From the NCBI GenBank assembly GCA_900343135.1, contig OPYK01000009.1, positions 1 to 64,000 on the forward strand: a DNA stretch of 64,000 bases, written 5' to 3'. Positions 1-64,000 of the stretch are shown in pieces. This DNA is from Atopobium massiliense (GTDB lineage Bacteria > Actinomycetota > Coriobacteriia > Coriobacteriales > Atopobiaceae). Made by a program: the position numbers and the translations under genes. The notes beneath the pieces were generated by a model, which worked only from the letters and a program-made list of their open reading frames with translations, was not told the origin of the DNA and did not search any database. Each line of letters begins with the position of its first letter. Position 1 is the stretch's first letter.

Positions 1-127
1 ATATGCTGATATTTTTACACACTTTTTGTCCAGGTGAAAAATTCGATTTTTTTGAATTGTTTACGAAAAATCGGCTGTTTACCTGGGCAAACAACCGATT
101 TTATACACACTTTTTGTCCTATAGCTC
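1..127 (-). mobile_element. End of an IS1249-like element, cut by the window edge
   Basis: Read on the minus strand, these 127 bases match 58196-58322 with a single mismatch (by eye), starting at the terminal GAGCTATAGGAC. The copy contains the subterminal direct repeat GGACAAAAAGTGTGTA twice and a hairpin formed by ATCGGTTGTTTGCC and GGTAAACAGCCGAT. The match is still perfect at base 1, so the element continues upstream of the window. Whether it is a full-length IS, a deletion derivative or a miniature copy cannot be seen. Confidence 0.85.
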
Positions 128-213
128 CGGATAGTACTATCCGCACGGTTGTATCACTCGCATAAGCCACGCACGATGCGCATACGTACGACCCAATGGG
201 CACGCACGCAGCG

Positions 214-245
214 CATCAGCACATCAGCACGTCAGCATATCAGCA
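214..245. repeat. Four tandem copies of an 8-bp repeat (CATCAGCA-like)
   Basis: The octamers CATCAGCA, CATCAGCA, CGTCAGCA and TATCAGCA follow each other directly, 17 bases beyond the feoB stop. No terminator hairpin is visible between here and feoB. No function can be assigned. Confidence 0.7.
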
Positions 246-262
246 TATCGTATATGTGCGCG

Positions 263-3040
263 TTACTCCTCGCTTGCTGTATCTTCGAGCTCTTGCAAGG
301 TGTCAAGAATTTTCTCGTTAGTGTTTTTCCACTTAGGTGCAGGACGGAATATCTGGAAGAGCAAGGCAGCTATCAGCGCAAATGCAACAACTGTCCACAC
401 GCCAAAGGTGCCAAACACAACAAGCTCCCACATCTGGTTCATGATAAGACCAACAATCCAGGCAAAAGTGCACTGATATCCAATGGCAAACCAAAACCAC
501 TTAGGATCGTTCATCTGCTTACGAATGGTACCAATAGCAGCAAAGCACGGTGCATCGAGCATGTTAAACGCAACAAATGCACACATCGCACCCACGTGAA
601 TAATACCTGCGCCGTCGGTAAACATGCCGGCAAAACCGCTCCACATGGATACCGAGTTTTCGGTAGCGTCGCCCAAACCATACAAAACGCCAAAGGTAGA
701 CACAAGGTTTTCTTTAGCGATAAGTGCAGAAATGGAAGCCACAGCTGATTGCCAGTTGGCGCAGCCAAGCGGTGCAAAAATCCAGCCAATAGCATTACCA
801 ATACCAGCAAGAATGGAGAAGTCCATAAACTCATCGGGAACTTGATCCATGCTAGGCAAATAACCAAAGGTGCCAGCGCCACCCTCCCAGGCAGCAATAC
901 CAAAGTTGGAAAGGAACCAAATACCTACTGCAGCAGCGAAGATGATGGTACCCGCTTTACCAACATACGAACCAATGCGCTCCCACACATGCAGCGCCCA
1001 TGAACGCAGGCGTGGAATATGATAATCGGGAAGCTCCATAACAAATGGTGCAGGCTCACCTGCGAACCACTTGGTTTTTTTGAGCATAATAGCCGACGAA
1101 AGGATGCACGCAATGCCCAAGAAGTAGAACAAAGGTCCAACCCACCATGCATCGCCGCCGCCAATAAGAACACCCATCACGAGTGCAATAATAGGCTGCT
1201 TAGCACCACAGGGAATCATGGTAGTAAGCATAGCGGTCATACGACGGTCTTTTTCGTTCTCGATAGTTTTTGTTGACATAACGCCTGGTACACCACAACC
1301 CGAAGAAATGAGCATGGGGATAAACGACTTACCCGACAAGCCAAAACGTCGGAACACACGGTCCATAACAAAAGCAACACGACTCATGTAACCGCAATCT
1401 TCAAGGAAGCAAAGCAGTACAAACAGCACAGCCATCTGCGGAATAAAGCCAAGAACAGAACCAACACCAGCGATAATACCGTCGCAGATAAGGCTAATAA
1501 CTGCATCCGACGCGCCAAGGCTCTTAAAAGCGTTTGTAGCTACCATTGGAATGGAAGGAATAAAGCCCTCATAATCGGCAGGATCGGGCTCATCGGCCAG
1601 CGCTTCTTGAGCTTCTACAAAGCTATCGGTGTCAACAGCGTCAATCGTTTGCAGCTCTTGGCCGTCCTCAAGCACGGGCTCACCATCTGCATCAAGCGTG
1701 GTAATGACTTCGTCGTTGGTGTCAATTACATTACCATCCTCGTTGTGAATAGGTACATCATGCGCAACAAGGTTAATTTCTTTTGCAGCATCAACAAAGT
1801 CGTCAAGCGTTTGAGCTGCGTCTTCGTCGTCCTCGTTTTCCTTGAGCGTATTAATTGCATCGGCTACGCCATCGGTTTCAATACCCTCTTTTGCAGCTTC
1901 ATCAATAAAGCCATCAATTTTATCTTGATAGTGATTGTCGTCAAATTCTGCTTTGTCGTCATTAAATGATTCCTCGCCTACCTGCGAAATGAAGAATCCA
2001 TCGCCAAACAGATTGTCGTTTACCCAGTCGGTTGCTTGCTTACCTATGGTAGAGATAGAAAGGTAGTACACAAGGAACATAACAGCAGCAAAAATTGGCA
2101 ATCCCAAAAAGCGGTTGGTAACAATGCGGTCGATTTTTTGCGACAGAGTAAGCTTTGGCTCAGCCTTTTTTACGCATGCAGCGATAACGCCTTCAATCCA
2201 GTTATATCTATCGGAAGTAATAATCGATTCCGCGTCATCGTCACGCTGCGCTTCAAGTGCGGCAATGTACGTTTCGCACGCGCTTAAGATGTCGTCTGAG
2301 AGGTGCAGGCACTCAATTGCCTGTGCGTCACGCTCAAATACCTTAATGGCGTACCAGCGTACATGCTCAGCATCACAGGTATCGCGAATGATATCGGCAA
2401 TGTGTGTCAGCGCGTCTTCTACCTCGGGAGAAAAACACTTCGTTGCGGGTTGCACAGCGGTACTTTTAGCTGCAGCGCAGGCTTCATCTACCAATTCGCT
2501 AATGTTGGTACCACGAAGCGCAGAAATTTGCACAACGGGGGCACCCAAGCGCTTTGAGAGCTCAACCGTATCAATAACGTCGCCACGCTCTTTTAGCAGG
2601 TCGGTCATATTAAGACCAATAACCACCGAGCAGCCGGTTTCGAGCACCTGCGTTGACAAGTACAAACTGCGCTCAAGGTTGGTTGCGTCTACCAGGTTGA
2701 TAATCGCATGTGGCTGCTCGTCGATAATGTAGTCGCGCGAAACAACTTCCTCAGGCGAGTAGGGCGATAACGAATAAATACCCGGAAGGTCTACAAACGT
2801 AACCTTTTTATTACGCTTGTATGGTGCTTGCTTTTTTTCAACGGTAACGCCAGGCCAGTTACCAACGTAGCCGTTTGAGCCCGTGAGCTCGTTAAATAGT
2901 GTGGTTTTACCACAGTTTGGGTTACCTGCAAGGCCAATAAACAGCGCGTCTGCGGACTTGTTTGCAGCAGCTTGCGACGCGGCTAATTTTGCTTCAGCAG
3001 CGCCCGTAGCATTCTTTACAGCATCGTTCGTATTGTTCAT
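263..3040 (-). CDS. feoB: Ferrous iron transporter FeoB with a large acidic insertion
   Basis: Inner-membrane Fe(II) permease with an N-terminal GTPase. Visible G-protein motifs are the P-loop GNPNCGKTT (about residues 39-47), DLPGIYS and NMTD. The membrane part has the two Gate regions, with GCGVPGVMSTKTI and PCGAKQP. At 925 residues it is longer than typical FeoB (about 650-800). The excess is an Asp/Glu-rich stretch of about 140 residues (roughly 350-490) between the first membrane segment and the first Gate region. The start is the ATG nine bases after the feoA stop, behind a GGGGCG ribosome site. It is the last gene of a feoA-feoA-feoB cluster, so ferrous iron uptake is near certain; the role of the acidic insert is unknown. 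Confidence 0.96.
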   Translation of the reverse strand: MNNTNDAVKNATGAAEAKLAASQAAANKSADALFIGLAGNPNCGKTTLFNELTGSNGYVGNWPGVTVEKKQAPYKRNKKVTFVDLPGIYSLSPYSPEEVVSRDYIIDEQPHAIINLVDATNLERSLYLSTQVLETGCSVVIGLNMTDLLKERGDVIDTVELSKRLGAPVVQISALRGTNISELVDEACAAAKSTAVQPATKCFSPEVEDALTHIADIIRDTCDAEHVRWYAIKVFERDAQAIECLHLSDDILSACETYIAALEAQRDDDAESIITSDRYNWIEGVIAACVKKAEPKLTLSQKIDRIVTNRFLGLPIFAAVMFLVYYLSISTIGKQATDWVNDNLFGDGFFISQVGEESFNDDKAEFDDNHYQDKIDGFIDEAAKEGIETDGVADAINTLKENEDDEDAAQTLDDFVDAAKEINLVAHDVPIHNEDGNVIDTNDEVITTLDADGEPVLEDGQELQTIDAVDTDSFVEAQEALADEPDPADYEGFIPSIPMVATNAFKSLGASDAVISLICDGIIAGVGSVLGFIPQMAVLFVLLCFLEDCGYMSRVAFVMDRVFRRFGLSGKSFIPMLISSGCGVPGVMSTKTIENEKDRRMTAMLTTMIPCGAKQPIIALVMGVLIGGGDAWWVGPLFYFLGIACILSSAIMLKKTKWFAGEPAPFVMELPDYHIPRLRSWALHVWERIGSYVGKAGTIIFAAAVGIWFLSNFGIAAWEGGAGTFGYLPSMDQVPDEFMDFSILAGIGNAIGWIFAPLGCANWQSAVASISALIAKENLVSTFGVLYGLGDATENSVSMWSGFAGMFTDGAGIIHVGAMCAFVAFNMLDAPCFAAIGTIRKQMNDPKWFWFAIGYQCTFAWIVGLIMNQMWELVVFGTFGVWTVVAFALIAALLFQIFRPAPKWKNTNEKILDTLQELEDTASEE

Positions 3041-3048
3041 GAGCGCCC

Positions 3049-3300
3049 CTATTCCTTGGTGTTAGCAGGAGTTTCGATATTGTCTATCTCAACCGATTCT
3101 GCTTCGTCTTTGCGAATTGACAACTCATATCCACGAACTGTGAGCTCAATAGGATCTCCGAGTGGCGCCAGCTTGCGCACACGCACTTTTGTTCCTTTTG
3201 TAAGACCCATGTCCATAATACGGCGTTTAACAGCGCCTGTTCCTACAAGGCGTACCACCGTGCAGGTTTGTCCCACTTTTACGTCCCTTAAAGTAGGCAT
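3049..3300 (-). CDS. feoA: FeoA-family protein (SH3-like), partner of FeoB
   Basis: Small 83-residue FeoA-domain protein, cytoplasmic, thought to act with the GTPase domain of FeoB. Family features are the KRRIMDMGLTKGTKVRVRKL stretch and a C-terminal region ending in a Glu/Asp-rich tail. The longer open frame would start at 3387, but the ATG at 3300 follows a clear GGGGAAGG ribosome site, and the domain begins there (MPTLRDVKVGQ). It lies 8 bases upstream of feoB, so the two are surely cotranscribed. Confidence 0.93.
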   Translation of the reverse strand: MPTLRDVKVGQTCTVVRLVGTGAVKRRIMDMGLTKGTKVRVRKLAPLGDPIELTVRGYELSIRKDEAESVEIDNIETPANTKE

Positions 3301-3635
3301 TCGCCTTCCCCTCTTCTTGCATGCGAATGCACGCGGGCGCGCGTTAGCAAAACCGCTGGTAACACGCACTACGTGGACAGTCCGCAACTAATAGATACAG
3401 TAGCTGCACAAGGTATATCAACATGGGCTTAACAAGGTGATATAACTGCGCTGCACGTGTGCACGTATGTGCACAACCACACAAAGATATAAAACATGGC
3501 TGAATGCAAAGAGCGCTGCATTTCGCGCTGCACCACATGCCGGCACGTAAAACGCCTACAGGTGTTATGCAACTCTCGCATTGCAAAAACACCTGGCAAC
3601 AAGGTTAGTACCACATGCGTATAACACTCACGGTG
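3301..3635 (-). other. Noncoding gap between the two feoA genes
   Basis: 335 bases without a credible gene: the open frames here have no ribosome site and Cys-rich, unfamiliar sequence. It contains GTGCAC GTAT GTGCAC (about 3459-3474), two copies of a palindromic hexamer. Both flanking feoA genes point the same way, so this may be an internal promoter region or a long leader of feoA-feoB. Nothing more can be read. Confidence 0.4.
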
Positions 3636-3896
3636 CTAACGAATAAAAATCTTTCGCGCTACTTCTTTACCAATGCCAAAACTAGACCCTTTAATTTGAA
3701 CAATTAAATTGCCTTTGAGCATTGCGGTAACATGCACATGAGCTCCCGCTACAAACCCAAGCGCCTCAAGGTGTGCGCGCGCTTCACAGCTGCCGTGCAC
3801 ACTACACACAGTTACATCACTACCCTGTTTTACCAGGGATAATGGCATACACCCGCGTGATTCATCGCTTGATACGCGAGAAGGGCCCACTGTCAC
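3636..3896 (-). CDS. Second FeoA-domain protein
   Basis: 86 residues, starting at a GTG (MTVGPS) behind an AAAGGA ribosome site. The core MPLSLVKQGSDVTV, the HLEALGFVAGAHVHV turn and a closing IGKEVARKIFIR match FeoA's SH3-like fold, where the last Gly-x-x-x-A-x-x-I element is typical. It is the first gene of the Feo cluster and 335 bases upstream of the second feoA. Two FeoA copies upstream of FeoB are common in anaerobes. Which copy docks to FeoB cannot be told. Confidence 0.88.
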   Translation of the reverse strand: MTVGPSRVSSDESRGCMPLSLVKQGSDVTVCSVHGSCEARAHLEALGFVAGAHVHVTAMLKGNLIVQIKGSSFGIGKEVARKIFIR

Positions 3897-4218
3897 AACA
3901 ATATCCTTTCCTTTGATGTGGCTTACAAAAAGTTATGTACTCCTAACTCTTTGTATGACCATTGTACAGAGGGGAATAAGTTAACTGAGCGTAATTTTCA
4001 GTTTTTATTCAGAATTAATGCTTTTTCGCAAAATGCATATTATTTGTTCAAAATTAGAACACAATGCTATAAATAACGAGCAAAAACGCAGGTGGATGCT
4101 TGCACAAATACAAGCAACAAGCGCAGAAAAACGCCGTGCGTACGTGCACAGATGCACGCGCACACGGCGGCAATACCTAATAAACCATACGGAAGCGCAC
4201 ATACGCAAACGCGGGACA
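3897..4218 (-). promoter_or_regulatory. Upstream region of the Feo cluster with a possible operator
   Basis: 322 AT-rich bases between ppc's stop and the first feoA, which should hold the Feo promoter. The inverted repeat AGTTA-8-TAACT at 3931-3948 (agttatgtactcctaact) lies about 35 bases upstream of the feoA start and could bind an iron regulator of the DtxR or Fur type, but it is not a clean match to a consensus I know. No terminator for ppc is obvious. Confidence 0.3.
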
Positions 4219-7071
4219 TCACCCTGTGTTTTGCAAGCCGGCAGCAACGCCCGAAACGGTGCACAGGATAAGGTAGATATAGCGCGCACGTTCATCTTCG
4301 CTTAGTTCGTCCTTATGTTTGCGCAGCTCATCTAAGGCATGAACCTGCATAACCGAAAGCACATCAACAAAGGGGCGACGGCTGCGAATAAGCGGACCCA
4401 ACACACGGCGGCACTCAAGCGGCCAAGAATTGCCCGTAATAGCAAGTACCCAATGCATGGTGCGAACAAGCTCGTCGAGCACCTTAGAAGAAAGGTCGTC
4501 CCTATCACCAAGCTGCAAATACATGCGCGCAATGCGAATATCGGTTTTTGCAAGCGACATTTCGATGTTATCGATAAATGTAGTAAAGAGCGGCCACTGT
4601 TTGTAAGCACACTGTAAGCGCGCCAAATCGCCCACTTTTTCGCAGGCGCTCCCTAAGCCATACCACGCTGCCAAATTGGTACGCGCCTGTGACCAGGAGA
4701 AAATCCAAGGAATGGTACGCAAATCGTCGAGCGACTGAGCGCCCAAACCACGTTTTGCAGGACGGCTGCCAATGGGCATCATGCCAATTTCGGAAAGCGG
4801 CGTTACGGTGGAGAACCATTCGGCAAAGCCCTCAGTATGTGTAAGGTTAAGGAAATGCTCCTGCGCAGCTACGTCGAGCTCATGCGCAAGCGACGTAAAG
4901 TCTTCGGTTGTTTTTGTGTTAAGCGTTTCGATTGAAGGCGCCGATTGCAAGAGCGTTGCACCTGCCACCGATTCGATGTGACGACGCGCCAAAACGGGGT
5001 TGCCGTAGCGTGCAAAAATAACTTCGCCCTGCTCAGTAAGCTTAAAGAACGCGTTAACCGAACCTTTAGGCTGCGAGAGAACCGCGCGGTTTGCAGGACC
5101 GCCGCCGCGACCCACAGCGCCGCCGCGCCCGTGCATTAATATAAGGTTAATGTTGTGCTCGCGCGCCCAGGTAGCAATGCGCTCCTGCGTTTCGTGAAGC
5201 ACAAGCGTAGCCGACGTAGGACCTGCGTCTTTGGAAGAATCGGAATAACCAAGCATAACCTCAAGCGTGCGATTTGTTGCTGCAAGACGCTTTTTAACCG
5301 CCGGTAGCTCAATCATGCCATTAAGCACGTTAATTGCGTTGTGCAAGTCTTCTACCTGCTCAAACAACGGAATAACGTCGATGGTTGGCACATCTTCTTC
5401 GTGCGCAAACGCAAGCTGCGCCAGCGTATACACATCCTGAATGTGCTGCGAGGTTTTGGTGAACGAAACGATGTAGCGGCGCGCGGCATTAACACCCGAA
5501 ATGCGCTGGATAGAGCCAATAGCACGGAAGGTGTCGAGCACTTCCTTAGTCATGGGTGCCAGGCTTCCGCGCTCCTCCCAGCGACCGTGCTCACGAATAT
5601 CGGCAAGCGCACGACTATGCACCAGCGAGTGCTGACGAAATTCCATTTCGACAAGGCTAAAACCAAAGGTTTCAGCCTGCCAAATAAGGCGCTGTACCGC
5701 ACCATACGCAGCACGTTTTGCACCTGCCGCAGCAAGCGAACGTTGCACAACGCGCAAATCCTCAATAAATGCTTCGGCGTTAGGGTACATCAAATCGGCA
5801 GTACGGCTAATAGTTGCTTTAATGCGGTTAGCAATAACGTTGAGCACCGCGTGGTGAAGCTCGCTCGACGACACTTCAAATGCCCATTTTGAGAGAACCT
5901 CACTCATCTCTACCTGGTGATTCCACAAATTACGCAACTCATCTGAGGCGGGCGTTGACACCACGTCGAGCGTAAGTGCGCGCGCCACCTTATCGGTTTC
6001 ACGCGCAAAGGTTTCGAGCACGTGTTTGCGGAATTTTTCGGCAACAATACGGCTTGCCTTTGCAGTAACGTTGGGGTTTCCATCGCGGTCGGTGCCAATC
6101 CAGCTTCCCGGCTTAAAGAACGCCGGACACACAGGAGGCTGCGTTCCTGCTTTTTCGCCTAGCTCCCAATCGTCAAAGCGACGGTATACATCGGCAACCA
6201 TATCAAACAGCGTGTAATCAAAAATTTCGATAATGGTATCAGCCTCTTCAACAGGCGTAGGCTTTTTAATGCCAATAGGAGATGTGCGCAGCAGCGCTTC
6301 AATTTCCTCAAGCATGCGACGCTCGTTTTCGGCAAGCGAAGGGCCGCCAAGTGTTGCACGTTTTTCGAGCAAATGCGAAATGGTGCGGATGCGTGCCTCA
6401 ACCGTTTTACGACGAGCTTCTGTTGGATGCGCAGTAAACACAGGGTGAAATTCGAGCTTATTGAGCAGCTCATGTGCCTTATTTGTGCCACATTCTTGGA
6501 TGAGTTCGTGATACGCCGCCGAAAGGTCGTTATTAGGATTCACGCTCTGCTTTTCCGAGCGAGAACCAGGAATGTGCAGCTCACGGTCGCGAAGCGCCTG
6601 CACGCGGTAGTTTTCTTCGCAGATATTTGCCAAGTGGAAATACGACGCAAAGGCGCGGGCAAGCATAATTGATTGATGAATATCGAGTGATGAAATAATG
6701 CGAACAGCATCGTGAAGCGCGTCGTTTGCGCGCGGGGCAGATTGTGCAGCTGCACCTGATGCAGGTACATCTGCATCAGCTTGTGCATCGTTGGCATCTG
6801 CCGTGTGCGCAGCTTGTGCATCACGCGTATCGAGCATATAGCCCGAACCGCTATCGGCAGATATAAAGTCGCATAAAAGTTGGTCAAACACTCCACAGAG
6901 TGTGGAATCGTATTCGGATATTACGCGGCGCACCAGGCGCAAAAATAGCTCCATCGAGTCTTTGAGACGCGCGGGAATGTCTACTTCACAAAGGGGCGAC
7001 ACCACCGAGGGTCCTATAGATGTGCAGCGTTCTGCCTTCGTACTGTGTTTCTTATCCTGAGCAGCGGTCAT
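4219..7071 (-). CDS. ppc: Phosphoenolpyruvate carboxylase
   Basis: Cytoplasmic anaplerotic enzyme that carboxylates PEP to oxaloacetate. The 950 residues fit the bacterial family (about 880-970). Signatures include FTAHPTEARRKTV with the catalytic His, the YSDSSKDAG motif, and the glycine-rich LMHGRGGAVGRGGGPA loop. The protein ends in QNTG, matching the family's conserved C-terminal Gly. An Asp/Ala-rich stretch at about residues 80-115 is a family-atypical loop. It stands alone on the minus strand, divergent from the flippase gene. With phosphoketolase and PFL in the same window, it likely supplies oxaloacetate for biosynthesis or a reductive branch to succinate. Confidence 0.97.
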   Translation of the reverse strand: MTAAQDKKHSTKAERCTSIGPSVVSPLCEVDIPARLKDSMELFLRLVRRVISEYDSTLCGVFDQLLCDFISADSGSGYMLDTRDAQAAHTADANDAQADADVPASGAAAQSAPRANDALHDAVRIISSLDIHQSIMLARAFASYFHLANICEENYRVQALRDRELHIPGSRSEKQSVNPNNDLSAAYHELIQECGTNKAHELLNKLEFHPVFTAHPTEARRKTVEARIRTISHLLEKRATLGGPSLAENERRMLEEIEALLRTSPIGIKKPTPVEEADTIIEIFDYTLFDMVADVYRRFDDWELGEKAGTQPPVCPAFFKPGSWIGTDRDGNPNVTAKASRIVAEKFRKHVLETFARETDKVARALTLDVVSTPASDELRNLWNHQVEMSEVLSKWAFEVSSSELHHAVLNVIANRIKATISRTADLMYPNAEAFIEDLRVVQRSLAAAGAKRAAYGAVQRLIWQAETFGFSLVEMEFRQHSLVHSRALADIREHGRWEERGSLAPMTKEVLDTFRAIGSIQRISGVNAARRYIVSFTKTSQHIQDVYTLAQLAFAHEEDVPTIDVIPLFEQVEDLHNAINVLNGMIELPAVKKRLAATNRTLEVMLGYSDSSKDAGPTSATLVLHETQERIATWAREHNINLILMHGRGGAVGRGGGPANRAVLSQPKGSVNAFFKLTEQGEVIFARYGNPVLARRHIESVAGATLLQSAPSIETLNTKTTEDFTSLAHELDVAAQEHFLNLTHTEGFAEWFSTVTPLSEIGMMPIGSRPAKRGLGAQSLDDLRTIPWIFSWSQARTNLAAWYGLGSACEKVGDLARLQCAYKQWPLFTTFIDNIEMSLAKTDIRIARMYLQLGDRDDLSSKVLDELVRTMHWVLAITGNSWPLECRRVLGPLIRSRRPFVDVLSVMQVHALDELRKHKDELSEDERARYIYLILCTVSGVAAGLQNTG

Positions 7072-7334
7072 GATACTATCTCATTTCTTGCTTAGCTTGT
7101 GTTAGGCGTTTTGTAACAACAGCAAACGTTTTCCTTGTAACGATACACTAAATTATGTAACACACTTACAAGGGTACGTTTTCTTCGCGGTATAATCGTA
7201 ATACAATTGTTACGCATATCGAGCATATGTACAGACACATCACATTGTGAACCATTGTCAGAAAAACAGCCTATACGCACCTGACATATCACATGGTAAA
7301 CCCGCACATATCTCATTAAAGGACGTTTATACCC

Positions 7335-8771
7335 ATGCCTGCCATACGCTCATCACATTTTGAACACACACAGCACACATCACCTATATCCCCCGCCGCA
7401 GACACATCGTATGCAGCCATACCGCACGCATCAAAAGGGCGCGCAGCCGCACCAATACGCACACAAGGCAACATTATCCGTGCATGGAAAACGCGGCTGC
7501 TTCAGGGTGTGGGCGACAAAAGTTTTGCACGTCAAGTAGCATTTTTTGGGAGCGGCAAAACTGGTCGCGATTATTGTTGGAACGCGCTTGGCCAAGCGGC
7601 AAGTGGCCTTATGTTTCCTCTGCTTGTTATCATAACCACGCAGCTGTGCGTCGTATTTGAAGCAGGTATGTTTGCCTTGGCGTTTGTGTTTGCCACACTC
7701 ATTTCATTTATTGCGCTGTTTGGTATACGCACCTTTCAAGTTTCCGACATCGATGAGCACGACAGTTTTGCCAGCTACCAGCTCCAACGGGCGCTTAGCT
7801 GCGCGCTTGCCCTCCTTGTTGCATGGCTGTATCTTTCGTTTCGCTCGTACAACTCCGCGATGCATACCACGAGCTGGGCGCTTGTTATCTTTAAGTGCAT
7901 CGACGCGCTGGCCGACGTGTATGAAGGGCGCCTGCAGCAATACAACAAACTCTATCTTGCCGGCATCTCGCAAAGCATCCGCTGTTTTGGCGCATCGCTT
8001 CTCTTTATCGTAAGTCTCACCATTACGCGCAGCGTAGCTATCTCAAGCGTTATATTGTGCCTTTTTGCTGCAGCTTCGTTTGTTCTTGTAAGCTTTCCTT
8101 TGGCAAAAATTGAAACGCCGTCATCAAGACGCGGAACCATCCTTGAAATTAAAGAACTCTGCATGCTCTGCGCGCCGGCCTGCCTTGTTCAACTGCTCTA
8201 TGCCCTCATCGACGCCATTCCTAAGTTTGTCATGGAAGGCATGCTCGGCTACGAGCAGCAGCTCTATTTTAATGCCATCTATTTTCCGGCTATGGCAATT
8301 GTGCTGATAGGCGGCCTTCTCTATAAGCCGCAGCTCACCTGCCTTTCAAACACCTATGTGGTCGAAAAAAACACGCGTGCGTTTGTGCTGCATAGTTTTT
8401 CACTCATGGGCGCCATCCTTGTGGTGGGCGCTGTGTTCTTTGTCATTTTTTCTACCTGGGGTGCAGCCATAAATTCCCTGCTTTATGGTGTTTCGTTTAC
8501 GCGCATTGCAGAGGCGCAAAACCTCATGATTATTGCCGGCGTGGTATGTGCTCTTATCGACTTTGTCTTCCAGCTGCTGTGCGTGATGCGCCAGCAGGCA
8601 CGGGCAACACTAAGCTACTGCGCGTGCCTCGTTGTAGTATGCATGCTTTCGGCAAGTCTTATTGCCACCATGGGCTTTAGTGGTGCTGTTTGGGCATATA
8701 CGGCATCCATGCTGCTATTACTTGTGCTGCTGTGCATTCGCTGGGCTTCTGTACTTCTTCACAGCTCATAA
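7335..8771 (+). CDS. Polytopic membrane protein, oligosaccharide flippase-like
   Basis: 478 residues: a hydrophilic N-terminal part of about 80 residues, then some 12-14 hydrophobic segments. The layout resembles the MOP superfamily (Wzx-like polysaccharide flippases), but no diagnostic motif is visible, so the call rests on topology and length. The ATG follows AAAGGACG at a long spacing. A TATAAT at 7191-7196 may be its -10 box. It stands alone between ppc (divergent) and arsR; no glycosyltransferases are near, so its substrate is unknown. Confidence 0.6.
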   Translation: MPAIRSSHFEHTQHTSPISPAADTSYAAIPHASKGRAAAPIRTQGNIIRAWKTRLLQGVGDKSFARQVAFFGSGKTGRDYCWNALGQAASGLMFPLLVIITTQLCVVFEAGMFALAFVFATLISFIALFGIRTFQVSDIDEHDSFASYQLQRALSCALALLVAWLYLSFRSYNSAMHTTSWALVIFKCIDALADVYEGRLQQYNKLYLAGISQSIRCFGASLLFIVSLTITRSVAISSVILCLFAAASFVLVSFPLAKIETPSSRRGTILEIKELCMLCAPACLVQLLYALIDAIPKFVMEGMLGYEQQLYFNAIYFPAMAIVLIGGLLYKPQLTCLSNTYVVEKNTRAFVLHSFSLMGAILVVGAVFFVIFSTWGAAINSLLYGVSFTRIAEAQNLMIIAGVVCALIDFVFQLLCVMRQQARATLSYCACLVVVCMLSASLIATMGFSGAVWAYTASMLLLLVLLCIRWASVLLHSS

Positions 8772-8900
8772 ACCTACGCGGCAAAGTCGCATTAAAGTTG
8801 CATTAATGTCGCGCGCACGGGGCAGACAGTGCGGCGAACTATACGGTGAGCACTATTTATGTGAGCGCTGTGAAACATACATATACTCATATGGCACATA

Positions 8901-8928
8901 TTGACATTCTGTAATTTATCCCTACTAT
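8901..8928 (+). promoter_or_regulatory. Promoter of the arsR-cadA operon
   Basis: TTGACA at 8901-8906 and TACTAT at 8923-8928 are separated by 16 bases, a good sigma-70-type promoter. It sits just before the palindromic operator and 87 bases upstream of arsR. Confidence 0.7.
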
Positions 8929-8936
8929 TATGCTTA

Positions 8937-8958
8937 CATATGAACGCGTGTTCATATG
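8937..8958. promoter_or_regulatory. ArsR/SmtB-type operator palindrome
   Basis: A 22-bp near-perfect palindrome with arms CATATGAAC and GTTCATATG, 9 bases downstream of the -10 box. Operators of zinc/cadmium-sensing ArsR-SmtB repressors have the core ATATGAACA/TGTTCATAT, which this matches closely. A bound repressor here would cover the transcription start. Confidence 0.75.
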
Positions 8959-8973
8959 TTTAGATTATCCGAT

Positions 8974-8990
8974 ATGGTATTGGATACCAT
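8974..8990. promoter_or_regulatory. Second inverted repeat upstream of arsR
   Basis: ATGGTAT-TGG-ATACCAT is a perfect 7-bp inverted repeat between the operator and the arsR ribosome site. It could be a second protein-binding site or an mRNA hairpin in the leader. It differs from the first operator in sequence. Confidence 0.5.
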
Positions 8991-9014
8991 GTTATATTCA
9001 CACAAAGGATAGCT

Positions 9015-9407
9015 ATGACAAGCAAACAACCAGCTCCATCGCTTTCAGCCACACACAACACAACCAATACAACCGCTACAGGCGAAGAGCGTGAACATGC
9101 ACCCAATCTAGGCGCGCTTGACATGCCCGACGAGGAAATTCTCTACGACCTTGCCGACTTGTTTAAGATTTTTTCGGACACGTCGCGCGTGAAAATTTTG
9201 TTTGCACTCACATCGGGCGATATGTCGGTAAATGAGCTGGCAGACGCTGTGCATCTGTCGCAAAGCGCCGTTTCTCATCAGCTGCGCACGCTTAAACAAA
9301 CGCACTTAGTAAAGTTTCGCCGAGATGGCAAACAAATTATTTATTCGCTTTCAGACGAGCACGTAAAAACCATGCTTTCGCAAGGCTTAACACACATTTG
9401 CGAGTAA
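9015..9407 (+). CDS. ArsR/SmtB-family metal-sensing repressor
   Basis: 130-residue winged-helix repressor. The DNA-recognition helix is at VNELADAVHLSQSAVSHQLRTL and the wing at VKFRRDGKQIIYSLSD. The last helix has D-x-H-(10)-H-x-x-E (DEHVKTMLSQGLTHICE), the alpha-5 site used by zinc/cobalt sensors such as SmtB and CzrA. The N-terminal cysteines of the CadC cadmium/lead site are absent. The sequence therefore predicts zinc (or cobalt) as inducer. It has a strong AAAGGA ribosome site and lies in one operon with the metal ATPase downstream, which it presumably represses through the palindrome at 8937-8958. Confidence 0.93.
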   Translation: MTSKQPAPSLSATHNTTNTTATGEEREHAPNLGALDMPDEEILYDLADLFKIFSDTSRVKILFALTSGDMSVNELADAVHLSQSAVSHQLRTLKQTHLVKFRRDGKQIIYSLSDEHVKTMLSQGLTHICE

Positions 9408-9430
9408 AAACGCAGTTCATAAGGATTATC

Positions 9431-11368
9431 ATGCATACACTCTCATTGTTCTTTAACCGACTTCAAAAAGAACAGCAGCGTCACCTTCTTCGCATTCTTG
9501 CCGCGCTTATACTATTTTGTATTATTGAATTTTTGCCACTAGCTGCGCTTTTTGGGACCACGACGGCACTGTGGCTGTCATTTGTACTCTTTCTTATCCC
9601 CTACCTCATTGCTGGTTATGACGTGCTGGCGCGCTCAGTACGCGGCATATGCAAGGGTGATTTTCTCGACGAAAACCTGCTCATGAGCATTGCCACCATT
9701 GGCGCATTTGCGCTTGTGCTTTTCCCCGAAGCCGATCCGCACATGGCGGAAGGCGCCGCTGTTATGATTTTTTACCAAATTGGTGAGTGGTTCCAAGATT
9801 ACGCTGTTAATCGAAGCCGCAGCTCAATACAGTCGCTTATGAGCATTGCGCCCGAATATGCCTGGCGCCAAGATGCCACCAAACTTGTACGCGTGTCGCC
9901 TGATACACTTACCATTGGCGATGTCATTATGGTAAAACCCGGAGAACGCATTGCACTCGATGGCGAGGTAATTGAGGGGTATTCTCAAATTGACACATCA
10001 GCAATAACAGGTGAGGCACTTCCGCGCTTGGTGCGCATTGGCTCGCATGTAGTATCGGGCTGCGTAAATTTAACGGGCGCTATTAGCGTGCGGGTGTCGA
10101 AAGCATACAGCGATTCAACCGTGCAGCGCATAATGGACCTGGTAGAAAACGCAAGCAGCCGCAAAGCCGAAACCGAAAACGTTATCTCGCGTTTTGCGCG
10201 CATTTACACCCCCATCGTTGTGCTTGCTGCTGTACTTTTGGCATGCGTAGCGCCACTGTGCATGGGCGCCTCGTGGGCTGTGTGGATTCAGCGTGCGCTG
10301 GTGTTTTTGGTGGTGAGCTGCCCGTGTGCGCTGGTTATTTCGGTGCCGCTGTCGTTTTTTGGCGGGATTGGCGCTGCTTCGAAGGCAGGAATTTTGGTTA
10401 AAGGTTCAAACTTCCTTGAAATTCTTGCGCAAACCTCAACCATTGCATTTGACAAAACAGGTACGCTTACTACCGGCAAATTTGGTATTGTTACCACGCA
10501 CCCTTCGGAGCACGTGCAAAAAGCGCAGCTCCTGCGTATTGCTGCACATGTTGAGGTGTTTTCGAACCATCCCACAGCGCAGGCCTTGCGCCAAGCGTAT
10601 ACTGCCGGTACTAACCCTGCGCTTGTATCAAACTTTAAAGAACATGCAGGTAAAGGCGTAAGCGCAGAGTTTGAAGACCACCGCGTATATGCAGGCAATC
10701 TTGCCCTTATGCGCGATCTTGGTATTCACGAAACTCCCTGCGAAGTTATGGGCACGTGTATTTATCTGGCACGAGAAGGCACCTATTTGGGGCACATTGT
10801 GATTGCCGATTCGCCCAAAGATGACGCCTCGCAAAGCATTATTACCCTGCACGAAATTGGCATATCTACCTGCGTAATGCTTACTGGCGACAGAAAACCA
10901 GTTGCACAGGCAATTGCACAGCGTTTGGGCATGGATAACGTGTTTGCGGAGCTATTACCCCAAGACAAAGTGCATGCAATTGAAACCCTTATGCATAACG
11001 CGGGCGAAAAAGAGCACGTTGCATTTGTGGGCGACGGTATAAACGACGCCCCCGTGCTCATGCGCGCCGACGTTGGTATTGCCATGGGCGCAATGGGCTC
11101 CGATGCAGCTATCGAGGCTGCCGACGTGGTGCTTATGGACGATAAACCAACCGGCATTGCAACAGCAATTCTTATTGCACGCAAAACGATGAGCATTGCA
11201 TGGCAAAATATCGTGGTTGCGCTGGGCATTAAGCTGCTTATTTTAGCGCTTGCTGCCTTGGGGCATGCTGATATGTGGCTTGCTGTATTTGGTGATGTGG
11301 GCGTAACCGTTATCGCTGTGTGTAACGCTATGCGTGCCCTGCATGCTGCAAAAACGTACCGCGCGTAG
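9431..11368 (+). CDS. P1B-type heavy-metal (Zn/Cd) exporting ATPase
   Basis: 645-residue membrane pump exporting Zn2+, Cd2+ or related ions. Motifs in order: the TGEALP actuator loop, CPC in the membrane (VSCPCALVIS, about residue 300), DKTGTLT with the phosphorylated Asp (about residue 340), the SNHPTA nucleotide motif and GDGINDAP. It has no N-terminal HMA metal-binding domain and no CxxC. A TTG at 9398 inside arsR would give a longer protein, but the ATG at 9431 follows AAGGATTATC and is preferred. The CPC motif and the SmtB-like regulator point to Zn/Cd rather than copper. A CGCGTAG/CTACGCG hairpin overlaps the stop codon (11362-11383). Confidence 0.94.
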   Translation: MHTLSLFFNRLQKEQQRHLLRILAALILFCIIEFLPLAALFGTTTALWLSFVLFLIPYLIAGYDVLARSVRGICKGDFLDENLLMSIATIGAFALVLFPEADPHMAEGAAVMIFYQIGEWFQDYAVNRSRSSIQSLMSIAPEYAWRQDATKLVRVSPDTLTIGDVIMVKPGERIALDGEVIEGYSQIDTSAITGEALPRLVRIGSHVVSGCVNLTGAISVRVSKAYSDSTVQRIMDLVENASSRKAETENVISRFARIYTPIVVLAAVLLACVAPLCMGASWAVWIQRALVFLVVSCPCALVISVPLSFFGGIGAASKAGILVKGSNFLEILAQTSTIAFDKTGTLTTGKFGIVTTHPSEHVQKAQLLRIAAHVEVFSNHPTAQALRQAYTAGTNPALVSNFKEHAGKGVSAEFEDHRVYAGNLALMRDLGIHETPCEVMGTCIYLAREGTYLGHIVIADSPKDDASQSIITLHEIGISTCVMLTGDRKPVAQAIAQRLGMDNVFAELLPQDKVHAIETLMHNAGEKEHVAFVGDGINDAPVLMRADVGIAMGAMGSDAAIEAADVVLMDDKPTGIATAILIARKTMSIAWQNIVVALGIKLLILALAALGHADMWLAVFGDVGVTVIAVCNAMRALHAAKTYRA

Positions 11369-11460
11369 GGTGCGTGCTACGCGTGTTCTGCGGCTCATAA
11401 TAACTGATTGTGGTGAATTTAGGCCTCGCATAGGTGCGAAACCTGAAAAAGCAAAAAAAC

Positions 11461-11536
11461 TGGAGCCAGCTACCAGACTTGAACTGGTGACCCCCGCTTT
11501 ACGAGAGCGGTGCTCTACCAACTGAGCTAAGCTGGC
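11461..11536 (-). tRNA. tRNA-Thr, anticodon CGU, with encoded CCA
   Basis: The minus strand folds as a full cloverleaf: acceptor GCCAGCT/AGCTGGC, D-arm with GCTCAGTTGGTAGAGC, anticodon stem CCGCT/AGCGG around the loop CTCGTAA, T-arm ACCAG-TTCAAGT-CTGGT, discriminator U and an encoded CCA. Anticodon CGU reads the threonine codon ACG. No other tRNA is visible in the window. Confidence 0.97.
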
Positions 11537-11684
11537 TTTCGTGTAACCTATGTAACTATACGAAAAAATACTCGTTTGTTCAAGGCTCAATTTAACGTGC
11601 ACGAGAACACCAAAACGAAGATTCTGTGTGGACAACTGCTGCACATGGAGCAGTGTGTGCACGTACACATACACATCCCACGCA

Positions 11685-11725
11685 AAAAGCAATGCACCAG
11701 CATAATCGCATAGTGCATTGCTTTT
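11685..11725 (-). terminator. Terminator after the surface peptidase gene
   Basis: Thirteen-base arms AAAAGCAATGCAC and GTGCATTGCTTTT enclose a 15-base loop, 109 bases past the peptidase stop. T-runs on both strands make it possibly bidirectional. The rest of 11537-11833 shows nothing else. Confidence 0.75.
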
Positions 11726-11833
11726 CAAGTAGCCAGCGTGTGCAGACGTTATTCGTGCCGCGGGCGGGAGGTGTGCAGAACACGTGCGTCTTGTGCTGTT
11801 AGCTACAGCACGCACGCCGTTAGTACTTGCATA

Positions 11834-14800
11834 TTACTTGCGCGTAAATCCCTTATCAGCAAGGCGGCGTAGGTATTGCTGCACTGCAGCATCGTTCTTA
11901 ACAACGCTCGCAAGCTCGCTCATCACGTTCTTGCAATATTGCGCGTCAAGCGAATTGTCGTGTTTCTTTAAGAGCAGCGCATAGTATTTAAGCAGTGCTT
12001 TTACATACGCCAAGCGTTTTTGCATAACTTCCTTATCGGCAGCATTAACAGCCTCGGGATGCTTTTGAGCAAAGGCAAGCTCACCTACCACTTCAGCATA
12101 CAAATCTTTTGCATCTTCAACCATACGCGAGCAGGTAAGCAGGTCGCTAACGTACGCGCCAGTTACATCGTTTGCAGCAAGCGATTGTGCAGTTTCTTTC
12201 ATGGCACTTACAAGCTCGGCTGCCTGCGCTTTAAGCTCAGCGTCGGGGTTAGTGTCGGCCAAAAGTGGAGCAAACTTGTTGCTTTCGAGCTCATGTGCAT
12301 AGCCTGCAAGCTCTTGTTTAAGCGCAACGGCAACCTTTTCGCGCTTAGCTTCAACGGCAGCATTGGCAGCAGCATCGGGGACTGCTGGAGTTGCTGCTTC
12401 AAGATCGGCTAGCTGGTATGCGTCTTGCTTAAGGTCGGTGCTTGCAAACGTTTTTGCATCATTTACCAGCGCGCGCAGCGTTTCTACTACCTGAGGTTGT
12501 ACAGCGGGCTTTTCGTCATCAACTTCTACTACAGGCAAACGGCCATTCACGGTAAACGCTTTAATAAACGCGTTACCAAACTCAAAGGCATCACCGCGAC
12601 ACAATGCGGCCGTAAGCTGCTGCGGCGTTAACCACTTTTCGCCATCCTTTGTTTTTAGGCGAATAAAGGTCTCACCTGGGTTCGACTTCACAAACGTCCA
12701 CAAGTACTGCATAGGAAGGCCGCGTGATGAGGTACCCTCATCTGTTAGTTTGCCATTATTGGGATCTTGCGCTGATTGCGAAAGCCCTGTTTCAACGCTC
12801 AACCATGCATTTTTAACAAGCTGATTACCCTTCTTTACTTCGCCCGTGATGTTTTCGACAACAGCAAACTTGGTGCCTGCAGAAAGCTGAACCGGTGTGG
12901 AAAGCTTGATGGTTTCGAAGCCCGCTGCAGTTGTTACGTAGTTTTGCTCGGATACCAACACACCGTCGTTAGTGGGGTCGGAGTCTTTAAGGTAAGCATC
13001 GCTTACCAGGTACACCTTTACGTTAACGTGGGAGCCCGCCTGCGTTGAGCGTGCCGAAACAGCTTTGAGGATCTCGGTGCCTTTTGCACTAAACACGTTC
13101 GAAACGAGCGTAGTGGTGTCGGTAGTACGCAGCTCAAACGGGGTAGTTGTGCCTGAATAACTATAGTTGTAACTGTAGTTATTGTCGTAATCAAAGCCGT
13201 CGTCTTTAAGGTCAACACTTAGTGCTTGCGCGCCCGTATACGATTTATCGTAGTAGGACACCCAAAAATATCCTGATGAGAAACCGTCATTGTCTGGAAG
13301 CCCCCAGCCAGAGCCGGTTTCTCCTGTTTCATAATCCTGAGCAAGATATTGAGCCCAGTTCTTATCAAAGTTCGCTAATCGATCGGTGTATTTTGCCAGC
13401 TGCTCTGCATTATGCTTTACTTGCGCCTTTTGTGCGTCTGTTAGTGTAGCTGGGTCTTTTGCCTTATCATCTTCCACCATATATTGGAATCGTTGCTTAA
13501 GACGACTGTACACGCTTTTCTTGTTGCGCTTTATGTACGACATATACGGAAGTTTTGAAAGTGCGTCGGCAAAATCTTTGTCCGACATCTTATAGTCTTC
13601 TTTAAGCTGCTTTACTTGGTTTGCAACGTAGTCGCGTGAGCCCCAGCTGTTCTTTACGAGCCATGCACCCTTACCAGGAGCTGCATCCCAACCAAAACCA
13701 TCTGCTGGATATTCGTCGTTCCATCCAACTACCAGCACGGCATGGTTTTGCTGGTTTGAATCTTCGTTATTGTATTGTTTGGCTGAATTTCCCATATTAA
13801 GCGAGAACTGCAGCGCACCATACTTTACGAGCGCTTCTTTCATGCGCAGGACTGCTTTGGGGTTGCGGCCTTTCCAAACCATTTGCTTGTTTTCGATAGC
13901 ATAGTGGTTTACTGCCGGCAGGTAGTATACACCATCAACATGAACAGGCGCTTCGGGGTGAGCATCCTTCATGGTGAGGTTCCAATCGTTTTGATCGGTA
14001 CCCTTTAATTTCATAAGTCCTGCCAACACTTTAAGCCTATTTTCCTTGGTGAAGGGCACGTCCTTAGGCCAGTAGGGCTGCAGTTTTTCGCTTACTACAC
14101 CATCCCAGTTGGTAAGGAGTGTTTCATCAAAATCGGTAAAACCACCCAAGTTAAGACTTTCGGTTGTAGGATCTTCTTTACCTGTTTGCATATTGATGGG
14201 AACAACGCCCTCGCCTGCTTGCGATCCTTCCTTGTGGAGCGTATACGACTTAAGCGCTAAATACAGCTCCGAAAAATCGAGCTTGCTGTCAACGCCGGAA
14301 AGCTTGGGCGCTTTATGCTGAGTTTCGTCGATAACCATACCTTTGTCGCCAGCACGTTTTTTAAGCATAGCGCTTTCAAGTTCGCCCATAATTGCATGCG
14401 CCCAACAGGTACCCAAGCTCCCTTGGTTGCGTGATGGGGTAAGTTGACCTACATTGGCAAGGTAGTATTGCTTTACCTTAGATACGTCAACACCAGGCGT
14501 AAGCGATACATCGCCTTCATCGGGCTTATTTACCTTGATGTTAATGGCGCCCATTGCCGTGTTACCACCTTCGGCGTTACCGCCGTTTTGGACGGGCGTA
14601 TAGGTTGAAAGCCAGGTTCTAAACGCGAGCCAGTCTTCTTTAGACGTGCTACCATTGTTGTTCCAGTCGAATTCAAGCGTAGTACCTAAGCTATCTTGGT
14701 ATTTTTCGGGGTCGAGTGCGGGCTTTGCTTGAGGCTGCGCAGGCGTGGGCGCGGGTGGCTCAGCTGCGTTGGCTGCAGGAGCTGCAGGTTGGTTGGCTAC

Positions 14801-15355
14801 GGGAGCAGCAGGTTGGTTGTGTGCGTCGGCGGGTTTGTTGTCCGCAGCGGGTGCGGCGGGCGCCTTATCTACAGGTGCAGCAACAGGTGTAACAGGTGCT
14901 TTGTCTGCAGGAGCAGCAGCAGGTGCATCTGGTGCTACAGGTACGGCAGGTTCCTTGGCTGCAGGTTTTTGGTCTACAGGTACTGCAGGTGCCTTATCGG
15001 CAGGTGCTGCAACAGGAGTTGCAGGAGCCGCAGGAGCTTTCTCAGCAGCAGGAGCTGCGGCGTTCTTCTCGGCTGCAGCATTAGCTGCTACAGCCTTATC
15101 AGCAGCAGGTGCAGCTGGTGCAGCGGCGGCCTTGGCGTCATCAACTTTTTGCGCGTGAGTCTGCGCCTGGGTGAATGCTTCAACGGCAGCAGCAGCCAGC
15201 GCATTTGACGAGAGCTCCTTTGCCTGAGCGGCGCTTGGAAGCGCCATAATGGACGAAATCACCAACGCAAAAATAGTATAGAGAACCCGTTGTTTAGACC
15301 AGGTATGATATGCAGAACGAGCGTTGAGGATCTTGAGTGTCCAACGTTTATTCAT
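11834..15355 (-). CDS. Secreted papain-like (C1) cysteine peptidase with Pro/Ala-rich region
   Basis: 1173-residue exported protein. The N-terminus has basic residues, a hydrophobic core (LYTIFALVISSIMALPS) and an AxA-type cleavage site. A Pro/Ala/Lys/Asp-rich low-complexity region follows (about residues 50-210). Next comes an EF-hand or dockerin-like loop (DWNNNGSTSKEDW), then the peptidase domain: QGSLGTCWAH with nucleophile C317, NHAVLVVGW with H538, and KNSWG with N569. After it come a lectin- or Ig-like beta region and a helical C-terminus. There is no LPxTG motif, so it is either secreted or held by another domain. The ATG at 15355 follows AAGGAAAGGAAG; the longer frame to 15409 is rejected. 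It probably cleaves host or peer proteins outside the cell. Confidence 0.88.
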   Translation of the reverse strand: MNKRWTLKILNARSAYHTWSKQRVLYTIFALVISSIMALPSAAQAKELSSNALAAAAVEAFTQAQTHAQKVDDAKAAAAPAAPAADKAVAANAAAEKNAAAPAAEKAPAAPATPVAAPADKAPAVPVDQKPAAKEPAVPVAPDAPAAAPADKAPVTPVAAPVDKAPAAPAADNKPADAHNQPAAPVANQPAAPAANAAEPPAPTPAQPQAKPALDPEKYQDSLGTTLEFDWNNNGSTSKEDWLAFRTWLSTYTPVQNGGNAEGGNTAMGAINIKVNKPDEGDVSLTPGVDVSKVKQYYLANVGQLTPSRNQGSLGTCWAHAIMGELESAMLKKRAGDKGMVIDETQHKAPKLSGVDSKLDFSELYLALKSYTLHKEGSQAGEGVVPINMQTGKEDPTTESLNLGGFTDFDETLLTNWDGVVSEKLQPYWPKDVPFTKENRLKVLAGLMKLKGTDQNDWNLTMKDAHPEAPVHVDGVYYLPAVNHYAIENKQMVWKGRNPKAVLRMKEALVKYGALQFSLNMGNSAKQYNNEDSNQQNHAVLVVGWNDEYPADGFGWDAAPGKGAWLVKNSWGSRDYVANQVKQLKEDYKMSDKDFADALSKLPYMSYIKRNKKSVYSRLKQRFQYMVEDDKAKDPATLTDAQKAQVKHNAEQLAKYTDRLANFDKNWAQYLAQDYETGETGSGWGLPDNDGFSSGYFWVSYYDKSYTGAQALSVDLKDDGFDYDNNYSYNYSYSGTTTPFELRTTDTTTLVSNVFSAKGTEILKAVSARSTQAGSHVNVKVYLVSDAYLKDSDPTNDGVLVSEQNYVTTAAGFETIKLSTPVQLSAGTKFAVVENITGEVKKGNQLVKNAWLSVETGLSQSAQDPNNGKLTDEGTSSRGLPMQYLWTFVKSNPGETFIRLKTKDGEKWLTPQQLTAALCRGDAFEFGNAFIKAFTVNGRLPVVEVDDEKPAVQPQVVETLRALVNDAKTFASTDLKQDAYQLADLEAATPAVPDAAANAAVEAKREKVAVALKQELAGYAHELESNKFAPLLADTNPDAELKAQAAELVSAMKETAQSLAANDVTGAYVSDLLTCSRMVEDAKDLYAEVVGELAFAQKHPEAVNAADKEVMQKRLAYVKALLKYYALLLKKHDNSLDAQYCKNVMSELASVVKNDAAVQQYLRRLADKGFTRK

Positions 15356-15587
15356 GTCGCTTCCTTTCCTTGAGGCTAAAATGTTGGAGCTATTGTAGCG
15401 AAGCGACATTTTTGTTCACATTGAGAACTATGTATAAAAGATCGTTATGTTTGTATAAACAGGTTGTTTTTGGCTATTTTTATCTGTTTTATACATAGAT
15501 AAGCGTTTTTATGCAGTTTTCTACCACATAATAAATATTTTATTAGAAACAAATCGGTTACATATTCGAAATAAAGGCAAGTTAAAA

Positions 15588-15620
15588 AACAAGCACCTGC
15601 AAACCCGCAGATGCTTGTTT
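15588..15620 (-). terminator. Rho-independent terminator
   Basis: AACAAGCAcCTGC and GCAGaTGCTTGTT pair across AAACCC; on the minus strand a run of six T follows. It ends the SurA-like gene. The remaining bases of 15356-15693 are AT-rich and should hold the promoter of the peptidase gene, but no clear boxes stand out. Confidence 0.8.
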
Positions 15621-15693
15621 GATGCGTTATATATTCTGCCACAAAGCGCAGCTGTACATGCGCAGGTACATGGCACACATGCGTAGGCGTAGC

Positions 15694-16926
15694 TTAGGAG
15701 TTAAGCATGTTAATAGTAATGCTCGTATGCGACAGCACGCCATTAATATATGTAAGCCATTCTTTGTTAAGCTCGTCTTTAACCTTTTTGTTTTGCTGTG
15801 TTACTACACCAAATGCAGCTTTAGCAGCGTCGTAGGTAGCAGCATCGTTGGTAATCGTAAAGTCTTTGAGCGCGGTTGCATAGGGACCGTCGGGTGCTTT
15901 CCACGTGTTCTTGTCGGCATCCCACTCGTCGCCCGCAAGGTTAATAATAAACTTTGCATAATCGGCTGTTGGCTCTTTTTCCTTGCCCTTTGCAGGAGCC
16001 GCAGGTGGCTCAGGGTCTTTTGGCTCCTCGCCCGATACCTTACTTGCGCGCAGCTTATCGAGCAATACCGAAAGCGAAATGAGGTCCTTCATCGTGTCTT
16101 CTTCAAGACCATATTTCTCGGCAATCGATTGAACACTGTCGGTGCCGGTCATCTTTTTTGCTTGCGCGGCAATTTCATCATCGGTGGCCGTTAGACCCTG
16201 TTTTTCAGCATCAAGCTTAAGCACCTGGCCACGTACGTAGTTAGTAATATCTTCGGGCGTAGGTGCCTTGTACGTGCCGTCGGGCTGTTTTGCTTTTTCG
16301 AGCGATGCTTTGCTCGTAATAATCTGCTTTGCCGTTACGTCGTAGTGTTTGCCGTCGTACTCATACTGTGCAACAACAGACGAAAGGTCGCTATCCGATA
16401 GGGCAACTTTACCAGAAAGCTGCTGCGTACCAAACGAGCCCATAGGCACAAAGTGACCAAGCAGCACGCCAACAATAAGCACAACTAAAATCGATGCACC
16501 CCAAAGCAGACGCGTTACGCCAGCATTATGTGAAATGCTGTGGCGTTTAACCGAAGCTGCACCAAACTTTTTGTGCGCATGGTCGGCTTTAGCTGCATGT
16601 GCATGGTGCTTGTTATCTGCGTGGGTTTCTTTGTCATTACCTGCAGCTTTGTTATCTTTGGCGTTTTTCGCTTCTTCTTTTGCCTTGGCAGCTTTTGCAG
16701 CCTTAAACTCTTTTTCATCGTTGAGGAAACGCTGCTCTTCTTTCTCGTGAGCGTCGATTTTGCTTTCTGCATCTGAGCTGGTTGCATCTGCTTTTGCATC
16801 GGTCTTAGCTTCAACCTTTGCATCAGCCTTTGCGTCCACGTGCGCCGCAGCGGACGTATCGTTCACAGATTCTGGCGCGGCTGTATCCTTATCAGTATGT
16901 TCTTGTGTATCTTTTGGATCTTGCAT
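15694..16926 (-). CDS. Membrane-anchored SurA N-like protein with Lys/Ala-rich N-terminus
   Basis: 410 residues. The first ~135 are a charged, Ala/Lys/Asp/Glu-rich cytoplasmic region with KADAK-type repeats, likely disordered. One membrane segment (WGASILVVLIVGVLLGHFV, about 143-163) puts the rest outside the cell. The outer part, with DITNYVRGQVLKLDAEKQGL and ATDDEIAAQAKKMTG, resembles the helical N-terminal domain of SurA or trigger-factor-type chaperones. No PPIase domain is visible. A role as an extracytoplasmic folding factor is an inference from that similarity. It has its own terminator, and the peptidase gene downstream could be a client, but that is speculative. Confidence 0.65.
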   Translation of the reverse strand: MQDPKDTQEHTDKDTAAPESVNDTSAAAHVDAKADAKVEAKTDAKADATSSDAESKIDAHEKEEQRFLNDEKEFKAAKAAKAKEEAKNAKDNKAAGNDKETHADNKHHAHAAKADHAHKKFGAASVKRHSISHNAGVTRLLWGASILVVLIVGVLLGHFVPMGSFGTQQLSGKVALSDSDLSSVVAQYEYDGKHYDVTAKQIITSKASLEKAKQPDGTYKAPTPEDITNYVRGQVLKLDAEKQGLTATDDEIAAQAKKMTGTDSVQSIAEKYGLEEDTMKDLISLSVLLDKLRASKVSGEEPKDPEPPAAPAKGKEKEPTADYAKFIINLAGDEWDADKNTWKAPDGPYATALKDFTITNDAATYDAAKAAFGVVTQQNKKVKDELNKEWLTYINGVLSHTSITINMLNS

Positions 16927-17012
16927 ACATGTCCTCCATTAAAAGCGAAAGCAACGCGCAGCGCGGCTTCGCATCGAATTCTTGGATATAAATACTGTAG
17001 CGGTAATCGCTG

Positions 17013-17639
17013 CTATGAGTGTGCTTGTTTGAGTTTCTCAATAATATCAGCGGAAAACTTACGAATATAGCCGTGAGAATGGCGTGCGTCAAACGAAACG
17101 CGCTCGGAAATAACCGACGCAGCATCCTGCGAAATGCTGCCCTGCGCAAAATGCAGCACGTAAGACAGGATGTCACGATACTCAGGGTCGCCGTGATAAC
17201 ATTGCATAAACTCACCAATAAGCGCTACCACTTGGTCGGAATTTTTTTCAGATTGAGCGCCATACACCGTAAGATACCGACAAGCTGCCAGCCTCACAGC
17301 AACCGATTCGTCATCAAACAGCGGCGATTCGGCCGTATGAACTACGTCGGTAAGCACGCTATCATCGATGTGCGCAATGGTAGCAAGCGCACGCAACATC
17401 TCCCAACGCGTTTGCGACTCTTTGCAGGTAAGCGCCTGCTCAAACTCCTTGCTAAACGGCACCAGCCATTCCGGATGCTCCTGAGCATAGCGCCCAATTT
17501 CGCGCGCAGCATCTTGGCGCGTACGCCTGCGCGGGCTTTGCAGGCATTCTACCTGCTCTGCCAGTGCGTCTTGGGTACAATCGTCGGTGGTATTCGATGC
17601 GGCAGATTGCGCATCAAAATCAGGTGTTTCGTCTGCCAT
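17013..17639 (-). CDS. HEAT-repeat-like helical protein
   Basis: 208 residues made almost entirely of amphipathic helices. The arrangement RRRTRQDAAREIGRYAQEH, SQTRWEMLRALATIAH and VAVRLAACRYLTVYG looks like successive HEAT repeats, so a protein-protein or nucleic-acid scaffold role is likely. No catalytic motif is seen. The ATG at 17639 follows AAAGGATGGAG; the upstream extension in the open frame is unsupported. It lies between the SurA-like and NYN genes, all on the minus strand, with gaps of 86 and 152 bases. Function unknown. Confidence 0.6.
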   Translation of the reverse strand: MADETPDFDAQSAASNTTDDCTQDALAEQVECLQSPRRRTRQDAAREIGRYAQEHPEWLVPFSKEFEQALTCKESQTRWEMLRALATIAHIDDSVLTDVVHTAESPLFDDESVAVRLAACRYLTVYGAQSEKNSDQVVALIGEFMQCYHGDPEYRDILSYVLHFAQGSISQDAASVISERVSFDARHSHGYIRKFSADIIEKLKQAHS

Positions 17640-17791
17640 AGCTCCATCCTTTCGCGCGCGGCATAAAAGATATGCGCCAACTGTGTTCAAACGGCTCTTA
17701 CCAGTAAGCCAACTCTTACCATTCAAACAGCTCGGTATAACACCAACAAAGCTTACAGGTGGAACGGGTAAAAACCAGCTTGTACAAGCAA

Positions 17792-18574
17792 TTATTTCTC
17801 AAAAAAGCCATCTACCATAAGAATACCCTTCCTCTCACCGGGATGGGTGGTAATGAGGTGTAACTTGGTAGCTTCAGCAAGCAGCGCCGAAAAACAGCGG
17901 TAGCCGTAACTACGCTCGCTAAATTGCGGCTGCTTTCTAATCATGGTTGTTTTAAGGTGTGACGGGAAAATTTCAGATTCGTTTTCACGTTGCAGTGCAT
18001 CGATAGTTTCGAGTAATAGCTGGTAGCAAGGTTGTTTTTCGGCAGGAACAACGTCCTTAAACTCGGGAATACCCGCCTGTGCAACGATATCTTCGTAAAA
18101 AATAAACTCATCGCACACTTCAACCAACAGCGAGCTGGTAATGGGCTCAGCACCAATGCCAATTACTGTTTTGCCAAATTCCTTGAGCTTGGCTACCAGG
18201 GGCGAAAAATCTGAATCGCCCGAAAGAATGGCAAAGGTGTCAATGTGCTCTTTGGTAAGGCACATTTCCGTTGCATCAACAGCAAGGCGAATATCGGCAG
18301 AGTTTTTGCCGGTAGACGAGCGATCGGGAATTTCGATAAGCTCAATGCCCAGCTCGTGGAGCGGCGTAATGTCCTGCTTAAAGCGCTGCCAGTCGCAGTA
18401 CGCACGTTTTACGGTAATGCGGCCCTTATCAACCAAACGGCCAAACACGCTTTTCATATCAGGCGTTTTGCGATGCGTACGACTGGTGCGTTTATGCGCC
18501 GCACCCGCCGCACCGTAGGCAAAATTTTCGTAGTCAATAAACACTGCTAATGAGCGTTGCGGTATATCGTTCAA
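17792..18574 (-). CDS. NYN-domain putative RNase with OST-HTH/LOTUS domain (LabA-like)
   Basis: 260 residues. The N-terminal NYN (PIN-like) domain shows the acidic positions of the active site: VFIDYENF, ADIRLAVDATEM and ILSGDSDFSPLV. The C-terminal ~80 residues (YQLLLETIDALQRE, FSERSYGYRCFSALL) look like an OST-HTH/LOTUS module, which binds RNA. The family is thought to cleave RNA with a metal ion; the substrate here is unknown. The likely start is a TTG at 18574 behind AAAGGATTATA, 11 bases after the upstream gene's stop. The longer ATG-initiated frame would overlap that gene by about 100 bases and lacks a ribosome site. Confidence 0.82.
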   Translation of the reverse strand: MNDIPQRSLAVFIDYENFAYGAAGAAHKRTSRTHRKTPDMKSVFGRLVDKGRITVKRAYCDWQRFKQDITPLHELGIELIEIPDRSSTGKNSADIRLAVDATEMCLTKEHIDTFAILSGDSDFSPLVAKLKEFGKTVIGIGAEPITSSLLVEVCDEFIFYEDIVAQAGIPEFKDVVPAEKQPCYQLLLETIDALQRENESEIFPSHLKTTMIRKQPQFSERSYGYRCFSALLAEATKLHLITTHPGERKGILMVDGFFEK

Positions 18575-18584
18575 TATAATCCTT

Positions 18585-19094
18585 TCATTTTTTTGTGTGG
18601 GAAGCAGCAGTTGGCATGCGGTGTGCAGCGTTTTGCGCGGCGTTTTGTCCAGCGTTTTCTCGAGAAGCGTCATCGGTAACACTCATAACTTCGGGCATAG
18701 GTTCATGCATAGCACGTGCACGGCGCACCTGTTGCGCATGGCTGCGCGTTTCTTTTGTAGAAGCACGATGCACCTGATCGGCATTTACGCGAAAAAACAT
18801 GTCGTGCCACTTCCACACGCCAACGCTTTCGCCAAAATCCATTTTAAGGACGGCAATACCAGCCGCCATGGCACCAACGGGAATGCCGGCAAGCACATAA
18901 TAGTGAGTCATGCTTACAAGCATAGACACCACAATGCCGCCGCCCAATATTTTTGCGTTGCCAAGCCAAAAGTCGCGATACGTAACACATTGTTGTGCTA
19001 CGACCGACCCAATTTTTGTACCAAGTATCATGCCAAAAAGCAGCATAAGCACGGCAACAAGGGCAATACTAAAATTAACAAAGCTAAAGGTCAT
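18585..19094 (-). CDS. Small membrane protein of unknown function
   Basis: 169 residues with three hydrophobic segments: FVNFSIALVAVLMLLFGMIL, ILGGGIVVSMLVSMTHYYVL and IPVGAMAAGIAVL. A basic, then Ala/Asn-rich hydrophilic tail of about 75 residues follows. I do not recognise the family. The ATG at 19094 begins one base after the degV stop, so translation is probably coupled; the NYN gene follows by 10 bases. The three genes degV, this one and NYN therefore form an operon. Confidence 0.6.
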   Translation of the reverse strand: MTFSFVNFSIALVAVLMLLFGMILGTKIGSVVAQQCVTYRDFWLGNAKILGGGIVVSMLVSMTHYYVLAGIPVGAMAAGIAVLKMDFGESVGVWKWHDMFFRVNADQVHRASTKETRSHAQQVRRARAMHEPMPEVMSVTDDASRENAGQNAAQNAAHRMPTAASHTKK

Positions 19095-19095
19095 G

Positions 19096-20160
19096 TTATT
19101 GCGCACCCATCGAACGTTTAATTTTTTGTGCAATTTTATCGGCAAGCGATTGTTGCGTGCGACGGTCGCTTCCCCAAAATACGAGCGCCGCCATATCCGG
19201 ACCTGTATGCACGCCTAACACCGCCGATACCTGCGTACGAACAATTGTTAAACGCTCGCAACCCTTAATTTTGCGAATTTCTTTTTCGAGCCAATCGGTG
19301 TCTTTTTCGCAATCAGACGAAGCAAGCGCCATGGGCAGCGACGTGTCAAAGGCATATTGCTCAGCAAACGACTGCAACATAGCACGCAGCGCTTTTTTTC
19401 GGCCACGGCACATGCCACTTAAGGTAAGCGCGCCATTAAGGTCGTAGGAAAGCACGGGTTTAATGTTGAGTTTGCCGCCCACACTTGCAGCCGCAGGTGG
19501 AATACGACCGCCTGCTGCAAGCGCATTAAAGTTTTCGAGCGTAAAGAAACCGTGCAAAAAGTAACGTGCATCGCGCGCCCATTCGTAGAGCTCACGCGCT
19601 GTAAGGCCAAGAGAAGCTTGGTTGGCAACTTCCATAGCAAGAAGTGCGCCGGCAGCAGAATCGCAGCGGTTGTCGAGCACGTATAACTCAAAATTGGGGT
19701 ATTCGTCGTGAATCATACTTTGTGCACGACGAGCAGAATCGATAGACGACGAAAGTCCTGCAGATAACCCCATATAAAGCGTAGGCGTACCAACCTCGGC
19801 AGCACGCTTGAACACTTCATAGTACTTGCCCGGCGTTACCGCAGCTGTAGTGTAGTGCACCGTTGGGTTTTTACGCATGTGCTCATAAAACTCATGCGAT
19901 GAAATTGATTGCCACATGTCGTCTTCGTGCTCAACGCCGCGGTCGTCAATGTACGAAAAATTGATAACTTCAAAACCCAGGCGCTTAACGGTGGCGACTG
20001 GTATGTCCGACGTAGAATCAACAATAATATGCACGTTTTCGGACTGATTATAATCGAGCGCCTTAAAATCGCTGGTACTATCACTGTTAACAGCCACGCC
20101 AGCGGGCATCGCGGTAGCGTGTTGCAAAACACTATCGCATGCGCCTTGTTGATTATTCAT
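19096..20160 (-). CDS. DegV-family fatty-acid-binding protein
   Basis: 354 residues. DegV proteins bind a fatty acid and, in Gram-positives, act as FakB with a FakA kinase to make acyl-phosphate. Family features: VHIIVDSTSDIP near the N-terminus, VHYTTAAVTPGKYYEVF, YMGLSAGLSSSIDSARRA and AGGRIPPAAASVGGKLNIKPVL. The start is the ATG at 20160 with GAAGGATG upstream; the open frame's 56 extra residues are Cys-rich and unlike the family. The first 50 residues before the DegV core are variable. No fakA is in the window. Confidence 0.92.
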   Translation of the reverse strand: MNNQQGACDSVLQHATAMPAGVAVNSDSTSDFKALDYNQSENVHIIVDSTSDIPVATVKRLGFEVINFSYIDDRGVEHEDDMWQSISSHEFYEHMRKNPTVHYTTAAVTPGKYYEVFKRAAEVGTPTLYMGLSAGLSSSIDSARRAQSMIHDEYPNFELYVLDNRCDSAAGALLAMEVANQASLGLTARELYEWARDARYFLHGFFTLENFNALAAGGRIPPAAASVGGKLNIKPVLSYDLNGALTLSGMCRGRKKALRAMLQSFAEQYAFDTSLPMALASSDCEKDTDWLEKEIRKIKGCERLTIVRTQVSAVLGVHTGPDMAALVFWGSDRRTQQSLADKIAQKIKRSMGAQ

Positions 20161-20350
20161 GTAAACATCCTTCGAACACAGGTAAGGCGCTGGCGCAGCG
20201 GCTGCACAAAAGATGCCACGCACGATGCGTGAGTGGATACACATACCTGCCGCACCTGGCACGAAGCCGCACACGAGCGGTGCACAGCCAGCGCACATAC
20301 ACAAAGCATAATGGTGCAGCAGGTACAACCAACAAACAGGCGCGCCTTAC

Positions 20351-20926
20351 TTATTCTTCAGTTTCTAACTTAGGCTTAATGATACCGTATCCGCCGTTGT
20401 GACGATGATAAACCACATTAATTAAGCCCGTTGTAGCATTTTCAAACACATAAAAGTCATGACCAATAAGGTCGGTTTGCACCAGCGCTTCTTCTTCGGT
20501 CATGGGGCGCAAGTCTACATATTTCTCACGAACAAGCAGTTCGTCGTCATCGCGATTTTCAATAAGATCGCCCAAATTTGACGTTTGCGCAGCTACTAGA
20601 GGTGCTTGCGAACGCTGTTTTTTGTCGATGATACGCGTTTTATACTTGCGCAGCTGACGCGTAACTTTTGCTGCCGCATCGTCGATTGCAGCGTACATAT
20701 CGTCGGAGCTTGCTTCAACACGCACAACGTTATCGCGCACATACACGGTAACTTCACACGTTTTACGCTCAGGATTTGAATGGTATTTATCTACTCGAAG
20801 AACAACGTCGCATGTCATAGGAGAAATATCAAATACCGTAAGTGCATCTCCTATTTTTGCTTGCACACGCTCGCGCAACGCGTCGCTTACAGAGACCTTA
20901 CGACCTGAGATTTTAATGTCTTGCAT
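20351..20926 (-). CDS. hpf: Ribosome hibernation promoting factor, long form
   Basis: 191 residues. The N-terminal domain (MQDIKISGRKVSVSDALRERVQAKI) binds the 30S decoding centre. After a linker, the C-terminal domain (MTEEEALVQTDLIGHDFYVF...GYGIIKPK) is the dimerisation module that makes 100S ribosomes in bacteria with long HPF. The start follows a GAGAGGAG ribosome site; five upstream residues in the open frame are not used. It stands alone between degV and an ABC binding protein. Confidence 0.95.
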   Translation of the reverse strand: MQDIKISGRKVSVSDALRERVQAKIGDALTVFDISPMTCDVVLRVDKYHSNPERKTCEVTVYVRDNVVRVEASSDDMYAAIDDAAAKVTRQLRKYKTRIIDKKQRSQAPLVAAQTSNLGDLIENRDDDELLVREKYVDLRPMTEEEALVQTDLIGHDFYVFENATTGLINVVYHRHNGGYGIIKPKLETEE

Positions 20927-21047
20927 AGTTGCTCCTCTCATACGGTAATGGTCTTATTGCAATACTACTGTAGTTATACCCAAACCGCATAGGTAAATAT
21001 CGTAAACGGTATATGCAGCGCCGTATACGTACGATTGTGTGCGTTAC

Positions 21048-22097
21048 TTATAAGTGAACAGCGTTTTGTCCGGGATCCGATGAGCTGCCGTTTTGCGCAG
21101 ATGTATTGGTGGCATTAGGCGAGCTATTAGGCGAGCTATTAGGCGTTGTCGAAGACGAACTTGAACCTGAACTTGAACTTGGGCTGCTCAGCGACGTTGA
21201 TGGCGAAGATACTGTTACGCCTTTAATAAGGCTGCTCGAAGAAATAGCAAAAGTTGGCCCCAACCAGCGTGCTCGAATAAGATCGTATACACCATTCGAC
21301 TGCACTTGTGACACAACATTGCTCAGCGCTGCTTGCAAAGTAGTATTTTTAGCGGCAACAGCAATACCCGTGCTAATGGGCTTTTCGAGCGTGCCTACGC
21401 AATTAATGCCATCGGAATATTTACTTAAATATGCACCTGCGTATGCTTCACACAATACGTAGTCAACTTCGCCCTGTGCAAGCTTGTCGAATGCTTCGTT
21501 GAGGTTAGTGCACGACACTTCCATCATGGAAATAGACGTTTTTTTAAGCGCAAGTTCCGAAAGCGAACCTTTTTGTAAGGCAACGCGCTTGCCTGTAAGG
21601 TCAGTTGCCTGAATGGGACCTGTTTTACCTTTTGCAAACAGCGCGGCAGCCGATTCGGCATAATTGCCAATAACTTTTGCGGTGGTTGTTTCGCCCGCTT
21701 TTGCATTAAAGACAACGTCGCAGGTTTTGCCCAACGAACGGCCAACATCGGATACTTCAACAAACTTAATTTGCAAACCAAGAGCATCGGCCAGTGTGTA
21801 CGCATAGTCGATGTCAAAGCCGGTAAGCTCGGATGACGACGAAGATGAGCTCATAACAAAAGGTGCCGTAATAGTATTGCGTTTAACACCTACGGTAAGA
21901 ATAGAGCTCGAAAGCAAGCATGAATTATCGAGTTTTGGAACGAGATCTTTACGTGCTTGCGCTTGCGCTTGCGAAACGGTAGGCGAATTAAACGAAGGGA
22001 GTGAATCGGCTGTAGGTAACGAACAACCTGCTAACACCATCATTGTTGAACACAACACACCACATGCTGCTTTCTGAAAGCCTTCGGGCACTTTCAT
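21048..22097 (-). CDS. Orphan amino-acid-type ABC substrate-binding lipoprotein
   Basis: 349 residues. A lipoprotein signal ends in VLAGC with Cys 25. The body is a family-3 solute-binding protein: LTVGVKRNTITAPFV, LTGFDIDYAYTLADALGL, GKRVALQKGSLSE and GIAVAAKN. These usually carry polar amino acids to an ABC permease, but no permease or ATPase gene is adjacent. After the domain comes a ~50-residue tail rich in Ser, Pro and Asn, unusual for the family and possibly a wall-spanning or flexible segment. The ATG at 22097 follows AAAAGGAG. It could be a sensor or share a permease encoded elsewhere. Confidence 0.87.
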   Translation of the reverse strand: MKVPEGFQKAACGVLCSTMMVLAGCSLPTADSLPSFNSPTVSQAQAQARKDLVPKLDNSCLLSSSILTVGVKRNTITAPFVMSSSSSSSELTGFDIDYAYTLADALGLQIKFVEVSDVGRSLGKTCDVVFNAKAGETTTAKVIGNYAESAAALFAKGKTGPIQATDLTGKRVALQKGSLSELALKKTSISMMEVSCTNLNEAFDKLAQGEVDYVLCEAYAGAYLSKYSDGINCVGTLEKPISTGIAVAAKNTTLQAALSNVVSQVQSNGVYDLIRARWLGPTFAISSSSLIKGVTVSSPSTSLSSPSSSSGSSSSSTTPNSSPNSSPNATNTSAQNGSSSDPGQNAVHL

Positions 22098-22470
22098 AAA
22101 CGCTCCTTTTGCTACGGTATGCAATACATGCTCTTATCTAGCTGACCTGGTATTTGACCCCACACTCGCATACTGGAACTGTTGCTGCGGCGCACGTATG
22201 CGCTCATACTATTGGTTCTCTCGCCTGCAAGACCCTATGTCTTTTATGTTTAACAAGCGGTATGACTTACTCCTAGGACGAGCCATGCTCGCGCATATGC
22301 GCACATACACGCTTACGTGGATCCTTTTGACCTCGTCTGCCATGGACTAGAGCCTATAAAAACGAGTACGCTAATACTGTTGGATAAACTCGCAACCACA
22401 AACCTAGATAAGAATAGTAACAGTATACCAGCTTATACTGTGGTGCAACAGCTAAATGCGGCAAAACAAC
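22098..22470. other. Long noncoding region, possibly a structured leader
   Basis: 373 bases between comF and the binding-protein gene, both on the minus strand. The region has several short inverted repeats, such as CGAG-CCATG-CTCG and GCGCATATGCGC at about 22281-22302, and CTCGT paired with ACGAG at about 22334-22365. I found no match to TPP, cobalamin, lysine, glycine, T-box, tmRNA, SRP or RNase P signatures. It may be a long 5' leader or an independent small RNA. Confidence 0.35.
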
Positions 22471-23496
22471 CTACCACACACGCGTAAGCGTAAAGCTGCA
22501 TACCGATGCTGCGCCCGCTTCATGCAGCGCGCGAGCAGCTTCGATAACACTCGCACCGGTAGTGAGCGTGTCGTCGAGCACAAGCATATGCTTTTGTTGA
22601 ATAGATTCGGGCTGCACCACAAGCATACTATGAGCCAAATTACTCATGCGTTGCTGCTTGTTGAGCGCACGCTGATCGGCAGCATACGGCCGCGCAAGTG
22701 CATCGATATAAGGAATGTTGAGCACAGCTGCAAAAAGGCGTGCTACAAGCTCCATATGATCAAAACCGCGGTGCGTATACGCAGCTTTTGTAGCAGGCAC
22801 AAAACACACGCCGTCAAAGCCGGGTGAGTTTGCAATGCTCACTGATGCAGCTGCGAGCGTGGACGCAGGCACATCCTGCTGGGATAGCTCCTGCGACGCA
22901 CACGGCGCTTCCGACACATCCGATACATCTGGCACACCAGTCGCACCCGGCGGCGGATGTGCGATGTATGCTTCAAAATAAACCACCATAAGCGCAGCTA
23001 TATAGGGTGCAAGGCGCGTGTCAAGTCCATCTTTATAGGTAGTAATAAATCGCTTAGCAAACGATGCATACTCAAGCACGCTCCAGCTTGCACCCTGTCC
23101 ATACACAGCCGTGCGCTCCCACGCCTCGCCATGAACTCCGCAGCAAAGCCAGCCAAACGGCGCGCCGCGCACACGACACGCAAACGCAGCTTGTATCCAC
23201 GGCAACGCATAAAAACACTGCTCACAACAAAAGGTGTGAGGAGCTCCGCAGCCAAGACAAAGTGGAAGCGCACACAGCTCTTCGGCCATATGCACAACCC
23301 AGGAAAGCGACATACGTGACGCTATATGCGCAGGTAATGATTGTTGTTTGAGAGGGGTATATGTGCTCACAGCACATGCAGAAGGCACATTAAAAAGCGC
23401 CATACATCGGGCAAGCACGCTAGTAAAATAGCCATACGTACAGGGACTTTTGCGAGAAGAAACAAAAGAGTTATCCACAATAACACCTATATGCAC
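22471..23496 (-). CDS. comF: ComF-family phosphoribosyltransferase-like protein
   Basis: 341 residues, longer than usual ComF (about 220-250). It has the Cys cluster CLGCGAPHTFCCEQC near residue 80 and a PRPP-binding MLVLDDTLTTGASVIEAA near the C-terminus, the two marks of ComF. The family is linked to DNA uptake; no other competence gene is near. The open frame begins at GTG 23496 with a weak ribosome site. The first 55 residues before the Cys cluster have no family counterpart I can name, so a later start is possible. Confidence 0.85.
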   Translation of the reverse strand: MHIGVIVDNSFVSSRKSPCTYGYFTSVLARCMALFNVPSACAVSTYTPLKQQSLPAHIASRMSLSWVVHMAEELCALPLCLGCGAPHTFCCEQCFYALPWIQAAFACRVRGAPFGWLCCGVHGEAWERTAVYGQGASWSVLEYASFAKRFITTYKDGLDTRLAPYIAALMVVYFEAYIAHPPPGATGVPDVSDVSEAPCASQELSQQDVPASTLAAASVSIANSPGFDGVCFVPATKAAYTHRGFDHMELVARLFAAVLNIPYIDALARPYAADQRALNKQQRMSNLAHSMLVVQPESIQQKHMLVLDDTLTTGASVIEAARALHEAGAASVCSFTLTRVW

Positions 23497-23605
23497 GTTA
23501 GCCCAACATGCACCTTAAGTGTACCAGAAACGCCGCGACTACGCGAGCACAAATGTTCGAAACATAGCAATGATAGTTGGAGTGTTCCCTCTGGTGGTTT
23601 ACCAG

Positions 23606-24424
23606 CTACAGCACAAATTTTTCGATAACTTCTGCCACGCCGCCCTCGTCGTTGGTAGCATGTGTTACATAATTTGCCATACGTTTATAGGCATCGCCGC
23701 CGTTTGCCATGCACACACCAAGCCCCGCTTCGCGTATCATTTCGGCATCGTTGTCAGAATCGCCAATAGCAATAACATCGTGCATATCAATGCCCAAATA
23801 CGCAGCTAACCGCGACAATCCCGATGCTTTTGAAACACCTTTGGCATTAAATTCAAGGTAGCGATCCGAAGAAAACGTGGTATCGAGCGCAGTTGCAATG
23901 GGCGGCATTGTTTTGGCAATCGTGTGCAAATAATCAAGACTAAGATTCATATATAAAATTTTAACGAGGTGCGTGCCTTTGAGAAATTCGATTGAGCGCT
24001 GCGTTGTGGCAACCGACGGAATGTGAAGCGCGTCGAACACTTCTTGATCAGCATCGTTAAGGGGCGTTGTCCAAATGGTGTTGAGGGTGTATAAATGCAC
24101 ATCTACTGTGCCTAGCTCGCAGCCATACTGCCAGATGGCATTGCAATCGTCCCACGATACACCATCTTCAAGCGCACAGATGCGATTGTGATAGTTTTCG
24201 GTTATACACGCGCCGTTAAATGACACTGAATATGTGTGTTTACGCTGGTACATGCCAAGTTCATAGAGCACATCCTGCATAATGTTAAAACTACGCCCGC
24301 TGCAGGGCACCACGTACACGCCTTGCTCCATTGCGCGCGCAATGGCACGCCTGTTGCGCTCGGGCACATGATGATCGCTTCCAAGCAGCGTTTCGTCTAA
24401 ATCGAGTGCAATAAGCTTGTACAT
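23606..24424 (-). CDS. Cof-type HAD-superfamily phosphatase
   Basis: 272 residues. Motif I LIALDLDETLLG supplies the nucleophile Asp; motif IV VIAIGDSDNDAEMI binds Mg2+. The large alpha/beta cap between them is type IIB, as in Cof/YidA sugar-phosphate and flavin-precursor phosphatases. The substrate cannot be read. The ATG at 24424 follows GCGAGGAG, and the domain begins at its first residues (MYKLIALDLDE). The 48 upstream residues in the open frame are dropped. Confidence 0.93.
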   Translation of the reverse strand: MYKLIALDLDETLLGSDHHVPERNRRAIARAMEQGVYVVPCSGRSFNIMQDVLYELGMYQRKHTYSVSFNGACITENYHNRICALEDGVSWDDCNAIWQYGCELGTVDVHLYTLNTIWTTPLNDADQEVFDALHIPSVATTQRSIEFLKGTHLVKILYMNLSLDYLHTIAKTMPPIATALDTTFSSDRYLEFNAKGVSKASGLSRLAAYLGIDMHDVIAIGDSDNDAEMIREAGLGVCMANGGDAYKRMANYVTHATNDEGGVAEVIEKFVL

Positions 24425-24568
24425 AAAACTCCTCGCGTATACATCGCTTTCAGTGAGTGGCAATCGGGCATGTGTGTCTGTACAGTATCGGTACAGTATT
24501 ACAGTAGCTGCGGCAGGCGCAACCCACAATATACCAGGCACTAACATGCTCAAACTGGTAATAACCAC

Positions 24569-25645
24569 TTACTCAGTATACGACGCGCGCATAGTTTCAT
24601 CATTGGGCACAAATAAATGGCAAGAATTTTTCCATAATGCACGATACACCGATTCTGCAGGTAGTGCAGGTGTTTTACGCACGTCAGCCAGCGCTGCCGC
24701 GGTAAACACAACGTAAGCCGGCTCGCACTCCTCGCCCCGCAGAGGAACGGGTGCCATATAAGGCGCATCGGTTTCAACAACCATCTGGCAGGGCGGACAC
24801 GCGCGCAGTGCATCACGCACATACCCCGCAGAAGCAAACGTAGATACACCACCAAACGCAATGGTACATCCCCGCTCAACAAACGGCTGCATGACATCAT
24901 ACGTAGAGGTAAAACAGTGCAAAATGCAGCCAGCTTGTGGAATACCAATTTCGTCGATAACATCGAGTGCACACATGTGAGCATGAGCGCCAGTATCGTT
25001 TACGTTGTCGCGAATGTGAAGCTCAACCGGAAGATTATACTCGCGCGCACACGCAAGCTGCCAGCGCAAGGCATGCACTTGCTCGCGCAAAGGACAGGTG
25101 TTATAGGGACCTTCATCAATACCAATCTCGCCAATGCCAACCACATGCGGGCTCTCACACATAGCTTCGATGGTTTGTTTTATGCAAGGAGAAAGCGAGG
25201 CTGCGTTATAGGGATGCACACCCACCATAGCAAATACGTGCGAAAATAGCATGTCCGCATAGGGTGCACGGTAGGGCGCGCGAACGTCTGCTGTAGGTTT
25301 CTGCACAGGCGCGTACGAACCTGCTTGCACAGAAGCCACAATCTGCCGCGCGTCTTCGCAGTTGCGCTCTATCCACGACGAAATTGCGCCAGCCGACGTA
25401 AAGCCATGCGCAGCATCTTCCACAGGATCTATGGGATTTACAATCATGCCAACATGAGCAAACGCTGCACGTGCAAGCGCTGAAGCAGGCGTTATCGCAG
25501 ATAGGCAGTGCATATGCGTGTGCGTATCGCACACGGGTGCACATGCACGGATAGGCGCAGGCGCGATGACAGATGCATGCTTGGTGCCAAAAAGCGTGCC
25601 ATCGCTGTACAAACACGCAGCTTGAGTAAGGTTTTTATCGTGCAT
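24569..25645 (-). CDS. tatD: TatD-family metal-dependent hydrolase
   Basis: 358 residues, longer than the usual ~260, with an insertion near residues 60-130. Metal-ligand motifs are DTHTHMH, GIGEIGIDEGPY, ELHIRD, LHCFTS and VETDAPYMAP. TatD enzymes are cytoplasmic nucleases. Start ATG has the TAAAGGAG site, and it lies one base from the rsmA stop, giving a translationally coupled metG-rsmA-tatD operon, a gene order common in Gram-positives. Confidence 0.92.
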   Translation of the reverse strand: MHDKNLTQAACLYSDGTLFGTKHASVIAPAPIRACAPVCDTHTHMHCLSAITPASALARAAFAHVGMIVNPIDPVEDAAHGFTSAGAISSWIERNCEDARQIVASVQAGSYAPVQKPTADVRAPYRAPYADMLFSHVFAMVGVHPYNAASLSPCIKQTIEAMCESPHVVGIGEIGIDEGPYNTCPLREQVHALRWQLACAREYNLPVELHIRDNVNDTGAHAHMCALDVIDEIGIPQAGCILHCFTSTYDVMQPFVERGCTIAFGGVSTFASAGYVRDALRACPPCQMVVETDAPYMAPVPLRGEECEPAYVVFTAAALADVRKTPALPAESVYRALWKNSCHLFVPNDETMRASYTE

Positions 25646-25646
25646 A

Positions 25647-26684
25647 CTACTCCTTTAGCGCGCGACCACCTAGCGAGAAGGAATCAAGCGCACCGTGAGT
25701 CTGAAGATGTGTGTACAGCTCAACAAATTGCGTAGCATGGAGCACTTCGGCTCGAATAGCTGGAGCAAGCTGCATATCACATAAACACGCGCGCGTGATA
25801 TCGGGCGCAATGCCGGCAGCACTCAAACAATTGACGAGCGTTTTGCGGCGCTGCGCAAACGCTGCATCAATAAGCACGCACACACGACGGCGCAATTCAC
25901 CATCGCATACAAGATCTGCAGGCGCATGGCGCTGCAAGGCAATTACCTGCGACGTTACATGCGGCGCGGGCATAAAACTCGATGGCTTTACCACAAACGC
26001 TCCGGCAGGCGCGGCATACAACGCAAGTTTTGCAGAATAAGCGCCATACAGCTTATCGTGTGGTTTTGCCGCCATACGACACGCCACCTCCGACTGCACC
26101 ATAACCGTCATGCGTTCAAGCTGCGGCATGTCCTCAAAATATTGAAGCACAAGCGTGGCTGCAATTTGGTAGGGCAAGTTGGCAACAAGCGCTGCAGGCT
26201 GCGGTATATTCCGCGCCTTACAAAACGCCTGCAGCGATGCAGCATCTACACGCAGCGCATCGCTATGATACACGTGCATAGCGTTTGCATATAACGCGCA
26301 GGTAGAGGCAAGTACGTCGAGCAAATCGTCGTCTTTTTCGATAGCGATAAGCTGACAGTGTTGCTGCAAAAGTGCCAAGCTAAGCGTACCTATGCCAGGA
26401 CCAACCTCAAGCAGGGATGTGTGAGCGCACGGCTGTGCAAGTGCAAGAATTTTGCCGATAACAGCATCGTCCACCAAAAAATTTTGGCCAAGGCGATGCT
26501 TTGCATATAAACCGTGCTGCTCAAGCACGCGGCGCGTGGCGCGCGGATTGGCAAGCGGTGAAAACGGTGCCGCTGCAGCTACAGGTGTTGCTGCGGGTAC
26601 GTCCGCGGCTTCAGGTGCAGAGGGCAAAAACGCGGCACGCTCAACAGATTTTGCAGATAATGACTGGCGCGAGGTGTGCTTCAT
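25647..26684 (-). CDS. rsmA: 16S rRNA dimethyladenosine transferase
   Basis: 345 residues. RsmA (KsgA) dimethylates two adjacent adenines near the 3' end of 16S rRNA during 30S assembly. Signatures: KHRLGQNFLVDDAVI, the SAM-binding LLEVGPGIGTLSLALL and the catalytic VANLPYQIA. The N-terminal ~45 residues are an Ala/Pro-rich extension. Its start codon overlaps the metG stop, and tatD follows by one base. Confidence 0.96.
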   Translation of the reverse strand: MKHTSRQSLSAKSVERAAFLPSAPEAADVPAATPVAAAAPFSPLANPRATRRVLEQHGLYAKHRLGQNFLVDDAVIGKILALAQPCAHTSLLEVGPGIGTLSLALLQQHCQLIAIEKDDDLLDVLASTCALYANAMHVYHSDALRVDAASLQAFCKARNIPQPAALVANLPYQIAATLVLQYFEDMPQLERMTVMVQSEVACRMAAKPHDKLYGAYSAKLALYAAPAGAFVVKPSSFMPAPHVTSQVIALQRHAPADLVCDGELRRRVCVLIDAAFAQRRKTLVNCLSAAGIAPDITRACLCDMQLAPAIRAEVLHATQFVELYTHLQTHGALDSFSLGGRALKE

Positions 26685-28372
26685 TAGTTTTTGGTGTCGA
26701 TTCTAGGGAAGAGCGGCGCGTCACACACAACGGCGCACGGTGCCGAAAGTCCGCCCCAAGCACAGAGCTTTTCGAGAATAAGATCGATGCTCAGGCAACT
26801 GTTAAGAATTTCGGCTTCTGGCTCCAATCCCATACGGCACAAAACTTCGTGCGACGTGTGCGGCATGATTGGTGCCAACAGGTGCGCAGCGATACGAATC
26901 GATTCGAGCAAATTAAGCATAATACGTGCAAGCTGCTGTGCATCCTTGTCATTAGTGGCTGCCGTTTTTGCAAGCGTCCAGGGTGCCATGTCTTCGATGT
27001 AGTGATTTGCCGCGTGAATGAGCTTCATAACAGCCTGTTTTGCATCAGCATAGCGCATCTGTTCCATTGCAGCAGAATACTCTGCAAACAACCCGTCATC
27101 AACAATATCGCGCAGCACATTGTGCTCATCGTGCCAGCCGTCAAAAATTGCGGGCGTTTGTCCATCAAAATACTTAGCACACATCGAAAGCGTGCGCGAA
27201 ACCAAATTACCCCAGCTATTGGCAAGGTCGGCGTTATATACCTGCTTCATACGGTCGAAAGAAATAGCAGAATCTTCACCGTGAATAACATCGCACATAA
27301 AGTAGTAGCGATACCCATCAATGCCAAGCAAGTCGATAACCTCTTGCGGTGCAATAGCGTTACCACGCGATTTCGACATTTTCTCGGCATTGCCCGTTTC
27401 GCTGTTGCGTACCGTTAAAAAGCCGTGCGCAAATACGTGCTCGGGCAGCGCTTCGTTAATTGCCATAAGCATAGCCGGCCAAATAATACAGTGAAAACGA
27501 ATGATGTCCTTGCCCACAACATGGCACTGAGCAGGCCATCTAAAGGCAAATTGGTTTTTGCGGATGGGGTCATCTTCGCCGTAAAACACCGACGTCATGT
27601 AGTTGAGAAGTGCATCAAACCACACGTAGGTAACGTGTTTCGTATCAAACGGTACCGGAATGCCCCAATCAAAACTCGTACGGCTTACCGACAAATCCTG
27701 CAGGCCGCCCTCAACAAAACTGCGCACCTCGTTCATACGAAACGTTGGCTGCACAAAGTCGGGATGCTTGGCATACAGCTCAAGCAGCCTATCTTGGAAC
27801 GCCGAAAGCTTAAAGAAATACGACTCTTCTTCTACGCGCTTGAGCGGACGCTGGCAATCGGGGCACAGGTGCTCATCTGCGCTTTGATGTTCCTGTGCGG
27901 CATGGCTGAGCTGCGTGGGCGTAAAGTAGGTTTCGCACGGCAAACAATACCATCCGTCGTAGGTGCCCTTGTACAAATAGCCCGACTCACGCATACGATT
28001 CCACAGCGTTTGCACTGCTTTATACTGCCGAGGCTCAGTTGTGCGAATAAAATCGTCGTACGAAATATTAAGTGTTTTCCACAAATCCTTAAACAGAGGC
28101 GCTTGTGCATCGCACCACTCTTGCGGAGAGTAGCCGTGCTCCTGCGCCGCCTGCGCAACTTTTTCGCCGTGCTCGTCCATACCCGTTAAAAAGCGCACGT
28201 TATAGCCCATGCTCCGGCGATAGCGTGCCTGCACATCGCACAAAAGCGTGCAATACGCGGTGCCCAAGTGCGGAGCTGCGTTTACATAATAGATAGGCGT
28301 AGTAATGTAATACGACGGCTGATTAAATTCGGGCTGATGCTCGGTAATCATATCGCGAAATTCTTGTGACAT
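26684..28372 (-). CDS. metG: Methionyl-tRNA synthetase
   Basis: 562 residues, class I synthetase charging tRNA-Met. The HIGH-type motif is PHLGTA; the zinc knuckle includes CLPCETYF and CPDCQRPL; the KMSKS loop is KMSKSRGNA. The C-terminal EMAP/tRNA-binding domain of longer MetRS forms is absent, so it is the short form. The ATG at 28372 follows ATAGGAGCG; ten upstream residues are not used. First gene of the metG-rsmA-tatD operon. Confidence 0.97.
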   Translation of the reverse strand: MSQEFRDMITEHQPEFNQPSYYITTPIYYVNAAPHLGTAYCTLLCDVQARYRRSMGYNVRFLTGMDEHGEKVAQAAQEHGYSPQEWCDAQAPLFKDLWKTLNISYDDFIRTTEPRQYKAVQTLWNRMRESGYLYKGTYDGWYCLPCETYFTPTQLSHAAQEHQSADEHLCPDCQRPLKRVEEESYFFKLSAFQDRLLELYAKHPDFVQPTFRMNEVRSFVEGGLQDLSVSRTSFDWGIPVPFDTKHVTYVWFDALLNYMTSVFYGEDDPIRKNQFAFRWPAQCHVVGKDIIRFHCIIWPAMLMAINEALPEHVFAHGFLTVRNSETGNAEKMSKSRGNAIAPQEVIDLLGIDGYRYYFMCDVIHGEDSAISFDRMKQVYNADLANSWGNLVSRTLSMCAKYFDGQTPAIFDGWHDEHNVLRDIVDDGLFAEYSAAMEQMRYADAKQAVMKLIHAANHYIEDMAPWTLAKTAATNDKDAQQLARIMLNLLESIRIAAHLLAPIMPHTSHEVLCRMGLEPEAEILNSCLSIDLILEKLCAWGGLSAPCAVVCDAPLFPRIDTKN

Positions 28373-28471
28373 AAGCGCTCCTATTATGTAACGTACTAAC
28401 ACGGGTCAAACCAACCCACGGCAAAAATATCATACCTGCCTATTGTACTCTAGATTGCGAGCAGGCGCACA

Positions 28472-29371
28472 CTACTCCTTTGCTGCCTCAAGAGCAGCAA
28501 CAATAGCATCATACACCTGCGCGCGCGGCATGTTATAGGTGCTTGCAAGCTCTTTTGCTAATTGTGTTGGACGAATATGCCCAGCTATACCGGCATGTAT
28601 AGCATCCTCAAGCGGTGGCTTCTCACCTGCTGCAAGCTCCGATCCTGTAGCGTCAATGCGCACACACGAAAGCTCACGGCTGGTAGCTTCGTCACATTCA
28701 ACCACAATAACGCACTCCCCTTTAAGTGGCGTTGTCGCGCAGCGCTTCGCCATGATTTCTGCAAGCTCGCTCGCACACGCACGCTGCACTTCTTCGTGCA
28801 CTTTAGTAAGCTCACGTACAAGGGCAACGCGGCGGGTTGGCATAACAGCTGCAAGCGCATGCAACGTTGCGCATACGCGGTGGGGCGATTCGTAAATAAT
28901 GCAGGTAGCAGGTATTGTCGATAACACACGCACGCGCCTATCAATTGCCGACTGCTTGCGCGGCAAAAAGCCTTCAAAGAAAAATGAGGACGAGTTAAGG
29001 CCACTTGCTGCAAGCGCACATACCACAGCCGAAGGTCCGGGAATAACTTCGATATGCACACCCGCATCAAGCGCGGCATCTACCAGCACTTGTCCGGGAT
29101 CGGATATGGCAGGCATACCAGCATCGGACACAAAACACACATGTTCACCTGCAAATACACGCTGTAGCACCTCGTCTGTGCGCGCGGCAATGGTATGCTC
29201 ATCGCAGCGCATAAGCGGCACGTGAATTGAAAACGCAGAAAGAAGTTTAGATGTAACGCGCGTGTCCTCACACAGCAAAAGCTGAGCCGCAGCAAGGGTT
29301 TGCTTTACGCGTGGCGACGCATCACTAAGATTGCCAATGGGGGTTCCGATAATAGATATGTAACCACTCAT
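28472..29371 (-). CDS. rsmI: 16S rRNA 2'-O-ribose C1402 methyltransferase
   Basis: 299 residues. RsmI methylates the 2'-O of C1402 in 16S rRNA. Markers of the tetrapyrrole-methylase fold: IIGTPIGNLSDASPRV, LLLCEDTRVTSKLL and VSDAGMPAISDPGQ. The C-terminal ~50 residues (PTQLAKELASTYNMPRAQVYD) form the usual small helical domain. AAAGGA precedes the start. The gene lies 99 bases upstream of metG, in the same direction. Confidence 0.96.
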   Translation of the reverse strand: MSGYISIIGTPIGNLSDASPRVKQTLAAAQLLLCEDTRVTSKLLSAFSIHVPLMRCDEHTIAARTDEVLQRVFAGEHVCFVSDAGMPAISDPGQVLVDAALDAGVHIEVIPGPSAVVCALAASGLNSSSFFFEGFLPRKQSAIDRRVRVLSTIPATCIIYESPHRVCATLHALAAVMPTRRVALVRELTKVHEEVQRACASELAEIMAKRCATTPLKGECVIVVECDEATSRELSCVRIDATGSELAAGEKPPLEDAIHAGIAGHIRPTQLAKELASTYNMPRAQVYDAIVAALEAAKE

Positions 29372-29431
29372 ATATGTGTATTCCTTTATGGTAATAAGAA
29401 AGATAGCTGCAAAAACGAGCGGATAAGGCAG

Positions 29432-30481
29432 CTAGCGTGCACACAGCATGCCACGCTCAAACGACGAAAACGTGGTGCGAGCATCCCACCCCGAGAGGCG
29501 ATTTTCGGTTTTCCACGTTTGGAAAAACCACGCCGCGCACGACTTATACAACGCGAGTTGGTCGGACGTGTAAATGCGCTCGTAAGCAATGTGGCCTTCG
29601 GGCGTAGTAGTGCTTTCAAGACCAGGAAGCGCCGCGCACCAGGTGCCCACCATAACACGGAAACCCGTTTTTTCTGCCTGTGCAATGTAGCTGCGCGCAT
29701 GCTGCACGAGCTGTTGCATCGACATAATTCCCGTCATGCCAAAATAGTCGTCAAAATGGTCAAGGTGCACGTCAATCATAGTGTTTTTGTAATGACCCGC
29801 CGCCATAAACTGTTTCCAAGCAAGCGGCTTTTGCGCGTCGGGCATAATAACAAACACGTCATCTCCGGCGTAGGTGCGAATGGTGCGATAGGCTTCGCGA
29901 TAATAATTACGCAGCTGATGAAAGGCCACACCACCGCTCGTGTGAAAACCAACACGCTGCTTTACCTTAGGATTTGACGCAACTTCTATACCAGCAAGTG
30001 CAGCGCGAAATGCGTAGCGCTTTGCAAGTGCGGCAAGCACGTTAATCATCTGCGGTTTGTATTCGGTAAACGACGAAAATTCGGGCACGACATCGGCAAG
30101 TTTGCCTTCGTTACCAGGTTGAATATTAAGCACCATAATAATTTTAAGACCAAGCTCATCGGCCCAATCAAAGGCATTATCAAGCACGTCGGCACAGCCA
30201 ATAAACGGGCCTTTAATAGGTCCGGCATTGCCAAACACATACCACGGAACGCTTATGCGCACAGCATTAAACCCGCGCGCAGCAATATTCTTAAAATCGT
30301 CCTCGTCAATAAAATACGTGCGATGAGCACGAATGAGCTCGTCATATTCTTCATGCGAAAGCACCTGAACCAAGCCCAGCTCATCTAAGGTGTTTGCCTG
30401 AGCAAAATACTCAGATGAAATCCAGGGTTCAAGAGAAAGCCAACCTGTGAGATTAACGCCGTGCAAAGCAACGTTAGACAT
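29432..30481 (-). CDS. GH5-fold protein, apparently lacking both catalytic glutamates
   Basis: 349 residues resembling family-5 exo-beta-1,3-glucanases: LHGVNLTGWL at the start, FNAVRISVPW (71-80) and IDVHLDHFDDYF (236-247) in the usual places. Where active members have GIELLNEP, this protein has GIEVASNP (164-171), and where they have VGEWS it has VGTWC (278-282). Acid/base and nucleophile Glu thus seem replaced by Asn 170 and Thr 280. No signal peptide is visible, so it is cytoplasmic. It may bind sugar without cleaving it. The start has a GGAAGGACGAGG site. The family call is good; the inactivity is inferred by eye. Confidence 0.75.
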   Translation of the reverse strand: MSNVALHGVNLTGWLSLEPWISSEYFAQANTLDELGLVQVLSHEEYDELIRAHRTYFIDEDDFKNIAARGFNAVRISVPWYVFGNAGPIKGPFIGCADVLDNAFDWADELGLKIIMVLNIQPGNEGKLADVVPEFSSFTEYKPQMINVLAALAKRYAFRAALAGIEVASNPKVKQRVGFHTSGGVAFHQLRNYYREAYRTIRTYAGDDVFVIMPDAQKPLAWKQFMAAGHYKNTMIDVHLDHFDDYFGMTGIMSMQQLVQHARSYIAQAEKTGFRVMVGTWCAALPGLESTTTPEGHIAYERIYTSDQLALYKSCAAWFFQTWKTENRLSGWDARTTFSSFERGMLCAR

Positions 30482-30617
30482 CCTCGTCCTTCCGCAGAAT
30501 GATTGCTACTTTTGAGTATACCGCCCAGGCTAGACAAAACAAGCTCAGATTACAAATTAAAGTGATACGCATAGTATCTGCGCGCACAAACTGCAACGCA
30601 TGCGCATTGGTTTTTCG

Positions 30618-31163
30618 TTACAGCTCGTTTACATGCGACGGCGAAACCATGCAGCGTGCAGCAGCAGCGTCGTCGGTGTTAAGCGTAGATGGCACGCCAA
30701 GCATTTCTTCAAGCGTGCGCCAGGCAAGCTCGGCACACTTTACACGCGCAGGCATGTGTGAAATATCTTTGAGCAGCGCCGCGTCATCAAGCTGCGCTAC
30801 ATCGTCGTCCTCGCGTAGCTCCCCTCGAATCATGCGGCCAAAAAGGCCACACATAGCTCCTGCTTGAGCAGGTGTTTTATCGAGAATACAATCGCACATC
30901 ATGTCGGCAGACGCTTGCGAAATAGCACAGCCGTGCCCCTGGTAAGACGCGTCGGTAATACGCGCGGCATCGCCTTCGCCCTCAACTACCAGGTAAAACG
31001 TGAGCTCATCGCCGCAGGAGGGGTTTACCCCTTCGTGTGTGTGCGTGGGCTTCTCAATCACATAGTTGTAATCGGGATGATTTACGTGATCCATAAAAAG
31101 CGCATTGTAAATATTGCCCGCACCAGCCGCGGAACTTTGTGCCATTGATGGTGTGTTATCCAT
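30618..31163 (-). CDS. sufU: Fe-S assembly protein SufU
   Basis: 181 residues. SufU is the zinc-dependent sulfur acceptor for SufS in Gram-positive bacteria. The three zinc-ligand cysteines are in NPSCGDE, GHGCAIS and VKCAELAW, with the usual spacer insertion before the third. The ATG at 31163 with GGAAGG overlaps the last 8 bases of sufS; the upstream extension is not used. Last gene of the SUF operon. Confidence 0.95.
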   Translation of the reverse strand: MDNTPSMAQSSAAGAGNIYNALFMDHVNHPDYNYVIEKPTHTHEGVNPSCGDELTFYLVVEGEGDAARITDASYQGHGCAISQASADMMCDCILDKTPAQAGAMCGLFGRMIRGELREDDDVAQLDDAALLKDISHMPARVKCAELAWRTLEEMLGVPSTLNTDDAAAARCMVSPSHVNEL

Positions 31164-32415
31164 GAAAAACCTTCCATACCTGCTGCAATGCATCTGCAAG
31201 CTGTTCGATATCGTGTGCATCGTTATAAAATGCAATACTCGCGCGACAAGTGCTCTGCAAGCCCATCGACACAAGCAGGGGCTGCGCGCAATGATGACCT
31301 GCGCGAATGCACACCTGATGCGCGTCTAAAATAGACGACACATCGTGCGGGTGAATGCCAGAAACATTAAACGACACAACACCTACGTGGCGCGCGCCTT
31401 CAGCAGGGCCGTACACGTCAACAAAGTCGAGCGCAGAGAGCGTGTCATATAAATATCGTGAAAGGAGCTGCTCACGCGCTTCAAGCGCATGCATGTCGTG
31501 TTCCTGCAAATAGGCAACTGCCTTGCCAAACGCATAAATGCCAGCAGCATCCTGCGTGCCAGCCTCAAACTTTTCGGGTGCAGGCGCCCAGGTAGCATGA
31601 TCTTCGCTTACTTGTTCAATCATTTCGCCACCCGTTAAAAATACAGGCAACATGCTAAGCAACTCAGATGATGCCCACAGCACGCCCACGCCAAAAGGAC
31701 CAAGCATTTTGTGACCCGAAAACGCGAGCACGTCGGCATTCAAATCGTGCACGGAAATGGGCAGATGCGGCACACTTTGCGCGCCATCAACCACCATGTA
31801 AGCACCGTGCGCGTGCGCAACTTGTGCGATGCGCGCAATATCATTTTGCACGCCAAGCACGTTGGACACCTGCGTTACCGAAACAATTTTTGTACGATTA
31901 GTAATGGTAGAAGCAAGCTCATCATCACGTATGCAAAAATTCTCATCAAAGCGCAGGTATTTGAGGTGTGCGCCATGTGCACGACATACCTCTTGCCACG
32001 GAATAAGGTTGGAGTGATGCTCCATGCCCGAAATAACAACCTCATCGCCCGGCTGCAAACACAGCGTTGCCAAACTTGCTGCAATAAGGTTGAGCGATTC
32101 GGTTGTATTGCGAGTAAACACAATTTCCTCGGGTTTGGGATTACCGCTCGCATCGGTGGCACCAATAAACTCTGCAACACGTCTGCGTGCGTCGTCGATG
32201 CCGCGCGTAGCTGCAACCGAAAGCCCGTACAAACCACGAAGCGGGTTAGCGTTCATGGTGGTATAAAACTCGGTAAGTGCCTCGATAACTGTGTGCGGAC
32301 GCTGAGCGGTCGCCGCGCTGTCGAGGTATGCAAGCTGCGGATTTGCAGCCAAGAGCGGAAAATCTGCCTTATACGGATTTGCCGCGATCGCAGCATACTG
32401 AGCATCGGTAAGCAT
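31156..32415 (-). CDS. sufS: Cysteine desulfurase SufS
   Basis: 419-residue class II PLP-dependent cysteine desulfurase, giving persulfide sulfur for Fe-S clusters. The PLP lysine is in AFSGHKMLGPFG and the catalytic Cys in RAGHHCAQPLL. It lies 183 bases after sufD, a gap with no clear promoter or terminator, and overlaps sufU by 8 bases. Confidence 0.97.
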   Translation of the reverse strand: MLTDAQYAAIAANPYKADFPLLAANPQLAYLDSAATAQRPHTVIEALTEFYTTMNANPLRGLYGLSVAATRGIDDARRRVAEFIGATDASGNPKPEEIVFTRNTTESLNLIAASLATLCLQPGDEVVISGMEHHSNLIPWQEVCRAHGAHLKYLRFDENFCIRDDELASTITNRTKIVSVTQVSNVLGVQNDIARIAQVAHAHGAYMVVDGAQSVPHLPISVHDLNADVLAFSGHKMLGPFGVGVLWASSELLSMLPVFLTGGEMIEQVSEDHATWAPAPEKFEAGTQDAAGIYAFGKAVAYLQEHDMHALEAREQLLSRYLYDTLSALDFVDVYGPAEGARHVGVVSFNVSGIHPHDVSSILDAHQVCIRAGHHCAQPLLVSMGLQSTCRASIAFYNDAHDIEQLADALQQVWKVFHG

Positions 32416-32598
32416 GTACTACAATCTCCCTTACGAGCACCCCGAACGCACAACAAAAACGCTGCTTATGCGGGGTGCAAGATGTGACTTATGAAACGTG
32501 CAAGCACAAAGCGCAGACGCAAACGCGGATGCGGACATCCACACATGGTTGAACATGAACGCACATAACAACACGTCCGCGCGCTGCACGCTGATGGT

Positions 32599-33825
32599 TT
32601 AGTCTTCGATAGCACCGTGAACTTCGTACGAGTACGCACGATCGTCACCAAGCGCATCGTGAAAGTCGTCGGCAACTTCGTCGCCCATAATGGTACGTGC
32701 ATAGGCAAGCACGGCCTCACGTGATGCAGCATCGGGCGCATGAATGGCGGCATCGTCGAAAATAGCACGTTCAAACAGCTCGTTTGCTTCCTCTTCGGTA
32801 AGACCGCGATCGGAAAGATACCCAAGCTGTTCTGGCCCTATCGAACCAATGGAAGCGCCGTGGTTACCCATTACGTCGTCCTCATCGCACAAAATAACAG
32901 GCAGAGTTTCGTTGCGCACGTCGTCTGATGCGACAAGCACAGTTTCGGCTTCGTTTCCTTTTGAACCCTTGGCACCATGTACAAGGTCGATAGTTTCGCG
33001 CAAAGTTTTGTGCGCTCTATCATACAAAATACCATTTGAAAGCATGGTGCAGCGCGTATTGCGGCCGCGCTGACGCGCAATGTGGTTAATATCCAAGCGC
33101 TCGTCGCCGCGTACCAAATAGCGCAGCATAAGGTCGAGACGACACGAAGCACCTTGCATGTTTGTTTCAAACCCAAACGCCACTTGCTTGCCACCCAGCG
33201 CATACTGATGTACGTCAACATGGGCACGATCATCGAGCTGCAAACCGGTACCCTGCAAGTGCTGGTGCGTGTCGCTCATCGCAACAATTTCAACCAAATG
33301 CAAGGTGGCATCGCGCTCAACAATGATGCGCGCCACGTTTGCCGAGGACGTTTCCTTATTTGACGTTGCGTGCGAAACAAGCACAACACACGCCTCAGCG
33401 CCCTCGCGAATGAGAATACCGCTATCTTTCATTTCGTTATTATCGGCATTTACGTTAAGCACAATGGGCTTTTCGGCATGCTGACCTTTTGGCACCTCAT
33501 AAAAGTGAGAATCGGGCGCAACCGAATCGATCCACGCCTGTGCCTCGTTGCCCAAGCCATAGGGCACACGGTCGAATAGCTGCGGCAAGCGCGCATACAG
33601 CGAGCCTGAAACGCGACCTTGAGGAAGCGTAAAAGTAACATTGTTTACGTTGAGATAATTCCACGTTTGCGCAGGTGGCGTGTTTACGCGGATGTCAACC
33701 GTTTTGGTAGTATCGGCATGCATCGAAACTTCATCGGTAAAGCCCGAAACAGAATGCGACGTTGGTTGGTCTAAAGCTGCAGCGGAAGTAGAGGATAACT
33801 CAGATTTTGCGTGTTGTGTGTCCAT
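32599..33825 (-). CDS. sufD: Fe-S scaffold protein SufD
   Basis: 408 residues, partner of SufB in the SufBC2D scaffold. The beta-helical core and C-terminal helices are recognisable: ASIGSIGPEQLGYLSDRGLTEEEA matches the family's HGAAVGQLDEEALFYLRSRGI-like region, with the usual His replaced. Start ATG overlaps the sufB stop (TAATG) after GGAAGGAG, so translation is coupled. Confidence 0.94.
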   Translation of the reverse strand: MDTQHAKSELSSTSAAALDQPTSHSVSGFTDEVSMHADTTKTVDIRVNTPPAQTWNYLNVNNVTFTLPQGRVSGSLYARLPQLFDRVPYGLGNEAQAWIDSVAPDSHFYEVPKGQHAEKPIVLNVNADNNEMKDSGILIREGAEACVVLVSHATSNKETSSANVARIIVERDATLHLVEIVAMSDTHQHLQGTGLQLDDRAHVDVHQYALGGKQVAFGFETNMQGASCRLDLMLRYLVRGDERLDINHIARQRGRNTRCTMLSNGILYDRAHKTLRETIDLVHGAKGSKGNEAETVLVASDDVRNETLPVILCDEDDVMGNHGASIGSIGPEQLGYLSDRGLTEEEANELFERAIFDDAAIHAPDAASREAVLAYARTIMGDEVADDFHDALGDDRAYSYEVHGAIED

Positions 33826-35354
33826 TATCCAATTGCTCCTTCCATCTCGAGCTTAATGAGGTTATTCATTTCAACGGCATATTCAAGCGGCAACTCTTTT
33901 GAAACAGGGTTGGCAAAACCGTTTACCACCATCGTTCGAGCCTCAGCCTCAGAACAGCCACGGCTCATCAAATACAAAATGGTGTCGTCGGAAATGCGAC
34001 CAATAGTTGCCTCATGACCAACGCTTGCGGTAGCACAACGCACGTCGTTTGCCGGGATAGTATCCGAACGGCTAATGTCGTCGAGCATAAGCGACTGGCA
34101 GCTCACCGACGCAGTTGCATGGTGCGCATGCTTGCCTACCACCATTGATGAGCGGAAGGTATTAATGCCGCCGTCTTTGGAGATTGATTTTGTATCAACC
34201 GATGTTTTTGTATTGGCACCGTTCATAATAATTTTGCAGCCGGTATCGAGGTTTTGCGTAGCACCCGCAAAGGTAATGCCCGTAAACTCGCACACACTGC
34301 CCGCGCCTTGCAAAATGGTGGTTGGGTACAAATACGAAACGTGGCTTCCAAACGAACCACTCACCCACTCCATGCGCGAGTTTTCGCCAATAAGCGCGCG
34401 CTTGGTGTTGAGGTTGTACATGTTTTTAGACCAGTTTTCGATGGTTGAATACCGCAGGCGGGCGTTGTCACCTACAAACAGCTCAACAGCACCGGCGTGG
34501 AGGTTTGCCTCGTAGTATTTAGGCGCAGAGCAGCCCTCAATAAAGTGCAGGTCGGCGCCGTCTTCTACGATAATAAGCGTGTGCTCAAACTGACCTGCGC
34601 TCGAAGCATTTAAGCGAAAATAGCTTTGCAGTGGATACGAAAGCGTAACGCCGCGGGGCACATACACAAACGAACCGCCCGACCACACAGCATAGTGCAA
34701 CGCGGCAAACTTGTGGTCTTTAAGCGGAATGAGCTTGGAAAAATACTTGTGTACTACAGGCTCCCAGGTGGGATCGTGTAGCGCATCTTCAATAGTGGTA
34801 TACACCACGCCCTGCTTGGCCACGTCGTCACGCATGTTGTGATACACAATTTCGGAGTCGTACTGTGCGCCAACACCCGCCAAACTTTTACGCTCAGCCT
34901 CAGGAATACCCAAACGCTCAAACGTTTGCTTAATATCTTTTGGCACATCGTCCCAGCTACGCGCCTGTTTTGTGTTGGGGCTTACGTAGGTTGAAATGTG
35001 GTCCATATCCAAGCCCCCACAATCGGGACCCCAGTTAGGCGCCATATCAATGTGATGAAAAATATCAAGCGCGTCAAGACGCAGCTTGAGCATCCATTCA
35101 GGCTCTTCCTTTTTTGCCGAGATAGAACGAACAATATCGGGTGTAAGACCATCGGCATAGCGCTCGTAGCCGTCTTCACTCATAACAAAGTCGTAAAGCG
35201 ACCGGTCGACATCAGCAATGTCGCTTCTGCCTTTTTCGTCAAGTCCAACATTAGAATTGGAGCCGCGACCTGCATATTCGTCCTGCCCCGACTGTTCATC
35301 AAAGATATCGGTTTGTGCGTGTTCGGCTATCTCGATAAGAGATTTATCTTTCAT
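33825..35354 (-). CDS. sufB: Fe-S scaffold protein SufB
   Basis: 509 residues, about 35-40 longer than usual because of an N-terminal acidic extension. Core features: YVPRGVTLSYPLQSYFRLNA, the SAPKYYEANLHAGAVELF region with the family cysteine just before it (EGCSAP), and SVGHEATIGRISDDTILYLMSRG near the end. It accepts sulfur and assembles clusters with SufC and SufD. The start lies directly after the sufC stop. Confidence 0.97.
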   Translation of the reverse strand: MKDKSLIEIAEHAQTDIFDEQSGQDEYAGRGSNSNVGLDEKGRSDIADVDRSLYDFVMSEDGYERYADGLTPDIVRSISAKKEEPEWMLKLRLDALDIFHHIDMAPNWGPDCGGLDMDHISTYVSPNTKQARSWDDVPKDIKQTFERLGIPEAERKSLAGVGAQYDSEIVYHNMRDDVAKQGVVYTTIEDALHDPTWEPVVHKYFSKLIPLKDHKFAALHYAVWSGGSFVYVPRGVTLSYPLQSYFRLNASSAGQFEHTLIIVEDGADLHFIEGCSAPKYYEANLHAGAVELFVGDNARLRYSTIENWSKNMYNLNTKRALIGENSRMEWVSGSFGSHVSYLYPTTILQGAGSVCEFTGITFAGATQNLDTGCKIIMNGANTKTSVDTKSISKDGGINTFRSSMVVGKHAHHATASVSCQSLMLDDISRSDTIPANDVRCATASVGHEATIGRISDDTILYLMSRGCSEAEARTMVVNGFANPVSKELPLEYAVEMNNLIKLEMEGAIG

Positions 35355-36137
35355 TTATGCCTCGCGCTTCTTTTTATCTGCAAGCTTTTCGCTAAGCAGC
35401 TCTTCGTATTCGCCAAAGCCGTGAGTATCAATGTGGTCGATAAGCGACGCAGGTCCTTCGGCCATGATGCGTCCCTTTACCATAACGTGCGTGCAATCGA
35501 CATTAAGACGCTCAAGAATACGCGTGTTGTGTGTAATCATAAGGAGCGCACCTGCGCAATCTTGACGATAGGCTTCAATACCCTTGGACACAATGGCAAG
35601 TGCGTCAACATCCAAACCCGAATCGGTTTCGTCGAGAATAGCAAGTTTTGGACGAAGTAAAAGCAGCTGTAACATTTCTACTTTTTTCTTTTCGCCGCCC
35701 GAAAAACCAACGTTGAGCTCGCGTGTAAGGAACGATTCATCCATTTCGAGTTTTTCGGAAATTTCGGAAACGCGCTCACGGAACTTACGCGCAGAGAGCT
35801 TAAGCTCGGGACGCTTTTGACAAATGGTACGCAAAAAGCTGTAAAGCGGCACACCGGGAACTTCAATGGGCGCCTGATACGACAAGAACAACCCCGCAAG
35901 CGAACGCTTATCGCAGGTAGTTTGAGTGATGTCTTCACCGTTAAAGGTTACGCTACCTTCGGTTACGTGATATACAGGGTCGCCCATAATAACATGGCCA
36001 AGGGTTGATTTACCTGCACCGTTAGGCCCCATCATGACGTGAGTTTCGCCTGCTTTGATATGGAGTTGTATGTCATGCAAAATAGGCTTATCTTCTGTAC
36101 CTGCATGCAGGTGAGAAACTGTGAGTAAGTCTGACAT
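35355..36137 (-). CDS. sufC: Fe-S assembly ATPase SufC
   Basis: 260-residue ABC-type ATPase of the SufBC2D complex. Walker A is GPNGAGKST, the signature LNVGFSGGEKKKVEML and Walker B LAILDETDSGLD, all typical of SufC. The ATG at 36137 follows AAAGGAAGG; the 20 upstream residues in the open frame are not used. First gene of sufCBDSU, the order typical of Coriobacteriia and many Firmicutes. Confidence 0.97.
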   Translation of the reverse strand: MSDLLTVSHLHAGTEDKPILHDIQLHIKAGETHVMMGPNGAGKSTLGHVIMGDPVYHVTEGSVTFNGEDITQTTCDKRSLAGLFLSYQAPIEVPGVPLYSFLRTICQKRPELKLSARKFRERVSEISEKLEMDESFLTRELNVGFSGGEKKKVEMLQLLLLRPKLAILDETDSGLDVDALAIVSKGIEAYRQDCAGALLMITHNTRILERLNVDCTHVMVKGRIMAEGPASLIDHIDTHGFGEYEELLSEKLADKKKREA

Positions 36138-36441
36138 GAGCACCTTCCTTTGAGTAATGGCATCTCGTAAAATATAAAAACGCACGCGGATGCGCACGTA
36201 TAGCGCGATGTATGTATAGATTAATCCTACCCGCGTGTGTTTCGTTTAAGCTCAACAGCGCGCATGTTCATTAAAGTTTTATAACGCGCCACGTGTAGGT
36301 GCGAGTGCTGGTGCTTGTGCAGAAGTGTCTGTGATGGTAGGCACGCACGCGCACGGCAGTATTGTTCTTATGAGTTTATCCGATTTGGGCAGCTGCAATG
36401 CGGGTATACTCAAAGCACCTACCATATGTAAAGGAGCAGCT
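36138..36441. promoter_or_regulatory. Divergent promoter region between sufC and the ArsC-like gene
   Basis: 304 bases between divergent starts, so it should carry both promoters. No Rrf2/IscR-type or other operator is convincing, and no clear -35/-10 pair stands out. GC-rich tracts with GCGCG repeats dominate the sufC side. Confidence 0.4.
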
Positions 36442-36840
36442 ATGTCTACATCATGTTCGATTGAATTTATTTGGTATGCAAGGTGCTCTACCTGCAGAAA
36501 AGCAAAAGCGTGGCTCGAAAATCATGGCGTGCGTGTACAGGTGCGCGACATCATTTCGCAAACGCCTACCGCACGTGAGCTTGCAGCGTGGTATGAAGCA
36601 AGCGGCTACAGCTCAGCTCGGCGCCTGTGCAACACATCGGGCGTAAGTTACCGAGAAGATCACATAAAAGACCTGCTCGATAAGGGCATGACGAACGATG
36701 AACTGTTTTTGCGCATGGAGCAAAACGGCAAACTCATTAAGCGTCCGCTGCTTATTGGCACCAACACCCAAACAGGCAAGGTGAACTTTGTGTGTGCTGG
36801 TTTTAAAGAAGATGAATGGATGCGTGCGCTTGGGTTGTAA
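36442..36840 (+). CDS. ArsC/Spx/YffB-family thioredoxin-fold protein
   Basis: 132 residues with the CxxC-type redox site ARCSTCRKAKAWL near the N-terminus and the family's FNTSG-like turn as RLCNTSGVSYRE. The C-terminal IKRPLLIGTNTQTGKVNFVCAGF is typical of ArsC-related proteins. True arsenate reduction versus a Spx-like role cannot be decided; no other arsenic gene is near. The ATG at 36442 follows GTAAAGGAGCAGCT; the 39 upstream residues are discarded. Confidence 0.88.
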   Translation: MSTSCSIEFIWYARCSTCRKAKAWLENHGVRVQVRDIISQTPTARELAAWYEASGYSSARRLCNTSGVSYREDHIKDLLDKGMTNDELFLRMEQNGKLIKRPLLIGTNTQTGKVNFVCAGFKEDEWMRALGL

Positions 36841-36915
36841 CGCGCACGTTGACTGCAGAAAACCTCAGGACATGGTAAAAAATTAGGCGCAAATTTGCGA
36901 CAGATGGCGACAAGA

Positions 36916-36949
36916 AAAACTCCCACAGACATGCGTCTGCGGGAGTTTT
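36916..36949. terminator. Bidirectional terminator between convergent genes
   Basis: AAAACTCCCaCAGAC and GTCTGcGGGAGTTTT pair around ATGC. With A-rich and T-rich ends on both sides it can serve the ArsC-like gene (plus) and fba (minus), which converge here. Confidence 0.88.
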
Positions 36950-37018
36950 ACGTTACGATGTGTAGCTGCAAAGCACAGCTACGATACACTAAAATTTAGT
37001 GCGCAGCGTGCGTAAGAA

Positions 37019-37894
37019 CTATTTGTTCCAACCTTTGTGATCGCTACCAAAGGTGCGGATAAGATCGACTGCACGGTCAACGATTGCAGCGCGACCTGGT
37101 TTGAGGATCTTACGAGGATCGAAGCCCTTGGGCTCAAGGTCTTTACCCTCTTCGATGTATTTGCGGATAGCTGCGGTAAATACCTGCTGAAGCTCGGTAT
37201 TAACGTTAACTTTTGCAATACCCATCGAAATAGCTTTTTGAGTTTGCTCGGTTGGGATACCACTACCGCCGTGAAGAACGAGTGGGAGATCGCCTACCTT
37301 CTCTTTAATGAGTGAAATTTGCTCAAACGAAAGGCTCTTCCAGCTCTTTGGATAAACACCGTGGATGTTACCAATACCACATGCAAGAGCGTCTACGCCC
37401 AGGTTAGCGAACATTTCGCACTGTTTAGGATCGGCAAGTTCACCGGTGTTGGTAACGCCGTCTTCGGTGCCGCCAATGCCGCCAACTTCTGCCTCAACAG
37501 AAATGCCCTTCTTGTGGCAAATTCCAACAATTTCTTGTGTACGCTTAAGGTTAAGTTCAAAATCATGCTCGCGTGAACCATCGTACATAACAGACGTAAA
37601 GCCTGCTTCGATTGCCTGGAATACTTCCTCGTAATTACCGTGGTCCAGGTGCATAGCAACAGGAACTGTAATATTTTTGGTTTCTACCATGGTATCTACA
37701 ATTTCTTTAACAACCTTAAATGATGTTTGCCATTTAGCAGCACCACCGGTGCACTGAACAATAACAGGAGCTTGTTCAGCCTCAGCGGCGTCGAGAATAG
37801 CGGCTGCCCACTCGAGGTTATTGGTGTTAAATGCAGCGATTGCATAATGGCCCTTTACAGCGCCGGTAAGCATATCTGTTGCGGAAACGAGCAT
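37019..37894 (-). CDS. fba: Class II fructose-1,6-bisphosphate aldolase
   Basis: 291 residues. Zn-dependent aldolase cleaving fructose 1,6-bisphosphate to the triose phosphates. Markers: HYAIAAFNTNN, the zinc-site HLDHGNYE, SVMYDGSRE, AEVGGIGGTEDG and LHGGSGIP. Together with phosphoketolase in the same window it suggests that both glycolysis and a phosphoketolase route operate. It stands alone with its own terminator; AGGAGGT-like purines precede the ATG. Confidence 0.97.
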   Translation of the reverse strand: MLVSATDMLTGAVKGHYAIAAFNTNNLEWAAAILDAAEAEQAPVIVQCTGGAAKWQTSFKVVKEIVDTMVETKNITVPVAMHLDHGNYEEVFQAIEAGFTSVMYDGSREHDFELNLKRTQEIVGICHKKGISVEAEVGGIGGTEDGVTNTGELADPKQCEMFANLGVDALACGIGNIHGVYPKSWKSLSFEQISLIKEKVGDLPLVLHGGSGIPTEQTQKAISMGIAKVNVNTELQQVFTAAIRKYIEEGKDLEPKGFDPRKILKPGRAAIVDRAVDLIRTFGSDHKGWNK

Positions 37895-38104
37895 GAGTTA
37901 CCTCCTTGAAGTACCTACATTATTATTTGGTACGCTTGTTACACACAGTATCATAGCGCAATTTATGAATAGGATTATCGTTACGTATTATGCATACATA
38001 TTAGTCATACCTGTATACGCAACCGCGCCAAACGGCCTGCGCACACGCTGCGGTATGTTCAAAAAGGCATATCATCACGCGAGGCTAAAACGGGATGTAC
38101 CTGC

Positions 38105-39076
38105 CTAGAGTAAGGCCATTACCTGACGTTTTGCATGTAGAAATTCATCAGTAAGCGCAAAATCGGCAGCAGACATATCGGCGCTATGCGCAACTGCAAC
38201 CTCGCCTACAATCGTAGCGGGTGCACACGCTGCATCTTCACAAGCGTGCGCGGTAGGCTTTGCCAAAATGTACACGCGTTGTGCCATCATAAGCGCTTCA
38301 TCAACATCGTGTGTAATGGCAAGCGTCGACAAATGGTACAGGCGTGCCATCCGCAAATACCAGCTGCGCATTTCAACACGGGTAATAGCGTCGAGTGCCG
38401 AGAAGGGCTCGTCGAGAAGAACGCACGAATTACCCATGGCATAGGTACGCATAAACGCCACACGCTGGCGCATACCACCGGATAGCTGCGAGGGCCAGGC
38501 CTGCTCATAGCCGGCAAGACCGCAGGGCTCAAAAAGCTCTGCAACACGGGCGCGTGCCTGCTGTTTTGGCACACCGTGCATCACCAAAGGCAAACACACG
38601 TTATCGATAACACTCATGTGCTCAAGCAACAAATCGCGCTGAAACATATAGCTTACATGACCGGGTTTATTGGTAATAACGCTGCCAAACGAACACACAT
38701 CGCCACGTACCGCAGGTAAAAGCCCTGCCAGCGCATGCAAAATGGTGGTTTTGCCGCAGCCCGAGCGTCCCACAAGGCATACCGTTTCGCCTTTAGCAAC
38801 GTGCAGCGAAACGTCGCGTACCACAAGCGCAGGCTCATTGGGAGATGCGCTGGTAGATGCGCTGTTATGCGCCTTACTGTTATGCGCCTTACGTGCGGCA
38901 GATGCCATATCCCACGAAAGCGAAAGGTGCTCGGCCCACAGCGCACAATCTTCGCGCGAGGGCGTAGCAGCATCGTGCACTTCGTCTTGCAGCGTAGACG
39001 TGCCACAAGGCGCGTTGTTCGTTGCAGCGGAATGTGAGTCGTTTTCATAAGCAGTATCAGCGTGTATACAATCCAT
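38105..39076 (-). CDS. ABC transporter ATPase (thiamine-precursor system)
   Basis: 323 residues. Walker A GRSGCGKTT, the signature LSGGMRQRVAFMR and Walker B CVLLDEPFSALD belong to the nitrate/sulfonate/taurine-type ATPases, which also include ThiZ. The first ~70 residues are a hydrophilic extension not found in typical members. The ATG at 39076 with AAAGAAAG upstream is preferred, but 39085 is possible. It lies downstream of the binding protein, from which it is separated by a hairpin and a GTTCAA repeat array, so its expression may be lower. Confidence 0.88.
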   Translation of the reverse strand: MDCIHADTAYENDSHSAATNNAPCGTSTLQDEVHDAATPSREDCALWAEHLSLSWDMASAARKAHNSKAHNSASTSASPNEPALVVRDVSLHVAKGETVCLVGRSGCGKTTILHALAGLLPAVRGDVCSFGSVITNKPGHVSYMFQRDLLLEHMSVIDNVCLPLVMHGVPKQQARARVAELFEPCGLAGYEQAWPSQLSGGMRQRVAFMRTYAMGNSCVLLDEPFSALDAITRVEMRSWYLRMARLYHLSTLAITHDVDEALMMAQRVYILAKPTAHACEDAACAPATIVGEVAVAHSADMSAADFALTDEFLHAKRQVMALL

Positions 39077-39111
39077 AACGTGCATCTTTCTTTGCGGAGC
39101 ATACGTGCAAG

Positions 39112-39207
39112 GTTCAAATACCAGGCAGATCAGGTAGTTCAAACGTTCAAAACAAGTTCAAGATGAGTTCAGAGTTCAAACTAAAGGTTCAAAGTTCAAA
39201 GTTCAAA
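39112..39207. repeat. Array of nine GTTCAA-type motifs
   Basis: GTTCAA (once GTTCAG) occurs at 39112, 39137, 39145, 39156, 39167, 39174, 39187, 39194 and 39201, with spacings of mostly 7-13 bases. The array fills the gap between the thiamine-precursor binding protein and its ATPase. It may be a protein-binding array or a product of replication slippage. Confidence 0.8.
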
Positions 39208-39240
39208 TACCTGGCCACACAGCAGACTCAAACAAACAAA

Positions 39241-39269
39241 CTACCCCCACGCACGCAGCGTGGAGGTAG
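39241..39269 (-). terminator. Intercistronic terminator or attenuator in the thiamine-precursor operon
   Basis: On the minus strand CTACCtCCACGC pairs with GCGTGGgGGTAG around a five-base loop, followed by TTTGTTTGTTTG. It starts 9 bases after the binding-protein stop. Partial termination here would make more binding protein than ATPase. Confidence 0.75.
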
Positions 39270-39277
39270 CCTCATAC

Positions 39278-40360
39278 TTATAAGAATTTAAGGTTATAAC
39301 CTGCGGCAACGTCGATTGTTTTTGCAACAAGTTTGTTGTCGTTAAGCCACTTAAAGTATGCACCCCAACGGTTAGGATCGATAGCGCCCCATTCTTTAGC
39401 GTCATCAACATACTTTTGCGACAAGAACTTTTGACTTTGCAGTACAAGTTTAGCATCGAGCTCGGGAACAGCTTTGCACAAAAGGTCGGCTGCGTCATCT
39501 GGATCGTTTACGGCATACTCATAGCCCTTCTTAAGCGCACCTACAAATTTTGATACCCTGTCTGCATGATCTTTTGCATAACCGCTGTTTACAGCTACAA
39601 CAGGTGTGTAGAAGTCGAATACTTCGTCGATGTCCTTAAATGCAAAGTAATTAATATCGTAGTTGTTAACGATGGCGTTTTGCACTGCCCAGCCTTCAAA
39701 TACCCACACGGTATCAAAGAGGTTAGCCTTAAGACCTTGCACTTCGTCGCTGGCTTCGTAAGGAACCATCTTAATTTTGCTGTAGTTGCCGCCGTCTTTC
39801 TCAACAACATGCTTAATGGTTGCCTGCTCAATGGGCATATTCCATGTGGCATAGGTGTGATTTTCCATAAAACGCGGCGACGCAATACCGTCGGCCTTGC
39901 GGCTCATAATACCCGAGGTGTTGTGCTGCAACACGGCTGCCACAGCCTCAATAGGCACAGGATTATCGCTTGCAAGCGTGTTTGCAATAAAGTCTTGGTA
40001 ACTAATACCAAACTGTGCCTGACCCGAACCAATCATTGCCTCGGCACCGTCTTGCGCAGGCTGAACAATCTCAACGTCAAAGCCTGCATCCTTAAAGTAG
40101 CCCTTGTCACGCGCTACATACAAACCGGTGTGGTTGGTGTTTGGTGTGTAATCGAGGCAGAACGTGATTTTTTCAAGATCCTTAGGTGCACTTGCAGGAG
40201 CACTTTCTTCCTTTTTTTGTTGAGCAGAGCAGCCGGCAAGCGCAAAACCAGCGGCAGCAGCGGCACTCAAACCCAAAAAGCCACGACGCGACATACCGGC
40301 AAATCCCGAACGTGCACGTATAAGGCGGTCCATATCTTCACGAGATAACATGTTATTCAT
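39278..40360 (-). CDS. Thiamine-precursor ABC substrate-binding protein (ThiY/NMT1-like)
   Basis: 360 residues. A twin-arginine-like motif (SRRGFLGLS) leads into a lipobox ending LAGC, so it is an exported lipoprotein. The domain opens with FCLDYTPNTNHTGLYVARDKGYF, typical of the NMT1/THI5-like ThiY proteins that bind formylaminopyrimidine or HMP. The ATG at 40360 follows GAAAGGA and overlaps the permease gene by 8 bases. The TPP riboswitch upstream of the operon supports a thiamine role. Confidence 0.92.
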   Translation of the reverse strand: MNNMLSREDMDRLIRARSGFAGMSRRGFLGLSAAAAAGFALAGCSAQQKKEESAPASAPKDLEKITFCLDYTPNTNHTGLYVARDKGYFKDAGFDVEIVQPAQDGAEAMIGSGQAQFGISYQDFIANTLASDNPVPIEAVAAVLQHNTSGIMSRKADGIASPRFMENHTYATWNMPIEQATIKHVVEKDGGNYSKIKMVPYEASDEVQGLKANLFDTVWVFEGWAVQNAIVNNYDINYFAFKDIDEVFDFYTPVVAVNSGYAKDHADRVSKFVGALKKGYEYAVNDPDDAADLLCKAVPELDAKLVLQSQKFLSQKYVDDAKEWGAIDPNRWGAYFKWLNDNKLVAKTIDVAAGYNLKFL

Positions 40361-41150
40361 GTTGATTCCTTTCATATTTTTTGTAAGGCATGCAAATGTG
40401 TTGCAAGCCGCGAACACAGCCCATTAAGGCAAGCGACAATGCCGAAATGAGCACAATAACCGCAAACATGCGGTCGTACGAAAACGATTTACGCACGCGA
40501 ATCATGTATACACCAAGACCGGCGTAACCGCCCAGCCACTCGGCAATAACCGCAGCTACAATGGCATATGTAGCACTTATGGTAAGGCCGGAAAACGCGT
40601 GCTCAATAGCTCCAGGTATTTTTACATACCAAAAGAGCTGAAATGGCGTTGCACCCATGGTTTTCATAAGGTTAAGCATATCGGGCGACACCGACTGAAA
40701 CCCTGCCGTAAGCGAAATGGTAATGGGAAAAAACGTGGTAAGAATAACCAATACAACCTTAGGTAACAGACCATACCCCAGCCACAACACAAGTAACGGC
40801 GCAATAGCAATAGTTGGAACAGTTTGTGAAACGGTGATAAGTGGCGACAACGCATAGCGGATAGGCGCGCACACATCCATAATAACCGCCACCACAAAGC
40901 CTAAAATACAGCCAAATACCAGCCCGTATAGCGCCTCGAGCAGGGTCGTTTGGGCGTGCTGGCACAAAAGCGCGCAATCTTGCACGGCGGCGTGACACAC
41001 CTGCAGGGGCGTTGGCAACAAAAAGTTGGCGATAAGCCCGCAATCAACCGAAAACTGCCATAGCGCAATAAGCACAACGCACGTTACCGCAGGAATAAGG
41101 GTTGTTTTATGGTTTGCACGCCACGATAAAACACGTTCCATAACGCTCAC
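40353..41150 (-). CDS. ABC transporter permease (ThiX-like)
   Basis: 265 residues with six membrane segments and the cytoplasmic EAA loop (EAL near residue 70 and QLFWYVKIPGAIEHAFSGL) that docks the ATPase. It belongs to the SsuC/TauC/ThiX group. The first codon is GTG at 41150; an ATG at 41141 is an equally likely start. Cotranscribed with the thiamine-binding and ThiY-like genes. Confidence 0.92.
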   Translation of the reverse strand: MSVMERVLSWRANHKTTLIPAVTCVVLIALWQFSVDCGLIANFLLPTPLQVCHAAVQDCALLCQHAQTTLLEALYGLVFGCILGFVVAVIMDVCAPIRYALSPLITVSQTVPTIAIAPLLVLWLGYGLLPKVVLVILTTFFPITISLTAGFQSVSPDMLNLMKTMGATPFQLFWYVKIPGAIEHAFSGLTISATYAIVAAVIAEWLGGYAGLGVYMIRVRKSFSYDRMFAVIVLISALSLALMGCVRGLQHICMPYKKYERNQHE

Positions 41151-41217
41151 TCACTACATCTCAAGGCTACAGCTAACACCATAGGTAACAACATTGGTAC
41201 AACCTCTCAAAGCCATA

Positions 41218-41547
41218 TTATTCCTGCTTAGAGGCTTGCTCTTGATTATGTTGAACGTAGGGCTTTAATTTTTGCTCACAGGTAAGACAGGTATCGTGTG
41301 CATCATAATCTACCTTTACGTACATCATACTATGAGCACAACCTGCTTGTTCTCCAATTTTTGGGCAGGTGGCAATAATGCGCATGCACGTTTCGAGGTC
41401 GGCCTCAATAGTGGTTTCGAAGGGTGCAACATAATACTTCACCCCCGTAGACGCAATATATGCGATTACTTTGTCGACATAGGCGCACACGTCGTCGTTT
41501 GAGTGGGCGTCCATCGGCAAAAACTGAATCGCAACAGAACACTGCAT
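41218..41547 (-). CDS. MTH1187/YkoF-type thiamine-binding protein
   Basis: 109 residues with the family's opening MQCSVAIQFLPMDAHSNDDVCAYVDKVIAYI and YYVAPFETTIEADLE. Members bind thiamine or its pyrimidine half in the cytoplasm and often accompany ThiXYZ transporters. It ends in a short CxxC (DTCLTCEQ) tail. The ATG at 41547 follows GAAAGGAG. First gene after the TPP riboswitch. Confidence 0.9.
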   Translation of the reverse strand: MQCSVAIQFLPMDAHSNDDVCAYVDKVIAYIASTGVKYYVAPFETTIEADLETCMRIIATCPKIGEQAGCAHSMMYVKVDYDAHDTCLTCEQKLKPYVQHNQEQASKQE

Positions 41548-41616
41548 AACATCTCCTTTCGTGTGTACCGGCATGTGGGACAAACACACATAAGGCATGT
41601 ATGCATGTACATTGTA

Positions 41617-41698
41617 ACGTCCCTACGCTGGCATTATCCAGATCAGGTATGGTCAGATGCTGGCATCTTTCTCAGCCTACCTAGCTGTAAGCTCCCAT
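41617..41698 (-). promoter_or_regulatory. TPP (THI-element) riboswitch
   Basis: On the minus strand the conserved blocks appear in order: GGGAGC, GGCTGAGA, CCTGATCTGGATAATGCC and GCGTAGGGA. These are the hallmark sequences of the thiamine pyrophosphate aptamer. It ends about 70 bases before the thiamine-binding gene, so thiamine pyrophosphate should turn this transport operon off. Confidence 0.96.
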
Positions 41699-41815
41699 GT
41701 ATACATAGTAGTATATTCCAATTTACAAATTTTTTACTGCGGCGTTATGCAAAGAATATTCAAAACTAACGTGCGGGCACGTAAGCAGGCACGCAAGCGG
41801 GCATGAGCGCGGCAG

Positions 41816-44800
41816 CTAGTCTACGCTTTTAAGCGATTCAACCATATTAATGTGCTTAAGCTTGGGACACATCATTGCCACAATAAGCAGCGTAAACACA
41901 AAGGTAAGCACGCAGGCATACACATAACTTTCGGGGTGAATAACACGTCCAAACATGACATACTCAACCTCGGCAGTTTCAACCACAAAGTGTGCAAGGT
42001 ACGTGCCTGCAATAAGTCCAATACAATCGCCAATACCCGCCAAAATAAGAATATCGCGGAAAATGTAGCTGTATACTTCGCGCGGCAAAAAGCCAAGCAC
42101 CTTAAGTGATGCAATTTCGCGTATACGCTCCTCAATATTGATATTCGTAAGGTTGTAAAGCACGATAAACGCAAGCAACACTGCCGCTACAATAAGAACC
42201 ACAACCACCATGTTTACAACGCCAATGGTGTTTTTATACACGGCAATCGTTTCGTTTGAAAACGACACAAGCGACACTTCGGGCATTTGATGCAAGGTGT
42301 GAACCATGGCATCTTGCTCTTCTTTTTCGGCAGAAGTAAGCTCATCTGCAACGGAGCTTTGAGTGTCAAACGCAACGTAGAGCATGGCAAAGCGCGGCTC
42401 GGTGCCCGATGCCTCCGTATAGGCATCGCGCCCCACAAACACGGTGTTAGAAATGTAATTTTCGCAGATACCTGTTATGGCAAAGGTCATGCCCTCGCCC
42501 GTTATGTTGCCTACCAGGTCGTGATCGTAGAGCGTAATGCTATCGCCACACGAAAGGTTATAGAGAAGCGCAAGTTTTTCGCTTATAACCACGGAGTTAT
42601 CATCAAAATGAATAGGCTCTTGCGTTTTGCGATTTTGAAGCGTGTGCACCTGGGCAAAATTTTGCGCATCTTGAGGCACAACAAGCTGCACGTTTGTTGT
42701 TTTAGTTGCCGTAGAAGTAGATGAGCTGTGGGCAGACGCGCCCGGGGCTGCAACCGACATATTTTTGCGCGTAACGCGCTCAAGCGCTGAAACCTTGTTG
42801 GTGTTTTTTAGCTGTGAGATAACACGCTGAACATCGAGCTCATCGGCATCATCCGTACAACCAACAGTAAGGTTATAGTGCACAATCGACGTAAATTGAC
42901 GGCCGATAATATCCCAAATGGAATCGTGAAGCGCAAAGCCAACAAGAAGCAGCGCGGTGCATCCAGCAATCCCAATTGCCGTCATGTAAAAACGGCGCTT
43001 GTACAAAAACAGGTTGCGCAGGGTAATTTTCCAGGAAAACGACAGGTGGCGCCAAATAAAACCAGCGCGCTCAAGCAAAATGCGCTTACCTGCCATAGGC
43101 GCACGCGGAAGCATGAGCGGAGCAGGCTGTTCGCGCAACGTGGTGGCAATAGCGCACCAGGTAGCAGCAAGTGTAATGCCAACACCCAAACTACCTGCAA
43201 GAAGAGCAATATCAGCATGCATGGGCAGCATGTATGGTAAGGGCGGAATGTCGTAAATGACGCTGTAGGCGCCCATCACAATACTGGGAAGTACCTGCGA
43301 AAGAATGGCAATGCCGCACACGGCGCCAATGCCCGAAGCTGCCGCCGCATAGCCCATGTAGTGGCGCGCAATTTGGAAGGTTGAGTAGCCAAGCGCTTTA
43401 TAGGTGCCAATAAGTACGCGGTGATCGTCTATCATGCGCGTCATAGTGGTAAGCGAAACCAGAGCCGCTACCAGGAAAAACATAACGGGAAATACGCGCG
43501 CCAACGTATCCATGCGTTCGGTATCGGCGTGATAGATGGCCGCACCTTCGTGTTGCGTGCGGTCGAGAAGATACATATCACACGGAGTATTCGCATCAAT
43601 AGCCCGCTGCGCGCTGTCGAGCTGCTCTTTAGCAATACGAAACGTGTCGTCTGCCTTTGCTTTTTGCTCATCAAATGTTGCACGTCCTGCCTGGTATTCG
43701 TCCTGTTTTGCAGCGAGCGTTTGCTGCTTTTGGGCAAGCAGCTCCTTTTTTTCGCCCAGCTCGTGCTGCGCGGCAGCATACGTTTCGTCTGCCGAGGCAC
43801 GCTCATGTTCAAGGCGCGTACGCGCAGCAATGCACGCCTGAATGTGACCTTGTAGCTCTTTTAGTTGCTGCTGACGTTGTTGCAGCTGTTGCAATTGTTG
43901 TTGCTGCTGTTGCTGCTCCAGGGTACGTTGCTGCGGCTGCTCTTCAGATGGCTTAAGCTCCGCCTGCGGATGTGCCTGCGGTTGTGCCTGTGCAGCACGT
44001 TCCTGCGTGCGATCCGCGGCATCTGGCTGGCTTTTTGTTGCAGCAGCATCGCCACGTTGGCTCTGCGGCAGTGCAGACGATGCTGCGCCAGCTGCAGAAG
44101 GCATAGCTGCACTTGATCCGGCGTTTTTACGTGCTGCTTCGATGGAAGCAAGCGCAGAAGAAACTTGCGTGTTGGCATCTTCGAGCGAAGATGCGTGTAT
44201 GCCGCGGGCGCGCACGGTTGCTAAAAGCGTAGCCTGGTTTGCGGAAAGCTCTTCTTCTGCGCGCGTGAGCTTGGCTTTTCCTTCGGCATATTGCGTATCA
44301 AGCTGAGATGTACCACTCACAAGTTGCTGCCTTGCACGAGATAGTGCTGCTTTTCCGTGTGCAAGCTGTGCGGCGGCTGAAGCCAGTTTGCCTTCCTGTT
44401 CATCGAGCGTGGCATACGCGTTTGTGTGTTCGCGCTCATAATCGGCAATTTTATCGTTAAGCTTTGATTGCGCCGCGGCTTTTACGGCATCTTTGCGCCA
44501 CACCGACATTTCGTCGATAGCGGCCAAAAGCCGGTCTTTTACTTCGTCTACCCGCGCTTTATAGGCAGGTGAATTGCTTACGTCGCCTTTTGCGCCAGCT
44601 ACCGATACATACAGCTCGTTATACGGAAAATCTGCACTAAATGTGCCATTAAGCACGTAAATGTACTGGTCGATAGCGCCCGTGCCCAGCGTTGTAGAAC
44701 CAAAACTTTTTGTATAGGGATACAAGGGCGATGCAATGGTACCCACCACATGCAGCGTTTTTTGTTGAAATACCTTGTCTACGCCGGATTTTGTGTAACC

Positions 44801-45376
44801 AAGCGTAATTGTTGCGCCTTCAGAAAGCGGCGCATGAGGCGCATTTGCAGCAACAACACACTCGTCGTTTGCCTTAGGATACCTTCCTGATATAAGTTTT
44901 GGCCGGTTAAGATATACCGTATCGTGCGCACCATGTGCAGCTGCTGAGCCGGGCACAGCACCGTCGCCGGCAATATATCCGTTTGCGTCCTGGTTGGCTG
45001 CATCCTCACGATCGCGCGTGTTTTTACCTTCACTACCTGCGGTTTCATCGGCAGGTGCTACGTCAAAGCTTGAAATGCGCGCGGCAATTTGTTTATCTTC
45101 AAGATCGGCAACAACGTCTACCGTGTGCGACGCTGCAGTTGCTTCAACACCTTCGGTAGCGTTTACGTGATTAATTTCGCGCGAAGAAAATCCAAGGGTT
45201 GAGATAAGCCGAATGTCCCACACGTTACTCTCATCAAAATATGCGTCTGCAGCAGCACGCATGTCGGGACCGGTCATCATAAGACCTGCAAAAAAGCCCG
45301 ATCCAAGCGCAACAATGGCGGCAATCGCAAAAAAGCGGCTCAGGGTTGATTTTATGGTGCGGCATAGGTGCAACAT
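41816..45376 (-). CDS. Large FtsX-type ABC permease with extracytoplasmic coiled coil
   Basis: 1186 residues. One membrane segment near the N-terminus (FFAIAAIVALGSGFFAGLMM) precedes a large outer region. The middle, about residues 300-620, is coiled-coil rich and contains a Gln-rich stretch near 485-505. Two FtsX-like blocks (MFFLVAALVSLTTMTRMIDD and VVVVLIVAAVLLAFIVLYN) carry the remaining membrane helices. It forms a pair with the ATPase gene 2 bases upstream. MacB/LolCDE-like exporters of this shape move lipoproteins, peptides or stress signals; the cargo is unknown. The ATG at 45376 is preferred to the GTG at 45385. Confidence 0.85.
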   Translation of the reverse strand: MLHLCRTIKSTLSRFFAIAAIVALGSGFFAGLMMTGPDMRAAADAYFDESNVWDIRLISTLGFSSREINHVNATEGVEATAASHTVDVVADLEDKQIAARISSFDVAPADETAGSEGKNTRDREDAANQDANGYIAGDGAVPGSAAAHGAHDTVYLNRPKLISGRYPKANDECVVAANAPHAPLSEGATITLGYTKSGVDKVFQQKTLHVVGTIASPLYPYTKSFGSTTLGTGAIDQYIYVLNGTFSADFPYNELYVSVAGAKGDVSNSPAYKARVDEVKDRLLAAIDEMSVWRKDAVKAAAQSKLNDKIADYEREHTNAYATLDEQEGKLASAAAQLAHGKAALSRARQQLVSGTSQLDTQYAEGKAKLTRAEEELSANQATLLATVRARGIHASSLEDANTQVSSALASIEAARKNAGSSAAMPSAAGAASSALPQSQRGDAAATKSQPDAADRTQERAAQAQPQAHPQAELKPSEEQPQQRTLEQQQQQQQLQQLQQRQQQLKELQGHIQACIAARTRLEHERASADETYAAAQHELGEKKELLAQKQQTLAAKQDEYQAGRATFDEQKAKADDTFRIAKEQLDSAQRAIDANTPCDMYLLDRTQHEGAAIYHADTERMDTLARVFPVMFFLVAALVSLTTMTRMIDDHRVLIGTYKALGYSTFQIARHYMGYAAAASGIGAVCGIAILSQVLPSIVMGAYSVIYDIPPLPYMLPMHADIALLAGSLGVGITLAATWCAIATTLREQPAPLMLPRAPMAGKRILLERAGFIWRHLSFSWKITLRNLFLYKRRFYMTAIGIAGCTALLLVGFALHDSIWDIIGRQFTSIVHYNLTVGCTDDADELDVQRVISQLKNTNKVSALERVTRKNMSVAAPGASAHSSSTSTATKTTNVQLVVPQDAQNFAQVHTLQNRKTQEPIHFDDNSVVISEKLALLYNLSCGDSITLYDHDLVGNITGEGMTFAITGICENYISNTVFVGRDAYTEASGTEPRFAMLYVAFDTQSSVADELTSAEKEEQDAMVHTLHQMPEVSLVSFSNETIAVYKNTIGVVNMVVVVLIVAAVLLAFIVLYNLTNINIEERIREIASLKVLGFLPREVYSYIFRDILILAGIGDCIGLIAGTYLAHFVVETAEVEYVMFGRVIHPESYVYACVLTFVFTLLIVAMMCPKLKHINMVESLKSVD

Positions 45377-45378
45377 AC

Positions 45379-46080
45379 TTACCACTCAACCACTGATGCA
45401 TCGTGCGGGTGAGCGTTTACTTCGATGGCGGCAGCTTTGCCTTCGTGCACCCGTATAACCCTGTTGGCAATTTGGCAAAACGCGCTGTTGTGCGTTACCA
45501 TTACCACCGTTTTATGTGTTTGTATGCAGGTGTCCTGCAACAGTTTAAGGATTTGTTTTCCTGTTACATAATCGAGCGCACCCGTGGGCTCATCGCAAAG
45601 CAGCAACTTTGGGTTTTTTGCAAGCGCACGCGCAATTGCAACACGCTGCTGCTCACCACCCGAAAGCTGCGAAGGAAAATTGTTTTTTCGCTCAGATAAA
45701 CCAACTTGTTGCAGCACATCGTCGGCAGGCAAAGGGTGCCTGCACATTTGACTTGCAAGCTCAACGTTTTCGCGCGCCGTGAGGTTTTGCACTAAATTAT
45801 AAAACTGAAACACAAAGCCAATGTCGTGCCTGCGATACAACGTAAGCTCACGCTCAGTAGACCCGCTAATGGTTTTACCAGCCAGTTTAATAGTGCCCGA
45901 TGTTGCCGTATCCATGCCTGCAAGCATATTAAGCACGGTGGTTTTGCCGGCACCCGAAGGCCCAACAATAACAACGAATTCTCCCTGCTCAATACTAAAA
46001 TTCATGTGGTCAACTGCATGCACATCACAACTACCCATGCGGTATGTTTTGCATACATCTATAAACTCAACATAGGCCAT
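45379..46080 (-). CDS. ABC exporter ATPase (LolD/MacB type)
   Basis: 233 residues. Walker [10 protein letters not shown], signature [15 protein letters not shown] and Walker [13 protein letters not shown] are of the MacB/LolD class. The ATG at 46080 follows AAGGTAAAGGGG; the upstream part of the open frame is not used. It directly precedes its permease. Confidence 0.95.
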
Positions 46081-46146
46081 GAGTACCCCTTTACCTTGAG
46101 CGGCTAACCACCTTACGTGCACGTTTTATGTGCAGGTGCGTGTATA

Positions 46147-46743
46147 TTAATGCAGGTAAACGATGCTTTTCTTTGCTTTTTCAACCGCATCGGCGCCCGC
46201 AAGCTCGTCTACCAGAGCAAGCCCCAAATCCATTGCGGTGCCAAGACCCTGGCTAGTAAACAGGTTGCCGTCGCGCACAACGTACTCCTGCTCAACCGTA
46301 GCCCCGTTTTCGCTTAGTACGTGCTGAAACGCAGGGTTTGACGTGGCGCGCTTGCCACTCAGAATGCCAAGCTCAGCCAAAATGGATGGAGCAGCGCAAA
46401 TGGCAGCAATACGCTTGCCTTGCTCGTTGTGTGCACGCAGCGCATTGCACAACGGCTCACATGCGCGCAGATTAGGTGTGCCAGGAATACCACCAGGCAA
46501 AAAGAGCACGTCAAAATTATCGAAAGAAAAATCGTCGTCATAAATTGAACAATCGCACGCCATGCGCAGGTTGTGCGCACTTACAACTTCGTGCTCGGGT
46601 GTAATTGACACGCGCTTGTAAGCAATGTTAACGCGGTGAAAAATATCAAGAACAACGAGCGCTTCACACTCCTCGCCTCCTGGAGCCATAAATGCAGCAA
46701 CAACAGGGCTTTTGTGGGTTTGAGTTGATGATAAAGCAGCCAT
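46147..46743 (-). CDS. DJ-1/PfpI-family protein
   Basis: 198 residues. The nucleophile Cys sits in the elbow AAICAAPSILAELG, and FDVLFLPGGIPGTPNL has the conserved Gly pair. The group is closest to DJ-1/YajL/ThiJ glyoxalase-or-deglycase-like proteins. The ATG at 46743 follows GAGGATCT. It stands between the ABC exporter and MATE genes, all on the minus strand. Confidence 0.92.
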   Translation of the reverse strand: MAALSSTQTHKSPVVAAFMAPGGEECEALVVLDIFHRVNIAYKRVSITPEHEVVSAHNLRMACDCSIYDDDFSFDNFDVLFLPGGIPGTPNLRACEPLCNALRAHNEQGKRIAAICAAPSILAELGILSGKRATSNPAFQHVLSENGATVEQEYVVRDGNLFTSQGLGTAMDLGLALVDELAGADAVEKAKKSIVYLH

Positions 46744-46924
46744 AGATCCTCGATTCTCGCAACCAATGAGTAGTGCATGCACAGATGCACAGGTGTTTTG
46801 TATAAGACTACCACCACTTGCGCGCACGAAAGGGGCAAATACAAAGACATCAACACAAATACGTACAATTGGCGCACGCGGAGTGCGTAGGCCCACGTGG
46901 GCAATGCGCGCGCAGGTGACAGAA

Positions 46925-48436
46925 TTAATGCGCAGGTAGATTGCGTGTTTCGATAAGATGAAGCTCTTTTCGAAAACCTACTAACACCCACATAGATACA
47001 AGCACACACACGCCAACACTTACAGGCGCATTAAGCCACAGCCCCAGAAGACCCAACGGTTTAAGCAATACGAGCGCGCCAAGTGGAGCTACAGTAACAA
47101 TAATGAGCGAAAGCAGGGCTGCAAGCTTTGTTTTTTCGACCGCAGTAAGAAGACTTTGCACGCCCATAGGAACCCAGCGCAGCGTATATGCCACAGCGTA
47201 CCAACGGAACGCATCGGGCGCCATGGCGAGCACATCGCCGGTGGCATCGGCCATAAAAATGCGCACGCAAAACTCGGGGAAGATGCCCATAACCAGCGAA
47301 AGTGCAACGCAAATAATGCACAGCGCAGAAAAGATATATTTTTCGAGCTGTTTTATGCGCTGATACTGGTGAGCACCCCAATTGTAGCCAACGGCAGGTT
47401 GAAGCGAATCGCAGATGCCATACATGAGCGGGAAAATGAACGCGGTTGCAAAGCCCAAACAGCCATACACGGTAACAGCAGTAATGCCGCCCTGTACAAG
47501 CAGCTCAACATTAAGAAAAATAAGGGTAATGCGGCCTGCAACGTCGTTCAAAAACGCAGGCGTGCCGCTAAACATAATTTCTTTTAGGATAGCAACACTC
47601 CACTGCGGGCGCACAAAGCGCAGAAGCATTTTGTTAAACATAAACGGAATAAGCGCAGCTATAGCACCCAAACTAATAGCAATAGAGAACGCCAAACCAG
47701 CGCCAAGCGTGCCCAAGTTAAGCGCATACAAAAACCAAAACTCAAGAATGCAACCAATGGTAGAAGTAAATGCATTAAGCGCAAACGACGACTTTACCTT
47801 GCCGCAGATGCGCAGGTAGTTATCGACTGCAAACAGAATGGTGCCAAACGGTGCAAAGAGTGCAAACATGCGCAAATAATCAACCGCCATCGATTGCAGA
47901 TGCCCGTGCGCGCCCATAAGCGACATAAGCCAGGGTGCGGCAAACCAAAACACAGCGCCAATAATACTTGCACCAAAAAGGATGAGCAGCACGCCAATAG
48001 TAAAGATGTTGTTGGCACGATGCGCCTTTCCTTCGCCCAAGCTAATTGAAATGGGCACCGAAGAGCCAACACCCACCATATCACCAAAGGCAAACAGCAT
48101 GATAACAAAAGGCATGGCAAGGTTAATAGCGGCAAACGCCTCCCCGCCCAACAGCTGACCTACAAAAATACCATCGGCAATTTCGTAGATGGCAGAAGAA
48201 AGCATGCTTAGCGAGCCGGGAATAGCGGCGCGCAAAAACAGACGCCAGGGTGACAGCTTTATGAACATATCGTGTGTTTTTTTGTACTGCTCTGTTGTTT
48301 TGTGTTGTTGCTCGGAGGTGTGAGTGGTAGGTTGTACTACAACTTTTTTTTGTGTCTCTTTGGCATCAAGCGCATCATCGGGCACCGATGAATTTGAGAT
48401 TTCGCAGGTATTTGCGCGGGTCGTATCCTGTGGCAT
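46925..48436 (-). CDS. MATE-family efflux transporter
   Basis: 503 residues, 12 membrane segments after a ~65-residue polar N-terminus. PGSLSMLSSAIYEIADGIFVGQLLG and AINLAMPFVIMLFAFGDMVGVGSSVPISI match the MepA-like branch of Na+/H+-coupled multidrug MATE pumps. GAAAGGATTG precedes the ATG. It is divergent from the PFL locus. The substrate is unknown. Confidence 0.92.
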   Translation of the reverse strand: MPQDTTRANTCEISNSSVPDDALDAKETQKKVVVQPTTHTSEQQHKTTEQYKKTHDMFIKLSPWRLFLRAAIPGSLSMLSSAIYEIADGIFVGQLLGGEAFAAINLAMPFVIMLFAFGDMVGVGSSVPISISLGEGKAHRANNIFTIGVLLILFGASIIGAVFWFAAPWLMSLMGAHGHLQSMAVDYLRMFALFAPFGTILFAVDNYLRICGKVKSSFALNAFTSTIGCILEFWFLYALNLGTLGAGLAFSIAISLGAIAALIPFMFNKMLLRFVRPQWSVAILKEIMFSGTPAFLNDVAGRITLIFLNVELLVQGGITAVTVYGCLGFATAFIFPLMYGICDSLQPAVGYNWGAHQYQRIKQLEKYIFSALCIICVALSLVMGIFPEFCVRIFMADATGDVLAMAPDAFRWYAVAYTLRWVPMGVQSLLTAVEKTKLAALLSLIIVTVAPLGALVLLKPLGLLGLWLNAPVSVGVCVLVSMWVLVGFRKELHLIETRNLPAH

Positions 48437-48705
48437 GGCCCAACAATCCTTTCAAAAAAACGCAATGTGCACCAAATCCCTACGGTATGCAATACGTACA
48501 ACCACTCGACAAACAAGTTCATAAAGTGACCGTTTATGCAGGCATTCAGTACTATTTTGCGGCTGCGCGAACACTGGTATATCCATGATACCAGCCTGCC
48601 GCAAAAAAGATGCGCGCACGGTTGGTTTGTACACAAAACCAAATACAATTTCTGCTACATTGTTGATGTTAAATCTATACACAGTTCTAGCAAGGAGCGT
48701 GTCTA
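48437..48705 (+). promoter_or_regulatory. Upstream region of the split PFL locus
   Basis: 269 bases between the divergent MATE and PFL genes. It includes the imperfect inverted repeat GGTTTGTACACAAAACC (about 48621-48637) and a possible -10 TATACA at 48676-48681. The repeat might be a redox- or oxygen-regulator site, but it fits neither the Rex nor the FNR consensus well. Confidence 0.35.
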
Positions 48706-50859
48706 ATGCAAGAGGCATGGCGTGGATTTACTGGTGGAGAGTGGACACATCTTATCGACGTGCGCGACTTCATCCAGAAAAACTATACACCCTATACTGG
48801 CGATGAGTCCTTTTTAGCAGGACCAACCAAAGCCACCCAAGAACTTTGGGCGCAGGTAATGGATCTTTTTAAACAAGAGCGTGAGCACGGTGGTGTTCTC
48901 GACATGGATACCAACATCGTATCCACTATCACCTCGCACAAAGCTGGTTACATTAACAAGCCACTCGAAAAAATCGTTGGTTTGCAAACCGATAAACCTC
49001 TTAAACGTGCCCTTATGCCAAACGGTGGTATCCGTATGGCTGTTTCGGCATGCAAGAGCTATGGTTACGAAGTAGATCCTAAGCTCGTTGAGTTTTACAC
49101 CGTACGTCGTAAAACTCACAACGCTGGTGTTTTCGACGTTTACACGCCTGAGATGCGCGCATGCCGCCACTCGCACATTATTACTGGTCTTCCCGACGCA
49201 TATGGCCGCGGCCGTATCATCGGCGACTATCGTCGTTTAGCTCTGTATGGTCTTAATCGTCTTATCGAAGACAAGGAAGAGCAAAAGCTTAACACGCACC
49301 AAATTATGGACGAAGAAACCATTCGTCACCGCGAAGAGCTTTCTGAGCAAATTCACGCACTTAAAGAACTTGGTGAACTCACCAAAGAGTATGGTTTTGA
49401 TGTATCTGAGCCTGCACGCAACTTTAAAGAGGCTGTTCAGTGGCTGTACTTTGCATACCTTGCATCCGTAAAGGAGCAAAATGGTGCTGCAATGTCCATT
49501 GGTCGTACCTCAACCTTCCTCGACATTTATGCAGAGCGCGACCTCAAAGAGGGCACGATTACTGAGGAAGAAGTTCAGGAAATTGTTGACCACCTCGTTA
49601 TGAAACTGCGTATCGTTAAATTTGCACGTACGCCAGAATACAACGCCCTGTTCTCCGGCGACCCACAATGGGTAACTGAGTCAATTGGTGGTATTGGTAT
49701 CGACGGTCGTCCAATGGTAACGAAAAACAGCTTCCGTGTGCTGCACACCCTCGAAAACATGGGTACCAGCCCCGAGCCAAACCTTACCGTTCTGTGGTCT
49801 ACACGCCTGCCCGAGACCTTTAAGCGTTACTGCGCAAAAATCTCCATTAACACCAGCTCCATTCAGTACGAAAACGACGACCTTATGCGCGTATACCACG
49901 GCGACGACTACGCTATCGCTTGCTGCGTAAGCTCGATGGTTGTTGGTAAAGAGATGCAATTCTTTGGCGCCCGCGCTAACCTTGCAAAATGCTTGCTTTA
50001 CGCCATCAACGGTGGTCGCGACGAAATCACCGGCGAGCAAATTGGTCCTAGGTATCGTCCAGTTGAGGGCGACTACCTTGAGTACGACGACGTTATTGAG
50101 AAATACCACGACATGGTTGAATGGCTTGTTGGTATTTACGTTAACGCTCTTAACGTTATTCACTACATGCACGACAAATACGCCTACGAGCGCATTCAGA
50201 TGGCATTCCACGACGAGCACGTTCACCGTTGGTTTGCAACTGGTATTGCTGGTTTGTCTGTTGTTGCCGACTCACTTTCGGCTATTAAATACGCCAAAGT
50301 TAAGGTTGTTCGCGACGAAACTGGTCTTGTAACCGATTACAAGATTGAGGGCGACTATCCTAAGTATGGTAACGACGACGACCGCGTCGACGTTATTGCA
50401 CGCGACGTTGTTGCCTACTTCATGAAGCAAATCCGCAAATTCAACTGCTACCGTAACGCTACCGCAACTACCTCGGTACTTACCATTACCTCCAACGTTG
50501 TATATGGTGAGAAAACCGGTAACACGCCAGACGGTCGTCGTGGCGGTACCCCATTTGCACCTGGTGCAAACCCAATGCACCAACGCGACACCCACGGTGC
50601 TGTTGCTTCATTGTCTTCGGTATCCAAGCTCCCATTCCGCGACGCAGAAGATGGTATTTCCAACACCTTCTCCATCGTTCCTGGTGCACTTGGTAAAACC
50701 AACGACGTTATGTTTGGCGATAGCGACATGTGCGAACTCGCTGACATCGACGACATTTCAAAGATCGACTTTAAGACAGCTCAGTTTAACATTGAGAACC
50801 AAGTTGACTGCGCATGTGAAGCCGACGCAAGTTCGAAGTGCGGTTGCGAAGACCGTTAA
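48706..50859 (+). CDS. Pyruvate formate-lyase core subunit without glycyl radical domain
   Basis: 717 residues. PFL converts pyruvate and CoA to formate and acetyl-CoA. All N-terminal landmarks are present: [18 protein letters not shown], the Cys-Cys pair C406-C407 in AIACCVSSM, and [17 protein letters not shown]. In ordinary PFL (about 760 residues) the sequence after SIVPGALGK continues into the glycyl radical domain. Here it turns after about residue 665 into a 50-residue unrelated tail with five Cys (DMC, DCAC, KCGC) and stops. The missing domain is supplied by the gene at 51130. CAAGGAGCG precedes the ATG. Codon use is strongly biased, as in highly expressed genes. Confidence 0.93.
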
Positions 50860-50876
50860 ACCACAAATACATGCGT

Positions 50877-50908
50877 GCGTAGCACGTGCCGCTTGGCGCG
50901 CGCTACGC
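50877..50908 (+). other. Strong hairpin between the PFL core and radical-domain genes
   Basis: GCGTAGC-A-CGTGCC and GGCGCG-C-GCTACGC pair around GCTT, about 14 base pairs with one mismatch. It has no T-run after it, so it is more likely an mRNA 3'-end stabiliser or partial terminator than a full terminator. It lies 17 bases after the core gene. Confidence 0.65.
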
Positions 50909-51063
50909 GCCGTGTGCGTAATGGTTGATGTATTCATGAGGGAGCCTCAAAGCCATGCCCAGTGCATTAATGCGTAACGGTTGTGCAGCTTTTGCCCAAG
51001 CATATGCGCATGCATTGCATTACAAACTGAGCGCGGCACCATGCAAAAAAAATTAAAAAAATT

Positions 51064-51093
51064 TTGCATATGAGAGTTAGAGAATACTAATTA
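51064..51093 (+). promoter_or_regulatory. Possible promoter of the radical-domain gene
   Basis: TTGCAT (51064-51069) and TAATTA (51088-51093) are 18 bases apart in an AT-rich stretch 36 bases upstream of the small gene. If real, the radical domain and pflA could be made independently of the core. Confidence 0.35.
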
Positions 51094-51129
51094 TGGGTAC
51101 AACAACCATACCAAAGAAAGGAGTTTAGT

Positions 51130-51372
51130 ATGGCAGCATCAAAGGAACAAATCGACAACCTCGTCAACATGATTGACGGTTACGCCGAAAAAGGTGGTCA
51201 CCACCTTAACATCAATGTATTCAACAGAGACACTCTGCTTGATGCACAGAAACATCCTGAGAAATATCCTCAGCTCACCATCCGTGTTTCTGGTTACGCG
51301 GTTAAATTCACCACGCTCACCAAACAACAACAAGATGATGTAATTTCCCGTACCTTCCACGATTCACTCTAA
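51130..51372 (+). CDS. Stand-alone glycyl radical domain of pyruvate formate-lyase
   Basis: 80 residues matching the last ~80 of [23 protein letters not shown], then [28 protein letters not shown] with radical Gly 55, and the ending [11 protein letters not shown]. GrcA (YfiD), the spare radical part known in E. coli, is 127 residues and accompanies a full-length PFL; this one lacks GrcA's N-terminal half, and the core at 48706 has no radical domain of its own. It should therefore be an obligate subunit. AAAGAAAGGAG precedes the ATG; pflA follows 24 bases after the stop. Confidence 0.95.
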
Positions 51373-51396
51373 TCGCAGCGAGCGAAAGGTACTTTT

Positions 51397-52284
51397 GTGT
51401 TGTCCTCAAACAACATAGAGAACATGAATGAAAACCCGCTTCTCGTACAGGGGCGGGTTCATTCCATTGAAACTATGGGCACGGTTGACGGCCCTGGTAC
51501 GCGCTTAGTTGTTTTTACACAAGGCTGTCCATTTCGCTGCAAGTATTGCCATAATCCCGAAACCTGGGGCTTTAAAACAGGCACCACCATGAAGGTCCAA
51601 GAGATTATGGATATTTACGAACGTAACCGCCCGTTCTACAGAAAAGGCGGCATTACCTGTAGTGGTGGTGAGCCGTTAGCTCAACCACATTTTGTAGGCA
51701 ACATTTTTAAGGCAGCGCACGAAGACCCCCAAGGGCGCATTCACACCTGCCTGGATTCTTCGGGCGCAACGTTTAATCCCCGCCACCCCGAGTATGTTGC
51801 CGAACTTCTCGACCACACCGATTTGGTGCTGCTCGACATAAAACATTCCGATCCAAAAGGACATATGCAGCTTGTTAAGGGCACCTACCTGCGCCCGCGC
51901 GCATTTGGTGATGAGCTGTGCCGCCGCCACATTCCCGTCCTTATTCGTCACGTGGTTGTGCCGGGCATTACCGATACTGAAGAAGAGCTCAAAGGCGTTG
52001 GCCGCATTATTGGCGACTGGGACAATGTAGTTGGTCTTGATTTGTTGCCATATCACAAAATGGGTGTTCCAAAATATAAAACGCTTAATATTCCTTACCC
52101 GCTTGAAGGCGTGCCAGCAATGGATGCGTCACGTATACCTGCACTGCGCGAAATTGTTATGAAGGCACGGCACGACCGCATGATTGCCCGCAAACTTGCG
52201 ATGCGAGCGGCAAACGTTACCATTGAAGAACCTGGCGCATTGCACGAAGGCACCGAATCCACGCGCGTTACCACCACAGTATAA
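51397..52284 (+). CDS. pflA: Pyruvate formate-lyase activating enzyme
   Basis: 295-residue radical SAM enzyme that abstracts hydrogen from the radical Gly of PFL. The 4Fe-4S ligands are C44, C48 and C51 in GCPFRCKYCHNPETW, and GGITCSGGEPLAQ binds SAM. It is longer than E. coli PflA (246) owing to a short N-terminal extension and a ~35-residue C-terminal tail. The start is a GTG at 51397, behind AAAGGT. The target Gly is in the separate protein encoded just upstream. Confidence 0.95.
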   Translation: MLSSNNIENMNENPLLVQGRVHSIETMGTVDGPGTRLVVFTQGCPFRCKYCHNPETWGFKTGTTMKVQEIMDIYERNRPFYRKGGITCSGGEPLAQPHFVGNIFKAAHEDPQGRIHTCLDSSGATFNPRHPEYVAELLDHTDLVLLDIKHSDPKGHMQLVKGTYLRPRAFGDELCRRHIPVLIRHVVVPGITDTEEELKGVGRIIGDWDNVVGLDLLPYHKMGVPKYKTLNIPYPLEGVPAMDASRIPALREIVMKARHDRMIARKLAMRAANVTIEEPGALHEGTESTRVTTTV

Positions 52285-52650
52285 ACGCCACAGTATACAT
52301 GCCACAGTGTTACCATCACAGTGTAAATATCGCACGGTACATGTACCCTATCTTCAAAAGTAAACCAAATTTAACTTGTATATAAATGCGTGTTTTTATC
52401 ACTCGTCTTTCAGCCTCATAATAACGTTCGCACGCAAAAACCAACCATTCGCGACTATATATGCAGGTGAATACCTATAAATTTACAAGTATACAAAATT
52501 AACTACGTATAAGCAGCTATGTTATTCACCCGCGTATTCGTACCGCTCACAAAAAAGTGCATATTTTTGCTTTTAATATGTATTAATTGTTAGATAATAG
52601 AGGTGCAGAACTTGAAAGCACACATTGTCTGCCCATAGAAAGGAACCTCT
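52285..52650 (+). promoter_or_regulatory. Noncoding region with the likely promoter of the YfcC-type carrier
   Basis: 366 AT-rich bases. Near the start are imperfect repeats of CACAGTATA/CACAGTGTTA type (about 52272-52325). TTGCTT (52567-52572) and TAGATA (52591-52596), 18 bases apart, form a plausible promoter 55 bases before the carrier gene. No terminator for pflA is clear. Confidence 0.4.
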
Positions 52651-54204
52651 ATGTCAAACGAACAAGCTCAACCCAAGCAAGCGTGTTCGGCTGCGCCTAA
52701 GAAGAAAGGCTTTAAGCTTCACTTCCCAACGGCAGTAACCGTGTTGTTCATAGTTATGGTGTTTGCCCAAATACTTACGTATGTTGTCCCTGCGGGTAAC
52801 TACTCAAAACTGTTGTACAACAAAGAAGAAAAAACCTTTGTTATCACTAAACCGGATGGCGAAACAGAAAAGGTTGCGCCCACACAAGAAACCCTCGATA
52901 AGCTGGGGATTTCCGGTAAAATTGATGACTATGTAGGCGGCGCTATTTCTAAACCCGTTGCCATTCCAAATACGTACGAGCGCCTCGATCCAAATCCACA
53001 GGGTGTGTATGACTTCTTCCTTGCACCTGTAAAAGGTGTTTACGACACCATCGACATCATCCTGTTTGTATTTTTACTCGGTGGCTGTATTGGTGTACTT
53101 AACAAAATTGGCGCGCTTAACTCTGCAGTATTTGCCCTTGCGCGCATTACAAAAGGGCGAGAATACATCCTTATTATTGTGCTTTCACTTATTATGGTTA
53201 TTGGTGGTACTACCTTTGGTTTGGGCGAAGAAACAATTGCCCTCTACCCCATCCTTATGCCCGTGTTCCTTGTTGCTGGCTACGACGCAATGACCTGCAT
53301 CGCTGTTATCTATGTAGGTGCATCGGTTGGTACCATGTATTCCACGCTTAACCCATTTGCAATTGGCGTTGCCACTAAAGCCGCTGGTATTAGCATGGCC
53401 GAAGAAATGAACTGGCGTTTTATTGCGCTTACTATTGGTACCATTTTTGCCGTTGCTTACGTGCTGTGGTATGCCTTTAAGGTGCACCGCGACCCAAGCA
53501 AGTCGGTATGCTACGACATGAAAGACAAAATTGAGCAGCGCTGGGGCGGTCACAAAACCAATCTTGAATTTACCGGTCGTATGAAGCTTTCGTTGCTGGT
53601 ATTCCTTGGTGCGTTTATCGTTATGGTACACGGCATTGTTACCGACCAATGGTGGTTTGACAACATGACCGTGGTATTCCTTGTTGCGTCGTTTATCTTG
53701 GCATTTACCACCGGTATGACCGAAGAAGACTACCTGGATACCTACATTGCAGGCGCTGGCGATCTTATGAGCGTTGCACTCGTTTGTGGTGTTGCGCGCG
53801 CTGTAAACATCCTGCTCGAAAAAGGCTTGGTATCCGATAGTATTTTGTACTACTTTACCGGCGTGGTAACAGGCATGAGCCCTATTGTCTTTATCATTGT
53901 TATGCTGCTAGTATACGTTATCCTCGGCTTCTTTATTAACTCGTCTTCGGGCTTGGCTGTGCTCTCAATTCCAATTATGGCTCCCTTGGGCGATGCTGCA
54001 AACGTGTCGCGTGCAGCCGTTATTGCCGCGTACAACTACGGCCAAGGTCTTATTTCGTATATCACACCAACGGGTCTTATTTTGTGCTCGCTTGCTATGG
54101 TTGAAGTACCATTTAGCCGCTGGGTAAAGTTTATAATGCCGCTGCTTATTGGCACCGTTGTACTTAATGCACTCCTCCTTGTTGCGCAGGTGATGATAGG
54201 TTAG
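52651..54204 (+). CDS. YfcC-family membrane carrier
   Basis: 517 residues with about 12 membrane segments. The N-terminal HFPTAVTVLFIVMVFAQILTYVVPAGNY, GTTFGLGEETIALYPILMPVFL and NSSSGLAVLSIPIMAPLGD are typical of the YfcC/ArcD-like group of the DASS/IT superfamily. Members are thought to move amino acids, peptides or organic acids. Position next to PFL and a dipeptidase makes a carboxylate or peptide-derived substrate plausible, but it is unproven. AAAGGA precedes the ATG, and a strong terminator follows. Confidence 0.88.
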   Translation: MSNEQAQPKQACSAAPKKKGFKLHFPTAVTVLFIVMVFAQILTYVVPAGNYSKLLYNKEEKTFVITKPDGETEKVAPTQETLDKLGISGKIDDYVGGAISKPVAIPNTYERLDPNPQGVYDFFLAPVKGVYDTIDIILFVFLLGGCIGVLNKIGALNSAVFALARITKGREYILIIVLSLIMVIGGTTFGLGEETIALYPILMPVFLVAGYDAMTCIAVIYVGASVGTMYSTLNPFAIGVATKAAGISMAEEMNWRFIALTIGTIFAVAYVLWYAFKVHRDPSKSVCYDMKDKIEQRWGGHKTNLEFTGRMKLSLLVFLGAFIVMVHGIVTDQWWFDNMTVVFLVASFILAFTTGMTEEDYLDTYIAGAGDLMSVALVCGVARAVNILLEKGLVSDSILYYFTGVVTGMSPIVFIIVMLLVYVILGFFINSSSGLAVLSIPIMAPLGDAANVSRAAVIAAYNYGQGLISYITPTGLILCSLAMVEVPFSRWVKFIMPLLIGTVVLNALLLVAQVMIG

Positions 54205-54251
54205 TCAACGATGGGTGTTGTAGGTGCACATAAAGCACCGTTAGATACCCT

Positions 54252-54295
54252 CTAACAAAAACACGAGGTAGTTTCTACCTCGTGTTTTTTGTTAG
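54252..54295 (+). terminator. Strong terminator after the YfcC-type gene
   Basis: CTAACAAAAACACGAGGTAG and CTACCTCGTG...GTTAG form a ~20-bp stem around TTT, with a T-run in the 3' arm. It is nearly symmetrical and could work in both directions. Confidence 0.92.
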
Positions 54296-54364
54296 TTCGA
54301 TATTAAACGCAAACATACGTGCACAAACCTATAAGCAGAGCTATAGGACAAAATGCCTTATGAA

Positions 54365-54664
54365 CTATGAAAATAATTTTCCATTATATTTAATTATCGA
54401 ATGGCATAAGTATACAATACCAAGTATTAATAAGATTATACCAAATATGGTACCCATTTGATTAGAATAAATCCCGTGAAATACGCCTAGAACAACAACG
54501 GACACCCCTACGAGAATTAATCCAATACCAGACTGAATTGCCAAACTTTCTGAAGTAGCGGTCGTTGTATTTTTCCTGTGATAGGCATGCAATAATATGG
54601 GATTTTTAGTCCGAATATTAAAAACTCCTAAGGTTACAATTAGAATACCAAGGACTATAGCCAC
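54365..54664 (-). CDS. Small DUF3784-like membrane protein
   Basis: 99 residues with three hydrophobic segments: VAIVLGILIVTLGVF, GIGLILVGVSVVVLGVF and MGTIFGIILLILGIVYL. The pattern resembles the DUF3784 family of Gram-positive bacteria, whose role is unknown. The likely start is the GTG at 54664, behind AAGGAGG, not the ATG 27 bases upstream, where that ribosome site would lie inside the gene. The surrounding DNA is more AT-rich than its neighbours and is bounded by IS-like ends, so it was probably acquired by transfer. Confidence 0.65.
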   Translation of the reverse strand: MAIVLGILIVTLGVFNIRTKNPILLHAYHRKNTTTATSESLAIQSGIGLILVGVSVVVLGVFHGIYSNQMGTIFGIILLILGIVYLCHSIIKYNGKLFS

Positions 54665-54926
54665 TTTTACAACCTCCTTAAATTTGCGCATGTTTATGGC
54701 AGGCTGTTATTGCAGGGTGTAAGACGCCATTCATACCCTTATTTCGTTGTGTCTAATTATATACAGCTCCAAATCTAAAGCAATAGGTAGTTTCTTTATT
54801 TTTCCAATCAATATGCATCTGTGCTCTGAACTGCCGTTTTGGCATCTACTCCCGTCTTTAGAAGTTAGCACTAGAATCCTTAGATCACATACGCATAAAG
54901 TAAAGAATAAATTGCCTCGTAAATCG

Positions 54927-55069
54927 GAGCTATAGGACAAAAGTGTGTATAAAATCGGTTGTTTGCCCAGGTAAACAGCCGATTTTCCTAAACAATTCAA
55001 AAAAATCGAATTTTTCATGTGGACAAAAAGTGTGTAAAACCTATTTACACACTTTTTGTCCTATAGCCC
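54927..55069. mobile_element. 143-bp miniature element (MITE) of the IS1249-like family
   Basis: Terminal inverted repeats GAGCTATAGGAC-AAAAGTGTGTA and its mirror ending GTCCTATAGCCC enclose ~95 bases. These are close to the left end of the element at 58196, including the internal hairpin ATCGGTTGTTTGCC/GGTAAACAGCCGAT and the second GGACAAAAAGTGTGTA. It has no coding capacity and needs a transposase in trans. Flanking octamers GTAAATCG and GTACATAC agree at only 5 of 8 positions. It inserted 22 bases from the DAHP synthase stop. Confidence 0.82.
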
Positions 55070-55091
55070 GTACATACAGCGTGCAGGCAGC

Positions 55092-56120
55092 TTACAGACG
55101 CTCAGCAATCGTGTAAATAAGCGATGCTGTTTTGTCCCAACCGAGGCACGCATCGGTAATCGACTTGCCATACACGTTGCCGCCAACCGGCTGGTTGCCA
55201 TCTTCAATGTACGATTCAACCATAAAGCCCTTAAACAGCTTGGCAATATCTGCGCTCCTGCGCGTACTGTCGAGCACCTCGTGAATAATACGAATTTGCT
55301 CAAGCGGCTGCTTTCCCGAGTTGTCGTGGTTGCAGTCGATAATAACCGCAGGATTTTTGTACATATCGGGCGTATAGCGCTCAGCCAAACGCATAAGGAA
55401 CTCATAGTGATAATTGGGGTAATTAATACCATCAAGCCCCTTAAATCCACGCAAAATAGCGTGCGCAAGTGGGTTTCCGGTGGTTTCTACCTCCCAATTT
55501 CTAAAAATAAACATTTCAGGCTGCTGAGCAGCATAGATGGAGTTAAGCATTACGTCGCAAGAACCGCCCGTTGGATTTTTCATGCCAACCGGCTGCGATA
55601 CACCGCCAGCTACCAGGCGATGTTGCTGATTTTCAACCGAACGGGCACCCACAGCATTATAGGCAAGCACGTCGGTAAGGTACTGATAACTTTCGGGATA
55701 GAGCATTTCGTCGGCAGTAAACATACCGGTAGTTTCAGCAACACGCACGTGCATGTGGCGCAGCGCTTTAATGCCACCGAGTAAATCGGGGGCACCTTCC
55801 GGATCGGGGTTGTGCATAAGACCTTTGTAGCCCGTACCCTTAGTGCGGGGTTTGTTGGTGTATACACGCGGGATAACAACGAGCTTATCGGCCACATCTT
55901 GTGCTACCTTTGCCAAACGCTCGGTGTAATCGAGCACCGCGTCTTCGCGATCGGCTGAGCAAGGGCCAATGATGAGCAGCTTTTTATTTGACTTACCCGT
56001 AAGAATATCGGCAACCTGAGCATCAAACAGCGGCTTTGCTGCTTGTGTTTCCGCGGATAGGGGCATCTCTTCGCGAATTTCCTTTGGAATAGGAAGTTTG
56101 CGCTTAAAATTCATTGCCAT
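55092..56120 (-). CDS. aroG: DAHP synthase, type I (AroG/F class)
   Basis: 342 residues. Condenses PEP and erythrose 4-phosphate, the first step of the shikimate pathway. Motifs: LLIIGPCSADRE, RVYTNKPRTKGTGYKGLMHNP, GARSVENQQHR, MKNPTGGS and the metal-site IIDCNHDNSGK and MVESYIEDGNQ. The enzyme competes for erythrose 4-phosphate, which phosphoketolase can supply from fructose 6-phosphate. Start after AAAGGCTCC; the MITE lies just past the stop. Confidence 0.96.
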   Translation of the reverse strand: MAMNFKRKLPIPKEIREEMPLSAETQAAKPLFDAQVADILTGKSNKKLLIIGPCSADREDAVLDYTERLAKVAQDVADKLVVIPRVYTNKPRTKGTGYKGLMHNPDPEGAPDLLGGIKALRHMHVRVAETTGMFTADEMLYPESYQYLTDVLAYNAVGARSVENQQHRLVAGGVSQPVGMKNPTGGSCDVMLNSIYAAQQPEMFIFRNWEVETTGNPLAHAILRGFKGLDGINYPNYHYEFLMRLAERYTPDMYKNPAVIIDCNHDNSGKQPLEQIRIIHEVLDSTRRSADIAKLFKGFMVESYIEDGNQPVGGNVYGKSITDACLGWDKTASLIYTIAERL

Positions 56121-56427
56121 AAGGAGCCTTTCTTACTGTATTACCGCCGGCCATAAGGCATGTATAGGTGCCCACATGCAGCCAACAGCAGGTATATGTG
56201 TATGGATATATGTATTCATACTACTGCATTTTTTGAACAAAAAACAAAATCTCACGCATTTGTAACATGAACGCAACTCTACAGGCACACAGCAACGTGC
56301 CGCACCGCCTGCACAATCTGCCGTTTATCTAAACGATCTTTGTTCTTCTCATTAAAATAAGGAACACAGGGTATTATTGAAGTATGCAAACCATCGTTGT
56401 GACGCTGTCACAGAAATGGAGGCCTGT
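56121..56427. promoter_or_regulatory. Divergent promoter region between aroG and the dipeptidase
   Basis: 307 bases serving two divergent genes. AT-rich tracts such as TTTTTTGAACAAAAAACAAAATC (about 56230-56252) are present, but no clear operator or promoter pair. The open frame start at 56377 is rejected in favour of 56428, so this gap is longer than it first looks. Confidence 0.4.
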
Positions 56428-58068
56428 ATGGCTTGTACAACGCTGCTTGTTGGTAAAAAAGCGAGTTTTGATGGTTCAACCATTATTGCTCGTAACGAAG
56501 ACTCTCCCAACGGCGTTTTTTGTCCTAAAAAGTTTGTGGTTGTAAAACCCGAAGATCAACCGCGTCATTATAAAGCTGTGCTTACGCACCTTGAAGTAGA
56601 CCTGCCCGATAACCCCATGCGCTATAGCGCGGTGCCAAATGCCCTGGATAACGAGGGTATATGGGCAGCTGCAGGTGTAAACGAAAAAAATGTTGCTATG
56701 ACGGCAACCGAAACCATTTCGTCTAATGCACGTGTGCTTGGTGCCGACCCGCTGGTAGAGTTTGTACCTGCTCAAGGAAAACCTGGCGAAGAGGGGTATG
56801 TTCCTGAGGTTGTTGGCGGTATTAGCGAAGAAGATATGGTTACTCTCACACTGCCATACATCAACTCCGCACGCGAAGGTGTTCAGCGTTTGGGTAGCCT
56901 GCTTGAGCAATACGGCACCTACGAAATGAACGGCATTGCATTTAGCGACACCAACGAAATTTGGTGGCTCGAAACTATTGGTGGTCACCACTGGATTGCG
57001 CGTCGCGTGCCCGACGACTCCTACGTTGTTATGCCAAACCAGCTGGGTATCGACTACTTCGACCTCAACGACGCATTTGGCGAGCAAAAAGAGTTTATGT
57101 GCTCAAGCGATTTGCGCGAATGGATGGACGAGTACAACCTCAACCTTACCTATACCGTTGACAGCGATTATTGCGAATGCGACCATTGCACCTGCGACGA
57201 CGAATGTGGGTGCGGCTGCCAAGACGGCGAAGCGTGCACCTGCGATGAAGATTGCTGCGCAGACTGCGCCTGCGAGTGCGACGACGAGTACGAAAAGGGT
57301 ATTTTTAACCCGCGTGACGCATTTGGTTCGCACTGCGACGCCGACCATGTGTATAACACACCGCGCGCATGGATTATCCTGCGTTATCTTACGCCTAGCA
57401 TTTTTGCTGATAGCGATTGCCCGTGGGGTCCGGAGTCGGACGATTTGCCCTGGTGCATGAAGCCCGAGCACAAGATTACCATGGAAGAAGTAAAGTACGC
57501 GTTGTCGATGTACTACCAGGGCACCGAGTTTAATCCCTACTCACCGTTGGGTACACCTGAAACACGCGGCCTGTATCGTCCTATTGGTATTAACCGCAAC
57601 AGCCACCTTGCCGCAATTCAGCTGCGTGGCAACAAGCCTGAGGCTATTTGCGCGCTGCAATGGATGGCATACGGTTCAAACGCGTTTAACGCGCTGGTTC
57701 CCTACTATGCAAACATCAACGACACGCCTGAGTATTTGGCGAATACAACCGGTCATGTAACTACCGAAAGTTTTTATTGGACCAACCGTATTATTGGCGC
57801 GCTGGCAGATGCGCACTTTAAGTCTTGTGCAAATCATATTGAGCACTACCAAGACGCCGTGGGTGCACAAGGTTGGCGCATGGTTAACGAAACCGATAAA
57901 AAGGTTACGGAGCAAAAACTTTCGTACAAAGATGCTGCAGCTGAGCTTGAGAAAGCAAATGCAGCTATTACCGCAATGGTTAAACGCGAAACCGATAAAA
58001 CCTTAAACGACGTGCTATTTACCGCATCGCTTACCATGCACAATTCATATGGCATGAGCGATCACTAA
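56428..58068 (+). CDS. pepD: C69-family dipeptidase with a 14-cysteine insertion
   Basis: 546 residues. PepD-type dipeptidases are N-terminal-nucleophile hydrolases. The start MACTTLLVGKKASFDGST places the nucleophile Cys 3 right after the initiator, and GSTIIARNED is the usual follow-on. The ATG at 56428 follows GGAGGCCTGT. At about residues 249-284 lies an insertion with 14 Cys in some 36 residues, in CxC and CxxC patterns among Asp and Glu, which ordinary C69 enzymes lack. It resembles a metallothionein-like metal-binding patch. The flanking sequence resumes as FNPRDAFGSHCDADHVYNTPRAW. A strong terminator follows. Confidence 0.92.
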   Translation: MACTTLLVGKKASFDGSTIIARNEDSPNGVFCPKKFVVVKPEDQPRHYKAVLTHLEVDLPDNPMRYSAVPNALDNEGIWAAAGVNEKNVAMTATETISSNARVLGADPLVEFVPAQGKPGEEGYVPEVVGGISEEDMVTLTLPYINSAREGVQRLGSLLEQYGTYEMNGIAFSDTNEIWWLETIGGHHWIARRVPDDSYVVMPNQLGIDYFDLNDAFGEQKEFMCSSDLREWMDEYNLNLTYTVDSDYCECDHCTCDDECGCGCQDGEACTCDEDCCADCACECDDEYEKGIFNPRDAFGSHCDADHVYNTPRAWIILRYLTPSIFADSDCPWGPESDDLPWCMKPEHKITMEEVKYALSMYYQGTEFNPYSPLGTPETRGLYRPIGINRNSHLAAIQLRGNKPEAICALQWMAYGSNAFNALVPYYANINDTPEYLANTTGHVTTESFYWTNRIIGALADAHFKSCANHIEHYQDAVGAQGWRMVNETDKKVTEQKLSYKDAAAELEKANAAITAMVKRETDKTLNDVLFTASLTMHNSYGMSDH

Positions 58069-58120
58069 TGCGCTACGGGCGCTAGCTGCACGTGTGTGCA
58101 CGGCGCTACATGGTTTATTA

Positions 58121-58165
58121 AAGAGCGAACCTGTCGGAATTTCCGACAGGTTCGCTCTTTTTGTT
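58121..58165 (+). terminator. Terminator after the dipeptidase gene
   Basis: AAGAGCGAACCTGTCGGAA pairs perfectly with TTCCGACAGGTTCGCTCTT, followed by TTTTGTTTTTTG. A textbook intrinsic terminator. Confidence 0.96.
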
Positions 58166-58195
58166 TTTTGTAGAGATTGTTTTTCCGTAAAACGC

Positions 58196-58758
58196 GAGCT
58201 ATAGGACAAAAAGTGTGTATAAAATCGGTTGTTTGCCCAGGTAAACAGCCGATCTTTCGTAAACAATTCAAAAAAATCGAATTTTTCACCTGGACAAAAA
58301 GTGTGTAAAAATATCAGCATATGAGCACGTAGAACCATCTAAATTAGAGAAAAAATTACTAGTTTTAGGTGGTGGATTATGAGTGCCAGTATTTGTTTTC
58401 GTTTGTAGCAGCAAGATGGTCAAAAATGGCAAGACAAAGGCTGGAAAGCAGCGGTATAGATGCCTTAAGTGCGGAAGCTCGCAATCATCGAGGATTGAGC
58501 GAACTAAGGCGTATTAAAGCTGTATTTTGGTGATGATACATGCATACAGAAGCTCCTCTAAAGCCTGCAGAGATACTCATGAGCATGCCTAGGAATAAAG
58601 ACCTGCAAACAATGATAAATGCATTCAGACCGTTTAGAAGAGAAAGTATATATCCCGATACATATGGAAACGCTGTGGTGTGGTCAGAACTACATCACAG
58701 CGATCCTTCTCCTTATACAGCAGAATAACTTATTTACACACTTTTTGTCCTATAACCC
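58196..58758 (+). mobile_element. Internally deleted IS1249-like element with 8-bp target duplication
   Basis: 563-bp element. Terminal inverted repeats are GAGCTATAGGACAAAAAG at the left and its mirror ...TTTTTGTCCTATAACCC at the right. The octamer TAAAACGC stands directly before (58188-58195) and after (58759-58766), a perfect target-site duplication, as IS256/IS1249-type transposases make. The left 127 bp match the window's first 127 bases inverted with one mismatch. Inside is a broken transposase with only its two ends left. Confidence 0.92.
58379..58728 (+). pseudogene. Remnant of an IS1249-type transposase
   Basis: The ATG at 58379, after AGGTGGTGG, starts MSASICF. One base out of frame, VCSSKMVKNGKTKAGKQRYR and CLKCGSSQSS continue, so a single-base shift splits the first CxxC of an N-terminal zinc ribbon. 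The frame ends at 58517. Then RIKAVFW, two TGA stops, and YMHTEAPLKPAEILMSMP follow to 58728, resembling the C-terminus of IS1249-family transposases. The catalytic DDE core (some 250 residues or more) is deleted. The family call is from memory of these end motifs. Confidence 0.82.
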
Positions 58759-58793
58759 TAAAACGCCTGGTAAAAAACGCCAGGTGAAACATA

Positions 58794-58825
58794 AAAAAGC
58801 TCCCCTGCTTTAAGCAAGGGAGCTT
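58794..58825 (-). terminator. Terminator of the phosphoketolase transcript
   Basis: On the minus strand AAGCTCCCtTGCTT pairs with AAGCAgGGGAGCTT, followed by a T-run. It lies just over 100 bases past the xfp stop. A small CCTGG/CCAGG stem lies at about 58766-58783. Confidence 0.92.
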
Positions 58826-58928
58826 GGTGTCAACGTACTGAACAACGTGGTACACAGCGTAGCATTCGTGTAGTGTACAGCGTAGTGCACGCTATGCCGC
58901 GCGCAAAACGTGCGTGGTAAACGCCGTA

Positions 58929-61403
58929 TTATTCGTTGTCGCCGCCGGTTGCCTTCGTTGCCGAGAGCACCTCAGCTGAGTCCTTGGCATCGTGCCATCT
59001 CCAGTCGGTGAATAGCGGGTGGTCATAGCCCTTATCAACTGCAAACTGGAACGCCTCAGCGCGGAATTTCTCCCACGCTTCAATTTGGTCGTGCCACTTA
59101 TCAGCATCAACCATACGCAACGCGTCTTCAGCCAAAGCCCAACGATCCATGTGATTTTGGCGAACCATGTCATATGGCGTGGTAGTAGAGCCCTGCTCCT
59201 CATATCCGTGCACGCAGAAGTTGTCGTGGTTTGGACGATCCCAAATAAGGCGACGAACGCTGCCTGCATACGCATGGAATGCAAACAGAACAGGTTTATC
59301 AGCCGAGAACAGCTGAACAAATTTCTCGTCGGAAATAGCCTGGTCGTTTTCCTTGGCATTTTGAATCTTAAGCAGGTCAACAACGTTAACAAAACGCACG
59401 TGAACGCCAAGCTTGTCGAGCAGCTCAACGGCAGCAAGCGCCTCTTGCGTAGGAACATCACCGCAGGAAGCAATAATCAAATCAGGCTCTTCACCAGCCT
59501 TTACGGTTGAAGCCCATTTCCATTCAACAACGCCTTCTTTAAGCTCCTCACGTGCCTCATCAAGCGTTACCCACGTTGGCGCAGGCTGTTTACCAGCAAA
59601 AATAGCATTAAAGCAGTTGGTAGATTTATACGCACGCTCGGCAACTGCTAAAAGCAGGTTTGCATCGGCGGGGAAATAAATGTTTGTTACGTGGTCGTTG
59701 TTAAAGCTCTTGTTGAGCATAATGTCTACAAAACCGGGATCTTGGTGCGAAAAACCATTGTGATCCTGGCGCCATACATGGCTCGAAATAAGCAGGTTAA
59801 TACCGGCAATAGGTGCACGCCATGGAATGTGACGCACGCATGCCTCAAGCCATTTACAATGCTGATTAATCATGGAATCAACAACGTGTACAAACGACTC
59901 ATAGCTCGACCAAATACCACTACGGCCGGTAAGGGTGTAGCCTTCCAAAAGGCCTTCGCACTGGTGCTCGGAGAGTTGCTCGATAACATTGCCCACAGGT
60001 GCCATATGCTCGTCGTTTTGCGGGTCGGCGTTAATCTCGCCAAACCACTGCTTGTCGGTAACACGGTATGACGGCTGCAAACGGTTAGATGCAGTTTCAT
60101 CAGGTCCAAAGATACGGAAGCTATCGCGGTTGTTATTGATAAGCGCAGCAGTATAATCGCCAAGCACGCGCGTTGCTTCAACTGCACCGCAGCCATGACC
60201 GCCCTTTTCAACATCAACAGCAAACTCATGAGCGTCGGGAAGGCTAAGCTCATGGCGCAGCTTACCGCCGTTTGCATTGGGGTTTGCACCTAAGCGAAGC
60301 TCGCCATGAGGCATAGCCGCAACCACACAGGGTTTAATAGCGCCACTGTCTTCGAACAGCTCATGTGGCCTATACGAATTCATCCAGTTTTTAAGCACTT
60401 CAAAGTGTTCCTCGGTGTCGCGCGCCGATGCCAGAGGTACCTGGTGTGCACGCCACGAACCTTCCGTTTTCTTGCCGTCGATATACGCAGGGCAGGTCCA
60501 GCCCTTAGGTGTGCGGAACACAATCATAGGATAGGCAGGACGAGCTTCTTCACCTGCGTGAGCACGCGTTTTAATGTTGCAAATTTCATCGAATACGGTT
60601 TCGAGAAGCGCAGCAAAACGGCGGTGAATAGACGAGTGATCTTCGTTATCGAAGCCGGCAGTAAAGGTGTATGGGTGGTAGCCCATGCCGCGGAAGAACT
60701 CGTCGCGCTCAGCATCGCTAATACGCGACAAAATGGACGGGTTAGCAATTTTATAGCCGTTGAGGTGCAAAATTGGCAACACGATACCGTCGGTAAGGGG
60801 GTCCATAAACTTGTTTGTTTGCCAGCTTGTAGCCAAAGGACCGGTTTCCGATTCGCCATCGCCTACCACAGCTACAGCCAGAAGTGAAGGATTGTCGAGA
60901 ACGGCACCGTATGCGTGCGACAGTACGTATCCAAGCTCGCCACCTTCGTGGATTGAGCCGGGCGTTTCGGGCGCGTAGTGCGAAGGAATACCACCAGGAT
61001 AGGAGAACTGGCGGAAAAACTTTTGCAATCCTGCCTCGTCGTTGGTGATACGCGGATACGTTTCGCGGTAGGTGCCATCAAGCAGCGATTGCGCAGTTCC
61101 CGCAGGTCCACCATGACCTGGACCCATTAAAAAGATGGTGTTTTGCTCGTGGTCACGAATAAGGCGGTTTACGTGGCCAAACAAGAAGTTAAGGCCGGGC
61201 GTTGTTCCCCAGTGACCAACAAGACGATGCTTAATGTCGTCGCGGTTAAAGTTGCCCTTCATTAAAGGGTTGCTACGAAGGTAAATTTGTCCAATTGACA
61301 GGTAGTTTGCGCAGCGCCAATACTTATCAACAGCTGCAAGCTCTTCTTCGGATACTGGCTTTTCGAGTTTGTGCCACGGATTGCCCAATATCGGTTGAGT
61401 CAT
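58929..61403 (-). CDS. xfp: Xylulose 5-phosphate/fructose 6-phosphate phosphoketolase
   Basis: 824 residues. TPP-dependent enzyme that splits xylulose 5-phosphate (and often fructose 6-phosphate) with phosphate to acetyl-phosphate and glyceraldehyde 3-phosphate (or erythrose 4-phosphate). Markers: [47 protein letters not shown] split over conserved turns, the TPP motif [14 protein letters not shown] and [24 protein letters not shown] precedes the ATG. It lies 106 bases after ulaF, a gap filled by 15-bp tandem repeats. The adjacent ula genes make its substrate. Confidence 0.97.
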
Positions 61404-61420
61404 ATATTCTCCTCTAAAAT

Positions 61421-61478
61421 GTTACTTCAAAAACCGTTAGTTCAAAAACCGTTACTTCAAAACTGTTACTTCAAACGA
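61421..61478. repeat. Four tandem 15-bp repeats upstream of xfp
   Basis: GTTACTTCAAAAACC, GTTAGTTCAAAAACC, GTTACTTCAAAACT and GTTACTTCAAACGA follow each other between the ulaF stop and the xfp ribosome site. ACGGTAAC at 61479-61486 is an inverted echo of the unit's GTTAC. It may be an operator array or an mRNA-leader feature for xfp. Confidence 0.85.
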
Positions 61479-61509
61479 ACGGTAACAAAACTAAACGCGA
61501 ACGCCCTCA

Positions 61510-62295
61510 CTAATGCACGTCACCAGGCTGTCCATAGTATGCGTGCGCACCATGTTTTCTAAAATAGTGCTTATCTAGGTAATATTGAGGGATTGTTTCG
61601 AACGGTTTGGCTTGCGTGTCAACCGATGAACCTTGAGCTACATGGCTCAAAATGTCCTCGGTGCGCTCCGCCATATCGCACACGGTTTCGATAACCTTAC
61701 CTACTTCTACCGACTTCATCGGCGTTTTTCCCCACGAGAATGTACCGTGATTGCGCACCAAAACGCCCGGTGTTGCAACCGGGTCGATGCCGCGGGAGGT
61801 AAAGGTTTCTACAATAACATGACCGGTGTTTTCTTCGTACGCCTCTTCTACCTCTTGTTTTGTAAGATCACGCGTGCAAGGAATGCAGCCATAGAAATTG
61901 TCGGCGTGTGTGGTGCCGTAAACGGGCACATCACGACCAGCCTGCGCCCACGCAGCACCCTGAACACTGTGCGTATGCGTAATGGCGTTTATCTGCGGAA
62001 ACTCTCTAAACAACACGACATCGGTTGGAAGGTCGGATGAAGGACGCAAGCTATGCTCGCCCAAAACTTTGCCCTCAAGCGTGGTAATAACCATATCGGA
62101 AGGCTTCATGCCCTCATATGGCACGCCGCTTGGCTTAATAACAATAACGCCAAGCTCACGGTTTACTTCAGCCACATTGCCCCAGGTAAGGGTAACAAGA
62201 CCAAGCTCAGGCAAACGGCAGTTAGCAGCGCACACGCGCTCGCACATGGCAGCAACTTCGCGGCTGCGCAGCACTTCTTCTGCATTAAAACTCAT
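61510..62295 (-). CDS. ulaF: L-ribulose-5-phosphate 4-epimerase (UlaF/AraD type)
   Basis: 261 residues. Zinc-dependent class II aldolase-fold enzyme that turns L-ribulose 5-phosphate into D-xylulose 5-phosphate. Zinc histidines are in THTHSVQG and VLVRNHGTFSWG; GNVAEVNRELGVIVIKPSG and PSSDLPTDVVLF are typical. It is ~30 residues longer than E. coli UlaF at the C-terminus. The ATG at 62295 follows GGAGG and overlaps ulaE by 11 bases. Last step before phosphoketolase. Confidence 0.95.
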   Translation of the reverse strand: MSFNAEEVLRSREVAAMCERVCAANCRLPELGLVTLTWGNVAEVNRELGVIVIKPSGVPYEGMKPSDMVITTLEGKVLGEHSLRPSSDLPTDVVLFREFPQINAITHTHSVQGAAWAQAGRDVPVYGTTHADNFYGCIPCTRDLTKQEVEEAYEENTGHVIVETFTSRGIDPVATPGVLVRNHGTFSWGKTPMKSVEVGKVIETVCDMAERTEDILSHVAQGSSVDTQAKPFETIPQYYLDKHYFRKHGAHAYYGQPGDVH

Positions 62296-63142
62296 AACCT
62301 GCCTCCTTAAAAATTGGCAAGGTGTAGTCGAGTGCTTTTTGAATTTCGGCTTTTGGATTGTCGGAGGTTTCGCTCCACATCTCAAGCATAAAGGTGCCGT
62401 TGTAGCCCAGGCGCTTCAGCGTCTTAAAGTAGCCCAAAAAGTCTACCTGACCTTCGCCAAAGGGAACGCACTTAAACTTGCCTTTAAACGTGTCGGTTAC
62501 ACTCAACGTATCTTTTACGTGCAGCGCAACAATCTCATCAATACCAAGCTCAAGCTCGGCTTCAGGGTCGTTTTCAGGCCAGGCGTTAAGGTTGCCCAGG
62601 TCGGGATACACTTGCAACCAGGGCGAATGTATCTGCTTTTTAATTTTGTTAAACTTTGTTACCGAATTAATGAACGGGTCGTCCATAATTTCAATCGAAA
62701 GCATAACTTGTTTTTCGGCAGCCATCGCTACAGCTTTTTTGAGGTTTTCCATAAAGTACGCGCGCGAAGTGAGCGTTTTTGGCTCGTAATACACGTCGTA
62801 GCCGGCAAGCTGAATGTTGCGAATGCCCAGGTCACTTGCAAGGTCGATTGCTTTTTGCATAATCTCTAATGCATGCGCTCGAATTTTGGGATCGCTTGAA
62901 CCAAAAGGAAAACGACGATGTCCGCTCAAACACATGGAGTAGACTTTAATACCTACTTCATATTCAGCATCGAGGAGCTCTTTTCGCTGCTCACGCGTCC
63001 AATCAAGACGCGCCAAACGCTCGTCGGTTTCATCAACCGACATCTCAACAAAATTAAACCCAAGCTCTTTTGCCAAAGACAGGCGTTCTTTCCAAGAAAC
63101 ATTCTTAGGCAGGGCTTTTTCATAAATACCTAAATGTGCCAT
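62285..63142 (-). CDS. ulaE: L-xylulose-5-phosphate 3-epimerase
   Basis: 285 residues, clearly UlaE-like: LGIYEKALPKNVSWKERL, FVEMSVDETDERLARLDW, SMCLSGHRRFPFGS and IQLAGYDVYYE match the family. TIM-barrel metal epimerase turning L-xylulose 5-phosphate into L-ribulose 5-phosphate in L-ascorbate breakdown. It follows ulaD by 27 bases and overlaps ulaF. Confidence 0.97.
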   Translation of the reverse strand: MAHLGIYEKALPKNVSWKERLSLAKELGFNFVEMSVDETDERLARLDWTREQRKELLDAEYEVGIKVYSMCLSGHRRFPFGSSDPKIRAHALEIMQKAIDLASDLGIRNIQLAGYDVYYEPKTLTSRAYFMENLKKAVAMAAEKQVMLSIEIMDDPFINSVTKFNKIKKQIHSPWLQVYPDLGNLNAWPENDPEAELELGIDEIVALHVKDTLSVTDTFKGKFKCVPFGEGQVDFLGYFKTLKRLGYNGTFMLEMWSETSDNPKAEIQKALDYTLPIFKEAGYEF

Positions 63143-63169
63143 TACACGTCCAATCTCTCGTGATATGCG

Positions 63170-63808
63170 CTATCCCCAAATTTCCTTAATCTTGTTTTGG
63201 AAGTCGATAGCAGCTTGGCGAGGATCTTCTGCCTGCGTAATGCCGCGACCTGCAATAAAGGTGTACACCGGAATACCGCGGAACAGCTCAAGCGTATTTA
63301 CATTAAGGCCACCGGTAACCGAAACCTTAAAGCCCATCTCGCACAGTTTTTTAATTTTGGTGAGGTCTTTTTCACCCCAGGTTTGGCCTGCAAGCAGAGC
63401 GTCGCGGCTCTGGTGATATACTGCCTGGTCGATACCCGTGTCAAGCCAGCCTTGTGCCTGCTCAAATGTCCAATCGCCATACAGCTCAACCTGAACAGCG
63501 TCAATTTCTTTTGCAGCAGCAGCCATGGTAGGAAGCGTTGCGCAGCAAATGCATGTCATAAAGTTAGCACCACCATCGTGCACATTCTTTGCAACAGTTC
63601 CGCCTGCGTCTGCACATTTTGGATCGGCAACTATAAGCTTGTCTGAGTACATTGCTCTAAAGCACTTAATTGCCTTTTGTCCTTCCTGAAGAATAAGAAT
63701 TGTTCCAACTTCAAGAATGTCTACTACGTCGCCAACAGCTTTAATATCAGCCAATGCGCTTGGTAAATCGCTATGATCGCAAGCAATCTGTAGCATAGGT
63801 AATGCCAT
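63170..63808 (-). CDS. ulaD: 3-keto-L-gulonate-6-phosphate decarboxylase
   Basis: 212 residues. Mg2+-dependent OMP-decarboxylase-superfamily enzyme making L-xylulose 5-phosphate and CO2. LQIACDHSDLPSAL, VADPKCADAG (family DxKxxD motif), GDWTFEQAQGWLDTGIDQAVYHQSRD and FKVSVTGGLNV agree with UlaD. AAAGGAG precedes the ATG. First complete gene of the visible ula group; the PTS IIABC and lactonase genes would be expected beyond the window. Confidence 0.97.
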   Translation of the reverse strand: MALPMLQIACDHSDLPSALADIKAVGDVVDILEVGTILILQEGQKAIKCFRAMYSDKLIVADPKCADAGGTVAKNVHDGGANFMTCICCATLPTMAAAAKEIDAVQVELYGDWTFEQAQGWLDTGIDQAVYHQSRDALLAGQTWGEKDLTKIKKLCEMGFKVSVTGGLNVNTLELFRGIPVYTFIAGRGITQAEDPRQAAIDFQNKIKEIWG

Positions 63809-63875
63809 AATGTTCTCCTTTAGAGATTAACTCGTATGGGTTAAAATTCGTAAAACTAAAAACAAGGTATGTAGC

Positions 63876-63920
63876 AGGACGCACATGATACGCACATGGT
63901 ATGGCGTGCATGTGCGTCCT
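63876..63920 (-). terminator. Hairpin between the edge gene and ulaD
   Basis: Twelve-base arms AGGACGCACATG and CATGTGCGTCCT enclose 21 bases, 17 bases past the stop of the edge gene. T-runs are weak on the minus strand (CTTGTTTTTAG farther on). It may be a partial terminator or an mRNA stabiliser inside a longer ula operon. Confidence 0.6.
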
Positions 63921-63937
63921 TTACACAATGAACTGCA

Positions 63938-64000
63938 CTATTTGAGGTTTTTGCTTGCAAGGTCGCTTTCCTCAATGCGTTGTTTGCACTCAGGAAGGCT
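63938..64000 (-). CDS. C-terminal end of a gene cut by the window edge
   Basis: The last 20 codons and TAG of a minus-strand gene: SLPECKQRIEESDLASKNLK. The frame is open to the edge. Its place 129 bases upstream of ulaD makes another ascorbate-pathway gene (a PTS component is likely) plausible, but the fragment is too short to identify. Confidence 0.6.
   Translation of the reverse strand, partial: SLPECKQRIEESDLASKNLK

Follow-up and report, generated by a model that had tools for sequence, protein, structure and literature searches.

We found that the window (the whole stretch of 64,000 nucleotides of Atopobium massiliense DNA analysed here) encodes an old, selected and vertically kept pseudoenzyme with a GH5 fold, whose gene (pseudo-GH5) lies directly upstream of rsmI. 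The co-occurrence with rsmI in two bacterial families suggests recruitment to a non-enzymatic job, and we consider it probable that the product acts in the cytoplasm as a binding protein and is co-expressed with RsmI. The features on which the analysis is based are the following:

29432..30481, minus strand: pseudo-GH5 gene, 349 aa, with Asn170 at the acid/base position and Thr280 at the nucleophile position, without signal peptide
29969..29992, minus strand: codons 164-171, GIEVASNP, where the NEP acid/base motif stands in enzymes
29636..29650, minus strand: codons 278-282, VGTWC, where the GEW nucleophile motif stands in enzymes
29477..29530, minus strand: codons 318-335, WFFQTWKTENRLSGWDAR, the family signature WFFQTWKT..WDAR, with Gln321 at the place of the -1 Trp of GH5 enzymes
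29372..29431, minus strand: 60-base gap from the pseudo-GH5 stop codon to the rsmI start codon
28472..29371, minus strand: rsmI, 16S rRNA (cytidine1402-2'-O)-methyltransferase (TIGR00096, 213.5 bits, cut-off 167.9)
26684..28402, minus strand: metG, methionine--tRNA ligase, next downstream, adjoining rsmI also in many relatives

The open reading frame is intact, and its ATG is preceded by GGAAGGACGAGG, which makes a good start site. A search of the genome of the organism (1.55 Mb) revealed no second copy, the sole match being the window gene. The protein matches Pfam Cellulase (PF00150) with 27.5 bits against a cut-off of 23.5, which places it in the GH5 sequence family, and an NCBIfam search assigned it to no family. 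AlphaFold2 models it as a beta/alpha barrel (mean pLDDT 83.6, pTM 0.86), with low confidence at residues 247-250 and 328-349. A fold search with this model gave as best match 6zb8/6zb9, an exo-beta-1,3-glucanase from the moose rumen microbiome (Z 36, rmsd 2.6 Å over 326 residues, 28% identity over the fold match), which is also the best sequence match (E 1.2e-35; profile 7e-52) and which we take to belong to GH5_44. The 17 top-ranked entries are exo-beta-1,3-glucanases and rutinosidases with this (beta/alpha)8 fold. Fungal exo-beta-1,3-glucanases (Candida Exg, 1cz1 and mutants, GH5_9; Aspergillus oryzae AoBgl, 8z2w) share the same barrel with Z 31-33, and the WKTEN-like end of strand 8 is common to them and the window protein. 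The GH5 fold claimed in the preliminary description is thus upheld by both the Pfam score and the overlay of the model on 6zb9. So is its suggestion of a cytoplasmic protein with no signal peptide, as approximately the first 60 residues contain no hydrophobic segment, the highest mean hydropathy of any 19 consecutive residues there being 0.69.

The register of the active site was fixed by the mutants made by the depositors of 6zb8 (E167Q/E295Q) and 3n9k (E292S). The two mutated positions of 6zb8 align to Asn170 and Thr280, so that Glu167 and Glu295 of the enzyme correspond to Asn170 and Thr280 in the window protein, and the nucleophile position of 3n9k aligns to Thr280 as well. Both catalytic glutamates are therefore replaced, as had been proposed, and the numbering given with that proposal was correct. 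The conserved active-site set of GH5 comprises eight residues. The window protein keeps two (Arg75 and His239) and has replaced the other six: His119 by Asn, Asn169 by Ser, Glu170 by Asn, Tyr241 by Asp, Glu280 by Thr and Trp321 by Gln. The Trp at position 321 is, we assume, the platform of the -1 sugar in GH5. Trp323 was considered as the -1 Trp and ruled out: with the offset of 3n9k fixed by E292S, the -1 Trp of fungal Exg (W363, by alignment and numbering offset) aligns to Gln321, and of the two proteins only that of the window has lost the catalytic residues. The window protein therefore lacks the catalytic glutamates that an active GH5 retaining glycosidase carries after strands 4 and 7, and the alignment suggests that it is inactive as a hydrolase.

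In order to describe the family we searched whole genomes. The gene was detected in 133 of 140 Atopobiaceae genomes (99 of the 101 good ones), a few of these matches being weak, partial or to a paralog only (e.g. G082, G129, G139), and in all 65 genomes (57/57 good ones) of a second family belonging to the same order. It is single-copy as a rule and near-universal in these two related families. A scan of named genomes listed 47 relatives, under titles naming Olsenella, Atopobium, Lancefieldella, Tractidigestivibacter, Olegusella, Atopobiaceae and kin, or uncultured Coriobacteriaceae/actinobacteria; our use of the names Atopobiaceae and Coriobacteriales for the searched genomes follows these titles. 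In a sample of the class, 170 of 396 genomes had matches, with none among the 17 genomes of a third family (f2) listed from it; beyond the class, weak matches alone appeared, in 12 of the 396 genomes of a phylum sample. One copy of Atopobiaceae type (G291:C124:522-1559) lies in a second-family genome that has its own copy and is probably contamination.

The gene is absent from all five genomes of genus g31 (G077-G081), three of them at least 97% complete. We found rsmI in four of the five, with no trace of a GH5 gene in flanks of ~1.5 kb or less. The RsmI tree places this genus, with moderate support, within the window's family, so the absence indicates loss, and since rsmI is recovered from four of the five, pseudo-GH5 is dispensable in some organisms. 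Genus g31 offers a natural knock-out for comparison.

Two genera of the window's family, g30 and g35, also have second GH5 genes (L124-L143) whose catalytic residues are all intact, one of which (L142, G072:C27) contains an in-frame TAG. In the second family, the active-type GH5 genes L157 and L158 keep both NEP and GEW.

We then compared 95 distinct orthologs, 75 from the window's family (window included) and 20 from the second family, the latter drawn from the 65 gene-bearing genomes. None has the full eight-residue set (range kept, 1-6), which is intact in 19/19 paralogs in the same alignment. Two hallmarks are missing from every ortholog: the active-site His119 (0/95) and the -1 Trp321 (0/95), replaced by Gln in 92 and always by Gln, Asn or Arg. 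Arg75 is present in 95/95 and His239 in 93/95, Tyr241 is kept in 71, and Asn169 in only 7. The glutamates are lost unevenly, Glu170 being kept in 42 and Glu280 in 45 orthologs, and both in 19 that belong to early Atopobiaceae branches. In the second family (f3), all 20 retain Glu280 but have Ser or Thr in place of Glu170. The 50 rows of the window clade without Glu280 have Lys (34), Ala (13), Thr (2) or Ser (1) instead. In 31/34 of the Lys280 proteins, position 170 or 241 is acidic, and a salt bridge may thus span the old active site. The whole family is thus degenerate at two hallmark sites, and its branches then diverged in further losses. Conservation of Asn170 and Thr280 in close homologs, named as a check in the preliminary description, is not supported, as the pair occurs in only 2 of the 95, the window and L027.

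The protein could still be an enzyme of altered chemistry, with, for example, Asp241 or a bound anion or water standing in for the lost carboxylates, or retain weak activity in the members with both glutamates. Asp is found at the active-site Tyr position 241 in the window and 14 other orthologs, both glutamates persist in 19/95, where weak hydrolysis is conceivable, and Glu166 and Asp237 are nearly invariant among the orthologs. However, the active paralogs show the same invariance at Glu166 and Asp237, so these two do not serve as replacement acids; Asp241, present in 15/95 only, has no obvious second acid as partner; and the His and the Trp are gone in 95/95. We consider a surviving enzyme decidedly unlikely, and the binding protein remains our preferred reading.

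To follow the losses, we built a GH5 tree with the catalytic columns left out. The loss of Glu280 takes one change on this tree, but two quick RsmI trees require 7 and 6, respectively. With 49 rows held together the likelihood was better by 9.9, and the constraint was not rejected (p-AU 0.625). A single loss of the nucleophile is compatible with these results, though not proven by them. On the same GH5 tree Glu170 takes 15 changes. The window is nested inside the Lys280 proteins, which makes Lys, and not Glu, the probable predecessor of its Thr280.

Selection was estimated from 64 close pairs of relatives, which share sequences and are not independent, with a median dN/dS of 0.077; four of them are pairs of active-type paralogs, with values of 0.12-0.16. 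In 35 pairs without the nucleophile the median is 0.05 and the maximum 0.113, values that concern relatives only, as the window has no close relative. Purifying selection is therefore strong where the nucleophile has been lost. A decaying gene carried along by rsmI could nevertheless be argued from the branch of the window, at 0.76 longer than any other in the GH5 tree, and from changes in the window protein at several otherwise conserved residues, such as Met in place of Trp235 and Arg in place of Pro275. But the RsmI and MetG proteins encoded in this genome have evolved rapidly too, ranking second and first in their respective clades, so that the long branch largely reflects the rate of the lineage and is no sign of decay. 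The low dN/dS of the relatives, a frame free of stop codons and near-universal retention also speak against decay. We reject it as very improbable, in agreement with the preliminary description, which had argued against it. The suggestion of a pseudoenzyme made there is likewise supported by the missing active-site set, the retention across genomes and the low dN/dS: the glycosidase fold has lost its catalytic residues and is kept by selection.

The linkage to rsmI, absent from the preliminary description, is the strongest functional clue. In 122/122 ortholog rows (L002-L123; 95 distinct loci) the next gene downstream is RsmI-like and has the same orientation, with 0-266 bases between the aligned parts of the two genes, while the gene upstream of pseudo-GH5 varies (14 loci compared). 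No rsmI was found near the active-type paralogs (0/20 loci, 3.7-7 kb fetched). In the window, the upstream neighbour is a SUF iron-sulphur cluster operon (30618-36197, minus strand), with SufU and SufS identified by NCBIfam; judging from their sequences, its other members are presumably SufD, SufB and SufC. At four other loci (L035, L041, L044, L045) a 6-pyruvoyl tetrahydropterin synthase family gene lies just upstream (PF01242 match for the L041 copy). We take this gene to be QueD-like, in which case genes related to RNA modification may stand on both sides of pseudo-GH5.

The main rival reading makes the barrel a partner of RsmI or the ribosome, a scaffold or regulator of 16S rRNA C1402 methylation or of small-subunit maturation. 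Besides the constant rsmI beside a changing upstream gene, it can draw on metG and rsmA, which often come after rsmI, and on gaps of 0-3 bases between the aligned parts in one group (L021-L023, L026, L028, L030, L037 and L048), which suggest translational coupling. On the other hand, RsmI works without the GH5 protein, since rsmI is present without pseudo-GH5 in g31 and in all 8 sampled f2 genomes, and operon neighbours are not required to interact. Moreover, no GH5-RsmI fusion was found, the one candidate, an 842-residue open frame at G111, having been ruled out as two overlapping frames. We regard such a partnership as possible, if on the unlikely side.

For the binding protein that we favour, the conserved residues indicate where contacts could be made. 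In forty columns the orthologs, unlike the active paralogs, reach a conservation of at least 95%, and many of these columns fall at 318-335. The WFFQTWKT..WDAR patch, taken together with Arg75, Asp237 and His239, suggests a pocket that has been remodelled or a surface for contacts. The sugar binding proposed in the preliminary description may occur, though the case for it is now somewhat weaker. Arg75, His239 and Asp237 persist, as does Glu18 in most orthologs, but every member has lost the Trp platform and the His, so that enzyme-like glucan binding should not be assumed.

We envisage that a GH5 barrel resembling exo-beta-1,3-glucanases came to lie upstream of rsmI in an ancestor shared by Atopobiaceae and the sister family, and that the barrel lost its active-site His and its -1 Trp in that ancestor or shortly afterwards. 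Selection would then have kept the barrel as a binding protein, no longer a hydrolase. Afterwards the sister family would have lost the acid/base (Ser/Thr170), and the branch leading to the window the nucleophile (Lys/Ala/Thr280). The most likely target would be a small ligand (a glucoside, another polyol or a phosphate) or a protein surface, contacted through the remodelled barrel mouth (Arg75, Asp237, His239, Gln321, Thr322, Trp323 and Lys324). The level of pseudo-GH5 would be tied to that of RsmI through co-transcription.

Inactive GH5 clades have already been reported. According to PMC3526467, GH5_30 is a subfamily wholly without catalytic residues, exclusively fungal, of five members and placed among mannan-related subfamilies, and subgroups near GH5_1 and GH5_8 also lack them. 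Pseudo-GH5 resembles GH5_30, as reported there, in being an entire clade without the catalytic machinery, but differs in its kinship with exo-beta-1,3-glucanases and in that the orthologs found are all bacterial, from two families of one order. The same source describes Rsi24C-GH5 of Clostridium thermocellum, an extracellular binding module fused to an anti-sigma factor, which has lost the acid/base and binds cellulose. It is, like the window protein, a bacterial GH5 without the acid/base, whereas the window protein is free, cytoplasmic and unfused. Klotho (GH1) and YKL-39 (GH18) are described in PMC7828330 as animal pseudoglycosidases reused to bind protein or sugar; they too are dead glycosidase barrels, but share no recent common descent with pseudo-GH5. 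The main text of PMC3526467 contains none of the names Atopobium, Collinsella, Olsenella and Coriobacter-, and its inactive GH5 clades are not described as belonging to these bacteria, and a literature search on pseudoglycosidases, GH5, and Coriobacteria with rsmI, made mostly outside subscription journals, found no description of the family. The dead glycosidases that we found described are extracellular, parts of larger proteins or small clades, and pseudo-GH5 is near-universal and linked to rRNA methylation.

As the protein passes the Pfam cut-off, automatic annotation is likely to call the gene a cellulase or glucanase, wrongly. The family also provides a natural series for the passage from enzyme to binding protein, with members that keep both glutamates, have lost one, or have lost both. 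In a more speculative and, in our estimate, unlikely extension, a former glucanase barrel would have become, in two families of Coriobacteriales, a core protein that is part of the translation machinery, as a dedicated partner or a ligand-sensing regulator of RsmI. If this were true, a cytoplasmic sugar or metabolite would be coupled, via RsmI, to C1402 methylation of 16S rRNA.
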